A stretch of 64,000 nt of DNA from Symmachiella macrocystis (GTDB lineage: Bacteria > Planctomycetota > Planctomycetia > Planctomycetales > Planctomycetaceae). Below the pieces are notes generated by a model. That model was not told the DNA's origin, ran no database searches, and worked only from the letters and a program-made list of their open reading frames with translations. The position numbers and the translations under genes were made by a program. The DNA lies in the NCBI RefSeq assembly GCF_007860075.1, contig NZ_SJPP01000003.1, forward strand, positions 310,001 through 374,000, given 5' to 3'. Shown here one piece after another: positions 1-64,000 of the stretch (the stretch's first letter is position 1; each line of letters starts with the position of its first letter).

Positions 1-1339
1 TGCCCTCAACCCCATTGGACGACCATTCCGACCACTCTTCCGGCTCGGTCAACGTCCGCAACAAAGCATGCTCGATCTCTTCACGATTCAACGGATCAAC
101 CAACAGTCCGTTACAACAATTCGCAATAATATCGCGCGGGCCGCCGTCATTTGTAGCGACAATCGGCAAACCGGTGGCCCCCGCCTCCAGCAGTGTCAAA
201 CCAAACGGCTCGGTCAGTGCGGGATTGATGAACACGCCCCGCGTCGATTCAGCCAAACGATACAAATCGGGTACATCTTCCGGCGCATGTGTTTTGGGAT
301 AGGCGACTTTACCATAAAGGTTGTACAGGTCGATGAGGTACAGCACATTGTCGATGACCGCCTGCTGCGCTTTGGGCAGGGAGCGAACGTCGTCGCGGGT
401 CCCCAGCACCAACACCAAATTCGCAATTTCCTGCAATTGCGGGCTTTCACCATAGACCTTGACCAGCATCTCCAAGTTTTTCCGCTCGTCCGGTCGGGCC
501 ACCGTGAGAATCATTGGCTTATCAGGCTCGCGGAGGAAGTGGCTTAACTCCTCGGCAATCGGACCGGGGCTCCACTTTTCATCGCGGGGATAAAACTGGG
601 CAAGATCAACGCCGGGAGGAATCACCTCCATCCGATCCGGCACGTAGTGGTCATAGAGTTCGTACTGTTGATGCACCTCTTGGTTGGTACTGGTGACTAC
701 CATCGAGGCAGTCTCGAGCGCCATTTCTTCGGCTTCGATTCGCGTGGTGAATTTGTACCGCTTTTCCAGAGTCTCCTCATCAATGCTGCCCAGCGAAAAC
801 CGTTGGCGTTTGACACGCCCCAGCGAGTGGCCAGTGAATACAAAGGGAATATGCAGCAATCGAGCCAATTGCGCGCCCACCAAGCCAGCATCGGCATAAT
901 GTCCATGAATGATGTCCGGCAATCCGGTCCGCTTAAAGTGCGGCAGCGTCTGGTCGATGAACATTTCTAGATAAGGCCACAACGACTCTTTGCGAAGATA
1001 GCGTTTGGGGCCGCACGGGATTCTGACGATTTTCGCGTTCTGTGAAATCGGCTCTTCTAATTGGGCGTAGTCGTCGTCGAGTTTGGGATCCAAGATCTGC
1101 CGCGTGAGCAACTCGACTTCACGAACGTGGGGGTGTTCCGCCAGTTCGCGTGCCAGTTCCAGCACGTATTTGACCTGCCCCCCCGTATCGGCGTCGCGCC
1201 CCAATTCCGGATTGCGTGCTCGAATCAAGCCATGAATGCTGATCAACGTGATCTTCAAATCTTCCGTTCGCGTGGAAGTCGCCAAGGAAATGCTGTCAGA
1301 TATCGATGCCTCAGCGCCGTTTGTCAATTCCGTGGACAT
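1..1339 (-). CDS. Sucrose-phosphate synthase-type GT4 glycosyltransferase (3' end outside window)
   Basis: Retaining GT4 glycosyltransferase, expected to make sucrose 6-phosphate from UDP-glucose and fructose 6-phosphate in the cytoplasm. I translated 446 residues; the frame stays open to the window edge, so the C-terminus is missing. The N-terminal half matches plant and bacterial [11 protein letters not shown] at 33-40, [11 protein letters not shown] ending at 55, LLTRQ near 78-82, an [16 protein letters not shown] block at 106-123, HGHYAD at 145-150 and GHSLGR at 170-175. The nucleotide-sugar half has PPGVD at 241, RPDERKN at 282 and the EPFGLTLLE (E-x7-E) motif at 377-385. The ATG at 1339 is preceded by GAGGTG. 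Sucrose synthase is the main alternative, but the N-terminal signature favours SPS. No sucrose-phosphatase domain is visible in the part present. Family assignment is firm; the exact substrate is inferred. Confidence 0.88.
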
Positions 1340-1458
1340 GTTCACCTCAATTGAATTCAGGATCGTCATGCGAGCAGTGTGAATTATTTATAATACCGTT
1401 TTCACAAAGCGTACGCATCTATCGTGTTGAATTGCCGCGTCCATGCAGGTTGAGCCGT

Positions 1459-2958
1459 TTACAAATTTGCTGATCCTCCGTCATCGCCGGGCGGCTGATG
1501 TTCCTTTCTCATCAAGTCGAACACAGTTTTGACCGGCGAAAATACGTCGATGGGAACTTCGACGAAAACGGTATTCCAACCCGACATCGTCCCGTTCCAC
1601 AACCCCGGTCGTTCCAAGACCGTGGCGAATTCCCCCCCCACCCGCTTGCGCGTGATGATCGCTCGGTCATGATCTACAAAGTTCCGCAGATCAAATAATT
1701 CGCCGTTTTCGTCCCGTACTGCTGCGGCAATGAACACCGGATTGAAATGGGTGGCTTTACCAAAAATCGCCTGTTGAGCGGAGTCGTCCGCATTCACTTC
1801 AGCCGACTCGACGATCTCCGCTGAAATGGTGCCATCCGGTTTCTGCACCCAAAACGGACCTCCGCCCGGCTCCCCCACATTTTCGACCATACCACACACA
1901 CGGAGCGGGCGTCGCAATTGCGCGATGAGCGATGCACGCAAGACTTGTTGGTCAGTGGTTTCTGATTGCGTGGAATCTGGAAATGTGACCTTCACAAAAT
2001 CAGCGGCAGCAGACACGGCGGCGGCGTCTCCAGTTTCGAGAGCCCGCAGGTGTTGGTGAATGGCTGCTTGCAGACGGACGAGATATCCACCTAAAACCTG
2101 CATCCACTTGACGGAGGCGTCTTGTGCATGTTCGTGGCCGACATTGTCGATGTTTTTGACAAAAACCAAGTCGCCCTGAACCTCATGCAGATTCTCGACC
2201 AACGCGCCGTGCCCGCCCGGACGCATGACCGGTTGCCCTAGTTCATCGCGCAACAGTTCTCCGGCATCATCCAAAGCAATCGTGTCGGTCGAGGGATGTT
2301 GCACAGAAAACCCAACATCGAGGGAAACGCCATCGCGTCCCGCAGCAAATTTCCGCAACTGCTCGGCAAACAATTCGACGTGGTCCCCACCGACGGTAAA
2401 ATGCGCCTTCAGCGGTTTGCCTTCCGCTCCAAATCCCGCTTGTGCTTCCAACAGATGCTCTTCGAAGGGTGTCCGCGCCTGGTCGGGATACTTATGAAAC
2501 TTCACCAAGCCTTTGGGAAGCCTTCCAAAATCGAGACCGGGTGAGGAGATGACCGCATTCACCACGTCATCGTCACCGGCAGTGGATGACTGATCGTTGA
2601 GGTCAATGCCCTGTTCCGTGAACCAGCGATGCACATCATCGGCGAATGCGAACTGATCCAACGCCTCACGAAACCGCTGCTTGTCTTCATCCGAGGCCAC
2701 TGCAAACATGCGTGTTGCCGCACCGGAGGCGGGAACAAACTTCAACCACCGTCCCGCGTCGACCGATGCACGGTGCATGGCGATTAAGTCGCTGTGCACA
2801 TCCGCGGGCAATTGCTCAATCCCATCGCCGATAGTACATGGTCGGACCAACACAGGCGCCGGAGGCCGGTTCGCCATTTGAGCCTGTTGCCGTTGTACCT
2901 CTTCAAGATTCACGCCATATTGCCGCCAGAATTCCTGGTCAGCATCAGTAAACGACAT
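1459..2958 (-). CDS. DUF4301 family protein
   Basis: 499-residue protein of the DUF4301 family, whose biochemical function is not established. The N-terminal third carries KFVPASGAATRMF (about residues 73-85), a glycine-rich segment followed by Arg that resembles the nucleotide-binding loop of sugar nucleotidyltransferases. Further on are KGLVKFHKYP and RTPFEEHLLEA, which also recall that fold. This makes a nucleotidyltransferase-like role a reasonable inference, not a demonstrated one. No signal peptide or membrane segment, so probably cytoplasmic. An ATG 12 bases upstream (2970) is possible; I prefer 2958 because the protein then starts MSFTDADQEF, like family members as I remember them. 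It lies between the PP2C phosphatase gene and the sucrose-phosphate synthase gene on the same strand, so a link to sugar metabolism is conceivable. Confidence 0.85.
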   Translation of the reverse strand: MSFTDADQEFWRQYGVNLEEVQRQQAQMANRPPAPVLVRPCTIGDGIEQLPADVHSDLIAMHRASVDAGRWLKFVPASGAATRMFAVASDEDKQRFREALDQFAFADDVHRWFTEQGIDLNDQSSTAGDDDVVNAVISSPGLDFGRLPKGLVKFHKYPDQARTPFEEHLLEAQAGFGAEGKPLKAHFTVGGDHVELFAEQLRKFAAGRDGVSLDVGFSVQHPSTDTIALDDAGELLRDELGQPVMRPGGHGALVENLHEVQGDLVFVKNIDNVGHEHAQDASVKWMQVLGGYLVRLQAAIHQHLRALETGDAAAVSAAADFVKVTFPDSTQSETTDQQVLRASLIAQLRRPLRVCGMVENVGEPGGGPFWVQKPDGTISAEIVESAEVNADDSAQQAIFGKATHFNPVFIAAAVRDENGELFDLRNFVDHDRAIITRKRVGGEFATVLERPGLWNGTMSGWNTVFVEVPIDVFSPVKTVFDLMRKEHQPPGDDGGSANL

Positions 2959-3033
2959 CAATAAATCCATCCTGAATGACTCTGTTGTGTTAAGGAGAAG
3001 TTGGCATCGCGCTCAATACATCCTACGGTGCAT

Positions 3034-4020
3034 TTAACGGGACACAACTTTGCTGGGAGTTGCGACTGGAATCGTGGCAGCCTGAGGGGCCGAATCAATT
3101 TTCTCCCCACCGCCCAGCTCCGCAGCCCCCGTCTCCTGTGCGACTTCCTGATCCTGCACCAACGGTTTCTGTTTTGTATCATGAAAACGCGCGACCGCAA
3201 CGGTAATGTTGTCTGCCCCGCCGGCGGCATTGGCCTTGTTGACCAAGTCTTCACAGACTTCCCGCGCAGAATGCCGTTTATGCAAGATGTCGGCGATCTC
3301 GTCATCAGTCACATGTTTGTGCAAACCATCGGTACAAAGCAGCAACGTATCGCCGATGGACAAACTGGAATTGTAAACCTTGGGATCGATGTCAGGCGAT
3401 TTTCCTCCCACGACATTCCACAGCGCCCCTCCGCCGAGCGACTCCTGAGCATCGGCGATCGTACACTCCCCGGCATCGACGCGCGCTTGGGCCAAGGTGT
3501 GATCTTGGGTGACCTGCTGCAATTCGCCGTCATGGCTGAGATAGCAACGGCTATCCCCAACATGCACGACATGCAATGCGGGCCAGTTGACGATCGCAAC
3601 GGTCAACGTCGTTCCCATCCCCTGTTTCGCTACGTTCCACTCAGCTTCATCGTGAATGCGTCGCTGACAAGATTTGAGCGCTGTGACCAAATCAGCAAAG
3701 AGCAAGCGTTGATCATCACGTTCGGCAGCATGGCCGAATGCGGACCAGTACATGCGGTTGACCATGCAGTTGATTGTCTCATCAACGGCTAACGTACTCG
3801 CCCGGCTACCAGCTGCGGGATTCCCCAAACCATCGGCCACCAGCAGAACTTTTCCCTGCGAATCGCCCGAGACCTTGGAATAATCATCATAACTCAGTGA
3901 GGTCGACTGAATTCGCACAGCTTTGACCAGATCGGCGACCAGATACTGATCGTCGTTCTCGGCCCGCCGGCGCCCCATGTCCGTCTTTGCAAAGCAATCC
4001 ATTTTACTGAGATTCATCAT
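3034..4020 (-). CDS. PP2C-type (PPM) serine/threonine protein phosphatase
   Basis: 328-residue metal-dependent protein phosphatase that removes phosphate from Ser/Thr. PPM motifs occur in order: RRRAENDDQY (about 18-27), LLVADGLGN (59-67; Asp-Gly metal ligand), GTTLTVA (about 145), HVGDSRCYL (about 161), LLLCTDGLHKH (about 235) and GGADNITVAVARF (about 280). Together these supply the usual Asp metal ligands. There is no transmembrane segment; the last 40 residues are Ala/Pro-rich and look like a tail. The start is supported by AAGGAAGGA eight bases before the ATG. Planctomycetes encode many Hanks-type kinases, so a partner kinase is likely elsewhere; none is in this window. Confidence 0.93.
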   Translation of the reverse strand: MMNLSKMDCFAKTDMGRRRAENDDQYLVADLVKAVRIQSTSLSYDDYSKVSGDSQGKVLLVADGLGNPAAGSRASTLAVDETINCMVNRMYWSAFGHAAERDDQRLLFADLVTALKSCQRRIHDEAEWNVAKQGMGTTLTVAIVNWPALHVVHVGDSRCYLSHDGELQQVTQDHTLAQARVDAGECTIADAQESLGGGALWNVVGGKSPDIDPKVYNSSLSIGDTLLLCTDGLHKHVTDDEIADILHKRHSAREVCEDLVNKANAAGGADNITVAVARFHDTKQKPLVQDQEVAQETGAAELGGGEKIDSAPQAATIPVATPSKVVSR

Positions 4021-4090
4021 CTCTTACGTCCTTCCTTTTCCCCCGTGAGAAACCCCTGTGCACATTTCCAGCATCTACTACGCTGATAAC

Positions 4091-4321
4091 TCAGTCCGCC
4101 TCACATTGTTTGACTGGTCGATAACCATCCAACGTGGTTTCCTCCCGACCATCCACTGTGAACAGAAAACCACCAGGATCGGCTTCAATGCGACCACATC
4201 GCAGACCTTGTTGGCAAAAATTGCTTTGAATGTGCTCAGCAATCGATCGCTTTTGCACAGTCACAGCCCATTCTCGTCGACCGATCGTGCGTACGCTCAT
4301 ACGGGGTGATTCAATAACCAC
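4091..4321 (-). CDS. Small hypothetical protein (76 aa, GTG start)
   Basis: Not recognised. A GTG at 4321 is preceded by AAGGAG with a 4-base spacer, which is the best start; an ATG at 4300 and an open frame reaching back to 4444 are alternatives. The product contains a run rich in beta-strand-type residues (REWAVTVQKRSIAEHI) and a DGREETTLDGYRP segment near the C-terminus, with two cysteines in FCQQGLRCG. There is no signal peptide or membrane helix. It lies just upstream of the PP2C gene on the same strand with a 70-base gap, so the two may be co-transcribed. The Shine-Dalgarno and amino acid composition support a real gene, but it is short. Confidence 0.5.
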   Translation of the reverse strand: MVIESPRMSVRTIGRREWAVTVQKRSIAEHIQSNFCQQGLRCGRIEADPGGFLFTVDGREETTLDGYRPVKQCEAD

Positions 4322-4592
4322 AAGACTCCTTATGTTAAACAAGACGGACATTTCGTGTCGCTGCACAGCGACCTGACAGCAATAGTGCAAACCGCGTGCC
4401 AGGACCGCGAGAATTGAAATCGCTCCGACGGTCGACCTTTCCATACCACTGCAAAAGACATTGTCTCAATTCACCAAGCTGTATGAACGACGGTATCAGC
4501 CGAGGCACACTTATGCGTAAAATGAATTCGCATGAGTTCGACAAACCCGAATCTAAAACAAAAAAACAATTCGACACGAGTAAGGATGTAGG

Positions 4593-5537
4593 ATGGCTGA
4601 GGAACCAGGCAAGATTTTACTCCCTGACGGCACCGTCGCGAGTGCCGAAGAGGATACGACCACCGAGCGGGGAAAGGATCGCAACTGGGAAGAGGGCCAA
4701 TACATTCCCGTGATCGTTAAACGCAGCGACGAAGTCCGTCGGCATCCCGACGACTCGTTGGAGCACGCGATCGACGACGGCTTAGAACAACTCAAACGCC
4801 CGACCGTTTCGCTGTTCTTGTCAGCCATTGCAGCAGGCTTGACTGTCGGCTTTTCTGCGATGGCCGTAGCAGTCGTCACGCAGGCCGTTGCCCCACTGGA
4901 ATCAACCTTGCTGACGCGAATCGCCACGGCAGTTGTGTATCCGTTGGGATTTGTTTTGTGTGTCATGAGCGGAGCACAGCTCTACACCGAACACACCGCC
5001 ACAGCCGTCTATCCGCTGCTTGACCGCCAAGCAACTTTTAAAATGTTGCTCCGATTGTGGGTCATTGTGATTGCCGGCAATCTCTTAGGGGCGGCGGCGA
5101 GTGCGTCTTTGTTAACAATGACTGAAACGGTCATTCAAGCCAAGGCGGGTTATGTGGCGATCGGACACCATTTGGTGGAGTTCGATGCCTTTTCACTCAT
5201 TGTCAGCGCACTACTCGCCGGCTGGTTGATGGCCCTTGGCGCTTGGCTGGTGATCTCCACAAGAATCGGCTTTAGCCAGATGGTTTCGATCTACGTGGTG
5301 ACGTTCCTCATCGGATTGGGAGGACTGCACCACTCCATCGCCGGCTCTGCCGAAATGTTTACTGCACTGTTCATCAGCGACGAATTCACGCTCCGGCAGA
5401 CCATGCGATTCATTGGTCTGGCGCTATTCGGAAATCTAATCGGGGGCAGCCTGTTTGTCGGAGTGCTGAATTACGCTCATATCCGCAAAACGCAACCTGC
5501 CAGCGAAGCATCCTCCATCAAGACTGAGGATTCGTAA
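4593..5537 (+). CDS. Formate/nitrite transporter (FNT) family channel
   Basis: 314-residue integral membrane protein of the FNT family, pentameric channels for small monovalent anions such as formate, nitrite or hydrosulfide. An unusually long hydrophilic N-terminus (about 65 residues, acidic) precedes the conserved entry HPDDSLEHAIDDGLEQLKRP. About six hydrophobic segments follow, with GLTVGFSAMAVAVV in the first and the family hallmark HHSIAGSAEMFTALF near residue 250. The central HHxIAG element is intact. Start ATG at 4593 has AAGGA six bases upstream. The gene stands alone. The sequence does not settle the substrate; the YfdC-like branch of the family also has a long N-terminus. Confidence 0.9.
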   Translation: MAEEPGKILLPDGTVASAEEDTTTERGKDRNWEEGQYIPVIVKRSDEVRRHPDDSLEHAIDDGLEQLKRPTVSLFLSAIAAGLTVGFSAMAVAVVTQAVAPLESTLLTRIATAVVYPLGFVLCVMSGAQLYTEHTATAVYPLLDRQATFKMLLRLWVIVIAGNLLGAAASASLLTMTETVIQAKAGYVAIGHHLVEFDAFSLIVSALLAGWLMALGAWLVISTRIGFSQMVSIYVVTFLIGLGGLHHSIAGSAEMFTALFISDEFTLRQTMRFIGLALFGNLIGGSLFVGVLNYAHIRKTQPASEASSIKTEDS

Positions 5538-5884
5538 ACTGCGGGGCGGAACATGCGGCCTCTAGCAGAAGAGAGGAGCGCATAAAAATGGCCCGCGAAT
5601 TGGCAGGCGCTCGCCTTGGGTAAACCCAAGCTGCCAACTCAAACGGACCACAAGTAGACTAACGTGCTCTGTTGCATGTTGCAACAATAATCTCTCGTTT
5701 TTTTCGCAGCCGAGTGAAACATCAGCCAAACGGGCGTCCACGACTCACCACGACATGAATCAACCCGATTAAAGAATTCCGACCATCGCCAACCACGGCA
5801 TCCCAGCCAAGCTCAGACCGTTGGGACCCGCTTGCTCCGGAATTTGGTTTTGTGTCAACGAACTGGCAACGTTCCAGTCCCAAT
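5538..5884. other. Intergenic stretch, no gene seen
   Basis: Separates the FNT gene from the tRNA-Leu terminator. Apart from the hairpin at 5601-5636 I see no coding signature, promoter pair or repeat unit in it. Confidence 0.6.
5601..5636. repeat. Two-tier inverted repeat downstream of the FNT gene
   Basis: TGGCAG (5601-5606) pairs with CTGCCA (5631-5636), and inside it CTTGGG (5615-5620) pairs with CCCAAG (5625-5630) around a TAAA loop; eight bases on one side remain unpaired. It starts 64 bases after the FNT stop codon. There is no T-run, so it is not a classical intrinsic terminator; it could stabilise the mRNA 3' end. Confidence 0.5.
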
Positions 5885-5922
5885 AAAAAAACGACTCACA
5901 GCGAATTGCCGTGAGTCGTTTT
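5885..5922 (-). terminator. Intrinsic terminator after tRNA-Leu
   Basis: Read on the minus strand, ACGACTCAC pairs with GTGAGTCGT across an 11-base loop (arms at 5891-5899 and 5911-5919), followed by six T. A/T pairs flank the stem and extend it. It begins about 10 bases beyond the 3' end of the tRNA and is well placed to end that transcript. Confidence 0.88.
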
Positions 5923-5931
5923 CTACCAAAG

Positions 5932-6016
5932 TGCCCAAGAGAGGACTTGAACCTCCACGGGATTATCTCCCACTAGGTCCTGAACCTAGCGCGTCTGCCA
6001 ATTCCGCCACTTGGGC
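5932..6016 (-). tRNA. tRNA-Leu, anticodon CAG
   Basis: 85-nt class II tRNA. Acceptor GCCCAAG pairs with CTTGGGC, with discriminator A. The D-arm has the GGCAGA element. The anticodon stem CTAGG/CCTAG encloses TTCAGGA, giving anticodon CAG. The long variable arm (GTGGGAGATAATCCCGT) is typical of tRNA-Leu, and the T-loop is GTTCAAGTC. CCA is not encoded. An intrinsic terminator follows directly. Confidence 0.96.
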
Positions 6017-6249
6017 TGGGCTGGTGTACTTGCTGCAATTTCTTTTCAGCAAAGCACTTGTGTGGGCCAATCCGTGTTCAATCTCCCTCTTCGCGGGCAA
6101 CGCTTACGCGAGACCCTTTGAGAATTTACCACAGATCGTGCCGGTCCAAACGTCTTGCGAGCGTTGGGACTCCGAGCATTATACAGATTCGTTCTCAGGT
6201 TTCTACTGTGAAAACCGACAAACATTTCGCCATGCGTGGATGTCGATCG

Positions 6250-7116
6250 CTAACGTGATTCCAACATCAATCCGACCGCTTCCGGCAGCCATCCGCTGTT
6301 CCAGGAATGTTCCCGTTTCGGGCCGTTGCGGTAGAGATGTTTGATTTTCAATTCGTCCATCAAAGCATGAACGGCGGTGTGCTGTTGTTGGAAGCCGCCG
6401 TAGCCGGTGAGGATTAGCCGGGGTGATTTTTGCAAGAGGAGGGCGCGTTTTTTCAGAAGCGACGTCACGCGGTACTTTTCGAAATTCTCCTGCGTACCAA
6501 AAATCGGTCCCATCCCGTACTTGTTCGGCTGAGCAACCATCAACGGGGCATCCCACGAGGCTGCCTGGCTGAACAGTTTCGGATGCCGCAACAACAGGCT
6601 ATAGGCCCCGTACCCCGATTTGCTAAAACCAACCAGCAACCGGCCGCCTGGGGTCGCGTCGGCCGGGTAGGCTTGTTCTACAATCGGGACGACGACTTTT
6701 ATGAAATAGGACTCCTGGCGAATCGTCAAATCGTGGGGGTGATCGGCATACCATGGGAGCGCCGAAAACGTGGGAAATACACAAATCAGACGATGCTGAT
6801 TATGCAAATCATGCTTCACGACTTCCGCCACGGGGTCTCCCCAGCGCTGTCCGTTCCCCGCCTCCACCGGCAAGACGTACAACACCTTAAACTTCTCGTC
6901 CGGTTTTCGCTCGCGCGGCAGCAAGATGCGAATTTGCGTTTCGCCGGCCTGGTAGGGCGAAGCCACAGTGTGCAGTTGCACTTCGTGTTTCTCTTGCTGA
7001 GCGGTTGAGATCGAAACCTTCTCATCCGCGATCACTGATTCCAAAACCGCCTGATGCAGGACGAGCAACGTCGTCATCCCACTCAGCAGCAACGCGCGGT
7101 GTTGGTCGTGTGTCAT
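6250..7116 (-). CDS. Secreted esterase, esterase-D/feruloyl-esterase-like alpha/beta hydrolase
   Basis: 288-residue alpha/beta hydrolase with a probable N-terminal signal (hydrophobic LLLSGMTTLLVLHQAV, residues 9-24). The core reads ILLPRE...FKVLYVLPVEAG, a pattern of the putative-esterase family (PF00756). The nucleophile elbow is GFSKSGYGAYSLLLRHP (about 168-184) with Ser in G-x-S-x-G, and the C-terminal catalytic His is likely in REHSWNSGWLPEA. This family hydrolyses acyl esters of sugars or small thioesters; the true substrate cannot be read from the sequence. AGAGG sits eight bases before the ATG. It is a single gene, divergent from the hydrolase gene at 7334. Confidence 0.85.
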   Translation of the reverse strand: MTHDQHRALLLSGMTTLLVLHQAVLESVIADEKVSISTAQQEKHEVQLHTVASPYQAGETQIRILLPRERKPDEKFKVLYVLPVEAGNGQRWGDPVAEVVKHDLHNQHRLICVFPTFSALPWYADHPHDLTIRQESYFIKVVVPIVEQAYPADATPGGRLLVGFSKSGYGAYSLLLRHPKLFSQAASWDAPLMVAQPNKYGMGPIFGTQENFEKYRVTSLLKKRALLLQKSPRLILTGYGGFQQQHTAVHALMDELKIKHLYRNGPKREHSWNSGWLPEAVGLMLESR

Positions 7117-7333
7117 GGGCCAGACCTCTGTAACTTGATTGCATGCGACATCGAAAACGTGTTCGGGAACCCTCCACTGCTTCTGTGGTGCTGTCCAGTG
7201 GCCATCCGTACGCCCACTGTATCACGTGCGACTGCGCCGGGCTATAATTACAGAGACTAGCAGTCGCAGCAGAAGGTTTGTCGCGACGGCTTCACCAAGA
7301 GAACGAATTGCTCAAGTCATAGAGGATTAGATC

Positions 7334-9451
7334 ATGATGCGCGGCGGTATGCGATTGGCCATTTTATTGGGTGTCTTGTGCGGATTGACGGGGCGGAGTT
7401 GGGCGGAAGAGAAAACCAGCGTCGACACCACGCGGGGCGACCGCATGCTCAAGGAGTATTTCCGTACCGAAACCGCGAAGATCTCCGACGTCTCTTTAAA
7501 AGACATCAAAACCGCCGAGGACTGGAAAGCTCATCGCGAATTGTTCCACGCTCAATTACAGGAAATGCTCGGCCTCGATCCGTTGCCGGAAAAAACGCCC
7601 CTGGAGGCGGTCGTTACCGGTACTGTGCAACATGAAGAGTTCACCGTCGAGAAAGTGCAGTTCCAATCACGTCCCGGTTTGTATGTCACGGGCAATTTGT
7701 ATCTTCCCAAAAACCTCGACAAACCGGCGCCGACGATCCTCTACGTCTGCGGTCACGGCCGAGTCAAAAAGAACGGCATCAGTTACGGCAACAAGACACA
7801 CTATCAACACCACGGTGCATGGTTCGCCCGCAACGGCTATGTCTGCTTGATGATCGACACGTTGCAGCTGGGTGAAATCGAAGGACTGCACCACGGGACG
7901 CACAACAAGGGGATGTGGTGGTGGAATGCTCGCGGCTATACGCCGGCGGGTGTGGAAGCCTGGAATTGTGTGCGTGCGATCGATTACTTGCAGTCGCGCA
8001 AGGAAGTCGATCCAGAGCGGATTGGCGCGACGGGACGTTCCGGCGGCGGTGCTTATACGTGGTGGATTGCCGCTTTGGATGAACGGATCAAAGTCGCCGT
8101 ACCGGTGGCCGGCATCACCGATCTGGAGAATCATGTCATTGATGGCGTCGTCGAGGGGCATTGCGACTGCATGTTCATGGTGAACACCTATCGCTGGGAC
8201 TACGCACAGGTTGCCGCTCTGGTTGCTCCACGTCCACTATTGATCTCCAATACCGACAAGGACCGGATTTTCCCGCTCGACGGCGTGGTTCGCGTGCATG
8301 AGCAAGTCCGCATAATCTACGACTTACTCGGAGCGGGCAATAAACTTGGGCTGCAAATTGTTGAAGGACCGCATGCCGACACGCAGGTGCTGCGGATTCA
8401 TGCGTTTCAATGGTTCGATCGTTTCCTCAAAGGGGACACGCCGCTGATCGAAACGGCGGCAACAAAATTCTTCACGCCGGAGCAGTTGCGAGTTTTTGAA
8501 GAGAACCCGACTGACGAGAAAAACACGACCATTCACGAATCCTTTACCCAAACAGCAGACCGGCCCGAGGCGATCACGACCGATTCGCAATGGAAGGCTG
8601 CTCGCGATGGCTGGCTGACAGCACTACGGGAAAAATCATTCCGCGCCTGGCCCCAAGAAGAGACCGCTGAGGCGAAATCACTCGACCTAAAACCGGCCTT
8701 TTCCGTTGCTCGCGAAGGCGTGCACTTTAGCGCCTATGATTTCACTTCGCAGGAGAATGTCGAACTACGGTTGTATGTCACGTATCGTGAGGGCTTAAAG
8801 CCGAGTGAACTGGATCTCGTCGTGATGAACGTTCTCGACGAATCGGGCTGGAAGGATTTCCTGGCGATGATGCGTCCGCAGTTTGCCGAGCAACTGGTGG
8901 GAGAACAACTGCCTGAGGGCGACAAAAAGGCGTTTGAGGAACAACGCGACATGTTCAAAAGTTTCAAGTGGGGTATGGCCTATGTCGCGCCGCGTGGCGT
9001 TGGCCCCACGATCTGGAATCAAGACAAAAAGAAGGCAACGCACATTCGCCGACGGTTTATGTTATTGGGACAAACCATCGACGGTATGCGAGTCTGGGAC
9101 ATCCGCCGCGCAGCACAAGCCCTGGAAACGATTGACGGATTCCAAGACGTACCGCTGTGGTTACAAGCACACGGCCCCTCGGCGGGACTGGCGTTGTACG
9201 CCTCTCTATATGAACCGGCGGTCAAGCGGTTGGATCTCTATAATCTGCCCACATCGCATCACGACGGTCCGACGTTCCTCAATGTGCTGCGATATTTGGA
9301 CGTCCCGCAAGCGGTCGCCATGGCTGCCGAGAACACCCAAGTGCGAATTTACGACGGCGAAGCTGCACATTGGCAATTCGCGGCGGACACCGCTAAGAAC
9401 CTAGGCTGGGATAAGAAGCAGTTGCAAATCCGCAAACCTCCCCAAAAGTAA
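7334..9451 (+). CDS. Secreted alpha/beta hydrolase, acetyl-xylan-esterase-like
   Basis: 705-residue exported protein. Signal peptide MMRGGMRLAILLGVLCGLTG...SWA with cleavage near residue 24. The first half is a complete alpha/beta hydrolase: YVCGHG oxyanion region (about 137), GATGRSGGGAYTWW nucleophile elbow with Ser in G-R-S-G-G (about 236), Asp in NTDKDRIFP (about 300) and His in EGPHADTQ (about 338). This resembles acetyl-xylan esterase/abhydrolase family 7 enzymes common in planctomycetes. The second half (about 390-700) lacks an obvious motif but again has hydrolase-like secondary structure, including PLWLQAHGPSAGLALYASLYEP, so it may be a degenerate duplicate. GAGG lies eight bases before the start. 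A TATAAT at 7243-7248 may be its -10 element, but no good -35 is visible. It likely shares a transcript with the kelch-like gene 42 bases downstream. Confidence 0.82.
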   Translation: MMRGGMRLAILLGVLCGLTGRSWAEEKTSVDTTRGDRMLKEYFRTETAKISDVSLKDIKTAEDWKAHRELFHAQLQEMLGLDPLPEKTPLEAVVTGTVQHEEFTVEKVQFQSRPGLYVTGNLYLPKNLDKPAPTILYVCGHGRVKKNGISYGNKTHYQHHGAWFARNGYVCLMIDTLQLGEIEGLHHGTHNKGMWWWNARGYTPAGVEAWNCVRAIDYLQSRKEVDPERIGATGRSGGGAYTWWIAALDERIKVAVPVAGITDLENHVIDGVVEGHCDCMFMVNTYRWDYAQVAALVAPRPLLISNTDKDRIFPLDGVVRVHEQVRIIYDLLGAGNKLGLQIVEGPHADTQVLRIHAFQWFDRFLKGDTPLIETAATKFFTPEQLRVFEENPTDEKNTTIHESFTQTADRPEAITTDSQWKAARDGWLTALREKSFRAWPQEETAEAKSLDLKPAFSVAREGVHFSAYDFTSQENVELRLYVTYREGLKPSELDLVVMNVLDESGWKDFLAMMRPQFAEQLVGEQLPEGDKKAFEEQRDMFKSFKWGMAYVAPRGVGPTIWNQDKKKATHIRRRFMLLGQTIDGMRVWDIRRAAQALETIDGFQDVPLWLQAHGPSAGLALYASLYEPAVKRLDLYNLPTSHHDGPTFLNVLRYLDVPQAVAMAAENTQVRIYDGEAAHWQFAADTAKNLGWDKKQLQIRKPPQK

Positions 9452-9493
9452 CCCACCCGGCACTTGGCACAATCCAGTATTTCAGAGGACATG

Positions 9494-10567
9494 ATGAAAC
9501 GATTGGCAACATGCTTTGCGGTTCTGTGCCTACTCAGTGCTTGGTCCGCGTGCGGGTCCACGGTCGTCGCTGAGGATGCCGCTGTCACCAGTCTGGCAGA
9601 TCGATACGAATGGGTCAGCGTGAATCCCAAGGCCCCGTTCATGCCGCGCGATGGCGCCGGGGCCTTGTCCTATCGCGGGCGGATGTGGCTGATTGGTGGG
9701 TGGAATCCGAGCCTCCTCAAGCGCAAATGCAGTAACGACGTCTGGAGTTCCCCCGATGGCCGCGACTGGTCGGAGATCAAGCCGAACACATTTTTGGGGA
9801 CTGACTTTGACGCTACCAAAGATTGGGAGGGACGCCATACCGCTGGGTACGCGGTGTTCCAAGACAAAATGTGGATCATCGGCGGCGATCCGCTCCAAGG
9901 GCATTATCAAGATGATATCTGGAATTCGTCGAATGGAAAAGATTGGACGCTCGTCCTGAAGAAGGCCCCCTGGGGTCCGCGTGCTTTGCACTACACCGTC
10001 GTGCATGACGGAAAACTGTGGGTCATCGGCGGACAGACAATGCCTGCATTTGCCCCTGCCGATGAAGCGTTTTATCGCGACGTTTGGAACAGCAGCGACG
10101 GCATCCATTGGAAAAAGATCGAGTCACAAGAACCCTGCTGGTCGCCGCGCGGTATGATCGGCGGGGCTGCGGTGCTCCACGGCCGCATTTGGATCCTCGG
10201 CGGGGGAACGTATGAAACCCCCAGCACGCCGCACCGCAATTTCTACAACGACGTTTGGAGCACGGCCAACGGCATCGAATGGAAACGACATGCCGCGGCG
10301 CCTCCGTGGAAGCAGCGACAATACCACGACGTCGCCGCTTTCGACGGTCGACTATGGGTCTTGGAAGGTTGGAATAAAGCGAACCGCAACGACGTCTGGG
10401 CCTCGACCAACGGCACCGAATGGCAAGAACTCCCCGGCACCCCCTGGAAACCCCGCCACGCCGCCAGCGCCTTCGTCTTCAAAGACGCCCTATGGATGGT
10501 CGCGGGGAACAACTTCGAAAGCGACGTCTGGAAACTCACCCGCAAGCCAAAAGCCATACGCCGATAA
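9494..10567 (+). CDS. Secreted kelch-like beta-propeller protein
   Basis: 357-residue exported protein with a signal peptide (hydrophobic FAVLCLLSAWSACGSTVVAE). The rest is a series of five to six kelch-like repeats, each with the pattern (hydrophobic)-W-(V/I)-(I/L)-G-G followed about 20 residues later by NDVW-S-S/T-x-(D/N)-G-x-x-W. Examples are GRMWLIGGWN, DKMWIIGGDP, GKLWVIGGQT, GRIWILGGGT and GRLWVLEGWN. This gives a propeller with probable binding rather than catalytic function. AGAGGA stands four bases before the ATG at 9494; the ATG at 9491 is too close, and an in-frame ATG further upstream (9464) would add residues before the signal. It follows the hydrolase gene by 42 bases. Confidence 0.82.
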   Translation: MKRLATCFAVLCLLSAWSACGSTVVAEDAAVTSLADRYEWVSVNPKAPFMPRDGAGALSYRGRMWLIGGWNPSLLKRKCSNDVWSSPDGRDWSEIKPNTFLGTDFDATKDWEGRHTAGYAVFQDKMWIIGGDPLQGHYQDDIWNSSNGKDWTLVLKKAPWGPRALHYTVVHDGKLWVIGGQTMPAFAPADEAFYRDVWNSSDGIHWKKIESQEPCWSPRGMIGGAAVLHGRIWILGGGTYETPSTPHRNFYNDVWSTANGIEWKRHAAAPPWKQRQYHDVAAFDGRLWVLEGWNKANRNDVWASTNGTEWQELPGTPWKPRHAASAFVFKDALWMVAGNNFESDVWKLTRKPKAIRR

Positions 10568-10584
10568 CTCCAAGTAGGGGTTGG

Positions 10585-10992
10585 TTACACTACATCTTTC
10601 TCTCGTGATATTTTCCAATTCTCGCGCCCCACATATTTGAGAAATTTGATTTGCGCAACCAGCAGGGTGGTTCCGATCGTGAAGTCGATAAATAGCACCA
10701 AATCGAATGCGCGGGCCGCGCCCAAGATGTCGCTCAGTTGCCCCACAGTAATTAGCACGTAGAAACCACAGTTCATTAGAAAAAACAGTCCAGCCAACAT
10801 CCATAAACCGCGATCTGTGCGCCACTGCTCGAACGTTCTCCCCGAGGCTCCAAGACTAATTGCGAACAGAGCGGTGATCACCGGGGCGAAGACCATTCGA
10901 GTGCTAACTAATGCCACCAGAATCCCAAACGAAATTAACCAGGGCGCAGCTCGTATGACCATTTCAGGTTCGCCACGAAAGAGATGTCTCAT
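10585..10992 (-). CDS. Small hypothetical integral membrane protein
   Basis: 135 residues with about four hydrophobic helices: WLISFGILVALV, FAPVITALFAISLGA, GLWMLAGLFFLMNCGFYVLITV and FDLVLFIDFTIGTTLLVAQI. I do not recognise the family. The ATG at 10992 has AGGA seven bases upstream and is preferred over an in-frame TTG at 11007. It follows the PRXL2-like gene by 24 bases and probably shares its transcript with that gene and the Ppx/GppA gene. Confidence 0.7.
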   Translation of the reverse strand: MRHLFRGEPEMVIRAAPWLISFGILVALVSTRMVFAPVITALFAISLGASGRTFEQWRTDRGLWMLAGLFFLMNCGFYVLITVGQLSDILGAARAFDLVLFIDFTIGTTLLVAQIKFLKYVGRENWKISREKDVV

Positions 10993-11016
10993 GGTTGTTT
11001 CCTGCAATGTGGTAAC

Positions 11017-11562
11017 TCAAGATTTTGCGCCAGGCAACTCACACGTAGCGAATTCCCCATAGTCCGGGCGGTCGGCGGAGGTATTGTATGTGAAACTGCG
11101 GATGATCTCGCCGTTTTTGACAATGAACGCGCCGGGCATTTGTAGGACGTCGCCGATGATTCGACCCACGCCGTGGCGTTTGAAAATCGTGGCCACCATC
11201 CCCCGCCACCAGACCCTGGGACCGGCGACTTGTCGGTGACTCCCGCGTTGTAGTCCGAATGCACGGTACACCGCGCACTGAGGATCGCTGATGCGAGGCA
11301 GATCGTCCAATCCGTACCGGGCGAAATACTCCGCAGCGAACTCGTCGTCGTACATGTGCACCAACACGATCCCCACGCCGGCTTGTTGAATCGTGTCGCG
11401 TTTCTCTGCGATTTCCGCCAAGGCTTCACGGCAAAAGGGACACCCACTGTGCCGCAAGAAGACCACCAGCAACGGGCGTGTCTGCGACAAATCGGCAAGG
11501 TTCTCCCCGGTATTGGTGACGGCCGCCATCGTACATGTTTTCGTCGCATCCTGTTTCATCAA
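11017..11562 (-). CDS. PRXL2/SelL-like thioredoxin-fold protein (AhpC/TSA_2 type)
   Basis: 181-residue thioredoxin-fold protein. The redox motif is RHSGCPFCREALAEI, a C-P-F-C pair at about residues 41-44 after a beta-strand (PLLVVFL). The DDLPRISDP and QMPGAFIVKNGEIIRSF segments with the cis-Pro-like turn fit peroxiredoxin-like 2 / AhpC-TSA_2 proteins (PF13911). The family is thought to act in thiol redox chemistry; its electron donor is unknown. Its start codon overlaps the stop of the Ppx/GppA gene by four bases, implying translational coupling. No signal peptide, so cytoplasmic. Confidence 0.85.
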   Translation of the reverse strand: MMKQDATKTCTMAAVTNTGENLADLSQTRPLLVVFLRHSGCPFCREALAEIAEKRDTIQQAGVGIVLVHMYDDEFAAEYFARYGLDDLPRISDPQCAVYRAFGLQRGSHRQVAGPRVWWRGMVATIFKRHGVGRIIGDVLQMPGAFIVKNGEIIRSFTYNTSADRPDYGEFATCELPGAKS

Positions 11563-13166
11563 CTCGACACCGTTTGTGGATCGGGACTCGTCGGCTCTTC
11601 AATTTCGACGCCATTGAGGCTCAGTGCTAAGCGTTTTTTGAAAGTTTTCTTGAACGACCATGCGTGATTCTGGAGTTCACCTATTTCCAATTGGCAGTCT
11701 CCCTCAGCCGTCACGTCCAATTGTGTCGTTTTTTTGTCCATCGGACGAAACTCGACCTGTTTCACGACTTGGCCATGCGTGCGATCCAGGCTTTCGGCCA
11801 ATCGCAACAGCACACACAGAATCCGTACGACGCGGCGATGTCGTTTATCCAATTCAGCGAATTGTGGATGTTTACGACGGGGATACGACTTGTGGTGATA
11901 CAACACGGTGACGGCCATAACGGCTATTTCCGTTTCATCGAATCCTAAAAGCTCTGCATTGCGGATGAAATAATAGGAATGCGCGCGGTGCCTGCGATAG
12001 GACAAAAAGATACCGATATCGTGTAGCAAACCGGCATACTCCAGCAGTTCCCGTTCGGGTTCACCCAGCTTGTGCAAGCCGACCGCCTTGCTACTGTCGA
12101 ACAATTGCAGCGACAATTCCGCAACGTGCTTGGCGTGGGCTTCCTCGAAACCGCACGAATGCCCCAGTTGCAAAATGCTCCGCTTGCGAAACGTGCGGTG
12201 GTCCATCCACTCGCTACTGCCGCTGCCGGAGAGGTAATCGATCGGCATTCCTTCGCGCAGTCCGCGATCACTGATGCGGATCTCGGAGAGATTCAAGTCC
12301 TCCATCAACGTGTCAATGATCGCCGCCCCTGGGATGATAATGTCGGCCCGTTCGGGATTGATCCCCGGAACCTTGGCCCGCTCTTCGACCGACAAGCTGC
12401 ACAAATGAGCGACGACTGTCTTCAAATCCGCACGTGTCAACACGTCAACCGAGCCGCTGCCGCTCGGATGACATAACTTAGCGGCGATTTCCGCCAGATT
12501 GATCAGCGTACCCGAGCTGCCGACCGCGCGACTGAATTTCAACGGCTTGACCCGTTGTATGGTCCGCACCGACGATTGCCGTACGTGACGTTGAATTTTT
12601 TTATACCGCCGCTGTGTGACCGGACCGGTCTCCAACGGCGAGAAAAACTTGGTGTACAACCGGATCGCCCCTAGATTGAGGGAATCCAAATAAAAGTATT
12701 CCTGTTGATCGCCGACAACAATTTCAGTGCTACCACCGCCAATGTCGATGAACAGCGCTTTCTCATCTCCCAGCTTTAAGCCGCTGGAAACGCCCAAATA
12801 AATCAGCCGCGCTTCCTCCTTGCCGGAAATAATACGGACGTCCACACCGGCTTCACGCCGCAACCGTTTGAGAAACACATCCTTATTGCGGGCATCGCGG
12901 CTGGCCGATGTGGCGACTGCTACGATTTTCTCAGCATCATAACCCTGCGCCATTTCCACAAATTTCCGGCACACCAATGCCGCGCGGTGCATCGCCTGCG
13001 GTTGCAGCACGTTGGCGATAAACTCCCCTTCTCCGAGCCGCACCACTTCCTTGAGCCGATTCAACTCCGAATAGGCACGATCAGGATGCGAACGGACGAC
13101 CAAAAGCCGTGCGGAGTTCGTCCCCAGATCAATAAACCCGACGGTATGTTCTCCATCACGACTCAT
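11559..13166 (-). CDS. Exopolyphosphatase / pppGpp phosphohydrolase (Ppx/GppA family)
   Basis: 535-residue enzyme of the ASKHA superfamily that splits terminal phosphate from polyphosphate or pppGpp. The N-terminal half has phosphate-1 VGFIDLGTNSARLLV (about 9-23), VAVATSASRDARN (about 100), ISGKEEARLIYLGV (about 130) and FIDIGGGSTEIV (phosphate-2, about 155). The second half is HD-type: ELLEYAGLLHDIGIFLSYRRHRAHSYY with the His-Asp pair, then MAVTVLYHHK, so it is the long Ppx form with a C-terminal HD-like domain. Ppx and GppA cannot be told apart from sequence alone. GGGGAG precedes the ATG. It heads a run with the PRXL2-like and membrane genes. Confidence 0.92.
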   Translation of the reverse strand: MSRDGEHTVGFIDLGTNSARLLVVRSHPDRAYSELNRLKEVVRLGEGEFIANVLQPQAMHRAALVCRKFVEMAQGYDAEKIVAVATSASRDARNKDVFLKRLRREAGVDVRIISGKEEARLIYLGVSSGLKLGDEKALFIDIGGGSTEIVVGDQQEYFYLDSLNLGAIRLYTKFFSPLETGPVTQRRYKKIQRHVRQSSVRTIQRVKPLKFSRAVGSSGTLINLAEIAAKLCHPSGSGSVDVLTRADLKTVVAHLCSLSVEERAKVPGINPERADIIIPGAAIIDTLMEDLNLSEIRISDRGLREGMPIDYLSGSGSSEWMDHRTFRKRSILQLGHSCGFEEAHAKHVAELSLQLFDSSKAVGLHKLGEPERELLEYAGLLHDIGIFLSYRRHRAHSYYFIRNAELLGFDETEIAVMAVTVLYHHKSYPRRKHPQFAELDKRHRRVVRILCVLLRLAESLDRTHGQVVKQVEFRPMDKKTTQLDVTAEGDCQLEIGELQNHAWSFKKTFKKRLALSLNGVEIEEPTSPDPQTVSS

Positions 13167-13329
13167 TTCCCGCTCCCCTCACCTGCCACATCACAGTACT
13201 GCTGCTGCAAACTAATCTAATGTATGATTCTAACAACGAGTTTTGTGAAAACGCACTGCCGCCGGGTCGTTTAAATCTCGTTCCTGGCCAATTCTCGTAT
13301 ATGATACGGATTTGCACGGAGAGCATAGC

Positions 13330-13836
13330 ATGGCAATTCACTATCGCGAAGAAACCGCGGACGATCTGCGTGCGATCCACCAAGTCAATACGGCAGCGTT
13401 CGGCCTGCCTGCCGAAGGGAACCTCGTTGACCTGTTGCGGAACGATGGATTGGCCGTTGTCTCCTATGTTGCTGTCTCAAACCACGCACTTGTCGGGCAT
13501 ATTCTCTTCAGTGAACTGCCGATTGAAACTAAACAAACGACGATTCCCGCAGTTGCCTTGGCCCCCATGGCGGTCTTGCCGCAATTCCAGAGACAGGGCA
13601 TTGGTACCGAATTGGTTCGGCGCGGTTTGGATATCTGCCGGGAACGAGGGCAGCAGGTGGTGATTGTCTTGGGGCATCCCGCTTACTACCCCCGTTTCGG
13701 GTTTTCGTCCGAGTTGGCCAAGCGGATTTCCTCGCCATTTTCCGACGAAGCCTTCATGGCGCTCGAACTGGTTGCGGGAGTTCTGGATAATGTGCAGGGG
13801 CAGGTTACCTATCCGCCACCATTTTTCTCGGTGTGA
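13330..13836 (+). CDS. GNAT family N-acetyltransferase (COG3153 type)
   Basis: 168-residue acetyl-CoA-dependent acyltransferase. N-terminal MAIHYREETADDLRAIHQVNTAAFG is followed by the acetyl-CoA binding motif A, LAPMAVLPQFQRQGIGTELVRRGL (Q-x-x-G-x-G loop at about residues 84-89). The VIVLGHPAYYPRFGF block is typical of the YhbS/COG3153 branch. Acceptor unknown. The ATG at 13330 has GGAGAG about six bases upstream; an in-frame TTG lies at 13312. It is divergent from Ppx/GppA and convergent with the ABC ATPase gene. Confidence 0.88.
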   Translation: MAIHYREETADDLRAIHQVNTAAFGLPAEGNLVDLLRNDGLAVVSYVAVSNHALVGHILFSELPIETKQTTIPAVALAPMAVLPQFQRQGIGTELVRRGLDICRERGQQVVIVLGHPAYYPRFGFSSELAKRISSPFSDEAFMALELVAGVLDNVQGQVTYPPPFFSV

Positions 13837-13876
13837 CTTATCTCAGTGTGCCCCCTGCCCGAATTTCCAACTCGCA

Positions 13877-14596
13877 CTACCACTGAATATCGTGCGGCGA
13901 AGTTCGTTGGGTATTCACTTGGGCCTCGGCGATGGTCCCCTGCCCCAGTTTGATCACACGATGACCCAAATGCGAGATGGGGTTATTGTGTGTGATCAAC
14001 ACAATCGTCTTTCCCAACTCCGCGCACAGCCGGTCTAACAACTCCAGCACCATGCGTCCGGTTGACAAATCAAGCGCCCCGGTTGGTTCATCACAGAGCA
14101 GCAACGTGGGATCCTTGGCCAGTGCGCGGGCAATCGCCACGCGTTGTTGTTCGCCCCCGGACAGTTGTGAAGGGAAGTGATCTTTGCGATCTCCCAGTCC
14201 AACCATTTCCAGCACTTCGTCCACGTCCATCGGCGTACGGGATATTTCGGTGGAAACCAGCACGTTTTCGCGAGCCGTCAATGTGGGTACGAGATTGTAG
14301 AACTGAAACACGAATCCCACATGCTCGCGGCGATAGGCGGTCAATTCCCGCTCGTTGAGCTGCGTCAAATCGCAGTCTTGGAAAAAAACATCGCCCGAAG
14401 TGGGGCTGTCGATCCCACCGATGATATTCAACAGCGTGCTCTTGCCCGAACCCGAGGGACCGACAATCACCATGATTTCGCCGGCGTAGATCTCTAAGTC
14501 GACGTCGTGCAACACCGGCACTTCGACTTCGCCCATGCGATAGGTCTTGCTCACCCCGGAGAGCTGAAACAATGTCTGCGTCGCTGTGTTTGTCAC
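13877..14596 (-). CDS. ABC transporter ATP-binding protein (MacB/LolD type)
   Basis: 239-residue ATPase. Walker A GPSGSGKST (about 46-54), Q-loop VFQFYNLVPTL, signature LSGGEQQR (about 146), Walker B LLLCDEPTGALD and switch His in VLITHN are all present. The family usually pairs with an FtsX/MacB-like permease to work on lipoproteins, peptides or cell division, but no permease lies next to this gene. GTG at 14596 is chosen because AAGGAGG stands seven bases before it. It is the last gene of a minus-strand run whose previous gene encodes a BFD-like [2Fe-2S] protein only 17 bases upstream. Confidence 0.92.
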   Translation of the reverse strand: MTNTATQTLFQLSGVSKTYRMGEVEVPVLHDVDLEIYAGEIMVIVGPSGSGKSTLLNIIGGIDSPTSGDVFFQDCDLTQLNERELTAYRREHVGFVFQFYNLVPTLTARENVLVSTEISRTPMDVDEVLEMVGLGDRKDHFPSQLSGGEQQRVAIARALAKDPTLLLCDEPTGALDLSTGRMVLELLDRLCAELGKTIVLITHNNPISHLGHRVIKLGQGTIAEAQVNTQRTSPHDIQW

Positions 14597-14613
14597 CGCT
14601 CTCCCTCCTTGAA

Positions 14614-14949
14614 TCAAGCGATCGAATCCGAATCGTGACTGGACGTCCCGGGAAGCGGAATCGCGCCGGCGGGTGGCGTTCCGTTTCCAGCAGCGATGTA
14701 AGCGGCCCGTTGTTGAGCATACTCCTCAGCCGACTGAGACTCATTTCCCGGTTCGTTGGTTGTGGCAGCGGCCTCGAAGTATCGTTTCAAATACGAAACG
14801 CACCAACCACAACCGGTTCCCGCACCGCCGCACTGGCTGACTTGGCTGGGACGCTTCAGTTTGTGAATGCGGATGTAGTTAACTATCTTCCGCTTGCTCA
14901 CGTGGAAACAGTAACAAATTGTATCGTCGAGTTCCAAAGCCGGACTCAC
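14614..14949 (-). CDS. BFD-like [2Fe-2S]-binding protein
   Basis: 111-residue protein with an N-terminal BFD-type [2Fe-2S] domain. The ligand pattern is C-x-C (ICYCFHVS, residues 12-14) and then CGGAGTGCGWC about 30 residues later, giving the C-x-C-x(about 30)-C-x(n)-C arrangement of bacterioferritin-associated ferredoxin and of the BFD domains of nitrite reductase and copper chaperones. A C-terminal extension of about 50 low-complexity residues (NEPGNESQSAEEYAQQ and a Gly/Pro stretch) is additional to the usual 60-70-residue Bfd. The start is a GTG. It sits between the DUF1559-type gene (34 bases upstream) and the ABC ATPase (17 bases downstream). Electron transfer or iron mobilisation is inferred; no bacterioferritin gene is in the window. 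Confidence 0.82.
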   Translation of the reverse strand: MSPALELDDTICYCFHVSKRKIVNYIRIHKLKRPSQVSQCGGAGTGCGWCVSYLKRYFEAAATTNEPGNESQSAEEYAQQRAAYIAAGNGTPPAGAIPLPGTSSHDSDSIA

Positions 14950-14983
14950 TTCCCCATCAACCGCGGGACGAAATCCGGCGGAA

Positions 14984-16615
14984 TTATTTTTTGTTCAGTT
15001 CGCTAATCACAATCTTACCATCTCCAATTGTCGCACCCAAACCGACAGATTCAAGCAACTGCTCGAAAACTTCTCCCACCGTCACGTCTTCAAACTCTAG
15101 CTGTACCGGGTGGTCCCATATTTTTTTCTCAGCCCGACAGCGACGAGCGTCGTAATCCAACGGGACAGCCACCATTTCGGCGAGTTCTTCAAACACCGGA
15201 CCAAAGGTGGCACCGTCACCCGATTGATACCGCAGCACCGGTTGGTCCAAGCGAGCATGGATCTGTTTGTCTGTCAGCGGAGGCGGCTTGGCGGCAGCTT
15301 CTTTTTCGGCGCGCTGTTGTTTCTCCGTTTCTGCGATTTCATCGACGATGAGGACCAATTCGTCAATCGAAACGTCGTCGGTCGGCGGGGTCTTGTCGCC
15401 GGCTTTGTCCTCAGTCGTTGCGTCTTTCACCGGCTCTTCGTTAGCGGCGATCACCAGCGGTGGATGTTCGCGGTAATAGGCATCGGCCATCGCTGCTTCG
15501 CCGCGCAGAATGGCAGCATCGGTTTGTGCAGAATGGAACTTCACACTGCCGTCGGCCATCAAAACCCACATCCCGTCCGCTTGACCGCTGCCAAAACCAT
15601 CAGGCCCATTGATATACGGCTCGTTAACAAATCCCCGCACTGTCGCTGGACCACCGGCCGCCCAAGACCCCAAGCGAGACTGGACCCCCGCCACCATGAT
15701 GGTCTGCGACAAGCCATCTTTGACGTCCGCCTCCGTGGTTTTTCGGTCATATCCAAAAATACCCGCCCGCTCATGAGACACCGGAAGTTGCGCCGCATCA
15801 TCCCCCACACCTGCCATACCCACGAAATGACTAGCGGGAAAACCATTGTCTCCCACCAATGGCTCCACATCGGGATTCAAAAACACCGACATCCGACGTC
15901 GCACAAAACGTAGATTGACTGGATCACTCCAGGATTGGTCCCAACGGGGAGTCAATTCGCGACCCGAGGATTGTGTGGACAAGCGTGCTAACCAACTGAA
16001 CCGTTCCGTAGGCTCGTCGGAGCCATTCGTCCCTTGCGGAAAATGCCCGGTGTCCTTGCGCTGCTGCTGGATCAACTGGCCAAGGCGGGACAATTGACCT
16101 TTCGCATCACCCCCCGGCGCGTCCCACAGCAATAGTGCCGGCTCGACGTCATCGTCTTGAACCCCCTCATCGTTACCACCCTCCTCATTCTCAAGTAAAG
16201 CATCCGGAGCCGTTTCCTTCAGTGCGGCGGGCGGCGCGATCTTGGCATCTGCCAGTTTATCGACGCGCGACGGGGCCGAGTCGGTGGCGATGACCACCGT
16301 CATACAGATTCCAAAGACGGCAGCGACGGCCCATGCAATCACATGCGGCTCATTCCACCATACAGCTTTGCCCTCATCCTCGTCATCGACCAATACGCCT
16401 GTCGCAATCGTGTGCGCTGCGGCCGGTGCCTGTTCGGCCGGTTCCATTTCGCTCGTAACCGGCGGGACATCTAGGATTGACACGTGACGGCCATCGTAGG
16501 CCAACCGGAAAGCTTCACCGCAATCGGGACACGGGACTTCGCGACCGACCAGCGCGCTATCCTTAACTCTCAGCAATGCGGCGCAGTGCGGACATTGAAA
16601 CGAAAATGGTTGCAT
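14984..16615 (-). CDS. Zinc-ribbon, membrane-anchored DUF1559-type protein with STN-like C-terminus
   Basis: 543 residues in a mosaic arrangement. (1) MJ0042-like zinc ribbon: CPHC (about 8-11) and CPDC (about 29-32). (2) One transmembrane helix near residues 90-108 (VIAWAVAAVFGICMTVVIA). (3) DUF1559-like pseudopilin-related module with HFVGMAGVGDD, FGYDRKTTEADVKDGLSQTIMV and the closing VLMADGSVKFHS motif, followed by DAAILRGEA. (4) Ala/Lys/Glu-rich linker. (5) About 80 C-terminal residues (LEFEDVTVGEVFEQLLESVGLGATI) resembling the STN domain of secretins/TonB receptors. The zinc ribbon would be cytoplasmic and the rest outside. The neighbouring gene at 16683 has the same N- and C-terminal modules. 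No known function. Confidence 0.72.
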   Translation of the reverse strand: MQPFSFQCPHCAALLRVKDSALVGREVPCPDCGEAFRLAYDGRHVSILDVPPVTSEMEPAEQAPAAAHTIATGVLVDDEDEGKAVWWNEPHVIAWAVAAVFGICMTVVIATDSAPSRVDKLADAKIAPPAALKETAPDALLENEEGGNDEGVQDDDVEPALLLWDAPGGDAKGQLSRLGQLIQQQRKDTGHFPQGTNGSDEPTERFSWLARLSTQSSGRELTPRWDQSWSDPVNLRFVRRRMSVFLNPDVEPLVGDNGFPASHFVGMAGVGDDAAQLPVSHERAGIFGYDRKTTEADVKDGLSQTIMVAGVQSRLGSWAAGGPATVRGFVNEPYINGPDGFGSGQADGMWVLMADGSVKFHSAQTDAAILRGEAAMADAYYREHPPLVIAANEEPVKDATTEDKAGDKTPPTDDVSIDELVLIVDEIAETEKQQRAEKEAAAKPPPLTDKQIHARLDQPVLRYQSGDGATFGPVFEELAEMVAVPLDYDARRCRAEKKIWDHPVQLEFEDVTVGEVFEQLLESVGLGATIGDGKIVISELNKK

Positions 16616-16682
16616 ATCAGTCGGCCCTCACCAGCGACTCACTCGTCTCCAATTTCAGGACATCAACGTTCACCTTCGTGCG

Positions 16683-18482
16683 TCAAGGTTCCACCGCGGC
16701 TGCGGGCACCAACCGTAGCGGTGCTTCCCCCCGTTCCATTGCCGCCTTGGCGGTGGTAATGATTGCGCGGTCTTGTGTCTCACGGACAACTACGACCATC
16801 CCTTCTACGGTCAAAATACGATCCAGAACAGCCGTCGCCGGCGTCTGTTGCATCGCGAATTCCTGCGGCAGGTTTTGCGTGACACCGATCAACATCAAAT
16901 CATCCCCCATGATTTCCATCTCCACACCGGTTTCGCTGGCGATATAGGCAATCGCTTCATGCAACGGTGTCCGCCGAAATTCACAGTCGATCGGCTTGGC
17001 CAACCGCTGGGCAATGGTTCTCGGAATAGGTACGGGGTTTGTCGCAGGGACCGTACTTGGTTCCGACGTGGATTTGCGCAGTGACTCCCGCCACGCTAAT
17101 CGGGAAGCCAGCGCCAAATTTGGTCCTGCGATTTCTGGAAGCTGCGTCTTCACAATCGCATGCCCCCCTTCCCTGTCAATTTTTGTCCCTCGTTCCACCG
17201 CTAAACACATCGCCGGAAAACGACCCAAGACCCGTTTCGTCCCCACGCTTTGCGGATTCCACAGCGAGACCGTTTCCAACATCGATTCCGGCAATCGCTG
17301 CATCTTCTCCGTCAACCCCCGCTGCAACCGGTCGACATCGAACCGAGTTCGAGGCTGCACGACCGCCTGAGAGCGAAACGCTGGCTGTAGCCGCACACCC
17401 CACGACAGAGTGGCCGCATCGTCCCCCAGCCAGTCCAAGACAGCGGCCACTAATCTAAATACGTCGCCCGACACCAACGATTCACTATGAATTCGTAAAT
17501 CGGCCGGTTCGCAAATCACGGTCAGTTGGTCGTCCCGGTCACTTTGCCGCACAATACGCAGCAAATTCTCGCGCGTCATGGCCGGAGTTTTGATCGTTTC
17601 GCTCCAATCCGCAACCATGGTTGAGGGGCAAAAGGCAAAGGTTTGCTCATCGATCAACAAATACGACCGCGTCGGTCCCACGTAATAAGGCAACTCGATG
17701 TCACTTTTTCGCTCACCCTCAAACAGCGGGATCAATTCGGAGCGTTTCCTCGGCTGGGCGAGCGTAATCACCCCAGCTATCTCAACAGCCTCACCCGGTG
17801 AGCCAAAATAGAAGCAAAACTTGGCTTCTTGAATGTCCTCGGGAGGGAAGAGACACTTTTGCTGGATCCATTCGCTCAAACTGGCCCGCAATGGCTCGCC
17901 GAGACAGTCCAGAACATTGCCTCCCGCCGGAGCAGCGGCCCAGATCTCCGCCGGACGCAGATGTACCAACAAGCCCATACCGTGCGGGACGTACTGTAGG
18001 TCGATCGCCGGTCCCTTTGTGACTTTGGGCAACGAACTCGTTGCTGCCGGTTGAGTCGGCGCCGTCGGGAGCGGTGCCGCCTTGTTGGGTGTCGCCTGGT
18101 TCACATTGGTAACCGCCGGATCCGGACCGCGCTGAAACAGCCACCACCATCCACCACCGAACAGCGCCAAACAGGTCGCAGCCGCCGCTACGATCCACAC
18201 TCCACCCCGATCGCGCCGCCGGCGGGAGCGCAGTCGCGCCGAGACACTCGGTTCATCGGCGACGTCAATCTGTATTCCCGCGGCAGGCGGCGGGGGTGTA
18301 GTTGGCTGAGGTGCTTCCGGTGCATGGGCCGGCTCTGCTAACTCCAACTCGACTGCCGCCGGATCGATAAGTGGAAAGCGGGTTTCGCACTGCGGGCATT
18401 TGCCGATCTTCCCTAACAGCTTCGGATCGCGCAATTTCAGTTTTGAACCGCAATGCGGACAAGGAATCACAATCGGCTGCAT
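16683..18482 (-). CDS. Zinc-ribbon, membrane-anchored protein with STN-like C-terminus
   Basis: 599 residues. The N-terminus MQPIVIPCPHCGSKLKLRD...CPQC is a zinc ribbon nearly superposable on that of the gene at 14984. A basic RSRRRRDR stretch precedes a transmembrane helix (VWIVAAAATCLALFGGGWWWLF, near 105-126). A 350-residue exterior region follows with no motif I recognise (begins after a Pro/Thr linker; has LLVHLRPAEIWAAAP). The last 110 residues (IDCEFRRTPLHEAIAYIASETGVEME...) have the STN/secretin-N-like pattern. The start is ATG 18482 with GGAG about seven bases upstream; the frame is open further upstream. It lies 84 bases after the response regulator and 67 before the DUF1559-type gene. 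Function unknown. Confidence 0.72.
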   Translation of the reverse strand: MQPIVIPCPHCGSKLKLRDPKLLGKIGKCPQCETRFPLIDPAAVELELAEPAHAPEAPQPTTPPPPAAGIQIDVADEPSVSARLRSRRRRDRGGVWIVAAAATCLALFGGGWWWLFQRGPDPAVTNVNQATPNKAAPLPTAPTQPAATSSLPKVTKGPAIDLQYVPHGMGLLVHLRPAEIWAAAPAGGNVLDCLGEPLRASLSEWIQQKCLFPPEDIQEAKFCFYFGSPGEAVEIAGVITLAQPRKRSELIPLFEGERKSDIELPYYVGPTRSYLLIDEQTFAFCPSTMVADWSETIKTPAMTRENLLRIVRQSDRDDQLTVICEPADLRIHSESLVSGDVFRLVAAVLDWLGDDAATLSWGVRLQPAFRSQAVVQPRTRFDVDRLQRGLTEKMQRLPESMLETVSLWNPQSVGTKRVLGRFPAMCLAVERGTKIDREGGHAIVKTQLPEIAGPNLALASRLAWRESLRKSTSEPSTVPATNPVPIPRTIAQRLAKPIDCEFRRTPLHEAIAYIASETGVEMEIMGDDLMLIGVTQNLPQEFAMQQTPATAVLDRILTVEGMVVVVRETQDRAIITTAKAAMERGEAPLRLVPAAAVEP

Positions 18483-18566
18483 GAAGCGCTCCGAAACTAC
18501 TGACTTCCAGGGCATCCAGAATCGGCTCAGCTCCGAGCCATCGCCGAGATGCCGGGGTGATCGCAA

Positions 18567-19190
18567 TCAGTTCTTTTCGGCCTGACCGCCGACCTCGGTC
18601 ATAATCCTCACGAGATCGACAACGGAGTCCGTGTTCATCTTCCGCATAATGCTCGTGCGCTGATTGCGAACGGTGTTAAAACTTGTGCCAAGCTGTGCAG
18701 CGATCGTTTTGGTTGGATTCCCCTCAATGATCAATGCCAACACGGTTTTTTCGCGCGGCGTGAGGGTATCGACCCGCTTTTGAAGTTCGCGGTTGCGATT
18801 CCATTGCTTCCGCGCCTCGAGGTTTTTCCCCATGGCGTCTCGCACCCGGCGAATCAAATCATCAGCACGAAACGGCTTTTCGATAAAATCAGTGGCCCCC
18901 GTTTTCATCGCGCCGACAGCCATCGAAACATCCGCGTGGCCGGTGAGAATGATGGTGGTCACCGGAACTTCCATTTTCGACAAATGCCGCTGCAATTCCA
19001 AACCGCTCATCCCCGGCATCCGCACATCCAAAAGCAAACAGCCGGCGCGTTCCGGGTCAAAGCGATCCAAAAACTCTAATGCGTCGGAGTACATTTCCGT
19101 GCGGATTTTCGCGGTGGACAGTAGAGTCGCTAACGAGTCACGAATGATTTGATCGTCATCGATAACAAAGACAGTTGGCTCGTGAGTCAT
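18567..19190 (-). CDS. FixJ-family response regulator (REC + LuxR HTH)
   Basis: 207 residues. REC domain 1-120 with acidic cluster DDD at 11-13, phosphoacceptor Asp55 (LLLDVRMPG), Thr83 (ILTGHAD) and Lys105 (EKPF). The LuxR-type HTH follows at about 140-200: LTPREKTVLALIIEGNPTKTIAAQLGTSFNTVRNQRTSIMRKM. The domain order and the DVRMPG/GATDFIEKPF wording place it with FixJ/TodT/NarL-type regulators. It overlaps the stop codon of the histidine kinase by four bases (ATGA) and has AAGGA seven bases before the start, so the pair is almost certainly cognate. Confidence 0.94.
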   Translation of the reverse strand: MTHEPTVFVIDDDQIIRDSLATLLSTAKIRTEMYSDALEFLDRFDPERAGCLLLDVRMPGMSGLELQRHLSKMEVPVTTIILTGHADVSMAVGAMKTGATDFIEKPFRADDLIRRVRDAMGKNLEARKQWNRNRELQKRVDTLTPREKTVLALIIEGNPTKTIAAQLGTSFNTVRNQRTSIMRKMNTDSVVDLVRIMTEVGGQAEKN

Positions 19191-22100
19191 AGGGACGTCC
19201 TTTCAATAACTGGCAAGGAGAATCGAAACATCGTCCCATTGGCTGAGGTGTTGGCCACATACAAGCGGCCGCCGTGAGCCTCGATGATAGTTCTGCTGAT
19301 GGAAAGCCCCATCCCCATACCATTGTCCTTCGTCGAATAAAACTGTTCAAATACGCGGTCGACATCCGTCGAGGCAATTCCTGGACCGTTGTCGGCCACC
19401 TCGACATCTATCATCTCGTCCGTTGTTGCTGAAACAGAAATCGCCAATAACGGCTGCTGGATACGCGCAACCTCCATAGCTTCTATGGCATTGCGGACGA
19501 GATTGAGAATCACCTGCTCGATTTGTATCCGGTCAGCCAGTACGCCAGGGACCTCATCGGGAGCGCCGATTCGGACCTCAACCCCGGACTGAGCAACGTC
19601 TGCGTCAACAAGTGCTACGACTTCTCGAATCGCGTCATCCAAGTCCACCGCATGATACATAGAATCGCGTCGAACTACTAGTTTTCGCAGTCGTCGCACA
19701 ATTTCTCCTGCCCGTTGCGCTTGAGCCTCAATTTTGCTAAGGACCTCAGACAGCTTTTCAGAATGCGGTGTTGCCGAGGCAGACTCCAACATCATCAAAC
19801 AGGCAGCCGCATAGGATGCGATCCCCGAAATCGGCTGATTCAACTCATGCGCGATCCCTGTCGCCATTTCTCCCATCGTGCTCAGCCGTGTGACATGCGC
19901 TAGCTCATCACGATGTCGACGACTCCGCTCCTCGGCTTGGCGTTCCGCCGACACGTCCCGCACAATCGCCAACAGATCGTCCTTGGCACCGACCAGAATG
20001 CGTGTTTCGTAATCATGGGGGATTCCGTCGAGATCCAAGCGGTATTCAATCACTTGTGCCTTGCCGGTCTCCGCAGCTTTGCGTTGCGCTTCCACGCTGA
20101 GTTGGGCAACGTAGGGTGGTAGAACGTCTTCGATTTTTTTCCCTAGAAACTCCTCCCGAGGCAAATACGGAGGAGAATCGGCGGCTGGTATGAAATCGAG
20201 TAGCGTCCCGTCCCGGTGAACACGGAAAATCATATCTGGAATCGCTTCAAGTAGCGCGCGTAGCATCGATTCGCTATTCCGCAGTTCCTCCTCCGCCTGC
20301 ACGCGGGCGGTCACATCCTGCGTTGTTCCGGAAAGCATTATCGCGTTTCCAGAATCATCATACGTCACTTTTGCTTGTCCATGAACGTGCTTCTCTGTTC
20401 CGCTGGGAAGTACGACACGGTAATCGATACTATAAAGGCCGGTTTTCTCAATGGCCTTGGCGAACGTTTCGCTCACAAGTTTGCGGTCGTCGGGATGCAC
20501 AATGTCTAAGTAACGCAAAAATGAACCGTTAAATCCCTCAGCGCTAACTTCAAATATACGGAACATCTCATCGGACCACTCGATTTGGCTCGTTTCCAAG
20601 TTCCAATCCCAGTTCCCCAGGTGCGCCATCTCTTGAGCAGCCTGCAGGCGTTCCTTGCTTTTTCGTATGGTTTCATCCGCAAGCACACGATGGGTGACAT
20701 CCAATAACGTGACAATCAGGCCGATCACCTTTCCGCCACGGTCTTTAACCGGCGTCAACGCCCAATTCCAATAGGTCACCGGCTTTTGGGAATCCAAGAC
20801 ATTGGCAAACGGTTTCGCCCATTCCGAATGCGGCTCTGTCGATTCGATCACCGACTGAAAAATAGTCCGCAACTCCTCGTTGCGATAGACATCAAAGAAA
20901 TAATTTCCAGGCACAAATCGTGGACAGATGCCCTCCTCCGCTGCTTCGGACCACGCACGATTGACCATCAGATAATTCAGTTGAACATCCAAATAGGCAA
21001 TCAGGAATTGCGTATTGTCGAAGATTGCCTCTAACAACTGATGCGCTTCGTTCAACGATGCCTCAGCCTGTTTGCGTTCGTCAATGTCAGTGGCGAATAT
21101 GGAGACTCCATCCACTTCACCATCGCGAAAAATCGGACCATACCGGATGCTGTACCAATGCCGTTTTCCCCGTGGGCCACGTGCCAACGCTTCAACGCTG
21201 GCAAACTCACCGGTTGTAAAAACCTCATTCATCAGTGTTTGCAATTCGTCACGATACGCAGCGTCGGCCAGATCGAAAACAGAGCGGCCGTGCAACAATT
21301 TTCCCGGGACACCCACCGGAGTGCGATTGGCATACGTAATCCGCGCGCTGCGATCGACCGTGACCAGATAGTCGGGCGCTGCCTGAACCATAGAGCGCCA
21401 GCGCGATTCGGAGGCCTCTAACGCCGCTGTTCGTTCAGCCACCCGCCGTTCCAAATCGCCTTGTGCTGCACGCAGTGATTTCTCATACTGTCGCCGCTCA
21501 GTCATATCGGTGATGACCGAAATGTATCCAACAACCTGTCCGGAAGCGTTGCGTTTGTAATCCCAGTCCATCTGCACATAAAAAACGCGACCGTCGGCGG
21601 CGCGATGTCGCGTGATCAGCGGCTTTGCCGGCGGCTGCTCAGTGCGACACATCTTAAAATACCGGCAAAAGTCGTCCGATTCCTGTTGAGTCGGCAACAA
21701 ATCCAGGACCGATCGGCCGATGCGCTCTCCCGGCCGATATCCCAACATTCGATCGCACGCCGAATTGCAATACAGCAGGACACCGTCCAGGTTGAACTCT
21801 TGAATACCGTAAGGAACCGTTTCGATCAAAGCATGGTAACGGTCGACCCCATTCCGGATTTCGGCTGCCACCAGCTTCGCAGCCGTCACGTTTGTATTCG
21901 TCCCCAATAGACGAATCGGCACGCACTCCGCATTGCGTATAATACGGCCGCGACAAACAAACCATAATGCCTGTCCATTTTTGTGGACAAGCCGTTGCTC
22001 AAATTCGAACGAACGCTCATCATTTTCCAACGACGCCTGTGACTGCCCACGCGTCCGCTCACGATCGTCGGGATGGACCAATTCAGACCAAGCCTCCAAC

Positions 22101-22540
22101 CGATTCGGAATCTCATGGTCTTGGTACCCTAAGATTTCCTTCAAACAAGGATCGATGAACAAATCGTTCGTCTGTAGATCCCAATCCCAAACACCAATTT
22201 GGTGTGACATAGCGGTGGATGTGTACTGCCTTGCAATCTCGTGCAGTGAATCAGGCGGAATCGCCGTCACCTGTCGCTCGGTGGAATCATACCCCGCGAG
22301 AGTTTCCGACATCGCGGTCGCCGTAACCTTAGCGAATTGATTGAGCGTCAATTCAGGTTGCTCGCTGACTAAACGCGATTGCGCCTTTTCCAACAGCCGG
22401 ACAACGTCCATCAAGGAAATCTCAGCGCAAGCAGCTTGACGACCCAATTTCGCAAATGGGCTGGAAGCCTGCGGCTGCGCTGCTACGACACTTTGTCGCA
22501 GTAAATCATAAAAAGCATCGCAGCATTCCTGATTGGTCAT
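19187..22540 (-). CDS. Multi-PAS sensor histidine kinase (FixL-like transmitter)
   Basis: 1117 residues, no transmembrane segment, so a soluble sensor. After about 100 N-terminal residues I count six PAS modules, each ended by a PAC-type tail: ~113-222 (VHPDDRERTR), ~230-352 (TDMTERRQYE), ~378-490 (ATDIDERKQAE), ~500-620 (LLDVTHRVL), ~630-750 (TTQDVTARVQAEE) and ~755-870 (VRDVSAERQAEE). A coiled stretch at ~355-378 precedes the third. The transmitter has H-box GEMATGIAHELNQPISGIASYA, N-box VILNLVRNAIEAM, and G-box region DNGPGI and GMGMGLSISRTIIEAHGG. This H-box type is that of FixL/DctB. The third and fourth PAS lack an evident haem or flavin ligand by eye, so the signal is unknown. Coupled by overlap to the FixJ-like regulator. 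Confidence 0.94.
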   Translation of the reverse strand: MTNQECCDAFYDLLRQSVVAAQPQASSPFAKLGRQAACAEISLMDVVRLLEKAQSRLVSEQPELTLNQFAKVTATAMSETLAGYDSTERQVTAIPPDSLHEIARQYTSTAMSHQIGVWDWDLQTNDLFIDPCLKEILGYQDHEIPNRLEAWSELVHPDDRERTRGQSQASLENDERSFEFEQRLVHKNGQALWFVCRGRIIRNAECVPIRLLGTNTNVTAAKLVAAEIRNGVDRYHALIETVPYGIQEFNLDGVLLYCNSACDRMLGYRPGERIGRSVLDLLPTQQESDDFCRYFKMCRTEQPPAKPLITRHRAADGRVFYVQMDWDYKRNASGQVVGYISVITDMTERRQYEKSLRAAQGDLERRVAERTAALEASESRWRSMVQAAPDYLVTVDRSARITYANRTPVGVPGKLLHGRSVFDLADAAYRDELQTLMNEVFTTGEFASVEALARGPRGKRHWYSIRYGPIFRDGEVDGVSIFATDIDERKQAEASLNEAHQLLEAIFDNTQFLIAYLDVQLNYLMVNRAWSEAAEEGICPRFVPGNYFFDVYRNEELRTIFQSVIESTEPHSEWAKPFANVLDSQKPVTYWNWALTPVKDRGGKVIGLIVTLLDVTHRVLADETIRKSKERLQAAQEMAHLGNWDWNLETSQIEWSDEMFRIFEVSAEGFNGSFLRYLDIVHPDDRKLVSETFAKAIEKTGLYSIDYRVVLPSGTEKHVHGQAKVTYDDSGNAIMLSGTTQDVTARVQAEEELRNSESMLRALLEAIPDMIFRVHRDGTLLDFIPAADSPPYLPREEFLGKKIEDVLPPYVAQLSVEAQRKAAETGKAQVIEYRLDLDGIPHDYETRILVGAKDDLLAIVRDVSAERQAEERSRRHRDELAHVTRLSTMGEMATGIAHELNQPISGIASYAAACLMMLESASATPHSEKLSEVLSKIEAQAQRAGEIVRRLRKLVVRRDSMYHAVDLDDAIREVVALVDADVAQSGVEVRIGAPDEVPGVLADRIQIEQVILNLVRNAIEAMEVARIQQPLLAISVSATTDEMIDVEVADNGPGIASTDVDRVFEQFYSTKDNGMGMGLSISRTIIEAHGGRLYVANTSANGTMFRFSLPVIERTSL

Positions 22541-22832
22541 AAATCGGTCAATCCTCGCAAGTGGTTGCGCCGACAGTTTTCAAGTTTGTCCCGGTGGTAT
22601 GCTCCCTCAAGAATATCCAGTGTCTTTTCCTAGAGCATCGGTCGCAATAGACGCTTTATACCGTTAGCCGGTTCTTGCAATTGAAGTGACGCCCGATATT
22701 AACATTCCATTCGATGGGGGTAAACCACTGCTGCGGTCGCATAACTAAGGGCAAAAAAGATACTCCGTAAACCAGCAACCCAAGCCTCCTCTTCCCTACG
22801 GCATGTCAACGTAACCTGGATCTTTAGAAACG
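22541..22832. other. Intergenic region upstream of the histidine kinase gene
   Basis: No coding signal seen. It presumably holds the promoter of the long minus-strand run starting with the kinase gene, but I could not find a convincing -35/-10 pair or operator. Confidence 0.5.
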
Positions 22833-22860
22833 AAAAAAGGCCGCTCCGAAGAGCGGCCTT
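22833..22860 (-). terminator. Intrinsic terminator of the PEP-CTERM gene
   Basis: Perfect 10-bp stem AAGGCCGCTC/GAGCGGCCTT around a CGAA (TTCG on the minus strand) tetraloop, followed on the minus strand by T-rich sequence from the A-run at 22833-22838. It stands 31 bases after the stop of the gene at 22892. Confidence 0.92.
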
Positions 22861-22891
22861 GGTGTTGCGTGTTATAACTCAACGCTTGTTG

Positions 22892-23737
22892 TTACGACTT
22901 CGACTGGCGGCGACGCCAACCGTAACCGGCCAATCCAATGGCACCGAGTCCCAACAATAGGAAGCTGGACGGTTCCGGAACAGCGGCGGGGGCCACAAAA
23001 TCATTTCGCATGCCACCATCTAGGGCGCTGGTCTCCAGATAGTCAACGTAGCCGATGGTGTCCGCATTCCCGGACCCGACCCCCAACTGAACTTGAACGA
23101 TCGTCGAGTTCTGCAGAATGTTTCCCCATGTGCCATCCGCAAACCATTCGTTGAGCGTCAAACTGTTATGCGGTGCGTTAATCACGCCTGTTGCGGTCGT
23201 GCTTTCTCGGCTGAACATCCACCATGTCCCGTTATCAGCGTCGATCGATTGAGTGACCCACGTTCCCACAGGTGTCGTGCCAGCGTTGGGATTGTCGTAC
23301 GGCTCATAAATCAGGACTTTGTCCCAATCCTGCTCCCCAATTCGACCTGACGGACTACCGACGTATTCGCTGGTCTTCAAACCGAGTTTCAGAGCTGGTG
23401 CAGGTGCGCCGACCGGGCTGTCTTTGTACCAACGATACTCAGCCGTGAATAATGAATCGAGAGCACCGAAGCCATTGGCGGTGTTGACTCGGGCGATTGT
23501 CGCCTTGTCGTTACTAGTGGGCGACGACAGCTGCACCGCACCGGTTCCAGCAACATTAGTGAAATCAATCCGCTGCGCAATCTCTGCGGGTGTAGTCGCA
23601 TTGACGCCATTAATCCTTGTGTCCGTCGACACCCAACTATTGTCACCTAAGGCACCAACGTCAATTGTGGCGGCTGAAGCCGATTGTGCCAGAGTTAAGG
23701 TGATCAGTAACGCGACGCTCATTGCAATCGACTTCAT
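22892..23737 (-). CDS. PEP-CTERM sorting domain protein
   Basis: 281-residue exported protein. Signal peptide MKSIAMSVALLITLTLAQSASA. The mature part is Ala/Thr/Asn-rich and beta-structured, without catalytic motif (contains TWWMFSRES, GYVDYLETSA). The C-terminus is a full PEP-CTERM tag: VPEPSSFLLLGLGAIGLAGYG followed by basic WRRRQSK, with the PEP motif about 27 residues from the end. Such proteins are processed by an exosortase and go to the cell surface or exopolysaccharide matrix; no exosortase is in the window. GGGGAG precedes the ATG by nine bases. It is monocistronic, ended by the strong hairpin at 22833-22860. Confidence 0.92.
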   Translation of the reverse strand: MKSIAMSVALLITLTLAQSASAATIDVGALGDNSWVSTDTRINGVNATTPAEIAQRIDFTNVAGTGAVQLSSPTSNDKATIARVNTANGFGALDSLFTAEYRWYKDSPVGAPAPALKLGLKTSEYVGSPSGRIGEQDWDKVLIYEPYDNPNAGTTPVGTWVTQSIDADNGTWWMFSRESTTATGVINAPHNSLTLNEWFADGTWGNILQNSTIVQVQLGVGSGNADTIGYVDYLETSALDGGMRNDFVAPAAVPEPSSFLLLGLGAIGLAGYGWRRRQSKS

Positions 23738-24138
23738 TCGAAGTAACTCCCCTGCATCTCAATGAAAAACCTGTTGTAAAACTTGATACTTCGCCGACGC
23801 AGCGAAGCACAGTAACCCAGGCCCGCCATATAAACGAACACGGTTATGTTGACCGCGAACAGGTAACCTACCGAATTTCTAGGTCAGGTACAATGAACTA
23901 TGCCGAATAGGCAAGATTTTCCAGTTTGAGCGATTTCGCAGATTATTCGGGATCCAGGCGGCCCCCCATTGTTGACCAATGCCCGGGTTTTCCAGGAGCG
24001 CGGCAATCAAGACTGTGGTAACCGCGTCAGTTCCTTTCGAATTCCTCTGGTCAAAACGATCGATTTCACAATAATCGCGGCCACAGGCTCAGCACCGTAT
24101 TGGGTCGGACTAGTGAGTTCTTCGAGGGAGCGGCGGAC
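23738..24138. other. Divergent intergenic region, no gene seen
   Basis: Lies between the divergent PEP-CTERM gene and the putative lipoprotein gene, so it should hold both promoters. I see no convincing promoter pair; ORFs in it lack a Shine-Dalgarno and look random. Confidence 0.5.
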
Positions 24139-24531
24139 GTGGACAGACAACGCCTGGATGGCAGGATTCCAAAGGCGAATGTGCTGAGAAGGATCGACAG
24201 CCGTAGTCGCTGGATCATTCTGATTGGGGTTTTGGCCGTATCTTGGCCAAATTTGGGCTGCGCGATGCGCAATGTGGCCTCATTCACGGACCAACGGACC
24301 GCCATCTTAGAAGTCATCCCCTTGGGAACGCCGCGGGGAGAAGCGGCTGTCTTGCTCAAAGAAGCCGGAATCAGCTATTCGACCTCAGGCGGACCTGAGC
24401 CGGGCGTCTACTATTGCGAATCGTGGGAAATGGAGCCCGGCGATCGGTTTCACCTCTTCAGTGAACTGCTGTTCGATGAAGAGGGACGCCTGCAAGACGT
24501 TCGCGAGATTCCCAACAATTTTGCCCCCTAA
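24139..24531 (+). CDS. Putative small lipoprotein, possibly BamE/SmpA-like
   Basis: 130 residues. A GTG at 24139 has GAGGGAG eight bases before it and is preferred to a TTG at 24100. After an unusually long basic n-region a hydrophobic stretch (WIILIGVLAVSWPNLGC) ends in a lipobox-like Cys near residue 41. The mature part has IPLGTPRGEAAVLLKEAGI and, near the end, SELLFDEEGRLQDVRE. This 'threshold-Thr-Pro-x-x-x-x-x-x-L' plus 'FDEEGRL' layout resembles BamE/SmpA-like folds, but the similarity is only by eye. If correct it would be anchored to a membrane. Single gene. Confidence 0.62.
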   Translation: MDRQRLDGRIPKANVLRRIDSRSRWIILIGVLAVSWPNLGCAMRNVASFTDQRTAILEVIPLGTPRGEAAVLLKEAGISYSTSGGPEPGVYYCESWEMEPGDRFHLFSELLFDEEGRLQDVREIPNNFAP

Positions 24532-24591
24532 TCGACTTCCACATCGCACTTGTGAGTAAGGCAGTCTACATCAAAAAGTATGCGGACTGCG

Positions 24592-25017
24592 TCAGTCGAT
24601 AAATTGCAGCATGCTGGAGCAGAATTTGCATTTGACCATTTGGCCGGCATATTTTTGCGCCACTTTCAGCCGTTCTTCACAACTGGGGCAATCGAGGTAA
24701 AAACCCAAGTTTTTGATCTTGGGATCACTCAGCGTCAACGTGAAGGTTTTGCTGCATTTCTTGCAGTTGAGTCGCTTGCCCAAATACTGGGCGTTGATTC
24801 GCAAACGTTTGCGGCAATGTGGGCAACCAACGTAATAACCACGTGGCTTGGCATCCACGCAACTATCAATCTCTTTCAATGGTTTAAAGGGCGGAATCTC
24901 CACGCTTTCGAGTTCCAATTCTTCGTTGAGCAACGTGCGGCAATTCACACAACGAATCAGGTTCGCGGGCATTTCTTCGTTACAAGTGGGGCAAGGACCG
25001 CCTGGCCAAGCTGGCAT
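24592..25017 (-). CDS. Protein with three zinc ribbons
   Basis: 141 residues almost wholly made of C-x-x-C pairs. Ribbon 1: CPTC / CVNC (residues 9-12, 23-26). Ribbon 2: CPHC / CKKC (about 65-68, 84-87). Ribbon 3: CPSC / CKFC (about 109-112, 128-131). Ribbons 2 and 3 share the layout hydrophobic-CPxC-x-x-(R/L)-(L)-(R/K)-(hydrophobic)...YxGxxxxCKxC, so they are probably duplicates. Similar to MJ0042-type zinc fingers on the two proteins at 14984 and 16683. No transmembrane helix. Nucleic-acid or protein binding is the usual role; no specific function can be assigned. Confidence 0.78.
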   Translation of the reverse strand: MPAWPGGPCPTCNEEMPANLIRCVNCRTLLNEELELESVEIPPFKPLKEIDSCVDAKPRGYYVGCPHCRKRLRINAQYLGKRLNCKKCSKTFTLTLSDPKIKNLGFYLDCPSCEERLKVAQKYAGQMVKCKFCSSMLQFID

Positions 25018-25165
25018 TCGTCTTCTTTCAACTAAGTCCGAAAAACAATGATCTCAGCGAATCGGGGGCATGTCGCCGAGACGTTGATTTGACTCGTTAC
25101 TGCGGGCAACGCCAATCAATATGTCGATGTGATATCGCTCAAGGTTACTTCGCTCAAAATTTGCT

Positions 25166-26422
25166 TTAATTGGTGGATTCCAAACAAGCCAAGCTATGAA
25201 AACCCCTTAGATATAAACGTCCATGTGCTACTGACGGCGTGCTGTGACTACTGTCACCCAACGGACTCTTACCGTAAAGCCGGTATTGGGGAGCGGCATC
25301 GATGACGGCAACCTTCCCATCCTCGGCGATACAGTAGATCTTTCCGTTAATTAATACTGGTGATCCACTGTAATTACCCCCGATACGCCGTGTCCAGATG
25401 TTGTTTCCCGTTTTTGTCTCCTGACACTTCGCAACTCCATTGTCATTCCAGAGATAAGTATACTCTCCGTTTGTCAGCATTGTAGGAACATAGGGTAATT
25501 CCCTGTGTTGGGAGTAGACAACTGCGGGGGGATTCTGCAGATTCGCCCCGGTAGGATCGACCGCTATAAGTAGTTTCCCCCGACCACCGCCACCGCACGT
25601 AGCCAACAACAAGCCCTCAGAATAAATGGGCGACCCGATTGTTCGGGCGGGAAGCTCTCCCGTCTGCCAATTCTGTTCCCCAGTCAACGGATCAAAACTG
25701 CTCAGTCCAGCGCCGCGACTGAGAAAAATGAGTTGTTGGTCGCCACCGGGAGGCTCGATCAGAATGGGGGTCGTATAGGATGTGCGTTGAATACTGCGGG
25801 ACACGCTCCAGACAGTCTCGCCGGTTTGTTTGTCAAATGCCCGAATCCAACTTGGTCCCTCCTGGTCTCCGGCCATAATCAACAGGTTATCAACAAGCAT
25901 GGGTGATGCGCCCAAACCATGCGTGCTCCCGTAGCCCTCTAATCGCCGACGCCAAACCAACTCACCTGCGAAGTCGTAGGCGGATAGGTAAAACGTTTCA
26001 TTGTCGGCAAAAGCCACATAAACAAGTTCGCCATCGGTCGTTGGTGTACTGGATGCAAAGCTATTTTTGTTGTGTTTGGGATTCGAATTCATGGCAATCG
26101 AGCGACACCAAATCTCTTCGCCCGAATCAGCGTTTAAACAAAACAGATGCCGCAATTGACCTTCGTCGGTCGCGGAAGTGACGAACAACTTGTCCTTCCA
26201 AATCACCGGAGCAGCATGCCCTTCTCCGGGCAATGAAACTTTCCAGGCATAATCATCTTCGGCCCATTTCGTAGGCAATGCACGCGCGGTACCTACGCCC
26301 GTGCCATTGGGCCCGCGAAAACGCGTCCAATTCTCATCCGCAGTGGCAACTCCGGTCAAGAAGACGAACGCCACCACCAGAACTAAATGCGCACAGCGCG
26401 ACATCACGATTTGATTCCGCAT
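25166..26422 (-). CDS. Secreted PQQ-like beta-propeller repeat protein
   Basis: 418 residues with a signal peptide (CAHLVLVVAFVFLTGVATADE). The mature start ENWTRFRGPNGTGVG is typical of planctomycete outer-membrane-assembly-BamB-like or PQQ-repeat proteins. Repeats carry (A/G)-x-D-x-x-(T/S)-G-x-x-x-W: ADSGEEIW, FDKQTGETVW, FDPLTGEQNW, ETKTGNNIWT. No PQQ-dehydrogenase active-site Asp/Cys-Cys motif is seen, so a binding or scaffold role is likelier than an enzyme. I chose ATG 26422 because GGGAG lies nine bases upstream and it gives a clean signal peptide; the frame is open to 26500. It is a paralogue of the gene at 41596 with near-identical length. Confidence 0.83.
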   Translation of the reverse strand: MRNQIVMSRCAHLVLVVAFVFLTGVATADENWTRFRGPNGTGVGTARALPTKWAEDDYAWKVSLPGEGHAAPVIWKDKLFVTSATDEGQLRHLFCLNADSGEEIWCRSIAMNSNPKHNKNSFASSTPTTDGELVYVAFADNETFYLSAYDFAGELVWRRRLEGYGSTHGLGASPMLVDNLLIMAGDQEGPSWIRAFDKQTGETVWSVSRSIQRTSYTTPILIEPPGGDQQLIFLSRGAGLSSFDPLTGEQNWQTGELPARTIGSPIYSEGLLLATCGGGGRGKLLIAVDPTGANLQNPPAVVYSQHRELPYVPTMLTNGEYTYLWNDNGVAKCQETKTGNNIWTRRIGGNYSGSPVLINGKIYCIAEDGKVAVIDAAPQYRLYGKSPLGDSSHSTPSVAHGRLYLRGFHSLACLESTN

Positions 26423-26699
26423 TTTCAAAAACTCCCAACAGCTCATTTCAACGTCATTCTCCGCCCCAGAATTCATCCCGACGGCGGCTCCACGGATCAT
26501 TTAGAATGCTTGAATCGCTACCGAGAAGCAAGTCAGCGGGCAACAACGACCAAGTGGATTTTTAGCCATCGCGAATTCGGTCAGTTCGTTCGCTGGGAAC
26601 CGTGAGTAGGATCGCGATTGGTCAAGACAAAGCGGCATTGCTGCGGTCTTGGTATTGGGTGCCCTTCCCCTCGCCAGTTTGGAAGAGACCGAGAATTCG

Positions 26700-28196
26700 C
26701 TATGAGGGTTCAGCCCAATTCTTGGAACGGCTAATCGCCTCACGCCAGCGCGCGTAGCGTGCGTTGCTTTCCTCGGCCGACATTTCCGGAGTGAATTCTC
26801 GATCCAGCGCCCAATTCTTGGTCACGTCGGAGCGATCTTTCCAAAATCCGACCGCTAATCCGGCCAAATAAGCGGCTCCCAAGGCAGTCGTCTCCGGTAC
26901 GACCGGCCGCCGGACAGGGACACCTAGCACATCGGATTGGAATTGCATTAGCAGATTATTCTCAGAGGCTCCGCCATCGACTCGCAAATTCTCCAAGGTA
27001 ACCCCGGAGTCACGTTGCATCGCTTCCAAGACATCCCGCGTTTGAAATGCCATTGATTCCAGCGCAGCCCGTGCCAAATGCCCCCGTGTTGTCCCTCGTG
27101 TGAGGCCCACAATGGTGCCGCGTGCATTTTGATCCCAATCGGGCGTCCCTAAACCGACCAAGGCCGGGACAAAGTACACATCCCCTGTATCGGGGACCGT
27201 CGCCGCAAGTTTCTCGACATCCGCCGAATCAGTGATCAGCCCTAAACCGTCACGCAACCATTGAACCACCGCACCGGCGATAAAAATCGAGCCTTCCAGA
27301 CAATAGGTGATTTCGCCACCGATGCCCCAGGCAATGGTCGTCAACAGACCGTTATCCGATTGGACCGCTTTGTCCCCCGTGTTGAGCAACATAAAGCAGC
27401 CGGTGCCATACGTATTTTTGGCCGTACCGACCTCGAAACAGGCTTGTCCAAATGTGGCAGCTTGCTGGTCGCCGGCGATTCCCGCGATCGGGATTTTTCC
27501 GCCGAAGAGTTGCTCGTCGGTCTCGCCATAGACTTCGCTGGATTCACAGACAGTCGGTAGTATGGCTCGGGGCACACCGAGAATTTTGAGTAACTCGTCA
27601 TCCCAATCAAGCGTGTGGATGTTGTACATCAATGTGCGGCAGGCATTGGTGTAATCGGTGATATGTACCTTGCCGCCGGTCAATCGCCAAATCAAATAAG
27701 TATCAACAGTACCGAACAGTACGTCCCCAGCCTCGGCGCGTGCGCGGAGTCCATCGATGGTATCGAGGAGATGTTTGACTTTTGTCCCGGAAAAATAAGC
27801 ATCGACGACCAGACCGGTCTTCTCTCGAAACGTCTGTTCGTGTCCCGCGGCCTTGAGTCGATCGCAAATCGGCGCGGTCAATCGGCTTTGCCAAACGATG
27901 GCATTGTGCACCGCTTTGCCGGTGTTTCGGTCCCACAGAATTGCCGTTTCCCGCTGATTGGTCACGCCAATCGCAGCCACATCCTCGGCGCCGAGGCCCG
28001 CTTCAGCCAGCGCCTGCCGCGCGGTGGCCAACTGCGACTCCCAGATCGCTTCGGGGTCGTGCTCCACCTCGCCCGGTTTAGGAAAGATCTGCTCAAATTC
28101 CTGTTGCGCGGTCGCCACAGCACGACCATCATGCCCAAAAACGATAGCGCGGCTGGAGGTCGTCCCTTGATCCAATGCCAATACATACTGAGACAT
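26700..28196 (-). CDS. glpK: Glycerol kinase
   Basis: 498 residues, the usual length. Phosphorylates glycerol to sn-glycerol 3-phosphate using ATP. The FGGY-family signatures are intact: N-terminal [17 protein letters not shown] (phosphate-1), [18 protein letters not shown] (glycerol site Arg-Glu), [38 protein letters not shown] and the C-terminal [19 protein letters not shown]. Start ATG 28196 is preceded by GGAG four bases away; an upstream in-frame ATG exists at 28238 but would add a Pro-rich tail. No glpF or glpD adjoins it, so glycerol uptake genes must be elsewhere. Downstream is the PQQ-like gene on the same strand, 277 bases away. Confidence 0.97.
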
Positions 28197-28413
28197 GACG
28201 CGCTCCATGGAATGCTGAGGAGGAGGAGGCAAAGCCATTAACCGCCGGAATCAAATGATCCGCCGTGAATACGATCCGCCGACGTTCCTGTTGTCGCCTT
28301 GGCGATCAAGTTCAGTAGTCGAGCCGAACAACCGCGCAGGATGGCAATAATTGACGAACGATGCGCGCGAATAGCGCGAGAGGCGGAAAACCAACGGTCT
28401 GCTGGAGGGGCTG

Positions 28414-28737
28414 CTACCAGCCCAGCGACATATTTGTTTCGATCGCTTTTTGTGCTTCATGCAAATCCACACCCGTGTCGAGCATATATAGGCGAATGGC
28501 ATGCAATTTATCGCCGGCGGCACGGGCCAAGCAGTCGCGAGCCGTATCACAAGGGTCGCTGCTGCCCTCAATACCGAGCAAACGTTTCGAAATCACCCAC
28601 AAGTCACGCGGACGTTGTGTGACGCGTAGAATATCCTCTTCGGGATAGTTCTCCTTAGCGATTGCTTCTGCCTTTTCTCGCGTTTCTGCCCACCCCACCA
28701 TGATGTGGGCACTCGTCTCAATTTCATACAAGGCCAT
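28414..28737 (-). CDS. Hypothetical protein (107 aa)
   Basis: I do not recognise the family. The start is very clear: AGGAGG seven bases before ATG 28737. The product is hydrophilic and alpha/beta in pattern: YEIETSAHIMVGWAETREKAEAIAKENYPEEDILRVT looks like beta-alpha-beta, and the C-terminus is helical (ARDCLARAAGDKLHAIRLYMLD). There is no signal peptide or membrane helix. It stands 26 bases downstream of the small ORF at 28764-28931 and upstream of glpK, so a small operon is possible. Confidence 0.75.
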   Translation of the reverse strand: MALYEIETSAHIMVGWAETREKAEAIAKENYPEEDILRVTQRPRDLWVISKRLLGIEGSSDPCDTARDCLARAAGDKLHAIRLYMLDTGVDLHEAQKAIETNMSLGW

Positions 28738-28763
28738 CGGACCGCCTCCTGATTTGTCGTTGC

Positions 28764-28931
28764 TTAGTAGAAAAGTGGTTTGCCATCCCCGCGACGAAGG
28801 TCAATGGCGCCAAAGTTTGCGCCAATGTCCATCTCGGACGGGAACTGAAACCGTTTCCGGAAATCCTCACCCATCCCGGTATTTGCCGCCCTCAGCTCCG
28901 CGTCCATTACGATGAAAATCGGGCATGCCAT
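28764..28931 (-). CDS. Candidate small protein, 55 codons, almost leaderless
   Basis: Open frame of 55 residues, too short for most gene callers, read on the minus strand from ATG 28931. It has no stop until TAA at 28764. Product begins MACPIFIVMDAELRAA and ends FGAIDLRRGDGKPLFY. Support: codon use and composition are like neighbouring genes, a TATAAT box with a 14-base gap lies just before the ATG, and the next gene follows after 26 bases. There is no Shine-Dalgarno, which fits a leaderless or near-leaderless mRNA. Function unknown; no domain recognised. Confidence 0.5.
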   Translation of the reverse strand: MACPIFIVMDAELRAANTGMGEDFRKRFQFPSEMDIGANFGAIDLRRGDGKPLFY

Positions 28932-28945
28932 TCATTGTCGTCGGG

Positions 28946-28975
28946 ATTATAGCCGACTCAAGTCCGTCTCTCCAA
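28946..28975 (-). promoter_or_regulatory. Sigma-70-type promoter for the small ORF and downstream genes
   Basis: On the minus strand a perfect -10 TATAAT (28946-28951) stands 18 bases after a weak -35 TTGGAG (28970-28975). Transcription would start only a few bases before ATG 28931. Confidence 0.5.
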
Positions 28976-29033
28976 GTGTGGAATCAAAGTTGACCGACGA
29001 TCCTCAAAGGTCCTGTGATTTTCGTAGACAGCA

Positions 29034-29708
29034 TCATCCTGCCCACCGCTCCTCAGCGGCGCTTTTTCGTAGGTAAAACGGTTGTAACCCCCAGATATCA
29101 GCAGTCCGCTCTGCTCGAATTTCTTGTTCCCCGATCTGGGCAATCACCGCTGCGTGCGGCATCCAGGTTGCCGGGGGCAAGATCGTGCAGCGATCTCGGA
29201 ATAGCTCTGCGAATTTGATCACCCCAGGGCCCGTGACATGGTCGTGCGGATTGCGTTGGCTGGCGAATTCGTCGGCGTCAACGATTGTTATCGCAGTTAC
29301 CTGTTCCCAAATCCCGTTGTCATCACGACCAAACTCAGCACAAAACAACTGCTTTCGCTGCGCATCGCTGACCACAAACAGACGCTGCACATCGTCGACC
29401 ACATTGTGTGCGACGCTGGTTAAAGTGGGGATTGCCGCCAATTTGGCGCCGGTGGCATAGGCCAATGTCTTTGCGCAGGTCACCCCAATTCGCAAACCAG
29501 TAAAACTGCCAGGCCCCTCACTGACGGCAACCGCCTGGCAATCGCGTAAATGATATCCATGCTCAGCCAACAGACCTTGAATTTCCGGAATAAGAGTCTC
29601 CGCATGCCGACGATCGGTCTGCAGCGTACGTTCCTCCAAACAGATCCCATCGTCGCACAGTGCGATGGAACCGGGGATCAGTGAGGTTTCGAGGCCGAGA
29701 GTTAGCAT
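29034..29708 (-). CDS. tsaB: TsaB, tRNA threonylcarbamoyladenosine biosynthesis protein
   Basis: 224-residue ASKHA-fold protein. TsaB is the platform subunit that joins TsaD and TsaE to transfer the threonylcarbamoyl group onto A37 of ANN-decoding tRNAs. Motifs: LTLGLETS at the N-terminus, DRRHAETLIPEI (about 31-42), and the near-invariant VAVSEGPGSFTGLRIGVTCAKTLAY (about 60-84). The metal-binding His pair of TsaD is absent, as expected for TsaB. Length is normal. It is divergent from the ABC ATPase at 29889; TsaD and TsaE genes are not in the window. Confidence 0.93.
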   Translation of the reverse strand: MLTLGLETSLIPGSIALCDDGICLEERTLQTDRRHAETLIPEIQGLLAEHGYHLRDCQAVAVSEGPGSFTGLRIGVTCAKTLAYATGAKLAAIPTLTSVAHNVVDDVQRLFVVSDAQRKQLFCAEFGRDDNGIWEQVTAITIVDADEFASQRNPHDHVTGPGVIKFAELFRDRCTILPPATWMPHAAVIAQIGEQEIRAERTADIWGLQPFYLRKSAAEERWAG

Positions 29709-29888
29709 GATACCAGTCGGTAGAGGGCAGTGGGCGGTAGGCAGTTGGTAATGCGGCGGGTGTTATGTCAGCTGCGATTCGGTATGATGCAGGTTCGTTT
29801 CATCTTAGGGCTGCCGCGCAAAACCCACCGGCTATCCCGAATTGTTTTCTTGGCTGATATTGTTTTGATTAGTGGAATAGACATTCCT

Positions 29889-30584
29889 ATGAGCGATCTT
29901 GTTGCCCGTCAAGTGACGAAGACGTTTGAAACGCCCGCCGGGGAGCTATCGGTGCTCTCGGGGAGCGACCTGGAGATGAGACGCGGCGAGGCTGTCGCGA
30001 TCACCGGGCCTTCTGGGTCAGGAAAAAGTACGCTGCTATACATCATTGGCACGCTGGATTATGCGACGTCCGGGAACGTCTCGATTCTGGAGACCGATCC
30101 CGCGCCGATGACGCCGGCCGCATTGGCGAAGTTTCGCAATGATGAAATCGGCTTCATTTTCCAGGACCATCACCTATTGCCGCAATGTTCGGTGTTGGAG
30201 AACGTGCTTTTGCCAACGCTGGCCGGGGCGGGGACTGGCAAAGTCGAGGAACAACGCGCGACGCAATTACTCGAACGGGTCGGACTGGGCGAGCGTCTCA
30301 CGCACCGACCGGCGCAGCTCTCCGGCGGAGAACGCCAACGTGTTGCCGTCTGTCGGGCGCTGATCAATCAACCATCGTTACTGCTGGCCGATGAACCGAC
30401 TGGAAACCTGGACCGCCAAACGGCGACGGCGGTCGGATCGCTATTGTTGGAACTTCGGGAAGAGCAAAACACGATGCTGATCATCGTCACGCACAGCACG
30501 GAATTGGCGGAGCGGTTTCCCCGTTGGTGCGAATTGGTCGACGGAAAACTCGTCGAACGCAAAACGACCGCCCACGCTTCCTGA
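29889..30584 (+). CDS. ABC transporter ATP-binding protein (LolD/MacB type)
   Basis: 231 residues counted from ATG 29889, which starts MSDLVARQVTKTFETP; the frame is open further upstream but lacks family similarity there. Walker A GPSGSGKST (about 44-52), Q-loop FIFQDHHLLPQ, signature LSGGERQR (about 145), Walker B LLLADEPTGNLD and switch His in IIVTHS are present. The sequence following Walker A (TLLYIIGTLDYATSGNVSI) is typical of LolD. It is followed after 33 bases by the FtsX-type permease, so the pair should form a type VII ABC system (mechanotransmission rather than classical transport). Confidence 0.94.
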   Translation: MSDLVARQVTKTFETPAGELSVLSGSDLEMRRGEAVAITGPSGSGKSTLLYIIGTLDYATSGNVSILETDPAPMTPAALAKFRNDEIGFIFQDHHLLPQCSVLENVLLPTLAGAGTGKVEEQRATQLLERVGLGERLTHRPAQLSGGERQRVAVCRALINQPSLLLADEPTGNLDRQTATAVGSLLLELREEQNTMLIIVTHSTELAERFPRWCELVDGKLVERKTTAHAS

Positions 30585-30617
30585 CGCGCAGAACCGCTTG
30601 CTCGACTGAAATTCATC

Positions 30618-33600
30618 ATGCTACGCAAACTAGTTGTCTCCACACTGTTTTACTATTGGCGCACGAATCTCGCTGTGTTGCTGGGGGTCGCTGCAGCGAC
30701 GGCGGTGATCGGCGGCGCGCTGGTCGTGGGCGATTCGGTCAAAGACAGCTTGCGGCAAATGACGCTTGACCGGCTGGGACAAATCGATCATGTCCTGACC
30801 GGCCCACGATTCTTTGAGGAATCACTGGCCGACCGGCTTGATGCGCAAACCAGTGAAAAGTATCAGCCGCTCGCGCCGGCAATCGTCATGCAGGCCAGCC
30901 TCGAAACCGAGCGGACCGGTGATGCGCAACTTTTAAGGCGCGCGGGACAGGTCAATCTGTATGGTATTGATACGCGACTGTGGGATCTGACCGAGCATGG
31001 CGATACACTGTTGCCGACGGATCAAGACTTGGTTCTGAGCAGCAATCTGGCTACGGCGCTCGGCGTGACTGTCGGCGAGACATTGGTGGTCTCGCTCGAA
31101 ATCCCCAGTTCCGTCCCGCGTGATTCCTTGTTGGGTAAAAACGACGACGACGTGCGCGAGATCGTGCTGACCGTCTCGGCAATTCTCCCGCAAGAATCGG
31201 GCGTCGGTCGTTTGGGACTGCACCCCAGCCAACAGTTACCGCTCAACGCATTCATCTCGCTCGACACGCTGCAGGAGACGCTCGATTTGGACCAGCGGCG
31301 GCGGTCGCGGAGTCTGCCCGACGGTCGCGTCGCGCGCATCAACGCCCTGTTCGCCGCCGCCAAGTCCGCCGCAGACCGCGTCCCACAAGGCGCCGACGAA
31401 CTCAATACGGCCGTCAGTGACGTGTTGACGTTGGCCGATTTGGATTTGCGTGTGCGTGAGAACAAAACCCCCGCGTATCTATCACTCGAATCTTCACGGT
31501 TGATTTTAGAAACCGCCGTGGCCGATGCTGCGGAGGAATTGGCTGGGAAGGCGGACACGACCTCACCGGTGTTGGTCTATTTGATCAATGAATTTCGCTC
31601 CGGTAAGGCGGACGATGCGTTTTCGATGTATTCCGTCGTCGCCGGATTAGACGCCGATGTTTTCACCAGCGATGCCAAGAAACCATTCGGACCGTTTGAG
31701 TTTGTTGGCGAACCGCCAGAACAGCCCTTGGGTGACAACGACATCATTCTCAACTCCTGGCTGGCTGAGGATCTGCAGGTCGGCGTTGGCGATGAAATTA
31801 CACTGGCGTACTTTTTGGCCGGATCGAAGGGTGAATTGGGAGACGAGACGCGGACCTTTACGGTGCGGGGTATTACGAAACTCGACGGTTCACCGGCGGC
31901 GGATCTGGGTTTGACGCCCGAGGTTAAAGGGATCACCGATGTCGACACCATGGACGATTGGGAACAGCCGTTCGAGATGGACATGGGCCGCATCACCTCG
32001 CGTGATGATAGCTATTGGACGGAATATCGCGGCACGCCGAAGGCGTTTGTGACGTTAGAGACCGCGCAGAAGTTATGGACCAGCCGTTATGGCGATTTAA
32101 CGTCGTTTCGATTCGTACCGGGGGGCGGCGAAACGTTGCAAGCGGCGCGCGAGCGTTGGGAGCGAGAGCTTCCCAAGAAATTATCGCCAGACAAAATCGG
32201 CATGGTGTTTCAACCGATCAAAGCGCTGGGCTTGATGGCCGCCAGCGGGACGACGGATTTCAGCGGGCTGTTTATTGGTTTTAGTTTCTTCATCATTCTC
32301 TCCGCAACCATCTTAGTGGGGCTGTTGTTTCGACTGGGGATCGAACAACGTGCGACGGGTGTCGGATTGTTGTTGGCGGTGGGATTCACTCCGAAACAAA
32401 CCCGCAACATGCTGCTGGCTGAAGGATTGGCGATTGTTGCAATCGGGGGGCTGCTGGGGGTGGGATTGGCGATTGCTTATGCGCATTTGATGGTGTACGG
32501 CTTAAAGACGTGGTGGATCGGCGCGATTGGGACGCGTTTTTTACTGGTCTCGATTCACCCCGGTAGCTTGATTATCGGTTGGGCGATTTCGGTGATCGTC
32601 GCCATGCTCGCCGTTTGGTGGGCCATGCGGGGGATCAATGCGATTCCGGTGCGGCGACTGCTTTCTGGCGATGCTCAAAAATCAAAACCGGTTACAACTG
32701 CGGCGCCGCGACTCTCGAAAACCTTCAAAATCAGCGCTGGACTGTCGATCATACTGACCGTGGGGGTGCTGACCGGGCTGGTTCCGCAGAGTGAAGCGTT
32801 TGGTGGATTCTCCTGGACGATCGTCTGCTTCTTCGTGGTGGGGATTTCGCTGTTGGTGGCATCGCTGGCGCTGTTGTCCTATCGACTGGCTGCGGACACG
32901 CGGACGTCGATTCAGGGACGAGGCCTGGCTGGATTGCGACGGCTTAGCCGGCAGAATGCGGCGCGGAATCGTTCGCGGAGCGTGCTGACTGCTGGGTTAA
33001 TCGCCTCGGCCACTTTTGTCGTGGCCGCCGTGGCCGCCGGACACCGCAACCCGGCGGTCGAACGCCCCGATAAGGACTCGGGCAACGGTGGCTATACGTT
33101 CGTTGCCGAGTCGTCACAACCGATTCTGTTCGATCTAAATTCCGAAGATGGGCGAGCGGAATTTGGCCTCGACGATGACGCTTCTAAAGCGGCGCTGAAG
33201 ACGGTGCATTCCATCGCGCAATTCCGTGTCCGCCCCGGTGAGGATGCGAGTTGTTTGAACATCTTCCAAACTCGCCTGCCGACCATCCTCGGCGTCCCCC
33301 GGCAATTGATCGATCCGCCCGATGGCCAACGCCGCTTCAAGTTTGCTGATACGCCGGGCGAGAATCCGTGGAAGTTGTTGGACGAACCGCAGGAGGACGG
33401 CACGATTCCCGTGTTGGGCGACATGAATACCCTCATGTACAGTCTGCACAAGGGCATCGGTCAAACGGTCGACGTGCCGGGCGGTAAGAAACTCAAGATC
33501 ATGGGCATGTTCGACGGCAGCGTGTTTCAGGGACAATTGCTGATGTCAGCAACGAATTTCGATCGTGTGTTTCCGCATGCAAAAGGAGGCTCGCAATATT

Positions 33601-34136
33601 TTCTGATCGACGTCGCCTACGACGACAACAAGTCGCTCGCCGAAAACCGCCAGGTCGCTGAGGGCGTGGAAAAAGTATTGGAGTCCAAAATCGGTCGTGG
33701 ATTCGACGCGCAATTTGTCTCGGACCGCTTAGCCAGTTTTTTAGCCGTGCAGAATACGTATCTCTCCACGTTTTTGGCACTGGGTGGTCTAGGGCTACTG
33801 CTGGGTACCTTTGGCTTGGCAACAGTGATGCTGCGGAATGTTTTCGAACGGCGGAACGAATTGGCACTGATGCGTGCCGTCGGATTTCGCAACATGAGCC
33901 TCGTCTGGCTGGTGCTATGGGAAAACGGCCTGCTCTTGGTCTGGGGACTGGCAGCCGGCACGCTCTCAGCACTAGCCGCCATGCTCCCACACCTGCTCAC
34001 AACCGGAGCCGACGTCCCCTGGGGAATGGGAGCCGAAGTCCTAGCGGCGATCTTCTTAGCCGGCATGTTCGCCGCACTCTTCGCCGTCCGCAAAGCCGTC
34101 CAAACCCCCGTTCTAGAAACACTGCGCGGTGAATAA
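30618..34136 (+). CDS. Large FtsX/MacB-family ABC permease
   Basis: 1172 residues, nearly three times the usual LolC/MacB length. N-terminal TM helix (LAVLLGVAAATAVIGGALVV, about 20-40) is followed by a ~500-residue extracytoplasmic domain with MacB-like core pieces (LVLSSNLATALGVTVGETL, IILNSWLAEDLQVGVGDEITL). A first FtsX triad of TMs lies at about 555-680 (GLFIGFSFFIILSATILVGLLF; LLLAVGFTPKQTRNMLLAEG). Two additional TMs near 710-760, a second exterior region, and a second FtsX triad at the C-terminus (FLALGGLGLLLGTFGLATVML; LMRAVGFRNMSLVWLVLWENG). Both FtsX modules carry the LxxxVGF signature. Works with the ATPase just upstream. A permease this long occurs in the same planctomycete LolD/FtsX pairs as far as I recall; substrate unknown. 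Confidence 0.9.
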   Translation: MLRKLVVSTLFYYWRTNLAVLLGVAAATAVIGGALVVGDSVKDSLRQMTLDRLGQIDHVLTGPRFFEESLADRLDAQTSEKYQPLAPAIVMQASLETERTGDAQLLRRAGQVNLYGIDTRLWDLTEHGDTLLPTDQDLVLSSNLATALGVTVGETLVVSLEIPSSVPRDSLLGKNDDDVREIVLTVSAILPQESGVGRLGLHPSQQLPLNAFISLDTLQETLDLDQRRRSRSLPDGRVARINALFAAAKSAADRVPQGADELNTAVSDVLTLADLDLRVRENKTPAYLSLESSRLILETAVADAAEELAGKADTTSPVLVYLINEFRSGKADDAFSMYSVVAGLDADVFTSDAKKPFGPFEFVGEPPEQPLGDNDIILNSWLAEDLQVGVGDEITLAYFLAGSKGELGDETRTFTVRGITKLDGSPAADLGLTPEVKGITDVDTMDDWEQPFEMDMGRITSRDDSYWTEYRGTPKAFVTLETAQKLWTSRYGDLTSFRFVPGGGETLQAARERWERELPKKLSPDKIGMVFQPIKALGLMAASGTTDFSGLFIGFSFFIILSATILVGLLFRLGIEQRATGVGLLLAVGFTPKQTRNMLLAEGLAIVAIGGLLGVGLAIAYAHLMVYGLKTWWIGAIGTRFLLVSIHPGSLIIGWAISVIVAMLAVWWAMRGINAIPVRRLLSGDAQKSKPVTTAAPRLSKTFKISAGLSIILTVGVLTGLVPQSEAFGGFSWTIVCFFVVGISLLVASLALLSYRLAADTRTSIQGRGLAGLRRLSRQNAARNRSRSVLTAGLIASATFVVAAVAAGHRNPAVERPDKDSGNGGYTFVAESSQPILFDLNSEDGRAEFGLDDDASKAALKTVHSIAQFRVRPGEDASCLNIFQTRLPTILGVPRQLIDPPDGQRRFKFADTPGENPWKLLDEPQEDGTIPVLGDMNTLMYSLHKGIGQTVDVPGGKKLKIMGMFDGSVFQGQLLMSATNFDRVFPHAKGGSQYFLIDVAYDDNKSLAENRQVAEGVEKVLESKIGRGFDAQFVSDRLASFLAVQNTYLSTFLALGGLGLLLGTFGLATVMLRNVFERRNELALMRAVGFRNMSLVWLVLWENGLLLVWGLAAGTLSALAAMLPHLLTTGADVPWGMGAEVLAAIFLAGMFAALFAVRKAVQTPVLETLRGE

Positions 34137-34146
34137 AGCACACCCC

Positions 34147-34311
34147 CTCGGGTGGCCGCGATAGCTTCGCTATCGGGGCGGGCGCAGCCCGCAAGAAGCC
34201 GCAATGTCCGCGTGATCGTATAGGGGAGTTGGACAAACAAAGGAACGTCGAATTGCGGCTTCTTGTGCTTGCAGCACACCGATTGCTTCGCAATCGCTGC
34301 CACCCCCTGTG
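34147..34311 (+). repeat. Multi-hairpin intergenic repeat, copy 1
   Basis: 165 bp beginning 10 bases after the permease stop codon. Closing stem GGGTGGC (34150-34156)/GCCACCC (34299-34305). Inside it: hairpin CGATAGC-TTC-GCTATCG (34159-34175), GCGGGC-GCA-GCCCGC (34178-34192), a 13-bp stem AAGAAGCCGCAAT (34193-34205)/ATTGCGGCTTCTT (34252-34264), GTGCT-TGC-AGCAC (34265-34277) and GATTGC-TTC-GCAATC (34281-34295). No ORF or transposase inside. Nearly identical to copy 2. Confidence 0.9.
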
Positions 34312-34401
34312 AACTTATTTGAAATTCTATGTGTCGTGTTCATACTCCGCCGTTGAGATTTATCTCTCGACGGACACTCCTTACATAGTTGGAAGAGGCA
34401 A

Positions 34402-35013
34402 ATGAATACGGGACCACCATTGCGACAAATTCGGGCACAGTTTGATGACCAGACAATACGTGTCTACCAAGCGTATTCACCGCAGATTGCGACGCGGGCA
34501 TTACGTGCCCAAACGTTCGTTTCCCCCTTTAAGATGTCGCGGATGACTTGGATCAAACCGTCGTTTCTGTGGATGATGTACCGTTGCGGTTGGGGAACAA
34601 AACCGGGGCAGGAGCGCGTTCTGGCGATTGATATTTCGCGAGAAGGATTTGAATGGGCGCTTCGCAATAGCTGCCTGAGCCATTTTGATGCTGCCCACGA
34701 CGAAACCGAAGAACAATGGTCGCGCCGCAAAGAGAAATCGCCCGTCCGAATTCAGTGGGACCCGGAACGCGATGTCCGGCTGGAGCGAATGGAACATCGG
34801 TCGATTCAAATTGGGCTATCCGAGGCCGCCATTGAGAAATACGTCCACGAATGGATTCAACGCATCAGTGATGTCACCGATTTGGCCCGCAGACTCGAAA
34901 CCGCAGTCGCTAACAATGATGCCGCATCAGTGCAATCTTCACTTCCCGTGGAACTCCCGTATTCAGTACCGTCTGACATCCAATCGCGCATTGGAATGCA
35001 AATCAACGATTAA
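34402..35013 (+). CDS. DUF4291 family protein
   Basis: 203-residue protein of the DUF4291 family, function unknown. Characteristic wording: RAQFDDQTIRVYQAYSPQIA (residues 11-30), then SRMTWIKPSFLWMMYRCGWGTKPGQERVLAI (about 46-76) and PVRIQWDPERD...RSIQIGL (about 111-135). No signal peptide. AAGAGG is close before the ATG. The gene is flanked on both sides by copies of the 165-bp repeat in the same orientation, with the flanks starting 90 bases upstream (end of copy 1) and 16 bases downstream (start of copy 2). Members of this family are scattered across bacteria and fungi, which fits a transferable gene; no catalytic role is known to me. Confidence 0.88.
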   Translation: MNTGPPLRQIRAQFDDQTIRVYQAYSPQIATRALRAQTFVSPFKMSRMTWIKPSFLWMMYRCGWGTKPGQERVLAIDISREGFEWALRNSCLSHFDAAHDETEEQWSRRKEKSPVRIQWDPERDVRLERMEHRSIQIGLSEAAIEKYVHEWIQRISDVTDLARRLETAVANNDAASVQSSLPVELPYSVPSDIQSRIGMQIND

Positions 35014-35029
35014 CGCGGAGTCCCCCTTC

Positions 35030-35194
35030 CTCGGGTGGCCGCGATAGCTCTGCTATCGGGGCGGGCGCAGCCCGCAAGAAGCCGCAATGTCCGCGTGATC
35101 TAACAGGGAAGTTCGACAAACCAGGGAACGTCGGATTGCGGCTTCTTGTGCTTGCAGCACACCGATTGCTTCGCAATCGCTGCCACCCCCTGTG
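35030..35194 (+). repeat. Multi-hairpin intergenic repeat, copy 2
   Basis: 165 bp, same length as copy 1 and about 90% identical by eye, with differences mainly in the hairpin loop (TCT for TTC) and the middle of the long stem. Starts 16 bases after the DUF4291 stop codon and ends 12 bases before the 3' end of hisA, which is on the opposite strand. Same set of hairpins as copy 1. Confidence 0.9.
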
Positions 35195-35206
35195 TTTGTG
35201 GGGAGT

Positions 35207-35947
35207 TTATTTTTGGACCAGCGTCACGGCTTCGGGGAGTTGAATTGTTCCCTCGTACAGTGCGCGGCCGATGATTGCTCCGTTTACGCCGGGATGTTGG
35301 CGCTCGACTTCTAACAAAGCTTCGATGTCTTTGAGTGTCGTCACGCCGCCAGAGGCGATGACGGGGATGCCGGTTTTTGCTAATTCGGCAAAGTCCCGCA
35401 GCGTGCCGTCATCAATACCGGCCATCATGCCGTCGTTGGCGATGTTGGTGTAAATCACCGCAGCCAGGTCCAACCCGGCATATTTTTGTGTTAACTCGAT
35501 GGCCGAAGTTTTGGAAACTTCCAGCCAGCCTTCGGTGGCGACCATGCCGTCGCGGGCATCGACCCCTAGAATCAAACGGCCGGGATATTTTTCCGCCATT
35601 TCGCGAAACCAGTCGGGGTGCTTGAGCGCCTGTGTGCCAACAATCACCCGTTGAATGCCGACATCGTCGAGCAACAATTGAATCGACGCTTCGTCGCGAA
35701 TACCACCGCCAAGTTGGCAGGGAATACTGACCCCTTCGACAATCCCCCGCACAGCATCGAGGTTCACCGGGCGACCGACTTTGGCACCGTCCAAGTCGAC
35801 CAGATGCAAACGGCTGGCCCCTTCGCTTTCCCAGCGCGCAGCCATTTCAGCCGGATTATCGCCAAAGATCGTTTCTTGGTCGTAATCACCTTGTCGCAGG
35901 CGGACACATTTTCCGTCACGCAGGTCGATCGCGGGGAGCAATTCCAT
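35207..35947 (-). CDS. hisA: ProFAR isomerase, histidine biosynthesis
   Basis: 246-residue TIM barrel that converts N'-[(5'-phosphoribosyl)formimino]-5-aminoimidazole-4-carboxamide ribotide to its ribulose form. Catalytic Asp in [13 protein letters not shown] (residue 8) and second Asp in [15 protein letters not shown] (about 128). Phosphate-binding ends: [13 protein letters not shown] (about 80) and [13 protein letters not shown] (about 199), followed by [11 protein letters not shown]. HisA-type DGK/GWLE wording separates it from HisF. It lies 59 bases after hisH on the same strand; hisF and other his genes are not in the window. Confidence 0.97.
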
Positions 35948-36006
35948 GAGCAGTTATTTTCAATAGCAAGTCGAGGAGTACCAAACCAAAGCCGCCATGC
36001 GGGCGT

Positions 36007-36612
36007 TTAGAGTTCGGCGAAATTTTTCAGCAGTCGCAATCCGACCTTTTGACTTTTCTCGGGGTGGAATTGCGTGGCGAACATATTGCCTCGCGCGATC
36101 ATTGAGACAAAGTCGATTCCGTAGTCGCTCGTGGCGGCCACGACCGATTGGTCCTGCGGGGCGACGTAGTAGCTGTGCACGAAGTAGAAATAGGCATCGT
36201 CGGGAATCCCCGCCAACAGCGGTTGCTCGCCGGAGACCTTCAGCCGATTCCACCCCATGTGGGGCACCTTGAGTTCCTCGAAATCGGGAAAGCGGACCAC
36301 TTCGCCGGGGATGACAGCCAATCCGTCGTAACGGCCATCTTCGTGGCTGATCTCAAGCAGCATCTGCAGTCCCAGGCAAATCCCCAGAAAAGGCCGGTCG
36401 GCGGCAATGTGGGCCAGAATCGGCTGGACCAATTCCTGTTTGTGTAGTTCTGCGATGGCATCGCGAAAGGCGCCGACTCCCGGCAGAATTAGTTTTTCCG
36501 CCGTAGCAATTTCGCCGCGGTCCGATGAGACGCGCGCGTCAATCCCCACGCGCTCACACGCCTTTTGCACGCTCCGTAGGTTGCCCATTCCGTAATCAAC
36601 GATGGTAATCAT
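36007..36612 (-). CDS. hisH: Imidazole glycerol phosphate synthase, glutaminase subunit
   Basis: 201-residue class I glutamine amidotransferase that supplies ammonia to HisF. The triad is Cys79 (FLGICLGLQ), His183 and Glu185 ([10 protein letters not shown]). N-terminal [10 protein letters not shown] and [11 protein letters not shown] are diagnostic of HisH, as is HMGWNRL. The expected partner HisF is not within the window. Upstream is an intergenic strip with a terminator for the DUF1571-like gene. Cotranscribed with hisA (59-base gap). Confidence 0.97.
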
Positions 36613-36698
36613 GTCAGGATTTTAGCGGAATGCGAACAGCAAGGCGAGTGAACGGGCGAGGTGTGAATTGAGAAAGCAAATCGAACGGAATGACCTAC

Positions 36699-36729
36699 GA
36701 AAAAACGGCGAGCTTAAACTCGCCGTTTT
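36699..36729 (-). terminator. Intrinsic terminator (probably for the DUF1571 gene)
   Basis: 11-bp stem AAAACGGCGAG/CTCGCCGTTTT (36702-36712, 36719-36729) with a CTTAAA loop; on the minus strand a T-run follows. It stands 116 bases after the stop of the gene at 36845 and well before the start of hisH (36612). It is symmetric, so it could also work on the plus strand. Confidence 0.75.
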
Positions 36730-36736
36730 CCAAATA

Positions 36737-36776
36737 TCCTCCCCTCGGGGAGAGAGGAGTCGGGGGTGAGGGCCCG
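36737..36776. repeat. CTCC/GAGGG hairpin repeat, copy A
   Basis: CTCCCC-TCGGGGAG-like stem (CTCCCC T CGGGGAG at 36739-36751) followed by GAGAGGAGTCGGGGGTGAGGGCCCG. Read on the minus strand it matches the second copy at 61179-61225 (GGGCCCTCACCCC, then a CTCCTCTC...GAGAG hairpin). Distinct from the 165-bp family. Confidence 0.6.
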
Positions 36777-36844
36777 CCAACCGGAATATCGACCGAATTC
36801 CATGGGAGGGACAGCAAACGGCGAACCAAGGTTCACCGCTCGTC

Positions 36845-37855
36845 TTAGAAGCGGTACTTGGGGCTGTCCTTTTCGAAATCATCGCTCCGCAATTCGGTAT
36901 CGAAATCGATGTTTGAAAAGGCGTAGTATTCTAAGAAGGTTTCTTCGTCCAACTGTTCCGGAGTCAGTTTGGCCATCTCTTCATCTTCGGTGTCGTACCA
37001 TCCAAAGTTTTGGACGAGCACGGGGATGGACCATTCCTTGTCGATGAGAACAACCGATTTCCGGTAGTCCGCTTCGACCTCTTCGTCTTGGAAGTTAAGC
37101 GTGAAACTGTAACAAGGGCGTTCGTTGAACAGTTGTTCTTGCCCCATACAGCATTCGACGCTGTCGCCGTGTGCCAAATCTCGGCGGCGAAACTGGGCCA
37201 TGGTTTTTGCGAGGTTCAGCAGACCGGCTTGGGTGATCGGATGGCGGGATTCGCCCATGGCGATGGAACTGTCGGGGGCAATGGACAAAGTGAGTTTGCT
37301 TTTCAGCCCGTTGCCGCCGGCGTGTACAACCATTTTGTTGCCGTGTTGGCCTTCGACAAACAATACTTCGCGACCGGCGTCGCCATTGAGCCAATGCATA
37401 TAGACGCTAAACGGTTGGTGACGGTTCTTGATTTCGATGGTCTGCAATTCGGTGAGTTCTTCGGCTTCGTCCAACCATTCCTGTTTGTGAAAGTTCGCCG
37501 AATAACCGGGATGCTTTTCCAACATGCGAATGCCGTCTTCCAACAGCGCGATATTGAGCAACAAGGCGACTCGACCGCGGCAGACCGCACCGAGCATCGC
37601 CGAACTTTTATCTTGTTCGTCGGTAGTACCGCCGTTTTCGGCTGTGGCATCGCTGGCTACATCCGGTGATGCGGCACGCGGCGCGATTTGTGAGATCACT
37701 GGCCGTTTCAACGTGTTGCGGGAAACGGCGCGGGCCGGTTCCAATTGAAAATTGAGAACCAGAACTCCAATGGCGGAGCAGGTGATCAGCACGGCCAAAA
37801 AATTGGGACGTGTCGCGCCCGCAGGGAGGGCGTGGTGGCGTGGCTTTCGCGTCAT
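36845..37855 (-). CDS. DUF1571 family protein, membrane-anchored or secreted
   Basis: 336 residues. N-terminal basic stretch then a hydrophobic helix (NFLAVLITCSAIGVLVLNFQ, about 20-40), i.e. a signal anchor. The next ~55 residues are low-complexity Ala/Asp/Glu/Thr linker. The conserved region (from about 100 on) follows the DUF1571 pattern: LLNIALLEDGIRMLEKHPGYSANFHKQE, PFSVYMHWLNGDAGREVLFVEGQ, LTLSIAPDSSIAMGESRHPITQAGLLNLAKTM and SYSFTLNFQ-type endings. DUF1571 proteins are common in planctomycetes and appear related to LolA-like folds; function unproven. ATG 37855 chosen; the frame extends upstream from a TTG. GAGGA lies about ten bases before the ATG. Confidence 0.8.
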   Translation of the reverse strand: MTRKPRHHALPAGATRPNFLAVLITCSAIGVLVLNFQLEPARAVSRNTLKRPVISQIAPRAASPDVASDATAENGGTTDEQDKSSAMLGAVCRGRVALLLNIALLEDGIRMLEKHPGYSANFHKQEWLDEAEELTELQTIEIKNRHQPFSVYMHWLNGDAGREVLFVEGQHGNKMVVHAGGNGLKSKLTLSIAPDSSIAMGESRHPITQAGLLNLAKTMAQFRRRDLAHGDSVECCMGQEQLFNERPCYSFTLNFQDEEVEADYRKSVVLIDKEWSIPVLVQNFGWYDTEDEEMAKLTPEQLDEETFLEYYAFSNIDFDTELRSDDFEKDSPKYRF

Positions 37856-38254
37856 ACGAGTCAAGTCCTCGAATGCGAGACACCGCAACGTATTGATCGA
37901 TCATCGCGCGGCCCGGAAAATCTATCTTTTCGCGCGAGATCGCATTACATTACATTACATTCAGCGAGAACGGTTGAGCACGCCGTAAAAATGGTCGTGC
38001 CGGACGACCGCCGTCTCAAAACGGAGGCCGTCAGTGTGAATCGCCGCAGGCGTCTTGCCGTGTGAATGAATAAAGTCGGGTGTTTATTCTTCGGAACACA
38101 GCGATGCAGCGAGGCATGATTTTACATCGGCGTAGTACAAGGCGTGAATCAACACTAACTAGATTCACCCTCGAAGATTCCCCGTTCGGTAAAGTCCCCG
38201 CAGCTTGGCTCGTCGAACAACGGTCTCTCAATTCGTTGCCGACGCGCGTTGCAG
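37856..38254. other. Intergenic region, no gene; holds a CATTA microsatellite
   Basis: Between two minus-strand genes. No coding signature. Within it, 37943-37961 is a short tandem repeat of the unit CATTA (about 3.8 copies), which may vary between strains. Confidence 0.55.
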
Positions 38255-39235
38255 TCATTTGCTCGATGATTTTGCCGGCAACTTTCCCGGTGCTGCGGCC
38301 GGTTTTTTCGTCGCTTTACCTTTGACCGGTTTGAATTGCGGAATCAACTCGACGGTGACTTCGGTGCCGAGAGGAGGGATCTGATCGGTCGCCGCCTCGA
38401 AAAGCAGGTTCGCCTCAGAATCGGTGCTCTTCATGGCCACGTCGATGACCGAGGAGGAAAAATTGGCGACGCTGATAATCTGTCCCGATTCGGCCAAATA
38501 GTATTCCGGTCCCCCCGGTTCGTCGCGCACGAATTGACTGCCGGCAAAGATCCAATCGGCCTTCATTTTGCGCGGTTGGCTGTCGTCAAAAAATTTCTCA
38601 ATTCCCTTTTTATAGGCCGCATCCTTGCTCCAAGCGAGCAGGCGTTTTTTTTGTTCCACTGTCATGGGACCGAACCACAGCAATTCCTTGGCGAATTTGT
38701 CGTAGCGCAATTCCGATTCGGCGGGGATTTTCAGATCATTCGGCAATTTTTCCATCGGCACCGAATAGAACCGCCGCGTGACGCGCTGCACCCAATCTTG
38801 TGCGCGAACGCGATGCAGTGTTTTCTTTTTATCCCGCCATTGCACAAAGATGTCGATCTTTTGGCCGGTGGGCGGTTTGTATTCCGGTTCAAATTGCGCC
38901 GGCTTGCCCGGCTTGGCACCAATTCGCAGCAAAGCGGCATGGATGAACATCGCCTTGGAATCCAAGGAGACGATCGATTCGTGTTCCATGGTTTGAGACA
39001 AACAGCAGAAAAACTCCAGCACTGCTTCGCGTTGCACAATTTTGGTCTTCAGCAAAACGCGTTTGCCTTTCAAGTCCAGCAAAACGGTTCCTTCTGGATT
39101 CAATTTGACCAAGGCATCGGCAGCTTTCTCCTTAGTAGCCGGTTTTTCAGCAGCCTGTTTGTCAGAGGCGCGGGCTGTCGACAATATTCCGCAGGTTACT
39201 AAAAGCAGAAGCAGAATTTGCGGAAATGTTCGCAT
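38255..39235 (-). CDS. Secreted YdjY-domain-like protein
   Basis: 326 residues with signal peptide MRTFPQILLLLLVTCGILSTARA. Core wording L-LDLKGKRVLLKTKIVQREAVLEFFCCLSQTMEHESIVSLDSKAMFIHAALLRIGAKPG (about 52-110) is the pattern of the YdjY domain seen in exported planctomycete proteins (charged strand, two Cys, HESI, then HAALL.iG..PG). A second part (VTRRFYSVPMEKLPNDL...WIFAGSQFV) is shared in the family. C-terminal Lys/Ala/Pro tail. CGAGG stands seven bases before the ATG. Function unknown; enzymatic role not seen. Confidence 0.8.
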   Translation of the reverse strand: MRTFPQILLLLLVTCGILSTARASDKQAAEKPATKEKAADALVKLNPEGTVLLDLKGKRVLLKTKIVQREAVLEFFCCLSQTMEHESIVSLDSKAMFIHAALLRIGAKPGKPAQFEPEYKPPTGQKIDIFVQWRDKKKTLHRVRAQDWVQRVTRRFYSVPMEKLPNDLKIPAESELRYDKFAKELLWFGPMTVEQKKRLLAWSKDAAYKKGIEKFFDDSQPRKMKADWIFAGSQFVRDEPGGPEYYLAESGQIISVANFSSSVIDVAMKSTDSEANLLFEAATDQIPPLGTEVTVELIPQFKPVKGKATKKPAAAPGKLPAKSSSK

Positions 39236-39334
39236 GGCTGGGCCTCGTAGAAGTTGATGTCAGAGCGCACTGTCGTACAGAATCATAACACACATTCGCC
39301 CGTAGCCCATAGGCAATCCGCCGCGAATCGCCGA

Positions 39335-40189
39335 CTAGCTGATCGTATCGATCCAGTACAACAAGTCCCGCACCGCTTCGTCACGATTCGGCTCGAACTC
39401 CAAAGTATGTGCCGCATCGGCATATTCAATCAGCTTGCGTTGATGGGATGCGAAACGCAGGAAATAGCCGCGTGTCGCGCGATTGTCGATGATACGGTCT
39501 TGCCCGGCGAGCATCAGGAGCGAGGGACACACGATGCAATCGGGCGCATCGAGCAATTGCCGATCCATTTGTCGATTGACCAGCAGAAACCCCACGGTCA
39601 CTTCGCGCAAGGTGAGCGGATCGCGAGAAATGTAGGTTTGCCAATCGGGATCAGTGGTGAACAGACTGGGATCCTGCAGCGGAATCGGCACACGTTTTTT
39701 TTGCGCGCCTCCCACATCGGCGAGTGACAGTTTGAAGTTTTGCCTAGCCGTCGCGCGGATTTTGGTGCGGATGCCGGGATACAGCAAAGCCAAACCGTCG
39801 AGCAACTCCGGTCGCCGCGCTGCCGTGAGTGCAGCCAATTTCCCGCCCCAACTGACCGACATCAAGATCACGGGAGCCTGTCCACCAGGCTCATTGGTAA
39901 AACGAACCCACTGCAGGAACTGCGCCACGTCGTTCAACAACCGGTCCGCATGCGGGGCATCGCCACGGCTGCGTTCGTTTAAGCCCGATCCGCGGCGATC
40001 CATAAAGAGCACGTCATAACCCGCCTCGCACAGCTGGCGGCTGGACGCGGAATACCATCCGGAGTGACTTTGAATGCCGTGCAAGGCGACGATTGTCCCC
40101 CGCGGCTTGTCGTGGGCCGCCCTCCACCGGCGGTAATGCAGGCGATATCCATCGGAAGCGGTAAAGAATTCAATCGCCGGTTGATGCAC
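39335..40189 (-). CDS. Alpha/beta hydrolase (lysophospholipase-like)
   Basis: 284-residue cytoplasmic serine hydrolase. GTIVALHGIQSHSGWY (oxyanion HG at about 37), YDVLFMDRRGSGLN, nucleophile elbow VILMSVSWGGKLAAL (Ser in S-V-S-W-G at about 113), LAGQDRIIDNRATRGYF (Asp about 228) and DAAHTLEFE (His about 260). All three catalytic residues are in place. The Gly before the nucleophile is Ser (S-x-S-x-G), a mild variant. Family is monoacylglycerol lipase/lysophospholipase-like (Hydrolase_4). The start is a GTG. Single gene, divergent from the gene at 40377. Substrate unknown. Confidence 0.86.
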   Translation of the reverse strand: MHQPAIEFFTASDGYRLHYRRWRAAHDKPRGTIVALHGIQSHSGWYSASSRQLCEAGYDVLFMDRRGSGLNERSRGDAPHADRLLNDVAQFLQWVRFTNEPGGQAPVILMSVSWGGKLAALTAARRPELLDGLALLYPGIRTKIRATARQNFKLSLADVGGAQKKRVPIPLQDPSLFTTDPDWQTYISRDPLTLREVTVGFLLVNRQMDRQLLDAPDCIVCPSLLMLAGQDRIIDNRATRGYFLRFASHQRKLIEYADAAHTLEFEPNRDEAVRDLLYWIDTIS

Positions 40190-40376
40190 AGTGGTCGCTC
40201 GGGTTCGGGGAGGCGTTCAATGCGGTGGGGGAGTTCTTGCTTTATTTGTATCGGCGACGCGTCGGTGGGGCAAGCGTTTCTTGCGTTGGCGAAACGGCTT
40301 GCGGTACGATGGGCCTTCCGGAATCAATGTGTGGCGATCCAAACGGCCTTCTAAAAAACCAACCGAAAGCTTTGCG

Positions 40377-41543
40377 ATGACTGGGCGATGTGTGGTGTCT
40401 TGGATCGCGGCGGTGCTCATTTTTGCTGGACCGCTTCAGGCGAAGGCAGATGAAATTGATGACCATCTGCAAATAATCGCTGCCTGCGGACCGGGCGGTC
40501 AAGGTTCGGCGGCGGCCAAGCAAGCGGCACAAGAACTCATTAACTCCGGCATGGAAGTCTTGCCGCAACTGCTGGAAGCGATGGATACCGACAACATCCT
40601 GGCTGCAAATTGGTATCGCACTATCTACGAACAGGTGACCCGGCGGGAGTTGAAAAAAACTTCGCCGCAGTTCCCTCTACACTCACTGCGCGACTACGTG
40701 CAGGATGCTGGACATCAAGGCCGTTCGCGCCGTTTGGTCTTGGGGCTATTGGACCGGTTGGACCCGAATTTTCGCGATCGTTTTGTCGCCACGCAAATAG
40801 CGGACGCCGAATTCCGTAACGATGCGATTACGGCGTTGTTGAAACAGGGCGATGAATTTCAGCAAGCGGAAAAATTCGCCGCGGCGGCCCGGGTGTATGA
40901 AACGGCCTTTCGTGCGGCGCGGGAGAGCGGGTTAATCCAAACGACGGCGGCGAAATTGAAAGCGGTCGGCCGCGAAGTAAGCATCATCGACCACATGGGG
41001 TTGGTGATTGATTGGCACGTGCTGGGACCGTTTGATGCGCCGGGCAAAAGCGGGTTTGACACCGTCTTTCCGCCCGAAGAGACCGTCGACCTACAGGCCA
41101 CTTATCCTGGACAAAACGGACGGGACATTTCCTGGAAACGTTTCCGCACCACGGACAAGCTGGGGAACGTGAACCTGGTGACCGCCATTGCTCCGGTGGA
41201 AGAGGCAGTCGGTTATGCCTATACCGAAATCTTCTCCCCCCGCGACCAGGACGTACAACTTCGCTGCGGCGCAGACGACAATCTCTCGGTGTGGGTCAAC
41301 GGCAAAAAAGTCTTCGCGCGCCGGCAATGGCTCAACGGCACACGGCTGGATCGCTTTACCGCAGCGGTGCATTTGGAAAGTGGTAAGAACACCGTGCTGG
41401 TAAAAATCTGCCAAGGCCCGCAACACAAAAACCCAGCCGTCGGCAACAACTGGTCGATGCAACTGCGGTTTTGCGACAAAGACGGTGCCAGCATCGGAAC
41501 GCGTTCGGCGCTGCCTCAGGATTCTGAGGCGAACGCAGAGTAG
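40377..41543 (+). CDS. Secreted hypothetical protein with lectin-like C-terminal part
   Basis: 388 residues. A signal peptide (MTGRCVVSWIAAVLIFAGPLQAKA) starts at ATG 40377; the frame is open further upstream but without export signal. The first half is helical with an HEAT-like appearance (AKQAAQELINSGMEVLPQLLEAMDT), then IDWHVLGPFDAPGKSGFDTVFPPEE, a segment common in planctomycete proteins ahead of a jelly-roll module. The end AYTEIFSPRDQDVQLRCGADDNLSVWVNGKKVFARRQWLNGTRLDRFTAAVHLESGKNTVLVKI resembles a PA14/GH2-like sugar-binding jelly roll. No catalytic residues seen. 52 bases upstream of the PQQ-like gene, so probably the same operon. Confidence 0.72.
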   Translation: MTGRCVVSWIAAVLIFAGPLQAKADEIDDHLQIIAACGPGGQGSAAAKQAAQELINSGMEVLPQLLEAMDTDNILAANWYRTIYEQVTRRELKKTSPQFPLHSLRDYVQDAGHQGRSRRLVLGLLDRLDPNFRDRFVATQIADAEFRNDAITALLKQGDEFQQAEKFAAAARVYETAFRAARESGLIQTTAAKLKAVGREVSIIDHMGLVIDWHVLGPFDAPGKSGFDTVFPPEETVDLQATYPGQNGRDISWKRFRTTDKLGNVNLVTAIAPVEEAVGYAYTEIFSPRDQDVQLRCGADDNLSVWVNGKKVFARRQWLNGTRLDRFTAAVHLESGKNTVLVKICQGPQHKNPAVGNNWSMQLRFCDKDGASIGTRSALPQDSEANAE

Positions 41544-41595
41544 TGATCGGAAGCCAACACGTTCAAAAAAACAGCGGCGGTTGGAGAGTCAAACC

Positions 41596-42849
41596 ATGTT
41601 TGTGAAATCTGCAATTCTAGGATGCCTGTTGAGCACCGCTCTGGTCGGCAGCGCCAGGGCCGATAACTGGCCCGGATGGCGGGGGCCGGGTCGTAACGGG
41701 GTTTCGGCGGAAAGTGAACTGCCCACCGAATGGTCCGAGACGACCGGCATTCGTTGGAAAACAGCTGTGCCGGGGTCGGGGATCTCCAATCCGATTGTCT
41801 GGGATGACCGCGTGATCGTGACAGCTTCGGACGGCCCGCAACAGGCGGACTTGCATATCATTTGTTATGCGACCGACGACGGACGCGAATTGTGGCATCA
41901 ACGTTTATGGGGCACCGCTCCTACGCGGTATCACGCCAACAAAAGCAGCATGGCCAGTCCGGCCGCCGTCACGGATGGCAATCACGTCTTCGCGTTTTTC
42001 GGTACGGGCGATGTTTTTTGCACTGACATGGAGGGGCAATTGCAGTGGCAGCGGTCGCTGGCGAACGAATATGGACAATTCGAAAATCGCTTCGCTGCCT
42101 CAAGTTCTCCGCTGTTATATCAAGACACGGTCATCGTGCAGTGCGATCACTATGGCGACTCCTACGTCATCGCGCTGGATCAAAAAACGGGGGCCAATCG
42201 CTGGAAGCGCGATCGTCCGGAAGCGTGGTTATCGTGGGCTTCGCCGCAATTGATCCTGCTTGGCAACGGCCAACACGAATTGATCGTATCGGGATCGCAC
42301 AAAGTCGATGCGTTTGATCCCACGACTGGCGAACCCTTGTGGACGGTGAACGGCATGAGCCGCGAGTGCATTCCCACACCGGTCTTCGGCGATGGGTCTC
42401 TGTATGTGGTGAGCGGGCCGAAGAGCCCGACGATGGCGATCCGCCCTGGCGGTCGCGGCGATGTGACCGAAACGCACGTCCGTTGGCGAAATACGCGCGG
42501 GGCTCCGTTTGTTCCGTCTGCGATATTAGTGGGCGAGCGGTACTATCTGGTCGACGATGCGGGAATTGCCACCTGCCTGAACGGGACTGATGGAAAGCGC
42601 GTGTGGCAAAAACGATTATCGGGTGCCTTCACCGCCTCTCCTGTTGCCGGAGACCAAAAGATCTATTTCACCAATGAACGTGGCGAAACGACCGTGATTG
42701 CCGCCGCAAAGCGCGGTTACAAACGATTGGCACTCAATTCTGTAGGTGAACCGGTGTTTGCCTCCCCGGCGATATCTCAAGGCTGTCTTTTTATGCGCAC
42801 CAATCGGCATCTGCTCTGTATTGACGGTCGTGGCGACGATGATCAATGA
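41596..42849 (+). CDS. Secreted PQQ-like beta-propeller repeat protein
   Basis: 417 residues, signal peptide MFVKSAILGCLLSTALVGSARA, then NWPGWRGPGRNGV, the same mature N-terminus type as the paralogue at 25166. Repeats show (T/D)-D-D-G-R-E-L-W, D-Q-K-T-G-A-N-R-W, D-P-T-T-G-E-P-L-W and NGTDGKRVW. No PQQ-dehydrogenase active-site motif. GGAGAG seven bases before the ATG supports the start. It directly follows the lectin-like gene (52 bases) and precedes the hydrolase-like gene. Confidence 0.83.
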   Translation: MFVKSAILGCLLSTALVGSARADNWPGWRGPGRNGVSAESELPTEWSETTGIRWKTAVPGSGISNPIVWDDRVIVTASDGPQQADLHIICYATDDGRELWHQRLWGTAPTRYHANKSSMASPAAVTDGNHVFAFFGTGDVFCTDMEGQLQWQRSLANEYGQFENRFAASSSPLLYQDTVIVQCDHYGDSYVIALDQKTGANRWKRDRPEAWLSWASPQLILLGNGQHELIVSGSHKVDAFDPTTGEPLWTVNGMSRECIPTPVFGDGSLYVVSGPKSPTMAIRPGGRGDVTETHVRWRNTRGAPFVPSAILVGERYYLVDDAGIATCLNGTDGKRVWQKRLSGAFTASPVAGDQKIYFTNERGETTVIAAAKRGYKRLALNSVGEPVFASPAISQGCLFMRTNRHLLCIDGRGDDDQ

Positions 42850-43068
42850 AACGATCGCCGCACGTTTGCCGATGATGGTGGGTTTTCGGCTGCCGATCAG
42901 TAAACGTAAAGTGCGAAACACCGGGTGTCCGAAGTGCGGATTGACCGGGTTGCCATCGGTCCATAGAATGAAAATAGCTGCTTGGGAGCGGCGTGGGACG
43001 GCAAATCCACCGTTTCGCTCCGCAACGCTTTTCACTGCGAATTGATTACTGGAATGGGACGGCCACCA

Positions 43069-44064
43069 ATGAAGTGTTTGCAATCATTCGGCGCATGCGA
43101 CGCCGACACGCCAACCCCAAGAACCTCTCGCACGAAATTTTTCGTCTGCTTAGCTTTGGTCGCAGGAGCCTGCCTGTTGGCGGCGCCGCGTGGAGCGCAA
43201 GCACAGGCCAACGACCCCAAACCGATCCAACCGCCGCGCGACGTCACCTTCAAAACCAAGGACCGCATCGACCTCGCCGGGACCTATTGGGAATCCAACG
43301 TCGGCCGAGAGGCACCGGTGATTTTGATGTTGCACCGCGAAGGGGGGAACCGACTGGAGTGGACCAAAGGAATTGCATCCTCGTTGCAACTCGCCGGCTA
43401 TGCGGTGATTTCAGTCGACCTGCGCGGCCACGGACAAAGCAAAGTCAATGCGGGGGCCAATAACCAAAACCGCCAGCGGAACAAACTGAAGTTGATTCCG
43501 CAAGATTATAAAAACATGGTGGGGTACGATCTCGAAGCGGTGAAGGCATTCATCTTAGAAGAACACCAAGACAGCAACCTGAACATGAACAAAACCGGAA
43601 TTGTCGGCGCTGAGATGGGTGCTGCCGTCGCCGTATCGTATGCTCTACTCGATTGGAATAAACCGCCGCATCCCGATGGAATTGGTGCCGACCGCACGCC
43701 GCGCGGGCAAGATGTACGGGCCTTGGTCTTGCTGTCACCGGAAAAGGTTCCCGGTTTACCTTACGCCCGACCGCTGACCGTCCTACGCAATCCAGAATGG
43801 AATGTGCACTTGCTAGTTGCCGTCGGCAACCAGGACAGAGACGGGCTACGCGAGGCCGAAAAACTTTACGAACTGTTCAACAAAGTGGGGCAGAACGAAA
43901 ACCGCAGCTTCCTGCAAATCTACCCAGGCAAATTGCGCGGCTCTGATTTATTGACCCCCAAAGAACTGAACGTCGAAACACATATCACGAAGTTCTTCGA
44001 ACAATCGCTCAAAAGTTTGCCGGCGAATTGGCGAAACCGCAGAAGCAAACTTTATAGCGAGTGA
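43069..44064 (+). CDS. Secreted alpha/beta hydrolase-fold protein lacking the catalytic Ser and His
   Basis: 331 residues with an N-terminal export signal (TKFFVCLALVAGACLLAAPRGAQA) after about 20 hydrophilic residues. The fold is recognisable: DRIDLAGTYWES, APVILMLHREGGNR, ISVDLRGHGQSK, a helix and TGIVGAEMGAAVAVSYALLDW. The residue at the nucleophile elbow is Glu182 (G-A-E-M-G) where Ser is expected, and the usual His position near the C-terminus reads PGKLRG with Arg290. The Asp of the third element may survive in VGNQDRDG. It therefore looks like a pseudoenzyme, or one with a different mechanism. ATG 43069 chosen; ATG 43054 is also possible. Follows the PQQ-like gene on the same strand. 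Confidence 0.72.
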   Translation: MKCLQSFGACDADTPTPRTSRTKFFVCLALVAGACLLAAPRGAQAQANDPKPIQPPRDVTFKTKDRIDLAGTYWESNVGREAPVILMLHREGGNRLEWTKGIASSLQLAGYAVISVDLRGHGQSKVNAGANNQNRQRNKLKLIPQDYKNMVGYDLEAVKAFILEEHQDSNLNMNKTGIVGAEMGAAVAVSYALLDWNKPPHPDGIGADRTPRGQDVRALVLLSPEKVPGLPYARPLTVLRNPEWNVHLLVAVGNQDRDGLREAEKLYELFNKVGQNENRSFLQIYPGKLRGSDLLTPKELNVETHITKFFEQSLKSLPANWRNRRSKLYSE

Positions 44065-44125
44065 AATTGATCCGGCGGAAGCACGCACCGGCAAACGGCA
44101 CCTGCCAGTTTGCTCTGCGAGCTTA

Positions 44126-44527
44126 TCATCCCAAGACCAGTTGGGCTGACCAGCGCCCTAGCACAACCGCTCCGATTCCCAGCGCCAGATTTCCGACGAC
44201 ATTCAGGACGGCAAAACGGGCATCCCCTTCTTTGAGAAACATCTCAACGGTTTCGCTGCCGAAGGTGGAAAAGGTCGTCAAAGCTCCCAAAAATCCGGTC
44301 ATCAACAGCAACTGCGTTTCCTGGGAGAGGTGATTGCGCTGCACTAGGACTGTTGATAGGCCAATCAAGAAGCAGCCAGCGACATTCACGGCCATCGTTC
44401 CCAAAGCAAAAAAGGGAAACTCCGGTCCATAGCGCTGAAACAGCAATCCGCGCACCCAACCGGAGAGGTAAAAACGGCTCACCGCTCCTACAAATCCACC
44501 GACACCAACAAACAACAGTTCTTGCAT
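44126..44527 (-). CDS. crcB: Fluoride ion channel CrcB/FluC
   Basis: 133 residues, four membrane helices. Signature pieces: VGVGGFVGAVSRFYLSGW (N-terminal G-x-x-GA-x-x-RY/F), FALGTMAVNVAGCFLIG (Asn of the fluoride track) and GFLGALTTFSTFGSETVEM (the conserved G-x-x-G-x-x-TTFSTF). Dimeric channels of this family expel fluoride. No fluoride riboswitch fits in the 49-base gap upstream; the gene may be read with the DUF1501 gene before it on the same strand. Confidence 0.95.
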   Translation of the reverse strand: MQELLFVGVGGFVGAVSRFYLSGWVRGLLFQRYGPEFPFFALGTMAVNVAGCFLIGLSTVLVQRNHLSQETQLLLMTGFLGALTTFSTFGSETVEMFLKEGDARFAVLNVVGNLALGIGAVVLGRWSAQLVLG

Positions 44528-44576
44528 AACGCGATCACTTCATGGTTGTGTTGAATGGCTGTGCTGTTGGGGACGG

Positions 44577-45968
44577 TCAAGACAAGCCGGGAATTGGGTT
44601 GGCCGAGGCGGCGCGGATGATGTCGCCCGGTATCCCACTTTGTACCCGCAACTCAGCGACGTCGATCAATCTGCTCAGGACCGTAGCGACCAGATGTTTC
44701 AAGGTAACCGGCTCAGTGAGCGGCCGCGATGCGTCGCGGGTTGATTGTCCGATCACCTGCCCCGGAGCAATTCCGCCTCCGGACAGCAACAACGGCGCCA
44801 ATCCGCCCCAATGATCGCGTCCACCTCGGTTGTTTATGCGCGGCGTTCGGCCCATCTCGCCCGTGCAAACGAGTAAGATTTTGTCACTCAATCCACGGGC
44901 ATGGACGTCTTCCAGAAACGCGGAGATCGCATGATCAAACGGTCGTCCCATGTAGTCCATGCCTTCGGACACGCCGGCGTTATTTTGGTCGCCATGCATA
45001 TCCCACACAAAATTGGTCGTCACCGTCACAAAACCGCACCCACGCTCGCACAGTCGCCGCGCCAGCAACATTAACTTTCCAAGCGACTTGGAATTGTCAG
45101 CATAGCGTTCGTGGTTTTTCCACTTCTTGTTGATCGTGTCAGGACGAACTAACGGAGCCGTGTCATAGCGGGCGACTACCGCCGGATCCTCGCTCGATAG
45201 ATCGAATGCGTCACTCACGCCCCCTAAAATTGTATCGAAGGCTTGTTGCTTCAGTGAATCGAGTCCAGCCAGTGAATTGTCGACGTCTACGGCACGGCGG
45301 ATTCTATCCAAATTGGCCAATAACCGACGCCGATCGTCCAACCGCGCCAGCGGGAGTTGCAATTCCATGTTCTTACGCATCTCGCCCCCACCGCTGGGCA
45401 CAAACGGCGCATAGCCGCCTCCCAACGTCCCAGTGGATTCGAAGTCGCCGAACTTCTTGATGGCCGGCATGGTGGAATCGTCAACCGCCCTGGGATAAAG
45501 GGCAATATTTGTGGGCATGCCATTTTGGGGATGATTTTGCCCGGCCACGCGGGAAAACAGAGAGCCGAGATTTGCCCCGTGCGTTGCTTTGCCTACGATT
45601 GGTTTGATGTCGTGCCGACTATCGCCCGAGGTAAAGGAGCGCACGATCGTCGTTCTGTCGGCCCATTTGGCCAATTGGGGAAACGTGCTGCCGTAGGTAA
45701 TGCCCGGAATGGCCGTGGCAATTTCACCAGTGGCACTGGCGATTCCCACCGGAGCGGACATTTTAGGATCAAAGGTTTCGATCTGACTGGGACCGCCATG
45801 CATAAATACGAATACGACGGACTTTCCGGAAATCAGCGACTGCCTGCCGGCTGCCTGCAAGGAGTTGGTGAAGAAGTCCGCCAACGACAGCCCCCCTAGC
45901 GACAATCCTCCAATTTTGAGGAATTCGCGCCGTCGCCCCGTTTGGCCTCCTTCAATGACCGTGAGCAT
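44577..45968 (-). CDS. DUF1501 family protein with Tat signal
   Basis: 463 residues. Twin-arginine motif RRREFLKIGGLSLGGLSL near residue 12, then AAGR. DUF1501 signatures: SVVFVFMHGGPSQIETFDPK (about 49-68), a DRTTIVRSF piece, DWHGDQNN-type VWDMHGDQNNAGVS, and CTGEMGRTPRINNRGGRDHWGGLAPLLLSGGG (about 372-402) with the conserved E-(M/F)-G-R-T-P and RDHW. The family lies in the alkaline-phosphatase/sulfatase-like superfamily and is exported in planctomycetes; its reaction is not established. GGAG lies seven bases before the ATG. crcB follows 49 bases downstream. A paralogue is at 58083. Confidence 0.92.
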   Translation of the reverse strand: MLTVIEGGQTGRRREFLKIGGLSLGGLSLADFFTNSLQAAGRQSLISGKSVVFVFMHGGPSQIETFDPKMSAPVGIASATGEIATAIPGITYGSTFPQLAKWADRTTIVRSFTSGDSRHDIKPIVGKATHGANLGSLFSRVAGQNHPQNGMPTNIALYPRAVDDSTMPAIKKFGDFESTGTLGGGYAPFVPSGGGEMRKNMELQLPLARLDDRRRLLANLDRIRRAVDVDNSLAGLDSLKQQAFDTILGGVSDAFDLSSEDPAVVARYDTAPLVRPDTINKKWKNHERYADNSKSLGKLMLLARRLCERGCGFVTVTTNFVWDMHGDQNNAGVSEGMDYMGRPFDHAISAFLEDVHARGLSDKILLVCTGEMGRTPRINNRGGRDHWGGLAPLLLSGGGIAPGQVIGQSTRDASRPLTEPVTLKHLVATVLSRLIDVAELRVQSGIPGDIIRAASANPIPGLS

Positions 45969-46448
45969 GATTCATCTCCAGACCGTCACCGCATGATCCT
46001 ATCAGCCACTATGCTATGTTCTCCTAAGATACAGCATACGGTAGTGCAACGTCTATCGTCAATTTGCGATGTTGAGCCGCGTGATGTGTGCAAGATTTGT
46101 GCAAGGGATAGTACTGACTCGGAACTTGGTCGCACGACGAAAAAGAATCGGCGACAGTCAACTCATGGTAGCGGCATGCTGAAATTGCTGGAACGTTCGT
46201 CGACAAGCTTGCTATCCCCCTCCTAAGAAAAAGTGCAATCGTGCAACTGACCAGCAACGAGAAAAAATGCGACTGCGCGTTTTGAGCGGGCTTGTCCTTG
46301 AAGCCTCACGGCAGTTTGCCAATAATTAGGACTAAAATCGCGATTGCTTCTCAGAAATGTGCGCTCGATCAAATTGACTGAGCGTAACAGTCTTTTTGAA
46401 ATCGTAGAGCGTTTGCAGTGGCCGCGGATTTTATTCCGATCGCTAACG
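45969..46448. other. Divergent intergenic region, no gene seen
   Basis: 480 bases between the divergent DUF1501 gene and the REC-PAS-LuxR gene. ORFs here have no Shine-Dalgarno and unremarkable composition. A few AT-rich spots exist, but I cannot pick out a convincing promoter pair. Confidence 0.5.
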
Positions 46449-47486
46449 ATGAAAAATCTCGACATGACTATCTTGCTCGTCGAAGATCAGCCTGCTCACG
46501 CGAAATTGATCGAACGCGCATTCGAGTCAGCAGGCTCCGGTTTCCGACTCTCCGTAGTCAGCAGCCTGCGAGAAGCGCAAAAGTTCCTCACCACGAGTAC
46601 TCCCGACGTAGTGATCGCTGACTTGGAACTTCCCGATGGGCGCGGGACCGACCTGATCCGCCACGATGACAATGCGCCGGCATTTCCGGTCGTCGTGTTA
46701 ACCAGTCATGGTAATGAACAGGTCGCGGTCGAGGCCATGAAGGCCGGGGCGCTGGACTATGTGGTCAAATCGGCGGCAGTCATGCGGGATTTACCGCGAA
46801 TTTCCGCAGCGGCGATTCGCGAGTGGACGCACTTGGTCGAACGTCGCCGCGCCGAAAAGGCGCGGACACAGTCACTGCGACTTCTGGAGGGGGTGCTCGA
46901 TTCGTTATCCGCCCAAGTGGCGGTTCTGGATGACAACGGCATGATTCTGATGGTGAATTCGGCCTGGGCAAATCAGTCAAGTCCCAATCCCTTTTCCGGC
47001 AAAGCGTTTGGGGTGACCGTCAACTATCTCAGTGCATGTTCAAACGTGACCGGTGAAATGCAACCGGCCGCCAATACCATTGTCGCCGGTGTGCGCGATG
47101 TCATTACCGGAATACAATCGCAGTTTTGTGTGGAAGTCCTCTGTTACCACGCCGCGGACCAACGTTGGTACCAGGTCGAGGTCTCGCCGTTTAGCGGAGC
47201 GGGAGCGGCCCGGGCCGTGGTCCTGTACGAGGATATCAGCGAACGCAAACATGCGGAAAACGAGGCACGAGACAGGGCGATCCATCGCGAACGTCTGGCC
47301 ACACTTTCGGACCGCGAGCACGAGGTGATGACGATGGTAGTCGCCGGGAAAGCCAACAAGGTCATCGCTCGGGACCTGGGACGCAGCGAAAAGACGGTCG
47401 AAAAACACAGGGCCAACGTGATGAAAAAACTCAAAGTCCGCACAATCGCCGATCTGGTGCGAATTGCCGTTTCGATAGAACGGTAA
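46449..47486 (+). CDS. REC-PAS-LuxR response regulator
   Basis: 345 residues. REC domain (1-125) with Asp58 (VVIADLELPDG), Thr85 (VVLTSHGN) and Lys107 (YVVKSAA). A helical stretch (AIREWTHLVERRRAEKARTQSLRLLEG) links to a PAS domain (~150-275; LDSLSAQVAVLDDNGMILMVNSAW and VLYEDISERKHAE). The LuxR HTH is at ~285-345: LATLSDREHEVMTMVVAGKANKVIARDLGRSEKTVEKHRANVMKKLKVRTIADLVRI. The REC part with LPDGRGTDLI resembles regulators that follow light or redox PAS kinases. No partner kinase is next to it; an unlinked one (for instance the six-PAS kinase) is possible. Start ATG 46449 has no clear Shine-Dalgarno; ATG 46464 is an alternative. Confidence 0.9.
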   Translation: MKNLDMTILLVEDQPAHAKLIERAFESAGSGFRLSVVSSLREAQKFLTTSTPDVVIADLELPDGRGTDLIRHDDNAPAFPVVVLTSHGNEQVAVEAMKAGALDYVVKSAAVMRDLPRISAAAIREWTHLVERRRAEKARTQSLRLLEGVLDSLSAQVAVLDDNGMILMVNSAWANQSSPNPFSGKAFGVTVNYLSACSNVTGEMQPAANTIVAGVRDVITGIQSQFCVEVLCYHAADQRWYQVEVSPFSGAGAARAVVLYEDISERKHAENEARDRAIHRERLATLSDREHEVMTMVVAGKANKVIARDLGRSEKTVEKHRANVMKKLKVRTIADLVRIAVSIER

Positions 47487-47693
47487 TCCCGAGGAACTAC
47501 TGCTCGGCTCACCACAAACGGTAGCCGCATATTCGCTCCCACGCTGCAGCACGCGTGAAAATGAAAGGTGCCGCTGGGCCTCACCAGCGCGTCTGGGTCG
47601 CTCTGCAGAACTTGCCCTGTCCAATCTTGCAGAGGATGGTGACATCGTCTAAGATTCGCCTACCGCGTGCTGCCAACGGCAGCGAACGCAGTT

Positions 47694-47764
47694 TCCCCCC
47701 TGGTGTAATGGCAACACAACAGGTTTTGGTCCTGTCGTTCCAGGTTCGAGTCCTGGGGGGGGAT
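47694..47764 (+). tRNA. tRNA-Gln, anticodon TTG
   Basis: 71-nt tRNA. Acceptor TCCCCCC/GGGGGGA; D-arm GTGT-AATGGCA-ACAC; anticodon stem ACAGG/CCTGT with loop TTTTGGT, giving TTG; T-arm CCAGG-TTCGAGT-CCTGG. CCA is not encoded. A run of T follows immediately, though no hairpin is needed beyond the tRNA itself. Confidence 0.95.
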
Positions 47765-47853
47765 TTTTTTCACCGGCTCATTCAGTCGGGCTGCATCATG
47801 CCACCCCGACGAATCGCTATTGGGGGCGTTATTCGAAGATTCGCTCCCCTGCC

Positions 47854-48342
47854 TCAGATTTGCTCGCGATGACCGTTCGGGAATTCTCGCAGTCCCGGAC
47901 CGACTTTTGACGGCGGCGATTCGATGAGCTTCAAGCGGATCGGATTATCGTCCCAGTAGCCCTCAATGGTCACCAGAGAGGCTTCTTCGTCCGCAATTTC
48001 CGCATTTTTGGCCGGATGGGCGGTCCATTCCCAGCGTTCAACGAGATTGAACCGCCGGTACAATTCGTGCATATTGAATTGAAAGCTCAGCGGACGGTTT
48101 TGGCCGTCATTCTTGCCGCCGACCAATTCGCAAGTCCCCAAATACAGGCTGACCTCCCAGCGATCCTCGGTGAGTCGACAGTCGAACCCCACGCGTCCCA
48201 CGCTGCAAAGTGGTTCAAAAAGCTCCGCCACCTCCTCAATAATGGGGGTAATCCACTGAGGGCGGTAATTGCGACGAGGTCGACGTCCTTGCTTCTCAAG
48301 TTGCGCAAGCAGATGTTGTATTGGCAAGTGTGTATTGCTCAA
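47854..48342 (-). CDS. Hypothetical protein (about 162 aa)
   Basis: Not recognised. Start uncertain: TTG 48342 has GGAAAGAG seven bases upstream and I prefer it; an in-frame ATG at 48438 has no Shine-Dalgarno. The sequence is alpha then beta: ITPIIEEVAELFEPL, then DRWEVSLYLGTCELVGGK, SFQFNMHELYRRFN and SLVTIEGYWDDNPIRLKLIESPP. The beta part reads as a coherent small domain. No signal peptide or membrane helix. It is convergent with the tRNA-Gln gene. Confidence 0.62.
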   Translation of the reverse strand: MSNTHLPIQHLLAQLEKQGRRPRRNYRPQWITPIIEEVAELFEPLCSVGRVGFDCRLTEDRWEVSLYLGTCELVGGKNDGQNRPLSFQFNMHELYRRFNLVERWEWTAHPAKNAEIADEEASLVTIEGYWDDNPIRLKLIESPPSKVGPGLREFPNGHREQI

Positions 48343-48736
48343 GAGTAGTCTCTTTCCGAGTCTTCTTGCTGTAAAATCAAATCCCGATGCGGCATGGGCA
48401 TCACACAATTCACGTTCCCTAGAAAAGGTAGGGTGCATCGAAGATTTGATGCTGGTGTAGGGTTTTGGAGTGTGTTACTTGGCGAAGTGCCGTTCGCGGT
48501 ACGTTTTGAGTTGGCTTCTCTAAAAGCTTATCGGGGGGAATTCACCGCTGGTTTTACGCCAAATCGCCTGCATCTGCGGCTCCGGGGAAACCGGGTTTGG
48601 GTCAGCGCGAAAGTACCGAGGCTACCGCGATTGTGATTTGAGGCCGGTCGTAACCGCCGTATCGATTTCGCGGACACTAAAATCGTTTGGTGGCTAAGAG
48701 TTGCGCTGCCGAATCTGGTCTAATACGCCTTCAGAA
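48343..48736. other. Divergent intergenic region, no gene seen
   Basis: 394 bases between the hypothetical gene and the argB promoter. The plus-strand ORF at 48394-48636 has no Shine-Dalgarno and unconvincing composition. Confidence 0.5.
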
Positions 48737-48764
48737 TTGACTCACGCACGGAAGGCTCTACAAT
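48737..48764 (+). promoter_or_regulatory. Sigma-70-type promoter for argBDF
   Basis: TTGACT (48737-48742), 16-base spacer, TACAAT (48759-48764). The predicted start would leave a leader of about 28 bases before the argB GTG at 48799. No arginine-repressor box was seen by eye. Confidence 0.62.
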
Positions 48765-48798
48765 CGGAACTTTTCCCTTCCGTACGAGACAATCACCT

Positions 48799-49686
48799 GT
48801 GGACGACGCGACTCAAAAGGCGGGCGTGCTCATCGAGGCGCTGGGTTGGATCCGGCAATTTCGTGATAAGCACGTAGTCATCAAACTGGGCGGAAGCGCG
48901 CTCGAAAACGACGAAACTGTCCGGAATTTGCTCACCGACGTCATTTTCATGGGCGCTGTCGGCATGCGTCCGATTCTGGTACACGGCGGCGGCAAGGCGA
49001 TCAGCCAAGCCATGCAGGACGCGGGAATCGAGCCTCGTTTCGTCCAAGGCCGCCGGTATACCGACCAAAAAACGATCGATTTGGTCTCCGAAGTGTTGGC
49101 CAAGGAGATATGTGGAAGTTTGGTTGGCGAAATGCGTAAACAGGCTGGGCATGCGATGGGGCTGAGTTACCTTTCGCAAAACTGCCTTGTCGGTGAAAAG
49201 TTGACCCTCACCGGCGAGAAGGGTGACAAAATTGATCTGGGCCGCGTGGGCCGGATTGTGGATATTGACGAAGATCTGATTCGCCGCACCTGTGAAGCGG
49301 GCATCATTCCGGTGATCCCTTCCATCGCGTTGGATAGCGCGGGCGAAAAACTAAACGTCAACGCCGATACCGCAGCAGCGGCCGTTGCCCGGCTGCTGAA
49401 CGTGGAAAAATTAATTTTTCTCAGCGACGTGCCGGGAATTTTCTTGGATCAACACGATCCGGAGACGCTACAGAATCATTTGGATGTCAATCGTTGTCGG
49501 CAGTTGATTGCCGATGGCACAATCGCAACGGGAATGGTTCCCAAAGTCGATGCCGCCTTGGAAGCAATCGCCGCGGGGGTTCGCAAAGTCCATATCGTCG
49601 ATGGCCGGAAGTCACACTCGTTGTTGCTGGAGATTTATTCCGATCACGGAATTGGAACTGAAATTGTGCCGCCCGCATCGGCGTAG
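48799..49686 (+). CDS. argB: Acetylglutamate kinase
   Basis: 295 residues. Phosphorylates N-acetyl-L-glutamate with ATP, the second step of the acetylated ornithine pathway. Motifs: [13 protein letters not shown] (about 25-37), [11 protein letters not shown] (about 59-69; G-G-G acetylglutamate loop), [24 protein letters not shown] (about 180-193) and [10 protein letters not shown] (about 202-211), then [14 protein letters not shown]. The N-terminal extension of about 22 residues (before FRDKHVVIK) is like arginine-sensitive, hexameric enzymes, so feedback inhibition by arginine is plausible. Start is GTG. Cotranscribed with argD after 153 bases. Confidence 0.97.
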
Positions 49687-49839
49687 AAATCGACTCGTCA
49701 CACGCGATTCACGGTTTTTTAGTGAAATCGTGAACCTGCCCCATTGGTTAGGTGTCAATAACTTTTTCGCCGATTCCACGCGGCTTTGGTTCGACCCGCC
49801 GCAAACCTCTCATTCGTTTGATCCGCAGGAGACAAAATT

Positions 49840-51045
49840 GTGAATCCCGTCGCAACGCAGAGTAGCCAGGACACGATTGCCACGTTTGAAAAACATGTGA
49901 TCCCCAACTATGGGCGATTTCCAATTTCATTGGTCCGCGGCGAAGGCTCGAATGTGTGGGACGCGGAAGGACAGCGGTATTTGGATCTGTTCCCCGGTTG
50001 GGGCTGCAACATTTTAGGGCATTGTCCGCCGGCGGTTGTCCAGGCGATTCAGGAACAAGCGGCCCATCTGATCCATATTCCCAATTCCTGGTATACCGAA
50101 CAACAAGGCAAGTTTGCCGAAGCACTGACGACACGCGGTTTCGGGCAGGCCTTTTTCTGCAATAGCGGCGCCGAGGCAGTTGAGGCGGCCATCAAATTGG
50201 CGCGACTGCATACCCCTGAAAACCGTCATCGCATCATCACGTTCGAAAACGGTTTTCACGGCCGCACGCTGGCTGCGACGACAGCGACCGCTCAGCCGAA
50301 GTACCACCAAGGACTTGGCCCGCTCATGGCTGGTTTTCGCTATGCACGCTTCAACGATGCCGATTCGGTCCGCGAGCTGATTGATGACGAAGCGTGCGCC
50401 ATCATGATTGAGCCGGTCCAGGGCGAAGGGGGCGTCAATATCCCGTCAGACGGTTTCCTGGCCGAGTTGCGTCAAATGGCGGACGACAACGATTTGTTGT
50501 TGATTTTCGATGAAGTCCAAACCTGCATGGGGCGTACCGGAACGTGGTTCGGTTACCAACAATGGAATGTGCAGCCAGACATCATCACCTTGGCCAAAGG
50601 GCTGGCCGGGGGAGTGGCCTGCGGCGGAATTCTAGCCAAGGAAGAAATCGCCCCCAGCCTGCGCCCCGGAATGCATGCCAGTACCTTTGGCGGCAATCCA
50701 CTGGCGATGGCCGCTGGATTGGCGACCGTCGAGACGATTGAAAACGAAAACCTGCTCGACAACGTATCCGAGATGTCAGCGCGGTTTCAGTCGCATTTTG
50801 AGGCACTCCAAGAAGAATTACCGATCATCCGTGAATTGCGTGTGCGGGGCATGATGATTGGCGTGGACCTCACGATTCCCGCCGGTCCAGCCGTGGGCAA
50901 GTGTATGCAACGTGGCGTATTGGTGAACGCCACACACGACACAGTTGTGCGTTTGCTCCCCGCATTGAATGTCACAGCCGAACAAGTTGATGAGGGGTGT
51001 GAGGTCATCGCCGACGTTCTGCGTGAAATGGCCGCGGAAGTTTAA
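49840..51045 (+). CDS. argD: Acetylornithine aminotransferase
   Basis: 401-residue class III PLP aminotransferase converting N-acetylglutamate semialdehyde to N-acetylornithine. [27 protein letters not shown] near the N-terminus, [18 protein letters not shown] (about 106-123), [16 protein letters not shown] (about 134-149), [12 protein letters not shown] (about 188-199), [15 protein letters not shown] (about 221-235) with Asp, and Lys of [14 protein letters not shown] (about 251) as the PLP-binding lysine. Phosphate-site [12 protein letters not shown] is present ([15 protein letters not shown]). Start GTG with AGGAG eight bases upstream. Confidence 0.96.
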
Positions 51046-51087
51046 CACGACAGCAATACATCAAGCATTGGGTTGTCCCGATTGGGA

Positions 51088-51188
51088 GTGCCACTGGCGA
51101 CTCGTCCGACAGTGCACACGTGGACCGACGTTCCTGAACAAGGAAACCCCAGCTTGATACGGCACTGGCGGACAAGCTGCCAGTGGCC
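51088..51188. repeat. Inverted-repeat element in the argD-argF gap
   Basis: GTGCCACTGGC (51088-51098) opens a 100-base stretch that ends with GGCACTGGC (51161-51169) and GCCAGTGGCC (51179-51188); the last two form a stem around a GGACAAGCT loop, and the first element is also complementary to the last. No coding content. It looks like a small hairpin-type intergenic repeat; other copies were not found in this window. Confidence 0.5.
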
Positions 51189-51231
51189 CCCAAGGGAAGT
51201 CTGAAGCCGCACCGAGTAAGGAATGACAAAC

Positions 51232-52155
51232 ATGAGACACATGGACACGCTCTTGAACTTCAGCGCAGCCGATGTGCAAGAGATATTCGCTACTACAGAT
51301 GAACTGAAAACGCAATCTTTACAGGGCAACCGCGATCCTCGTTTAGCCGGCAGCGTGCTGACGATGCTCTTTGAGAAACCGTCACTGCGCACGCGGATCA
51401 GCTTCGAAGCGGCAATGGCCCATTTGGGTGGGACGTGCATTTTTCTCTCCACCGCTGAAGCCGGGTTAAACGGTCGTGAAAGTGCCGCCGACGTCGCTCG
51501 TGTTTTGGGCGGGTATTCCGATTTCGTGGTGATGCGCACCTTTGAACAATCGTTGATCGACCAATTCGCCCAGCACGCCGGCTGCCCTGTGATCAACGGC
51601 CTGTCCAACGACAGCCATCCCTGCCAAGCCTTGACCGACTTCTTCACCATACGTGAGGAGTTCGGTTCGTTGGCGGGACGACGATTGACCTATATCGGCG
51701 ATGGCAACAACGTCGCCAAATCCCTGGCAATTTGCGCCGGGTTGCTTAAGGTTCCGTATGTCGTATCGTCGCCGGCAGGTTATGAATTGACGCCCGGTTT
51801 TCTGCAACAACTCAAACACGCCATCCCCGATGTGGACATCACGCTCATCGAAGATCCACACGCAGCCGTGAATGATGCGGACGTGGTCTATACCGATGTG
51901 TGGGCCAGCATGGGCCAAGAATCAGAGTCCAATGCGCGCAAGCAGATATTTGGACCGTATCGCGTGGACGCCGATTTGATGGCGGCTGCGGCGCCAGGCG
52001 CCAAATTCATGCACTGTTTGCCCGCCAAACGGGGACTCGAGTGTACCGATGAAGTCATCGACGGCCCGGCAAGCATCGCGTTTCAACAGGCGGAAAACCG
52101 CATGCACGTCGCCAAGGGGGTCCTGTCTTGGTTGTCAAACGTTAACGCCAAGTAG
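51232..52155 (+). CDS. argF: Ornithine carbamoyltransferase
   Basis: 307 residues. Joins carbamoyl phosphate and ornithine to citrulline. Carbamoyl-phosphate loop EKPSLRTRISFEAAMAHLGG (S-x-R-T-R, about 44-63), HPCQALTDF (about 128-136), the ornithine-side DVVYTDVWASMGQE (D-x-W-x-S-M-G, about 217-230) and MHCLPAKRGLECTDEV (about 257-272) are all in place. Start: ATG 51232 has AAGGA nine bases upstream; the ATG at 51223 would abut the Shine-Dalgarno. Last gene of argBDF. Confidence 0.96.
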   Translation: MRHMDTLLNFSAADVQEIFATTDELKTQSLQGNRDPRLAGSVLTMLFEKPSLRTRISFEAAMAHLGGTCIFLSTAEAGLNGRESAADVARVLGGYSDFVVMRTFEQSLIDQFAQHAGCPVINGLSNDSHPCQALTDFFTIREEFGSLAGRRLTYIGDGNNVAKSLAICAGLLKVPYVVSSPAGYELTPGFLQQLKHAIPDVDITLIEDPHAAVNDADVVYTDVWASMGQESESNARKQIFGPYRVDADLMAAAAPGAKFMHCLPAKRGLECTDEVIDGPASIAFQQAENRMHVAKGVLSWLSNVNAK

Positions 52156-52174
52156 CCCAGCCGGTAGCGGACCA

Positions 52175-52462
52175 TTAAAAGATCATCACCACGTCTTCAG
52201 TCAGATGCAGCGCCGAGTAGGCTGCAACGACCTGATGCGGAGTCCGCACCACCGGTTCGAAGGTGACCGACACATGCCGCCCGCCGGATGTCTCGCGTAA
52301 GCTGTGCGGCGGATCGGCCGAGGCCTCCAGGGCCGAGCGCATGGCTGTGACGACCCGTCCCGGAAAATCGTTGACGTTTTTGCCGATGATCTTGAAGACA
52401 TACCGGCAGGGAAAATTGTGCGTCGATTCCAACAACTCGATGGTAGGGATTCCGTCCGACAT
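52175..52462 (-). CDS. DUF493 (YbeD-like) family protein
   Basis: 95 residues with ACT-like beta-alpha-beta-beta-alpha-beta fold features. IELLESTHNFPCRYVFKIIGKN at the start, then VTAMRSALEA and GGRHVSVTFEPVVRTPHQVVAAYSALHLTEDVVMIF; the FPC-x(n)-KIIG and RHVSVTFE pieces match the YbeD/DUF493 family (UPF0250). Role in the cell not established. GAGGA lies six bases before the ATG. It comes after the SpoIID-like gene on the same strand and is convergent with argF. Confidence 0.82.
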   Translation of the reverse strand: MSDGIPTIELLESTHNFPCRYVFKIIGKNVNDFPGRVVTAMRSALEASADPPHSLRETSGGRHVSVTFEPVVRTPHQVVAAYSALHLTEDVVMIF

Positions 52463-52616
52463 TCTGTGTCCTCATGGGGCCGAGACGCCTGGGAGCGTCT
52501 TTGCAGCGGCGGGGCGATCCCGACGCAATTTTCTCAACGGCAATACGCGACGTGTCCTGTTCACTCGAACGCCAAATATCCTGCGCGACGGCTTCAAACG
52601 GCAATCCTCAGTTTGG

Positions 52617-53894
52617 TCAGTTCCGTGCCACACTATTGCCAACGATCACGATTTCTGATCCAGGATAATAATACTGTAAGATTTGTTGCACGCCACGGCC
52701 AATTTTTGCTTGTCCCCGGGCGCCCCATTGGCACAACCCCACACCGTGGCCGTGTCCGCGCCCATGCAGCGAATATTTCCCTTGATGCTCAATGCGAAAG
52801 TGCGGGCTGCGGACGCCATGGCTTGAGAGCGCCGTCCTGAGCCGGTCTCCGCGAATGGTGCCGTGACCCTGCTGATATTTGGCATCAAATTCCAGAAGTC
52901 GCCCTGGCGCCGCTGGCGGGATGTTATCCAGCGCCACCAAACGTCCCCAACTGCCGGTCCGTCCTTTGACGGCGGGATTGACTTTTTTCTCCATTTCGGC
53001 AGCTGTGAGCGAAACATCCCAGCGGTAATATTTTGCCTCGCGACAAAAATCGCACGGGACGGCCGCCACGGCGGGAACGGCGTCGCTGAATAACTCAGTG
53101 CCCTGCAGCGTATGTCCCCCGCAGACGGCTGAATAATAGGTGCAGAACAAACGGCCGGCGTAGGTGCAGACCATGCCTCGCGTCTCGTCAACAATCTTGC
53201 GGCTTGAGGCGGATTCGCCGGCCAATAGACGATCCCCGGCACCGCGATACTGAAAACCCAAATATTTCTGGCTACGGGTATCAGCATAGACTTCGAACAG
53301 GGCATCTCGCGAAGCCTGTCCCATTTGATATATGGCATAGGTCCGCGCGACGATCGCTTGTGCTTTGCGAGCTTCGGGTGGAAACGCGGCGGGCATTTCA
53401 CTGTCGACCACGCTGGCGACGTATTCCTCGAGCGGCAGAACATTGACGGCCATCAACTTTGAGCCGGGACGGCGATAAATCCGAACCGTTCCTCGATATT
53501 GATGCCCGTTGATCCAAATCGCCGGGGATTGCTGCGGATGGATTTCGAGACGCGTGACCGGATAATGATTACGACCGATTTGAAAACCGGTCTTGGTCAC
53601 GGTGACGGACGTTGCGGCCAACTTTGCGGCCTCGGCCAACACACGGGGGTTGCCCACCGGTTGTATACGATAGGCTCCGTCGATTTGTATTGGTAGCGAC
53701 GTGACCGGCGACGGAGTCAGGTTCACACGAATCGAGGACAACCGCCCGCTCCCGACGCTCTGAACGGGTGCGAGTTGCAGTAACGGGGGCCGCTGCATTT
53801 TCTGGGCGGCACGCCGATCAGCCGGCCAAAACGCGTACGTCAGACCGGCGACGACAGCCAGGAAAAGGAACGCGCGACCACGTCCGTTAGTCAT
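52617..53894 (-). CDS. SpoIID/LytB domain protein
   Basis: 425 residues counted from ATG 53894 (MTNGRGRAFLFLAVVAGLTYAFWP is a signal anchor; the frame is open to 54032). Central conserved SpoIID domain: YRGTVRIYRRPGSKLMAVNVLPLEEYVASVVDSEMPAAFPPEARKAQAIVARTYAIYQ, then TRGMVCTYAGRLFCTYYSAVCGGHTLQGTELF, and GRGHGHGVGLCQWGARGQAKIGRGVQQILQYYYPG at the end. In Bacillus SpoIID is a lytic transglycosylase in engulfment; planctomycetes have peptidoglycan, so a cell-wall role is plausible. The catalytic Glu (E-M-P-A/S-F-P) is present. Follows the TPR/alpha-CTD gene on the same strand after 150 bases. Confidence 0.88.
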   Translation of the reverse strand: MTNGRGRAFLFLAVVAGLTYAFWPADRRAAQKMQRPPLLQLAPVQSVGSGRLSSIRVNLTPSPVTSLPIQIDGAYRIQPVGNPRVLAEAAKLAATSVTVTKTGFQIGRNHYPVTRLEIHPQQSPAIWINGHQYRGTVRIYRRPGSKLMAVNVLPLEEYVASVVDSEMPAAFPPEARKAQAIVARTYAIYQMGQASRDALFEVYADTRSQKYLGFQYRGAGDRLLAGESASSRKIVDETRGMVCTYAGRLFCTYYSAVCGGHTLQGTELFSDAVPAVAAVPCDFCREAKYYRWDVSLTAAEMEKKVNPAVKGRTGSWGRLVALDNIPPAAPGRLLEFDAKYQQGHGTIRGDRLRTALSSHGVRSPHFRIEHQGKYSLHGRGHGHGVGLCQWGARGQAKIGRGVQQILQYYYPGSEIVIVGNSVARN

Positions 53895-54044
53895 GCGGAT
53901 CTTTCGCGTCGTGAACACAAACAACGGGTTGAAATCAGACTGCCGCCCGTTCCAAAACCCCGATGGCATTTTCCCAGTCGTAGAGTGGATCCACTCCGGA
54001 AATACCTCCGCGGGTTTTGAAACCAGTTGCAAGTAGAACCGGTA

Positions 54045-55373
54045 TCAGTCGTTGCGTAACTTGATGCCGATGTCGGTCAGTTTTCGCCGGACTTCGTTGA
54101 GCGAGGTCACGCCGAAGTTTTTGCTTTCCAGAAGTTCATCGGGTGTACGAGAGGTCAACTCGGCCAGCGTGTTAATTCCCAATCGCGACATACATTTGCG
54201 GGCCCGGACCGACAAATTCAAATCGGCCACCGGACGATTCAGCAACGCCTGTTCTTGCGGCGAAAGGTCGTCGTTGCGAATTGCGTAGTCCCGCGGTTTG
54301 TCGCGTGGCGCCGATTGGCCTAACCGGAGGCCTTTGGACTCCATCATTTCTCGGATTTCGACCAGCGAAGTTTCCCCGAAGTTCTTGCCGCCGAGCAAGT
54401 CGGTTTCAGACAACTCGGTGAGGTCGCCCAAATTGCGAACTCCCATTTTCTGCAGGCAATTGCGGCTGCGGACGGAGAGTTCGAAATCGGTGACCGGCGT
54501 CATCAAGTCTTGGTTCAAGCGTCGCTGCGTCTTTAAGTTGTCTTCGTCGAAATACATATCGTGCGAAGCGTCAATGTCGCGAAGGTACAACGCGGCCCGT
54601 TCGTGATTGGGATAGACCTCAAGCACTTTGCGGAAACAATAGGCGGCAGCGCGGTAGTTTTCGCTGTCTTCGTAAAGCAAGCCCAAATTGAGCAAGGCTC
54701 CCAAATACAGTGGCGGCCGCGAGAGCGCCCGTTCGTAAAGACGAATCGACTCTTGGTCGTTTCCGTGCAGCGAGTTGATTCCGGCGAGCGAAAACAACGC
54801 GCGGGCATGGTGCGGGTCAATATCGACGGCACGTTCGAAATACTCAATCGCACCGTAGGTGTCACCGCGATCGGAGTAGATACAGCCGTATTGATAGGAA
54901 TACTCGGCGCGGGTGGCCCCTTCGCGAGCGACGCTGCGGAGTAGTTCTTCGGCTTCTTCAATCCGTCCCACGGCACGAACGGCACCGGCTTTTAACAATG
55001 TGCTTTGCACAGCGTCGTAGCCGCCTTCGATCGCCCGGTCGAACGACTTGATGGCTTCGTCGAATTGCCCCAAGGCGACTTGGGCATTGGCCAAATAGTA
55101 ACTGGCCAATCCATTGTCTTTGATTTGTTGCAGGCAGTTCACCGCATCGGCGTGAAGCCCGACCATATAGGCCCCGATGCCGGCGGCGAGGCTTTTTTGT
55201 AACGAAGTGTCTCCCTGCTCAATTTCTTCGAGCAGTTCGCGGATTCCTTGCGTGACATCCTTATGTTGGTCATGAGTCACGGCTTCTTGTAATTCGCGAA
55301 CTTCGTCCAAGCCAAAGGTTGTCCGCCCGCGCAGAATCCCTTGCACATCAATCATTTCAGTCACGGTCACCAC
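54045..55373 (-). CDS. TPR protein with two C-terminal RNA polymerase alpha-CTD-like domains
   Basis: 442 residues from GTG 55373 (GGGAG six bases upstream). N-terminal ~60 residues helical; TPR-type helices at about 60-275 (A-x-V-A-L-G-Q-F-D-E-A-I-K-S-F-D-R-A-I pattern; YEDSENYRAAAYCFRKVLEVYPNHERA). Two alpha-CTD-like modules follow: 293-352 and 381-440. Module 1 keeps the DNA-contact pattern of E. coli alpha: Arg302 (for R265), Asn305 (N268), Cys306 (C269), Gly333 (G296) and Ser336 (S299), with K298 replaced by Thr. Module 2 keeps Arg390 but has Lys393 for N268. Not the polymerase alpha subunit itself: there is no alpha-NTD. Likely a DNA- or polymerase-contacting regulator; unproven. Heads a minus-strand run with the SpoIID-like and DUF493 genes. 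Confidence 0.85.
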   Translation of the reverse strand: MVTVTEMIDVQGILRGRTTFGLDEVRELQEAVTHDQHKDVTQGIRELLEEIEQGDTSLQKSLAAGIGAYMVGLHADAVNCLQQIKDNGLASYYLANAQVALGQFDEAIKSFDRAIEGGYDAVQSTLLKAGAVRAVGRIEEAEELLRSVAREGATRAEYSYQYGCIYSDRGDTYGAIEYFERAVDIDPHHARALFSLAGINSLHGNDQESIRLYERALSRPPLYLGALLNLGLLYEDSENYRAAAYCFRKVLEVYPNHERAALYLRDIDASHDMYFDEDNLKTQRRLNQDLMTPVTDFELSVRSRNCLQKMGVRNLGDLTELSETDLLGGKNFGETSLVEIREMMESKGLRLGQSAPRDKPRDYAIRNDDLSPQEQALLNRPVADLNLSVRARKCMSRLGINTLAELTSRTPDELLESKNFGVTSLNEVRRKLTDIGIKLRND

Positions 55374-55603
55374 GAAAAACTCCCTACGGCAACGTCATTC
55401 GTAAATTGTCAGGTCGTACGGCTTGGCGGGGGCGCAGCTCCCGTCGAACCGCAGGCGTATTTTTCAAGCAATAATCAACGGCATCACGACATCCAGGTCG
55501 GTCGTCCCCAACGGGACGCAAATGCAAAATCCTGGCTGAACGCTCAGAATCATATTCTGCGAAATCGCAATTCGCATGGCGCGCATCATCACTTTGATTT
55601 TCG

Positions 55604-55618
55604 TACCACGTCGTGGTA
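55604..55618. promoter_or_regulatory. Perfect 7-1-7 palindrome, candidate operator
   Basis: TACCACG-T-CGTGGTA, in the divergent gap between the TPR/alpha-CTD gene and the DUF1549 gene. A plus-strand TTGATT (55594-55599) and TAAAGT (55617-55622) with a 17-base spacer place the palindrome between -35 and -10, the position of a repressor site. No regulator is linked. The remaining gap (55374-55603 and 55619-55728) holds no gene I can see. Confidence 0.4.
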
Positions 55619-55728
55619 AAGTATACAAATGTCGCTGATGTATGCAAGTTGGTCCGCTCGTTGGCCTTGTGCCTTGGACGGCCCTGTGAAAACCTGCCGA
55701 CCTTTTTCGACTTTTTGACGGACCGCGC

Positions 55729-58059
55729 ATGTCTGATATTTGCCAGTGCACGCCCCCTACGACTCGGCTCACACCGCAAATTCGGCTCACAATTGCCGTT
55801 ACGGCGCTCATTTCGCTCTCCGCCCTGCTCTTTTGGCAGTCTACCGTTTCTGCAGACGCCACAGCTGAGAAATCTCCTTTTGGAGCCGAAGAAGCGGACT
55901 ATTGGGCATTTCAGCCGTTCACTCGCCCGGAAATCCCGTCGGTCTCTGCCGCGGATTCCGTTCGGACACCGATCGACGCGTTTATCCTCAACCAACTGCA
56001 GGAAAGTGAGTTAACTCTCTCCGCCCCCGCGGAACGGGGTGTTTTCATTCGGCGGGCAACCTATGACCTGTGGGGGCTGCCCCCCGCGCCGGCGGAAATT
56101 GAAGCGTTTGTGCACGACGAATCGCCCGACGCCCACGAGAAATTGATCGATCGATTACTGGCGAGTCCCCGTTACGGCGAGCGGTGGGGGCGGTATTGGT
56201 TGGATGTAGTCCGTTTTTCCGAGACGGCCGGGTTCAACGCGGACACCATGCGGCCGTTGGCCTACAAATACCGCGACTACGTGATTCGCGCCTGGAATGA
56301 CGACATCCCCTACGACCGTTTCGTCCAGGCTCAATTGGCGGGAGATGAATTATTTCCCAATGACCCCGATGCCTTGATTGCCACGGGATTCAATCGGCTG
56401 TGGCCGGATGAGAGTAATGCCTCGAACGTCGAATTGGCCCGGCAGAGTATGCTAAACGACATGACCGGCACGGTGGGTGCGGTTTTCTTAGGAATGTCGA
56501 TCGGTTGCGCCCAATGCCACGACCACAAGTTCGATCCCATTCTGCAAAAAGATTTTTACCGCCTGCAAGCCTTCTTTGCCCCCATGATTCCCGTGCAACG
56601 TGTGACGGTTGGTGAAAAACAACCGTTGGCTGACTATCAAACGGAGTTGGCGAAATGGGAAGCGGAAACGGCGGCGGTCCGCAAAGAGTTGTGGGAATTG
56701 GAATTATCGGTACGCACGAAGGCGACCCACGTCAAACGGCTGAAGTTTCCCCCCATTGTGCTACAGGCTATCGACACTCCCCCCTGGGAACGCACTTCCC
56801 TGCAGAACCAATTGGCATTCTGGACTGAGCGTCAAATCAAGTTTACTGACAAAACTCTCGTCAAAAAACTCGATGAAACGCAGCAACTACGGCGCAAGGA
56901 GTTGAAAGCGCAAATCGAATTGCTGCAGAAAGACCGGCCGCCGCCTCCCGGCAAAATGGATATCATGGCCACCGTCGACGGTGCCTCGATGCCCGCGACT
57001 GCCCTCTTAGCAGGAGGAACGTACAACAAACCGGTCGAAGAAGTGCAGCCGGGATTTCCCACGGTGTTGCAAACATCGCAAGTTTTCCAACCGGCGAAAA
57101 TCACTCCGCCGCGTGACGGCACCACGGGACGACGCGCAACGCTCGCGCGCTGGCTGACCGACTCAAAGCATCCGCTCACTTCGCGGGTGATGGTCAATCG
57201 CATTTGGCAAGGACACTTCGGCCGCGGCATCGTTGCCAACGCTAACGATTTCGGCACACAAACCGCCCTGCCCTCCCATCCTGAATTGTTGGATTGGCTG
57301 GCGAGTGAATTTGTCGCCCAAGGTTGGAGCATCAAAGCACTCCACCGCCTGATCATGAATTCGGCCGTGTATCGCCAATCGAGTCGTCCCACTGATCCCC
57401 GCGTCACTGAACAGGATGCGGACAACGAACTCTACTCACGGTTTCCGCGCAGGCGATTGGATGCCGAAGCGATTCGCGATGGGTTGCTGGCGGTTTCGGG
57501 CGAATTGAATCTGGAAATGTACGGTCCCGGCGTCAAACCGGATCTGCCACCGAATTTCAGTGCCCGTGAGGCTTGGAAACCATCCCAAGATCGCGCTGCA
57601 CGCAATCGGCGATCGATTTACATTTTAGCGAAGCGGAACATGCCCTACCCGCTGTTACAGGCTTTTGACTTTCCCGACATGCACGAGAGCTGTGCGAAGC
57701 GACAAGAAACGACGATCGCGCCACAAGCGCTGTCGCTACTCAACAGCGGACTGGTGTTGGGATTGGCCGAACAATTCGCGGCGAAGTTGATTCGCGATCA
57801 ACCGCAATTGGACATCAACGACTGTATCACTCAAGCCTACCAGGAAGCGCTGGGTCGCACGCCGAATCCAGACGAGGTGGCTGCGGCGGCTGACTTTATT
57901 GCCACGCAGCAGAGGGTGATTGCCGCGCATCGCGCCGCAGGGCATCCGTCGCATTTTCCGGCGAATGTTCCTTATGTTTACGACGCCGCTTTGGTCGGCG
58001 GGCTGGTGGACTTTTGCCACGCGCTGTTCAACAGTAACGAGTTTTTGTACATCGACTGA
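55729..58059 (+). CDS. DUF1549/DUF1553 domain protein
   Basis: 776 residues, exported (hydrophobic LTIAVTALISLSALLFW at about 20-36). DUF1549 module: PIDAFILNQLQESEL, RRATYDLWGLPPAPAEIEAFV, RYGERWGRYWLDVVRFSET and the CxxCH-like GCAQCHDHKFDPILQKDFYRLQAFFA (about 263-288). Then a helical linker with a coiled-coil look (KWEAETAAVRKELWELE) and the DUF1553 module: ATLARWLTDSKHPLTSRVMVNRIWQGHFGRGIV, HPELLDWLASEFVAQGWSIKALHRLIMNSAVYRQSS, RRLDAEAIRDGLLAVSG and TIAPQALSLLNSG. This is a large planctomycete-specific family; cytochrome-like haem binding is suggested only by CAQCH. A DUF1501 gene follows after 23 bases, the usual tandem. Confidence 0.95.
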   Translation: MSDICQCTPPTTRLTPQIRLTIAVTALISLSALLFWQSTVSADATAEKSPFGAEEADYWAFQPFTRPEIPSVSAADSVRTPIDAFILNQLQESELTLSAPAERGVFIRRATYDLWGLPPAPAEIEAFVHDESPDAHEKLIDRLLASPRYGERWGRYWLDVVRFSETAGFNADTMRPLAYKYRDYVIRAWNDDIPYDRFVQAQLAGDELFPNDPDALIATGFNRLWPDESNASNVELARQSMLNDMTGTVGAVFLGMSIGCAQCHDHKFDPILQKDFYRLQAFFAPMIPVQRVTVGEKQPLADYQTELAKWEAETAAVRKELWELELSVRTKATHVKRLKFPPIVLQAIDTPPWERTSLQNQLAFWTERQIKFTDKTLVKKLDETQQLRRKELKAQIELLQKDRPPPPGKMDIMATVDGASMPATALLAGGTYNKPVEEVQPGFPTVLQTSQVFQPAKITPPRDGTTGRRATLARWLTDSKHPLTSRVMVNRIWQGHFGRGIVANANDFGTQTALPSHPELLDWLASEFVAQGWSIKALHRLIMNSAVYRQSSRPTDPRVTEQDADNELYSRFPRRRLDAEAIRDGLLAVSGELNLEMYGPGVKPDLPPNFSAREAWKPSQDRAARNRRSIYILAKRNMPYPLLQAFDFPDMHESCAKRQETTIAPQALSLLNSGLVLGLAEQFAAKLIRDQPQLDINDCITQAYQEALGRTPNPDEVAAAADFIATQQRVIAAHRAAGHPSHFPANVPYVYDAALVGGLVDFCHALFNSNEFLYID

Positions 58060-58082
58060 CTGACCGGCTGCAAGAGGTTGAA

Positions 58083-59537
58083 GTGATTATGGACGCGTTC
58101 TCCCCAAACCACATGCCACACCACCAATCGTCACGGTCGCGCCGCGATTTTCTGGCACAGGCCGGGGGTGGGTTTGGCGCGCTGGCCCTGCAAGGCTTGT
58201 TGCAACAAGAGGGCTTGCTGGCTGCGGAAAAGTCAGCCGTTAATCCGTTGGCAGCACAGGCAGCGCATTATATCGCGCAGGCGAAGAGCTGTATCTTTCT
58301 GTTCATGGACGGCGGACCAAGCCATTTGGACACCTTCGATCCCAAACCCAAGGTGAACGAATTCGCTGGCAAGCCGTTGCCCGATTCCGTCGAACGTGTG
58401 ATCACGCCGATGGGCGTTTCGGACAATACGTTACTGGAAAGCAAACGCAAGTGGACCCGCTACGGCGAGAGTGGCATTCCGGTCTCCAACTGGTATCCGC
58501 ACGTTGGTGAGTGCATTGATGACATTGCCGTCATCCGTTCCTGCTGGGCGAACGGATTGAATCACGTCGGCAGCGTTTGCCAAATGAACACCGGCAGTAT
58601 CCTCGCCGGGCGTCCGAGCCTGGGAGCCTGGGTCACATACGGACTGGGGACCGAAAACCAAAACCTACCCGCTTTTGTCGTGCTGTTGGATGAAGCCAAG
58701 GAACCGCCCGGCGGCAGCCGCGTGTGGGGGACGGGATTCATGCCCGCCACGTATCAGGGAACGCGATTCCGCAACGGTGATAGCCCCATCCTGCACCTCG
58801 CCTCGCCGGAGAGCATTGCCCAGGCGCAGCAACGGAACAAACTTGATTTCCTCAATCAGTTGAATCGCCAACACCTCGAAGTGCGGAGCGGCGATACGCA
58901 ATTGGAAGCTCGCATCGCCAGTTATGAATTGGCGTTTCGCATGCAATCCCACGCCCCCGAAGCGGTCGACCTGGCGCAGGAAACCGAAGAGACGCAGCAG
59001 ATGTACGGTCTGGACCAAAAGAACACTAAAGCCTTCGGCAAAAATTGTCTGCTGGCCCGGCGATTGGTCGAACGGGGTGTGCGGTTCATCCAACTCTACT
59101 CCGGTTCGGGTAGCAAATGGGACGCGCACTCGAAGATTGAAAAGAACCACACCAAATATTGCGGCAGCACCGACAAACCGATCGCCGGTCTACTCAAGGA
59201 TCTCAAGCGCCGCGGGCTGTTGGATTCGACGTTAGTCATCTGGGGCGGCGAGTTCGGCCGGACGGCGATGTCGGAACAAGGGGACGGCCGCGACCACAAC
59301 CCCTACGGCTTCACCATGTGGATGGCCGGCGGCGGGATCAAGGGAGGCCAAATCATTGGCCAAACCGACGATTTCGGACTCCACGCCGTCGAAGACCGCG
59401 CCCACGTCCACGATCTGCACGCCACGATCCTCGAAGCGATGGGACTGGACCACACCCAACTGATCTACCAGCACCAAGGCCGCCCGGAACGGGCGACGGT
59501 GAATGAAGGGGAAGTGATCAGCAACGTGTTTGCATGA
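58083..59537 (+). CDS. DUF1501 family protein
   Basis: 484 residues. Twin-arginine signal SRSRRDFLAQAGGGFGALALQGLL. DUF1501 signatures: CIFLFMDGGPSHLDTFDPKPKVN (about 69-91), a GLNHVGSVCQMNTGSILAGRPSLGAWVTYGLG block, WDAHSKIEKNH, VIWGGEFGRTAMSEQGDGRDHNPYGFTMWMAGGGIKGG (about 383-420), with E-F-G-R-T and the RDHNP variant. The GTG at 58083 has AGAGG five bases upstream; ATG 58089 is an alternative. Works with the DUF1549/DUF1553 protein encoded 23 bases upstream, the usual planctomycete pair; the reaction is not known. Longer than, and in a different DUF1501 branch from, the protein at 44577. Confidence 0.95.
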   Translation: MIMDAFSPNHMPHHQSSRSRRDFLAQAGGGFGALALQGLLQQEGLLAAEKSAVNPLAAQAAHYIAQAKSCIFLFMDGGPSHLDTFDPKPKVNEFAGKPLPDSVERVITPMGVSDNTLLESKRKWTRYGESGIPVSNWYPHVGECIDDIAVIRSCWANGLNHVGSVCQMNTGSILAGRPSLGAWVTYGLGTENQNLPAFVVLLDEAKEPPGGSRVWGTGFMPATYQGTRFRNGDSPILHLASPESIAQAQQRNKLDFLNQLNRQHLEVRSGDTQLEARIASYELAFRMQSHAPEAVDLAQETEETQQMYGLDQKNTKAFGKNCLLARRLVERGVRFIQLYSGSGSKWDAHSKIEKNHTKYCGSTDKPIAGLLKDLKRRGLLDSTLVIWGGEFGRTAMSEQGDGRDHNPYGFTMWMAGGGIKGGQIIGQTDDFGLHAVEDRAHVHDLHATILEAMGLDHTQLIYQHQGRPERATVNEGEVISNVFA

Positions 59538-59595
59538 TCGTGGCAATCCCACCCGGCGAAGGTGTGGGAGTTTACGCGCCAGCGGGCCATGCTTC

Positions 59596-60585
59596 TTAAG
59601 GCGTGGGCGGTGTCCATTGGATGTCACACCCCAGTAGTTCGTTCTGTAATGCTTCAACACCGGCGGCGGTCACACGCGAATTGGAAAGCGTTAATTCAAC
59701 GAGATTCATCAATCCTCTGAGATGCTCCAGTCCCCCATCGCTGACCTGGGTGTTGCGCAGCCAGAGGTTACGTAATGATGTCAGCCCGCTTAAATTCTGC
59801 ATGCCGTCGTCGTCGACTTTTGTGTCGGACAGCCATAGGGTTTCGAGCGATGGCATTCCCCGCAAATGTTCGAGGCCGGCTCCGGTGATATTGGTGTGGT
59901 GTAGGACTAGCGTCTTGAGCTTCGTCAAGCCACGGATGTGCTTGAGGCCGGCGTCCGTGATCCCCGTTTTGGAAAGCGATAAATCCTCAAGGGTCGTCAA
60001 CCCGCTCAGATGTTGCAGGGCGGCATCGTCGATGGACGTTTCATCCAATCCCAAACTCTTCAATTTGGGGAGTCGGCTGAGTTGGGCCAGCCCGGAACCG
60101 CTGACCTTGGTGTTGGACAGATCAAGCAACTCAAGATTCTTCAATTCACTCAGGTGCACCAAGCCCGCATCGCTGACATCGGTATTGTGAAGCACAAGGG
60201 TCTTGAGAGAAACCATTCCGCGCAGATGCGTCAAACCTGCGCCGGTGATTTTTGTGCCTTGCAGGTCCAGGTATTCGATGTGTGTCAGCTCACTGAGTTG
60301 TTTCAATTCGTCATCGCCCACCGACAGAAGAATCAATTCGGCGGACACGACTCTTTCGAATAATGGGAGCTGCGAGTCGTCAATCGAATTCGGAACCCAA
60401 CCAGGGCGGATGACCTCAGTTTTCACATTGCCCCGCCAATCGTTGACGGCAGTGATCGCCTGCTGTTCCAGGTGGTAGGGCCACCAAAAGCAGAACACAC
60501 CGGCCGCGATAAGCAGGAGACCGGTGACTACACAGAAAACTGTGGTTCGGGAAAAACGGCGTTGCTGCGGTTGGGTTTCGGTCAT
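59596..60585 (-). CDS. Leucine-rich-repeat protein, membrane-anchored
   Basis: 329 residues. A single TM near the N-terminus (TTVFCVVTGLLLIAAGVFCFWW, about 14-35) anchors it outside. From about residue 90 there are about ten 23-25-residue LRRs of the bacterial type with consensus LKxLxLxxTxVSDAGLxHLxGLxx, e.g. LKTLVLHNTDVSDAGLVHL, LELLDLSNTKVSGSGL and LETLWLSDTKVDDDGM. The Asn ladder position is often Thr, typical of planctomycete LRRs. The C-terminal cap is NELLGCDIQWTPP. GGAG seven bases before the ATG. Binding partner unknown. Convergent with the DUF1501 gene. Confidence 0.87.
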   Translation of the reverse strand: MTETQPQQRRFSRTTVFCVVTGLLLIAAGVFCFWWPYHLEQQAITAVNDWRGNVKTEVIRPGWVPNSIDDSQLPLFERVVSAELILLSVGDDELKQLSELTHIEYLDLQGTKITGAGLTHLRGMVSLKTLVLHNTDVSDAGLVHLSELKNLELLDLSNTKVSGSGLAQLSRLPKLKSLGLDETSIDDAALQHLSGLTTLEDLSLSKTGITDAGLKHIRGLTKLKTLVLHHTNITGAGLEHLRGMPSLETLWLSDTKVDDDGMQNLSGLTSLRNLWLRNTQVSDGGLEHLRGLMNLVELTLSNSRVTAAGVEALQNELLGCDIQWTPPTP

Positions 60586-60612
60586 GGGAACGCTCCGTTT
60601 AGACTGACAATC

Positions 60613-61044
60613 CTACGGCGCCACAACCCCCTTCTTCAGAATCAGATTCGCGTACAGTGCCGTTTCGCTCGTTGCCACAATGGCGTAGGCTTCGCGGGCG
60701 CGGTCGTAGAAGGCGTGGCGGTCGATGAGGGTGAGTTGGATTTCGCGGTCTTCGGCGCGCTCCAATGCGCGGCGGAAGCCGGTCCAGATGGGGGGTTCGG
60801 TGGCGGACTTATCGACTGGCTGCATGACGACGGCGACGTCGTCGACGAAGGTGTCGACCGGCAGGAATTTCAAAATCCCCTCGATAACCGGCAGCCCCGC
60901 TAAACCGTCGCAGCGGACGAGTTGCTGGGCGTGCGAGTCGGCGGGGAAATTGCCGTCGGCGATCACGATTTCGTCGCCGTGCCCCATGCTCATCAAGACA
61001 TGCATCAATTCGGGGGAAATCGTGGTCGGTACGCCTTTGAGCAT
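60613..61044 (-). CDS. RbsD/FucU family sugar mutarotase
   Basis: 143 residues counted from ATG 61044, which has GGAGG eight bases upstream; an in-frame start at 61095 would add 17 residues. MLKGVPTTISPELMHVLMSMGHGDEIVIADGNFPADSHAQQLVRCDG contains the conserved His of MGHGDEIVIADGNFP. PVIEGILKFLPVDTFVD and EREFYDRAREAYAIVATSETALYANLILKKGVV-type endings fit FucU (L-fucose mutarotase) rather than RbsD. Interconverts sugar anomers. No fucose or ribose operon is adjacent. LRR gene lies downstream. Confidence 0.85.
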   Translation of the reverse strand: MLKGVPTTISPELMHVLMSMGHGDEIVIADGNFPADSHAQQLVRCDGLAGLPVIEGILKFLPVDTFVDDVAVVMQPVDKSATEPPIWTGFRRALERAEDREIQLTLIDRHAFYDRAREAYAIVATSETALYANLILKKGVVAP

Positions 61045-61178
61045 CGCCTGTGCCTCCGGGGTCTGGTTGTGGAATTTTGTGGGATTTGTCGGCATGCATG
61101 TTAACGATTCCTGCTGGCATTGCCCACTGTTTTATGGATCGGTGGGGGTGAGTGAATCGTTGCGGGGAGATTGCGTGT

Positions 61179-61225
61179 GGGGTGAGGGCCCTCACCCCGG
61201 CTCCTCTCCCAAAGGGAGAGAGGAG
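61179..61225. repeat. Perfect 20-bp palindrome plus CTCC hairpin repeat, copy B
   Basis: GGGGTGAGGGCCCTCACCCC (61179-61198) is a perfect palindrome, followed by CTCTCCC-AAA-GGGAGAG (61204-61220). Read on the other strand it matches copy A at 36737-36776. It lies between the divergent fucU-like and sucC genes. Confidence 0.62.
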
Positions 61226-61336
61226 AATCAATTTCTTAGCTGCGTGGCGACTAGAAACGTGTCGGGCGCCTCGCTATGATGGCCGCGTTGCCGCTGGAAA
61301 GGGCAATTGAATATTCACGAAAACGAGAGTATCAGC

Positions 61337-62524
61337 ATGAAGATTCACGAATATCAAGGCAAACAATTGCTCGCCGATGCGGGTGTCCGCGTTCCGCGGG
61401 GAGTCGTCTGTAAATCGGCGGACGAAGTCGCGGCGGCCTATGACACGCTGGGCGGGTCGATTGCCGTCGTCAAATCACAAATTCACGCCGGCGGCCGCGG
61501 AAAAGGGCGATTCAAGGAATTTCCCGAGCAACCGGGCGTCGTGCTGGTCAAATCAGCAGCTGAAGCCCGTGAAAACGCGGAACGGATGTTGGGCCAAACG
61601 CTGGTTACGATTCAAACCGGCGACGAAGGCAAACAGGTCAATACGCTGTTTGTCGAAGAGGGACTGCAAATCGCCCGCGAATTGTATTTGGGTATTGTGG
61701 TCGATCGCGAAGCGGGCGGACCGGTCTTGATGATGTCCTCCGAAGGGGGGATGGAAATCGAAGAGGTTGCCGCCAACACGCCGGAAAAAATCTTCCGCGA
61801 ACCGTTTGACGCCGACTACGGATTGATGCCGTATCAGGTCCGCAACCTGTGCTTTAAGCTGGGTTTCAACTCCGCTCAAATGAAACAAGCCGGCAAATTT
61901 CTGCCGCAAGTCTGCAAGTTCTTTGCCGACAACGATTGCAGCATGGCCGAGGTCAACCCCTTGGTGGTGACGGCCGATGACGAATTGGTCGTATTGGACG
62001 CGAAGATCGCCTTCGACGACAACGCCCTGTTCCGTCACAAACCGCTGCTGGAATTGCGGGACCTGTCCGAAGAGGACGCAGCGGAAGTTCGTGCCGGAGC
62101 GGCCGGGCTGAGCTACGTGAATCTCGACGGCAACATCGGCTGTCTGGTGAACGGAGCTGGGTTGGCGATGAGCACGATGGACCTGATCAAACTGCATGGC
62201 GGAGAACCTGCCAACTTCTTGGACGTAGGTGGCGGAGCCAACGTCGACCAGGTGACCGAAGCGTTCAAGATCATCCTGTCGGACTCGAACGTGAAAGCGG
62301 TGCTGGTGAACATTTTCGGCGGCATCATGAAGTGCGACACGATTGTCGAGGCGCTGTTGACGTCGTACGAAAAAGTGGGCTTCACCATTCCGTTGGTGGT
62401 GCGGTTGGAAGGGACGAACGTCGATAAGGCCCGCGAAATGCTGGCTGCCAGCGGTCGCGATATTGTCAGCGCCACCGATTTGACGGATGCCGCTAAGAAG
62501 GTCGTCGGCACGTTGAGTGCGTAA
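61337..62524 (+). CDS. sucC: Succinyl-CoA ligase (ADP-forming), beta subunit
   Basis: 395 residues. With SucD it converts succinyl-CoA, ADP (or GDP) and phosphate to succinate, CoA and ATP/GTP in the TCA cycle. The N-terminus [20 protein letters not shown]-grasp pieces [19 protein letters not shown] and GTPEKI-like [17 protein letters not shown], then AEVNPLVVT and the C-terminal [33 protein letters not shown] and [16 protein letters not shown] are canonical. ATG 61337 starts MKIHEYQGK; the frame is open further upstream to 61307. Cotranscribed with sucD 65 bases downstream. Confidence 0.97.
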
Positions 62525-62589
62525 TCGGTTTTTAGCCATAGATTGAATACCAAGCAAAGTCGCGAAAACGAAGAAGGCGAAATAGATCG

Positions 62590-63468
62590 ATGAGTATTTT
62601 AGTCGATGCCGACACCAAGGTAATTTGCCAAGGGATTACCGGCCGCGCCGGGTTGTTTCATAGCCAGATGTGCCGCGAATACGGCACGCAATTGGTCGGC
62701 GGCGTGACTCCCGGCAAAGGGGGAACCGAGGTCGACGGGTTTCCGGTGTTCAACACCGTCGAAGAAGCCGTCGCCAAAACTGGGGCGAATTGCTCGATGG
62801 TGTTCGTCCCGCCGCCCTTTTGTGGCGACGCGATCATGGAATCGGCCGATGCGGGAATTCCGCTGATCATCGGCATCACCGAAGGGGTGCCGGTCCTCGA
62901 TATGGTCCGGGTCTCCAAATGCTTGGCACGCACAGGCAGCCGGCTCATTGGCCCGAACTGCCCCGGCATCATCACGCCCGGTGCTGCCAAGATCGGGATC
63001 ATGCCCGGTTATATCCACAATCCCGGCACGGTAGGACTCATCAGCCGCAGCGGCACGCTGACCTACGAAGCGGTCTGGCAGTTGAGCAACGTTGGCTTGG
63101 GCCAATCGACCTGTGTGGGAATCGGCGGCGATCCGATCATCGGCACGAACTTCATCGATCTGCTGGAGATGTTCCAAAACGATCCGGGGACCGAAGCGAT
63201 TTTGATGATCGGCGAAATCGGCGGCAACGCTGAGGAGAAGGCCGCGGAGTTCATTAAGGAACACGTCACCAAGCCGGTCGGATCGTTCATCGCCGGTCGG
63301 ACCGCCCCTAAGGGCAAACGGATGGGACATGCCGGTGCGATTATTTCCGGTGGCAGCGGCACAGCTGAGGAAAAAATTGCCGCACTAGAAGCCGCCGGCG
63401 CCGTCGTCGCTGAAAGCCCAGCCGACATGGGCTCCGCCGTGCAACGAGCAATCGCCAAAGCGGGTTGA
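62590..63468 (+). CDS. sucD: Succinyl-CoA ligase (ADP-forming), alpha subunit
   Basis: 292 residues. CoA-binding N-terminus [54 protein letters not shown], then [39 protein letters not shown], and the phosphorylated His in [20 protein letters not shown] (about residue 246). All signatures are intact. Follows sucC; a copy of the 165-bp repeat family begins seven bases after its stop codon. Confidence 0.97.
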
Positions 63469-63475
63469 AAATCTA

Positions 63476-63638
63476 GGGGTGGCCGCGATAGCTCATGCTA
63501 TCGGGGCGGGCGCAGCCCGCAAGAAGCCGCAATGACAGTAGTCCTGACCAATGAGTCTTTCTTGGTCAAGGACCGTTGTCATTGCGGCTTCTTATGCCTA
63601 ACGTCACCCTGATTGCCGATGGCAATCAGGGTGACCCC
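63476..63638 (+). repeat. Multi-hairpin intergenic repeat, copy 3 (diverged)
   Basis: 163 bp starting seven bases after the sucD stop codon. The left arm keeps CGATAGC-TCAT-GCTATCG and GCGGGC-GCA-GCCCGC exactly. The long stem is extended to 17 bp: AAGAAGCCGCAATGACA pairs with TGTCATTGCGGCTTCTT, enclosing GTCCTGACCAA/TTGGTC-A-AGGAC. The right part differs from copies 1 and 2: one 15-bp hairpin GTCACCCTGATTGCC-GAT-GGCAATCAGGGTGAC instead of two, and the closing pair is GGGGT/ACCCC. Sequence differs, pairing kept. Confidence 0.85.
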
Positions 63639-63656
63639 AATAGGTAATCGGCAACT

Positions 63657-64000
63657 CTACTTCTCGTCGTCGGCACAGACCCATCCGGCGAGAGTGGTTT
63701 CGTATTCGATCAATTCTTCCGGGCGGAAGTAGATCGGGATTTCCCGTGCGGCTGCTTCGGGGCCGTCGCTGCCGTGGATCAGGTTCATTTGGCGAGACAG
63801 GCCGAAATCGCCGCGGATGGTTCCCAGGTCCGATTCCCGGCCGTTGGTTGAACCCATCATGGTCCGCATGACCGAAATCGCTTCGGGGCCTTCGACGACC
63901 AACGCCACAACGGGGCCGGAAGTGATGAATTCTTCCAGCAGCGGATAAAACGGCTTCTCGACGTGTTCGGCGTAATGTTGGGCGGAAAGCTCTTTGGTGA
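63657..64000 (-). CDS. ndk: Nucleoside diphosphate kinase (5' end outside window)
   Basis: Partial: the frame continues past the right edge of the window, and the visible C-terminal 114 residues read ...KELSAQHYAEHVEKPFYPLLEEF and then SGPVVALVVEGPEAI. NDK transfers the gamma phosphate between nucleoside triphosphates and diphosphates. NLIHGSDGPEAAAREI carries the catalytic His with the N-x-x-HGSD motif, and TNGRESDLGTIRGDFG is the nucleotide-site segment. C-terminal FRPEELIEYE is usual. It is convergent with sucD, so the two share the repeat-bearing gap. A GTG further inside (63908) is not the real start. Confidence 0.95.
   Translation of the reverse strand, partial: TKELSAQHYAEHVEKPFYPLLEEFITSGPVVALVVEGPEAISVMRTMMGSTNGRESDLGTIRGDFGLSRQMNLIHGSDGPEAAAREIPIYFRPEELIEYETTLAGWVCADDEK

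Follow-up and report, generated by a model that had tools for sequence, protein, structure and literature searches.

The six-gene run described here consists of two separable units that abut: a FixL/FixJ-like kinase-regulator pair and a planctomycete envelope gene set encoding two zinc-ribbon membrane proteins (here called ZA and ZB), a BFD-like protein and an ABC ATPase. Judging from sequence comparison, the latter four genes are members of an envelope set common to relatives, for which we found no description in the literature searched (mostly open-access). The window, that is, the whole 64,000-nucleotide stretch of Symmachiella macrocystis DNA that was analysed, had been reported in a first-pass annotation to carry six minus-strand genes spaced by at most 84 bases, with a 4-base overlap of kinase and regulator. 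The coordinates taken from the ORF list agree with this report:

19187-22540, minus strand: kinase ORF, 1117 aa
18567-19190, minus strand: regulator ORF (RR), 4-base overlap with the kinase
16683-18482, minus strand: ZA ORF, ATG start, gap of 84 bases from the regulator
14984-16615, minus strand: ZB ORF, gap of 67 bases from ZA
14614-14949, minus strand: BFD-like ORF, GTG start, gap of 34 bases from ZB
13877-14596, minus strand: ABC ATPase ORF, GTG start preceded by a AAGGAGGGAG stretch, gap of 17 bases from BFD

We compared 61 genomes of the family, 60 of which contain ZA. The neighbourhood table comprises 60 ZA loci including 59 relatives; G054 was omitted because its match to ZA covers the ribbon only. 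By a strict test, ZA-ZB was present in 30 of the 60 loci and ZA-ZB-BFD in 19. The strict ribbon test misses two loci (L102 and L106) that both have a ZB-like gene in the table, and at four of the 60 less than 600 bases of contig follow ZA. Outside the family, 19 of 22 loci of the class also have ZA-ZB. The ZA-ZB-BFD order is more than chance, as it returns in different genera. The BFD gene lies away from ZA in many genomes, and the ATPase gene follows it in only 6/60 loci (at L061 with about 1 kb in between that has no recognised gene). The full order ZA-ZB-BFD-ABC-permease-adaptor occurs at four of the 60 ZA loci (L064, L072, L084, L112) and additionally at two Gimesia loci (L228, L232). For the ZA profile, the best five candidates per genome were scored in the phylum search and the best eight in the class search. 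Absences of ZA outside the family are weak, since neither list gives every genome without a match.

ZA and ZB had been described as sharing their end modules and differing in the middle, and this proved correct. Both are laid out as a zinc ribbon, a TM segment, a middle domain (TP0453-like in ZA, DUF1559/SBP_bac_10 in ZB) and a secretin N0/STN-like domain. The Cys4 ribbon of ZB is likewise N-terminal, and its TM segment lies at residues 92-110 by hydropathy. The following parts could be placed on the DNA:

18363-18482, minus strand: ZA residues 1-40, Cys4 zinc ribbon (four Cys invariant in 51 aligned sequences)
18150-18206, minus strand: ZA residues 93-111, TM segment (hydropathy; modelled helix 96-110, low confidence)
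17097-18002, minus strand: ZA residues 161-462, TP0453-like domain (structure search on a predicted model)
16719-17018, minus strand: ZA residues 489-588, secretin N0/STN-like domain (structure comparison on a predicted model)
15530-16051, minus strand: ZB residues 189-362, DUF1559 (SBP_bac_10) region (Pfam 41.0 bits, cut-off 23.3)
14996-15268, minus strand: ZB residues 450-540, secretin N0/STN-like domain (XcpQ N-terminal domain, Z 8.3, rmsd 2.4 A, predicted model)

The predicted model of the ZA middle matched the lipoprotein TP0453 with a Foldseek E of 7e-7 (prob 1.00) and a Z of 11.1 (rmsd 5.4 A); the next unrelated row for this region reached only Z 4.5. The shared fold spans 225 of the 250 residues of TP0453, but identity is 9%, and ZA adds the TM segment, the ribbon and the C-terminal N0 domain. 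Rows with a GAPDH-type fold (Foldseek and VIA, Z about 3.5-4) were treated as background. The modelled C-terminal domain of ZA resembles EscC (Z 10.1) and the PilQ N0 domain (Z 10.0) with an rmsd of 2.5 A, and that of ZB, also a predicted model, gave Z 8.2-8.3 to EscC and XcpQ, which is near the middling level. In the ZB fold comparison (VIA list), only residues 450-543 are well covered and the DUF1559 region carries no fold claim. The C-terminal fold of both proteins is thus like the N0/STN domain of GspD, PilQ, EscC, FpvA and PupR, but ZA and ZB have no secretin barrel domain and carry a TM anchor and a ribbon in its place. Against the STN profile (PF07660), no match was listed for ZA up to E 0.1, and ZB scored 17.1 against a cut-off of 28.4. 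The DUF1559 domain (PF07596), left unnamed in the first-pass annotation, matches ZB above the cut-off in two stretches, the best at 189-316; an HX9DG motif match at 351-362 falls below its model cut-off.

We rejected a LysW-like carrier role for the ribbons, since the matches of the window proteins are sub-threshold and the ribbon is the N-terminal module of a membrane protein. A GltJ-like gliding protein was likewise rejected on a sub-threshold match. The LysW ribbon cut-off of 27 is passed by two ZB proteins from other families (L269, 31.1; L275, 30.2).

The BFD-like protein was correctly recognised at first pass, as Fer2_BFD passes its Pfam cut-off (41.0 vs 26). It shares this domain and the CxC and CxxC pairs with Bfd (bacterioferritin-associated ferredoxin) but has one more invariant Cys, and its C-terminal tail is conserved. 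Residues C12, C14, C40, C47 and C50 of this [2Fe-2S] protein are invariant in 30 sequences, and the Bfd equivalog model gave 19.4 bits, below its cut-off of 75.

The ATPase is of the LolD/MacB/DevA type (ABC_tran, 132.1 bits), and its best solved relatives include MJ0796, YtrE, MacB and LolD. It remains under the cut-offs of the LolD, DevA, MacB and YbbA models, for example with 208.7 bits against 307.75 for the LolD equivalog and 208.8 against 295.8 for the DevA subfamily (the DevBCA glycolipid exporter). The earlier description as an orphan without a permease holds for the immediate neighbourhood, but elsewhere the same genome encodes a permease and an adaptor of the type expected as partners:

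L128:7915-10293, minus strand: FtsX-type permease, on another contig (G000:C1, about 3.20 Mb)
L128:6516-7817, minus strand: HlyD-type adaptor, beside the permease (G000:C1, about 3.20 Mb)

No ATPase of this type is found among the genes shown around this pair. Although not adjacent here, the FtsX-type permease is supported as partner by co-occurrence and by the runs in relatives. Strong ATPase and permease matches are present in an identical 35 of the 61 family genomes, and 26 have neither; G023 and G039 have two of each. The cut-offs (200 bits for the permease, 230 for the ATPase) were set at gaps in the score lists, and weaker ATPase and FtsX matches exist in every genome. The co-occurrence (p = 8e-18) treats genomes as independent and is indicative only. 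In 26 of 37 cases the two genes adjoin, or in 27 if G019 is counted, where the permease match is in two pieces. The trees of ATPase, permease and adaptor agree in a division into two clades (100/100 support), and the window ATPase, the own-genome permease and the adaptor each pair with G023 (93/92, 99/98 and 100/100, respectively). The finer branching differs: G048 groups with G000 and G023 for the permease but not for the ATPase. The next-best ATPase of the own genome scores 199 bits vs 524. Given the runs in relatives, the C1 permease-adaptor pair without an ATPase and the occurrence in the same 35 genomes, the most likely role of the 'orphan' ATPase is as motor of a type VII ABC exporter whose genes are split between loci.

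With its LolD/MacB-type ATPase and double-FtsX permease, this putative exporter is similar to the type VII systems MacAB-TolC, LolCDE and YbbAP-TesA, and the HlyD-like adaptor is similar to that of MacAB. It differs in that the permease is a fused chain with about eight TM segments by hydropathy and the ATPase is encoded away from it. Both permeases scanned contain two FtsX stretches and 7 or 8 TM segments by hydropathy. To our knowledge, none of these three systems includes ZA, ZB or BFD. One report gives 10 TM segments for YbbP and four for the other type VII systems of E. coli (PMC12646458).

As best explanation, to which we give roughly even confidence, the envelope set and the split type VII exporter would together move a hydrophobic envelope component, with ZA and ZB assisting. 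Anatomy, conservation, co-occurrence, the split locus and the agreement of the trees at the two-clade level were computed directly; that the set handles a hydrophobic envelope component is inferred. ZA and ZB would be single-pass proteins with the zinc ribbon in the cytosol and the other domains in the periplasm, ending in N0. The ATPase, the fused double-FtsX permease and the HlyD-like adaptor would assemble as exporter, and ATP hydrolysis would shift the periplasmic parts of the permease. A hydrophobic component, possibly a lipid, glycolipid or lipoprotein, could then be lifted from the inner membrane and handed to the adaptor. According to the same report, type VII transporters act periplasmically, among other things by pulling molecules out of the membrane; for YbbAP-TesA, extraction of hydrophobic compounds is proposed (PMC12646458). 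ZA may bind or chaperone such a component, although sharing the TP0453 fold, here in a predicted model, is no proof that lipid is bound. ZA and ZB may also dock through their N0 domains, either to one another or to a secretin-type machine. The apparent functional link of ZA and ZB to the exporter is a genomic one. With ZA in 60/61 genomes and the exporter in 35/61, both proteins must work without the exporter in many genomes.

It is possible, though rather unlikely, that ZA and ZB instead assist a planctomycete type II secretion or pseudopilus machine as accessory components and that the exporter is a mere neighbour. The N0 domains would then touch a secretin, and the DUF1559 domain of ZB would mimic or contact pilins. 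Both N0 folds fit this reading, as does the DUF1559 domain, which according to PMC8567305 is also found in the majority of planctomycete proteins that have a prepilin motif. The exporter is missing in 26/61 genomes, and ZA is present in all 26. However, among the few neighbours that were read (first 250 residues), none was recognisably a secretin, and several ZB proteins of the family with about 275-400 aa (L112, L064, L072) have no detectable DUF1559 domain. The signalling proteins PupR, FoxA and FpvA have STN-like domains as well.

The latter point, that N0/STN folds occur in PupR/FpvA-type signalling, would suit a still more doubtful reading of ZA as a trans-envelope signalling receptor that reports a periplasmic ligand to the cytosol through interchangeable ribbon or pseudokinase modules. 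Instead of the ribbon, ZA relatives from the other families of the class often carry a degenerate kinase domain. It passes the Pfam cut-off in nine of ten proteins scanned, and by eye its catalytic loop is degenerate and the DFG motif is missing. On the other hand, 7/22 other-family ZA proteins (460-572 aa) lack an N-terminal module altogether, so that an output in the cytosol is dispensable in some cases.

Within our preferred explanation of envelope transport, a wider proposal is more tentative. ZA-ZB might be an undescribed trans-envelope pair, present in many families of the class, with barrel-less secretin periplasmic domains, a lipid-carrier-like fold in ZA and an exchangeable cytosolic module (ribbon or pseudokinase). 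Its role could lie in the traffic of outer-membrane lipids or lipoproteins, shared with the split type VII exporter where present. The planctomycete envelope is unusual, and this cross-family pair, with its lipid-carrier-like fold, secretin domain and exchangeable module, offers a concrete candidate for envelope traffic particular to the lineage. In Planctopirus limnophila, about 20% of the essential genes have no known function (PMC10632474). The example of the ATPase also indicates that a distant likely partner can be assigned to an 'orphan' ABC ATPase by co-occurrence and agreeing trees.

The other unit of the run consists of a soluble histidine kinase without a TM segment by hydropathy and its regulator, a receiver with a LuxR HTH. 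A profile scan found six sensory_box stretches in the kinase, in line with the six PAS domains noted earlier, followed by a FixL-like transmitter (HisKA and HATPase_c). Transmitter and regulator are of the same sequence type as FixL/FixJ, but the kinase here has six PAS domains and both proteins score below the equivalog cut-offs (394.9 bits under 850 for FixL; 204.1 under 255 for FixJ). One of the six, PAS5, aligns with FixL chain residues 25-162, which we take to be the first, non-haem PAS. We therefore do not claim a haem-sensing FixL or oxygen sensing.

This pair was found upstream of ZA in 0/59 relatives, 55 of which have at least 700 bases before ZA and 47 at least 4.2 kb. A relative of the same genus has its RR orthologue (71% identity) on a different contig, amid other genes, and its genome contains no kinase match at E <= 1e-60. 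The pair thus appears to be a lineage-specific local neighbour, outside the conserved set. Of the candidate sensory/membrane module suggested at first pass, the membrane/envelope part survives as a conserved set within the run; the sensory pair is not included, and the six genes as one sensory unit find no support. The first-pass annotation had named a gene order not kept in relatives as counting against its reading, and this applies to the kinase-regulator part.

In a sigma-70 consensus scan, the gaps RR-ZA, ZA-ZB and BFD-ABC were free of promoter-like sites, and the nearest minus-strand match (15012-14983) overlaps the 3' end of ZB. Upstream of the kinase there is one further feature:

22837-22860, minus strand: terminator-like hairpin, 10 pairs (7 G-C), T tail

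The hairpin (22860-22837) possibly marks the boundary of the six-gene run. Promoter-like matches were rarer than in shuffled sequence (3 vs a mean of 5.4) and terminator-like matches about equal (11 vs 10.3), so that the scan says little. The common strand, the short gaps, the hairpin and the RR-ZA gap without a promoter-like match would fit a single operon in S. macrocystis, with the kinase detecting a cue and the regulator controlling the genes behind it. Such an operon would be of recent, local origin at most and is improbable, given that the pair was found upstream of ZA in none of the 59 relatives and that the RR orthologue is displaced in the same genus.

Weaker similarity to the kinase was seen at two other loci, in a 1137-aa kinase-like gene 1.9 kb upstream at L110 (74 bits) and in a 501-aa ORF directly downstream at L091 (21 bits).

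The six-gene run on the minus strand joins a local two-component pair to a conserved envelope set. Our ORF reading of the window agreed with the first-pass annotation on the six genes and the gaps between them, and a domain scan recovered the six PAS stretches it had assigned to the kinase. Model scans describe the kinase transmitter as FixL-like and the regulator (RR) as FixJ-like, although both score under the equivalog cut-offs for these models; hydropathy shows no hydrophobic segment in the kinase. The next two genes encode the zinc-ribbon membrane proteins ZA and ZB. The middle of ZB is a DUF1559 domain (Pfam scan), which the first-pass annotation had not recorded. The proposed [2Fe-2S] BFD-like protein (BFD) indeed scored above the Fer2_BFD cut-off, and the last gene, annotated as a MacB/LolD-type ATPase, proved to be of LolD/MacB/DevA type by domain, model and solved-structure comparison. 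Nearby, a GNAT acetyltransferase gene (13312-13836) is convergent to the ATPase gene, as at the same position in the same-genus locus L061. Upstream of the kinase, 22892-23737 encodes a protein whose C-terminus looks PEP-CTERM-like by eye; the small protein encoded at 24592-25017 contains several Cys4 ribbon motifs, of the general type in the ZA and ZB ribbons.

The expectation that the six genes stay together in relatives did not hold. The kinase-regulator pair was upstream of ZA in 0 of 59 relatives, 55 of which offered at least 700 bases of upstream sequence and 47 at least 4.2 kb. The matches near ZA were weaker: a kinase-like gene of 1137 aa lying 1.9 kb upstream in L110 (74 bits), a kinase-like gene 6.9 kb upstream in L086 (57 bits), an opposite-strand kinase-like and regulator-like pair 5.5–6.1 kb upstream in L068 (45.5 and 20 bits) and a 501-aa ORF directly downstream at the contig end in L091 (21 bits); L111 and L113 gave weak matches far downstream. 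G023, a genome of the same genus, carries its RR orthologue (71% identity) on contig C30 and ZA on C43. The neighbours of this RR (L259) did not match the window kinase at E 1e-5; by eye they encode an FHA-type and a Ser/Thr-kinase-type protein. The whole window kinase found no match in G023 at E <= 1e-60, a threshold passed in G057 (38% identity, residues 740–1111), beside the RR homologue of that genome.

Among 61 family genomes from 58 genera, ZA is present in 60 (the match in G054 covers the ribbon only) and BFD is strong (at least 88 bits) in 56, weak in G010, G014 and G022 and without a match in G007 and G054. We read the ZA neighbourhood in the 59 relatives and the window. By strict script tests, a ZB-like gene lies directly downstream of ZA in 30 of these 60 loci, ZA, ZB and BFD follow one another in 19, and the isoprenoid-pathway gene IspD sits no more than 700 bases upstream of ZA in 17 (including L062, L084 and L112). 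In the best 80 of 474 confirmed BFD-profile matches, several of which share contigs with the family genomes, the ZA-ZB-BFD order occurs in 22 loci. The suggestion of a sensory/membrane module stands for its membrane part, a conserved envelope set, but the kinase-regulator pair is only local, and its place ahead of ZA is not kept in relatives. In L143, ZB-BFD is preceded by MoxR-, DUF58- and BatA-like genes (by eye), and in L144 by genes of similar size; ZA lies about 10 kb away in both genomes.

By reading, the ATPase follows BFD in six of the 60 loci (L061, where about 1 kb separates them, L064, L072, L084, L112 and the window), and L064, L072, L084 and L112 carry an ATPase-permease-adaptor run. 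The ATPase also comes next in four of the 22 BFD-profile loci (L167, L176, L228, L232), two of them Gimesia loci with the complete exporter. When the permease from the L084 run and the window ATPase served as queries, the same 35 of 61 family genomes gave strong matches to both (above 200 and 230 bits, respectively) and 26 to neither; G023 and G039 have two of each. The sole strong permease match in the window's own genome is G000:C1:3202917-3205292 (966.6 bits, next 31). An HlyD-like adaptor follows it (L128), with no ATPase of the window type among the genes shown around it. Two FtsX stretches were found in both permeases scanned and HlyD domains in both adaptors scanned; four permeases each show 7 or 8 TM segments by hydropathy, read as a putative 4+4 layout. 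Trees of the ATPase (17 rows), permease (18) and adaptor (14, several of them fragments) contain the same two clades, each at 100/100, and G023 pairs with the window's genome in all three. In its finer branching the permease tree places G048 with G000 and G023; the ATPase tree does not, and is mostly weakly supported in this region. Because of the runs in relatives, the co-occurrence, the trees and the domain types, we assign the ATPase to a probable split exporter. The second exporter clade (L261, L262, L266, L267 and others) was not beside ZA-ZB-BFD in the loci read; G023 has both clades.

The ZA model (51 sequences, mean pLDDT 83.3) consists of a ribbon, a TM helix and domains at 161–462 and 489–588. 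The former is predicted to resemble TP0453 (Foldseek E 7e-7; VIA Z 11.1 over 225 residues, 5.4 A, 9% identity), the latter secretin N0 domains (EscC Z 10.1, PilQ Z 10.0, 2.5 A). ZB, modelled from 27 sequences (mean pLDDT 80.6, pTM 0.49), gave no Foldseek match at E <= 0.001; its C-terminal end is predicted to be of the same N0 type (Z about 8–9). For this domain, spike proteins of phages and injection systems reach scores similar to those of secretins, so what is matched is a small, common fold; given the domain order and position, an STN/N0 domain is the likelier reading of these models. The substrate class of the exporter we infer from the exporter class (PMC12646458) and the predicted TP0453-like fold of ZA. 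ZA and ZB appear tied to the exporter by genomic association alone, and as ZA is far more widespread, both must have an exporter-independent role. BFD perhaps serves redox or iron control.

Run against 148 genomes sampled from the class, the ZA profile found matches in 71 (37 own-family, 34 other), which does not imply completeness in the own family, as 57 non-matching genomes are unlisted; four of the 34 (family f88) match in the ribbon part only. A ribbon protein directly follows ZA on the same strand in 19 of 22 other-family loci fetched, counting L277 with a small opposite ORF in between, and not in L276, L286 and L292. DUF1559 was found in the ZB of L273 and L281 and not in that of L269, L270, L275 and L282. 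In L269, L270 and L273-L292 the ribbon of ZA is exchanged or absent, while the TM, middle and N0 parts are kept, as mostly is the ZB neighbour. Of the 15 long proteins, ten were scanned, and the N-terminus passed the protein-kinase cut-off in nine, with L273 below it at 22.5 bits; seven of the 22 (460–572 aa) are without an N-terminal module. By eye, the kinase-like domains have a degenerate catalytic loop, its Asp retained in L285, L290, L269 and L275, and the DFG motif is missing. From these sequences we read them as putative pseudokinases. Literature searches on planctomycete MJ0042/DUF1559, LolCDE, BFD, pseudokinases and ribbon/STN/secretin combinations showed no description of the gene set among the papers listed. 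The parts are of known kinds; the way they are combined and the exchange of modules in ZA are, as far as we could see, new. BFD is more widespread, occurring in 56 of the 246 genomes searched across the phylum; in G260 and G178 it is not linked to ZA. In L269 and L270, a beta-eliminating lyase gene (PF01212, more than 300 bits) precedes ZA.
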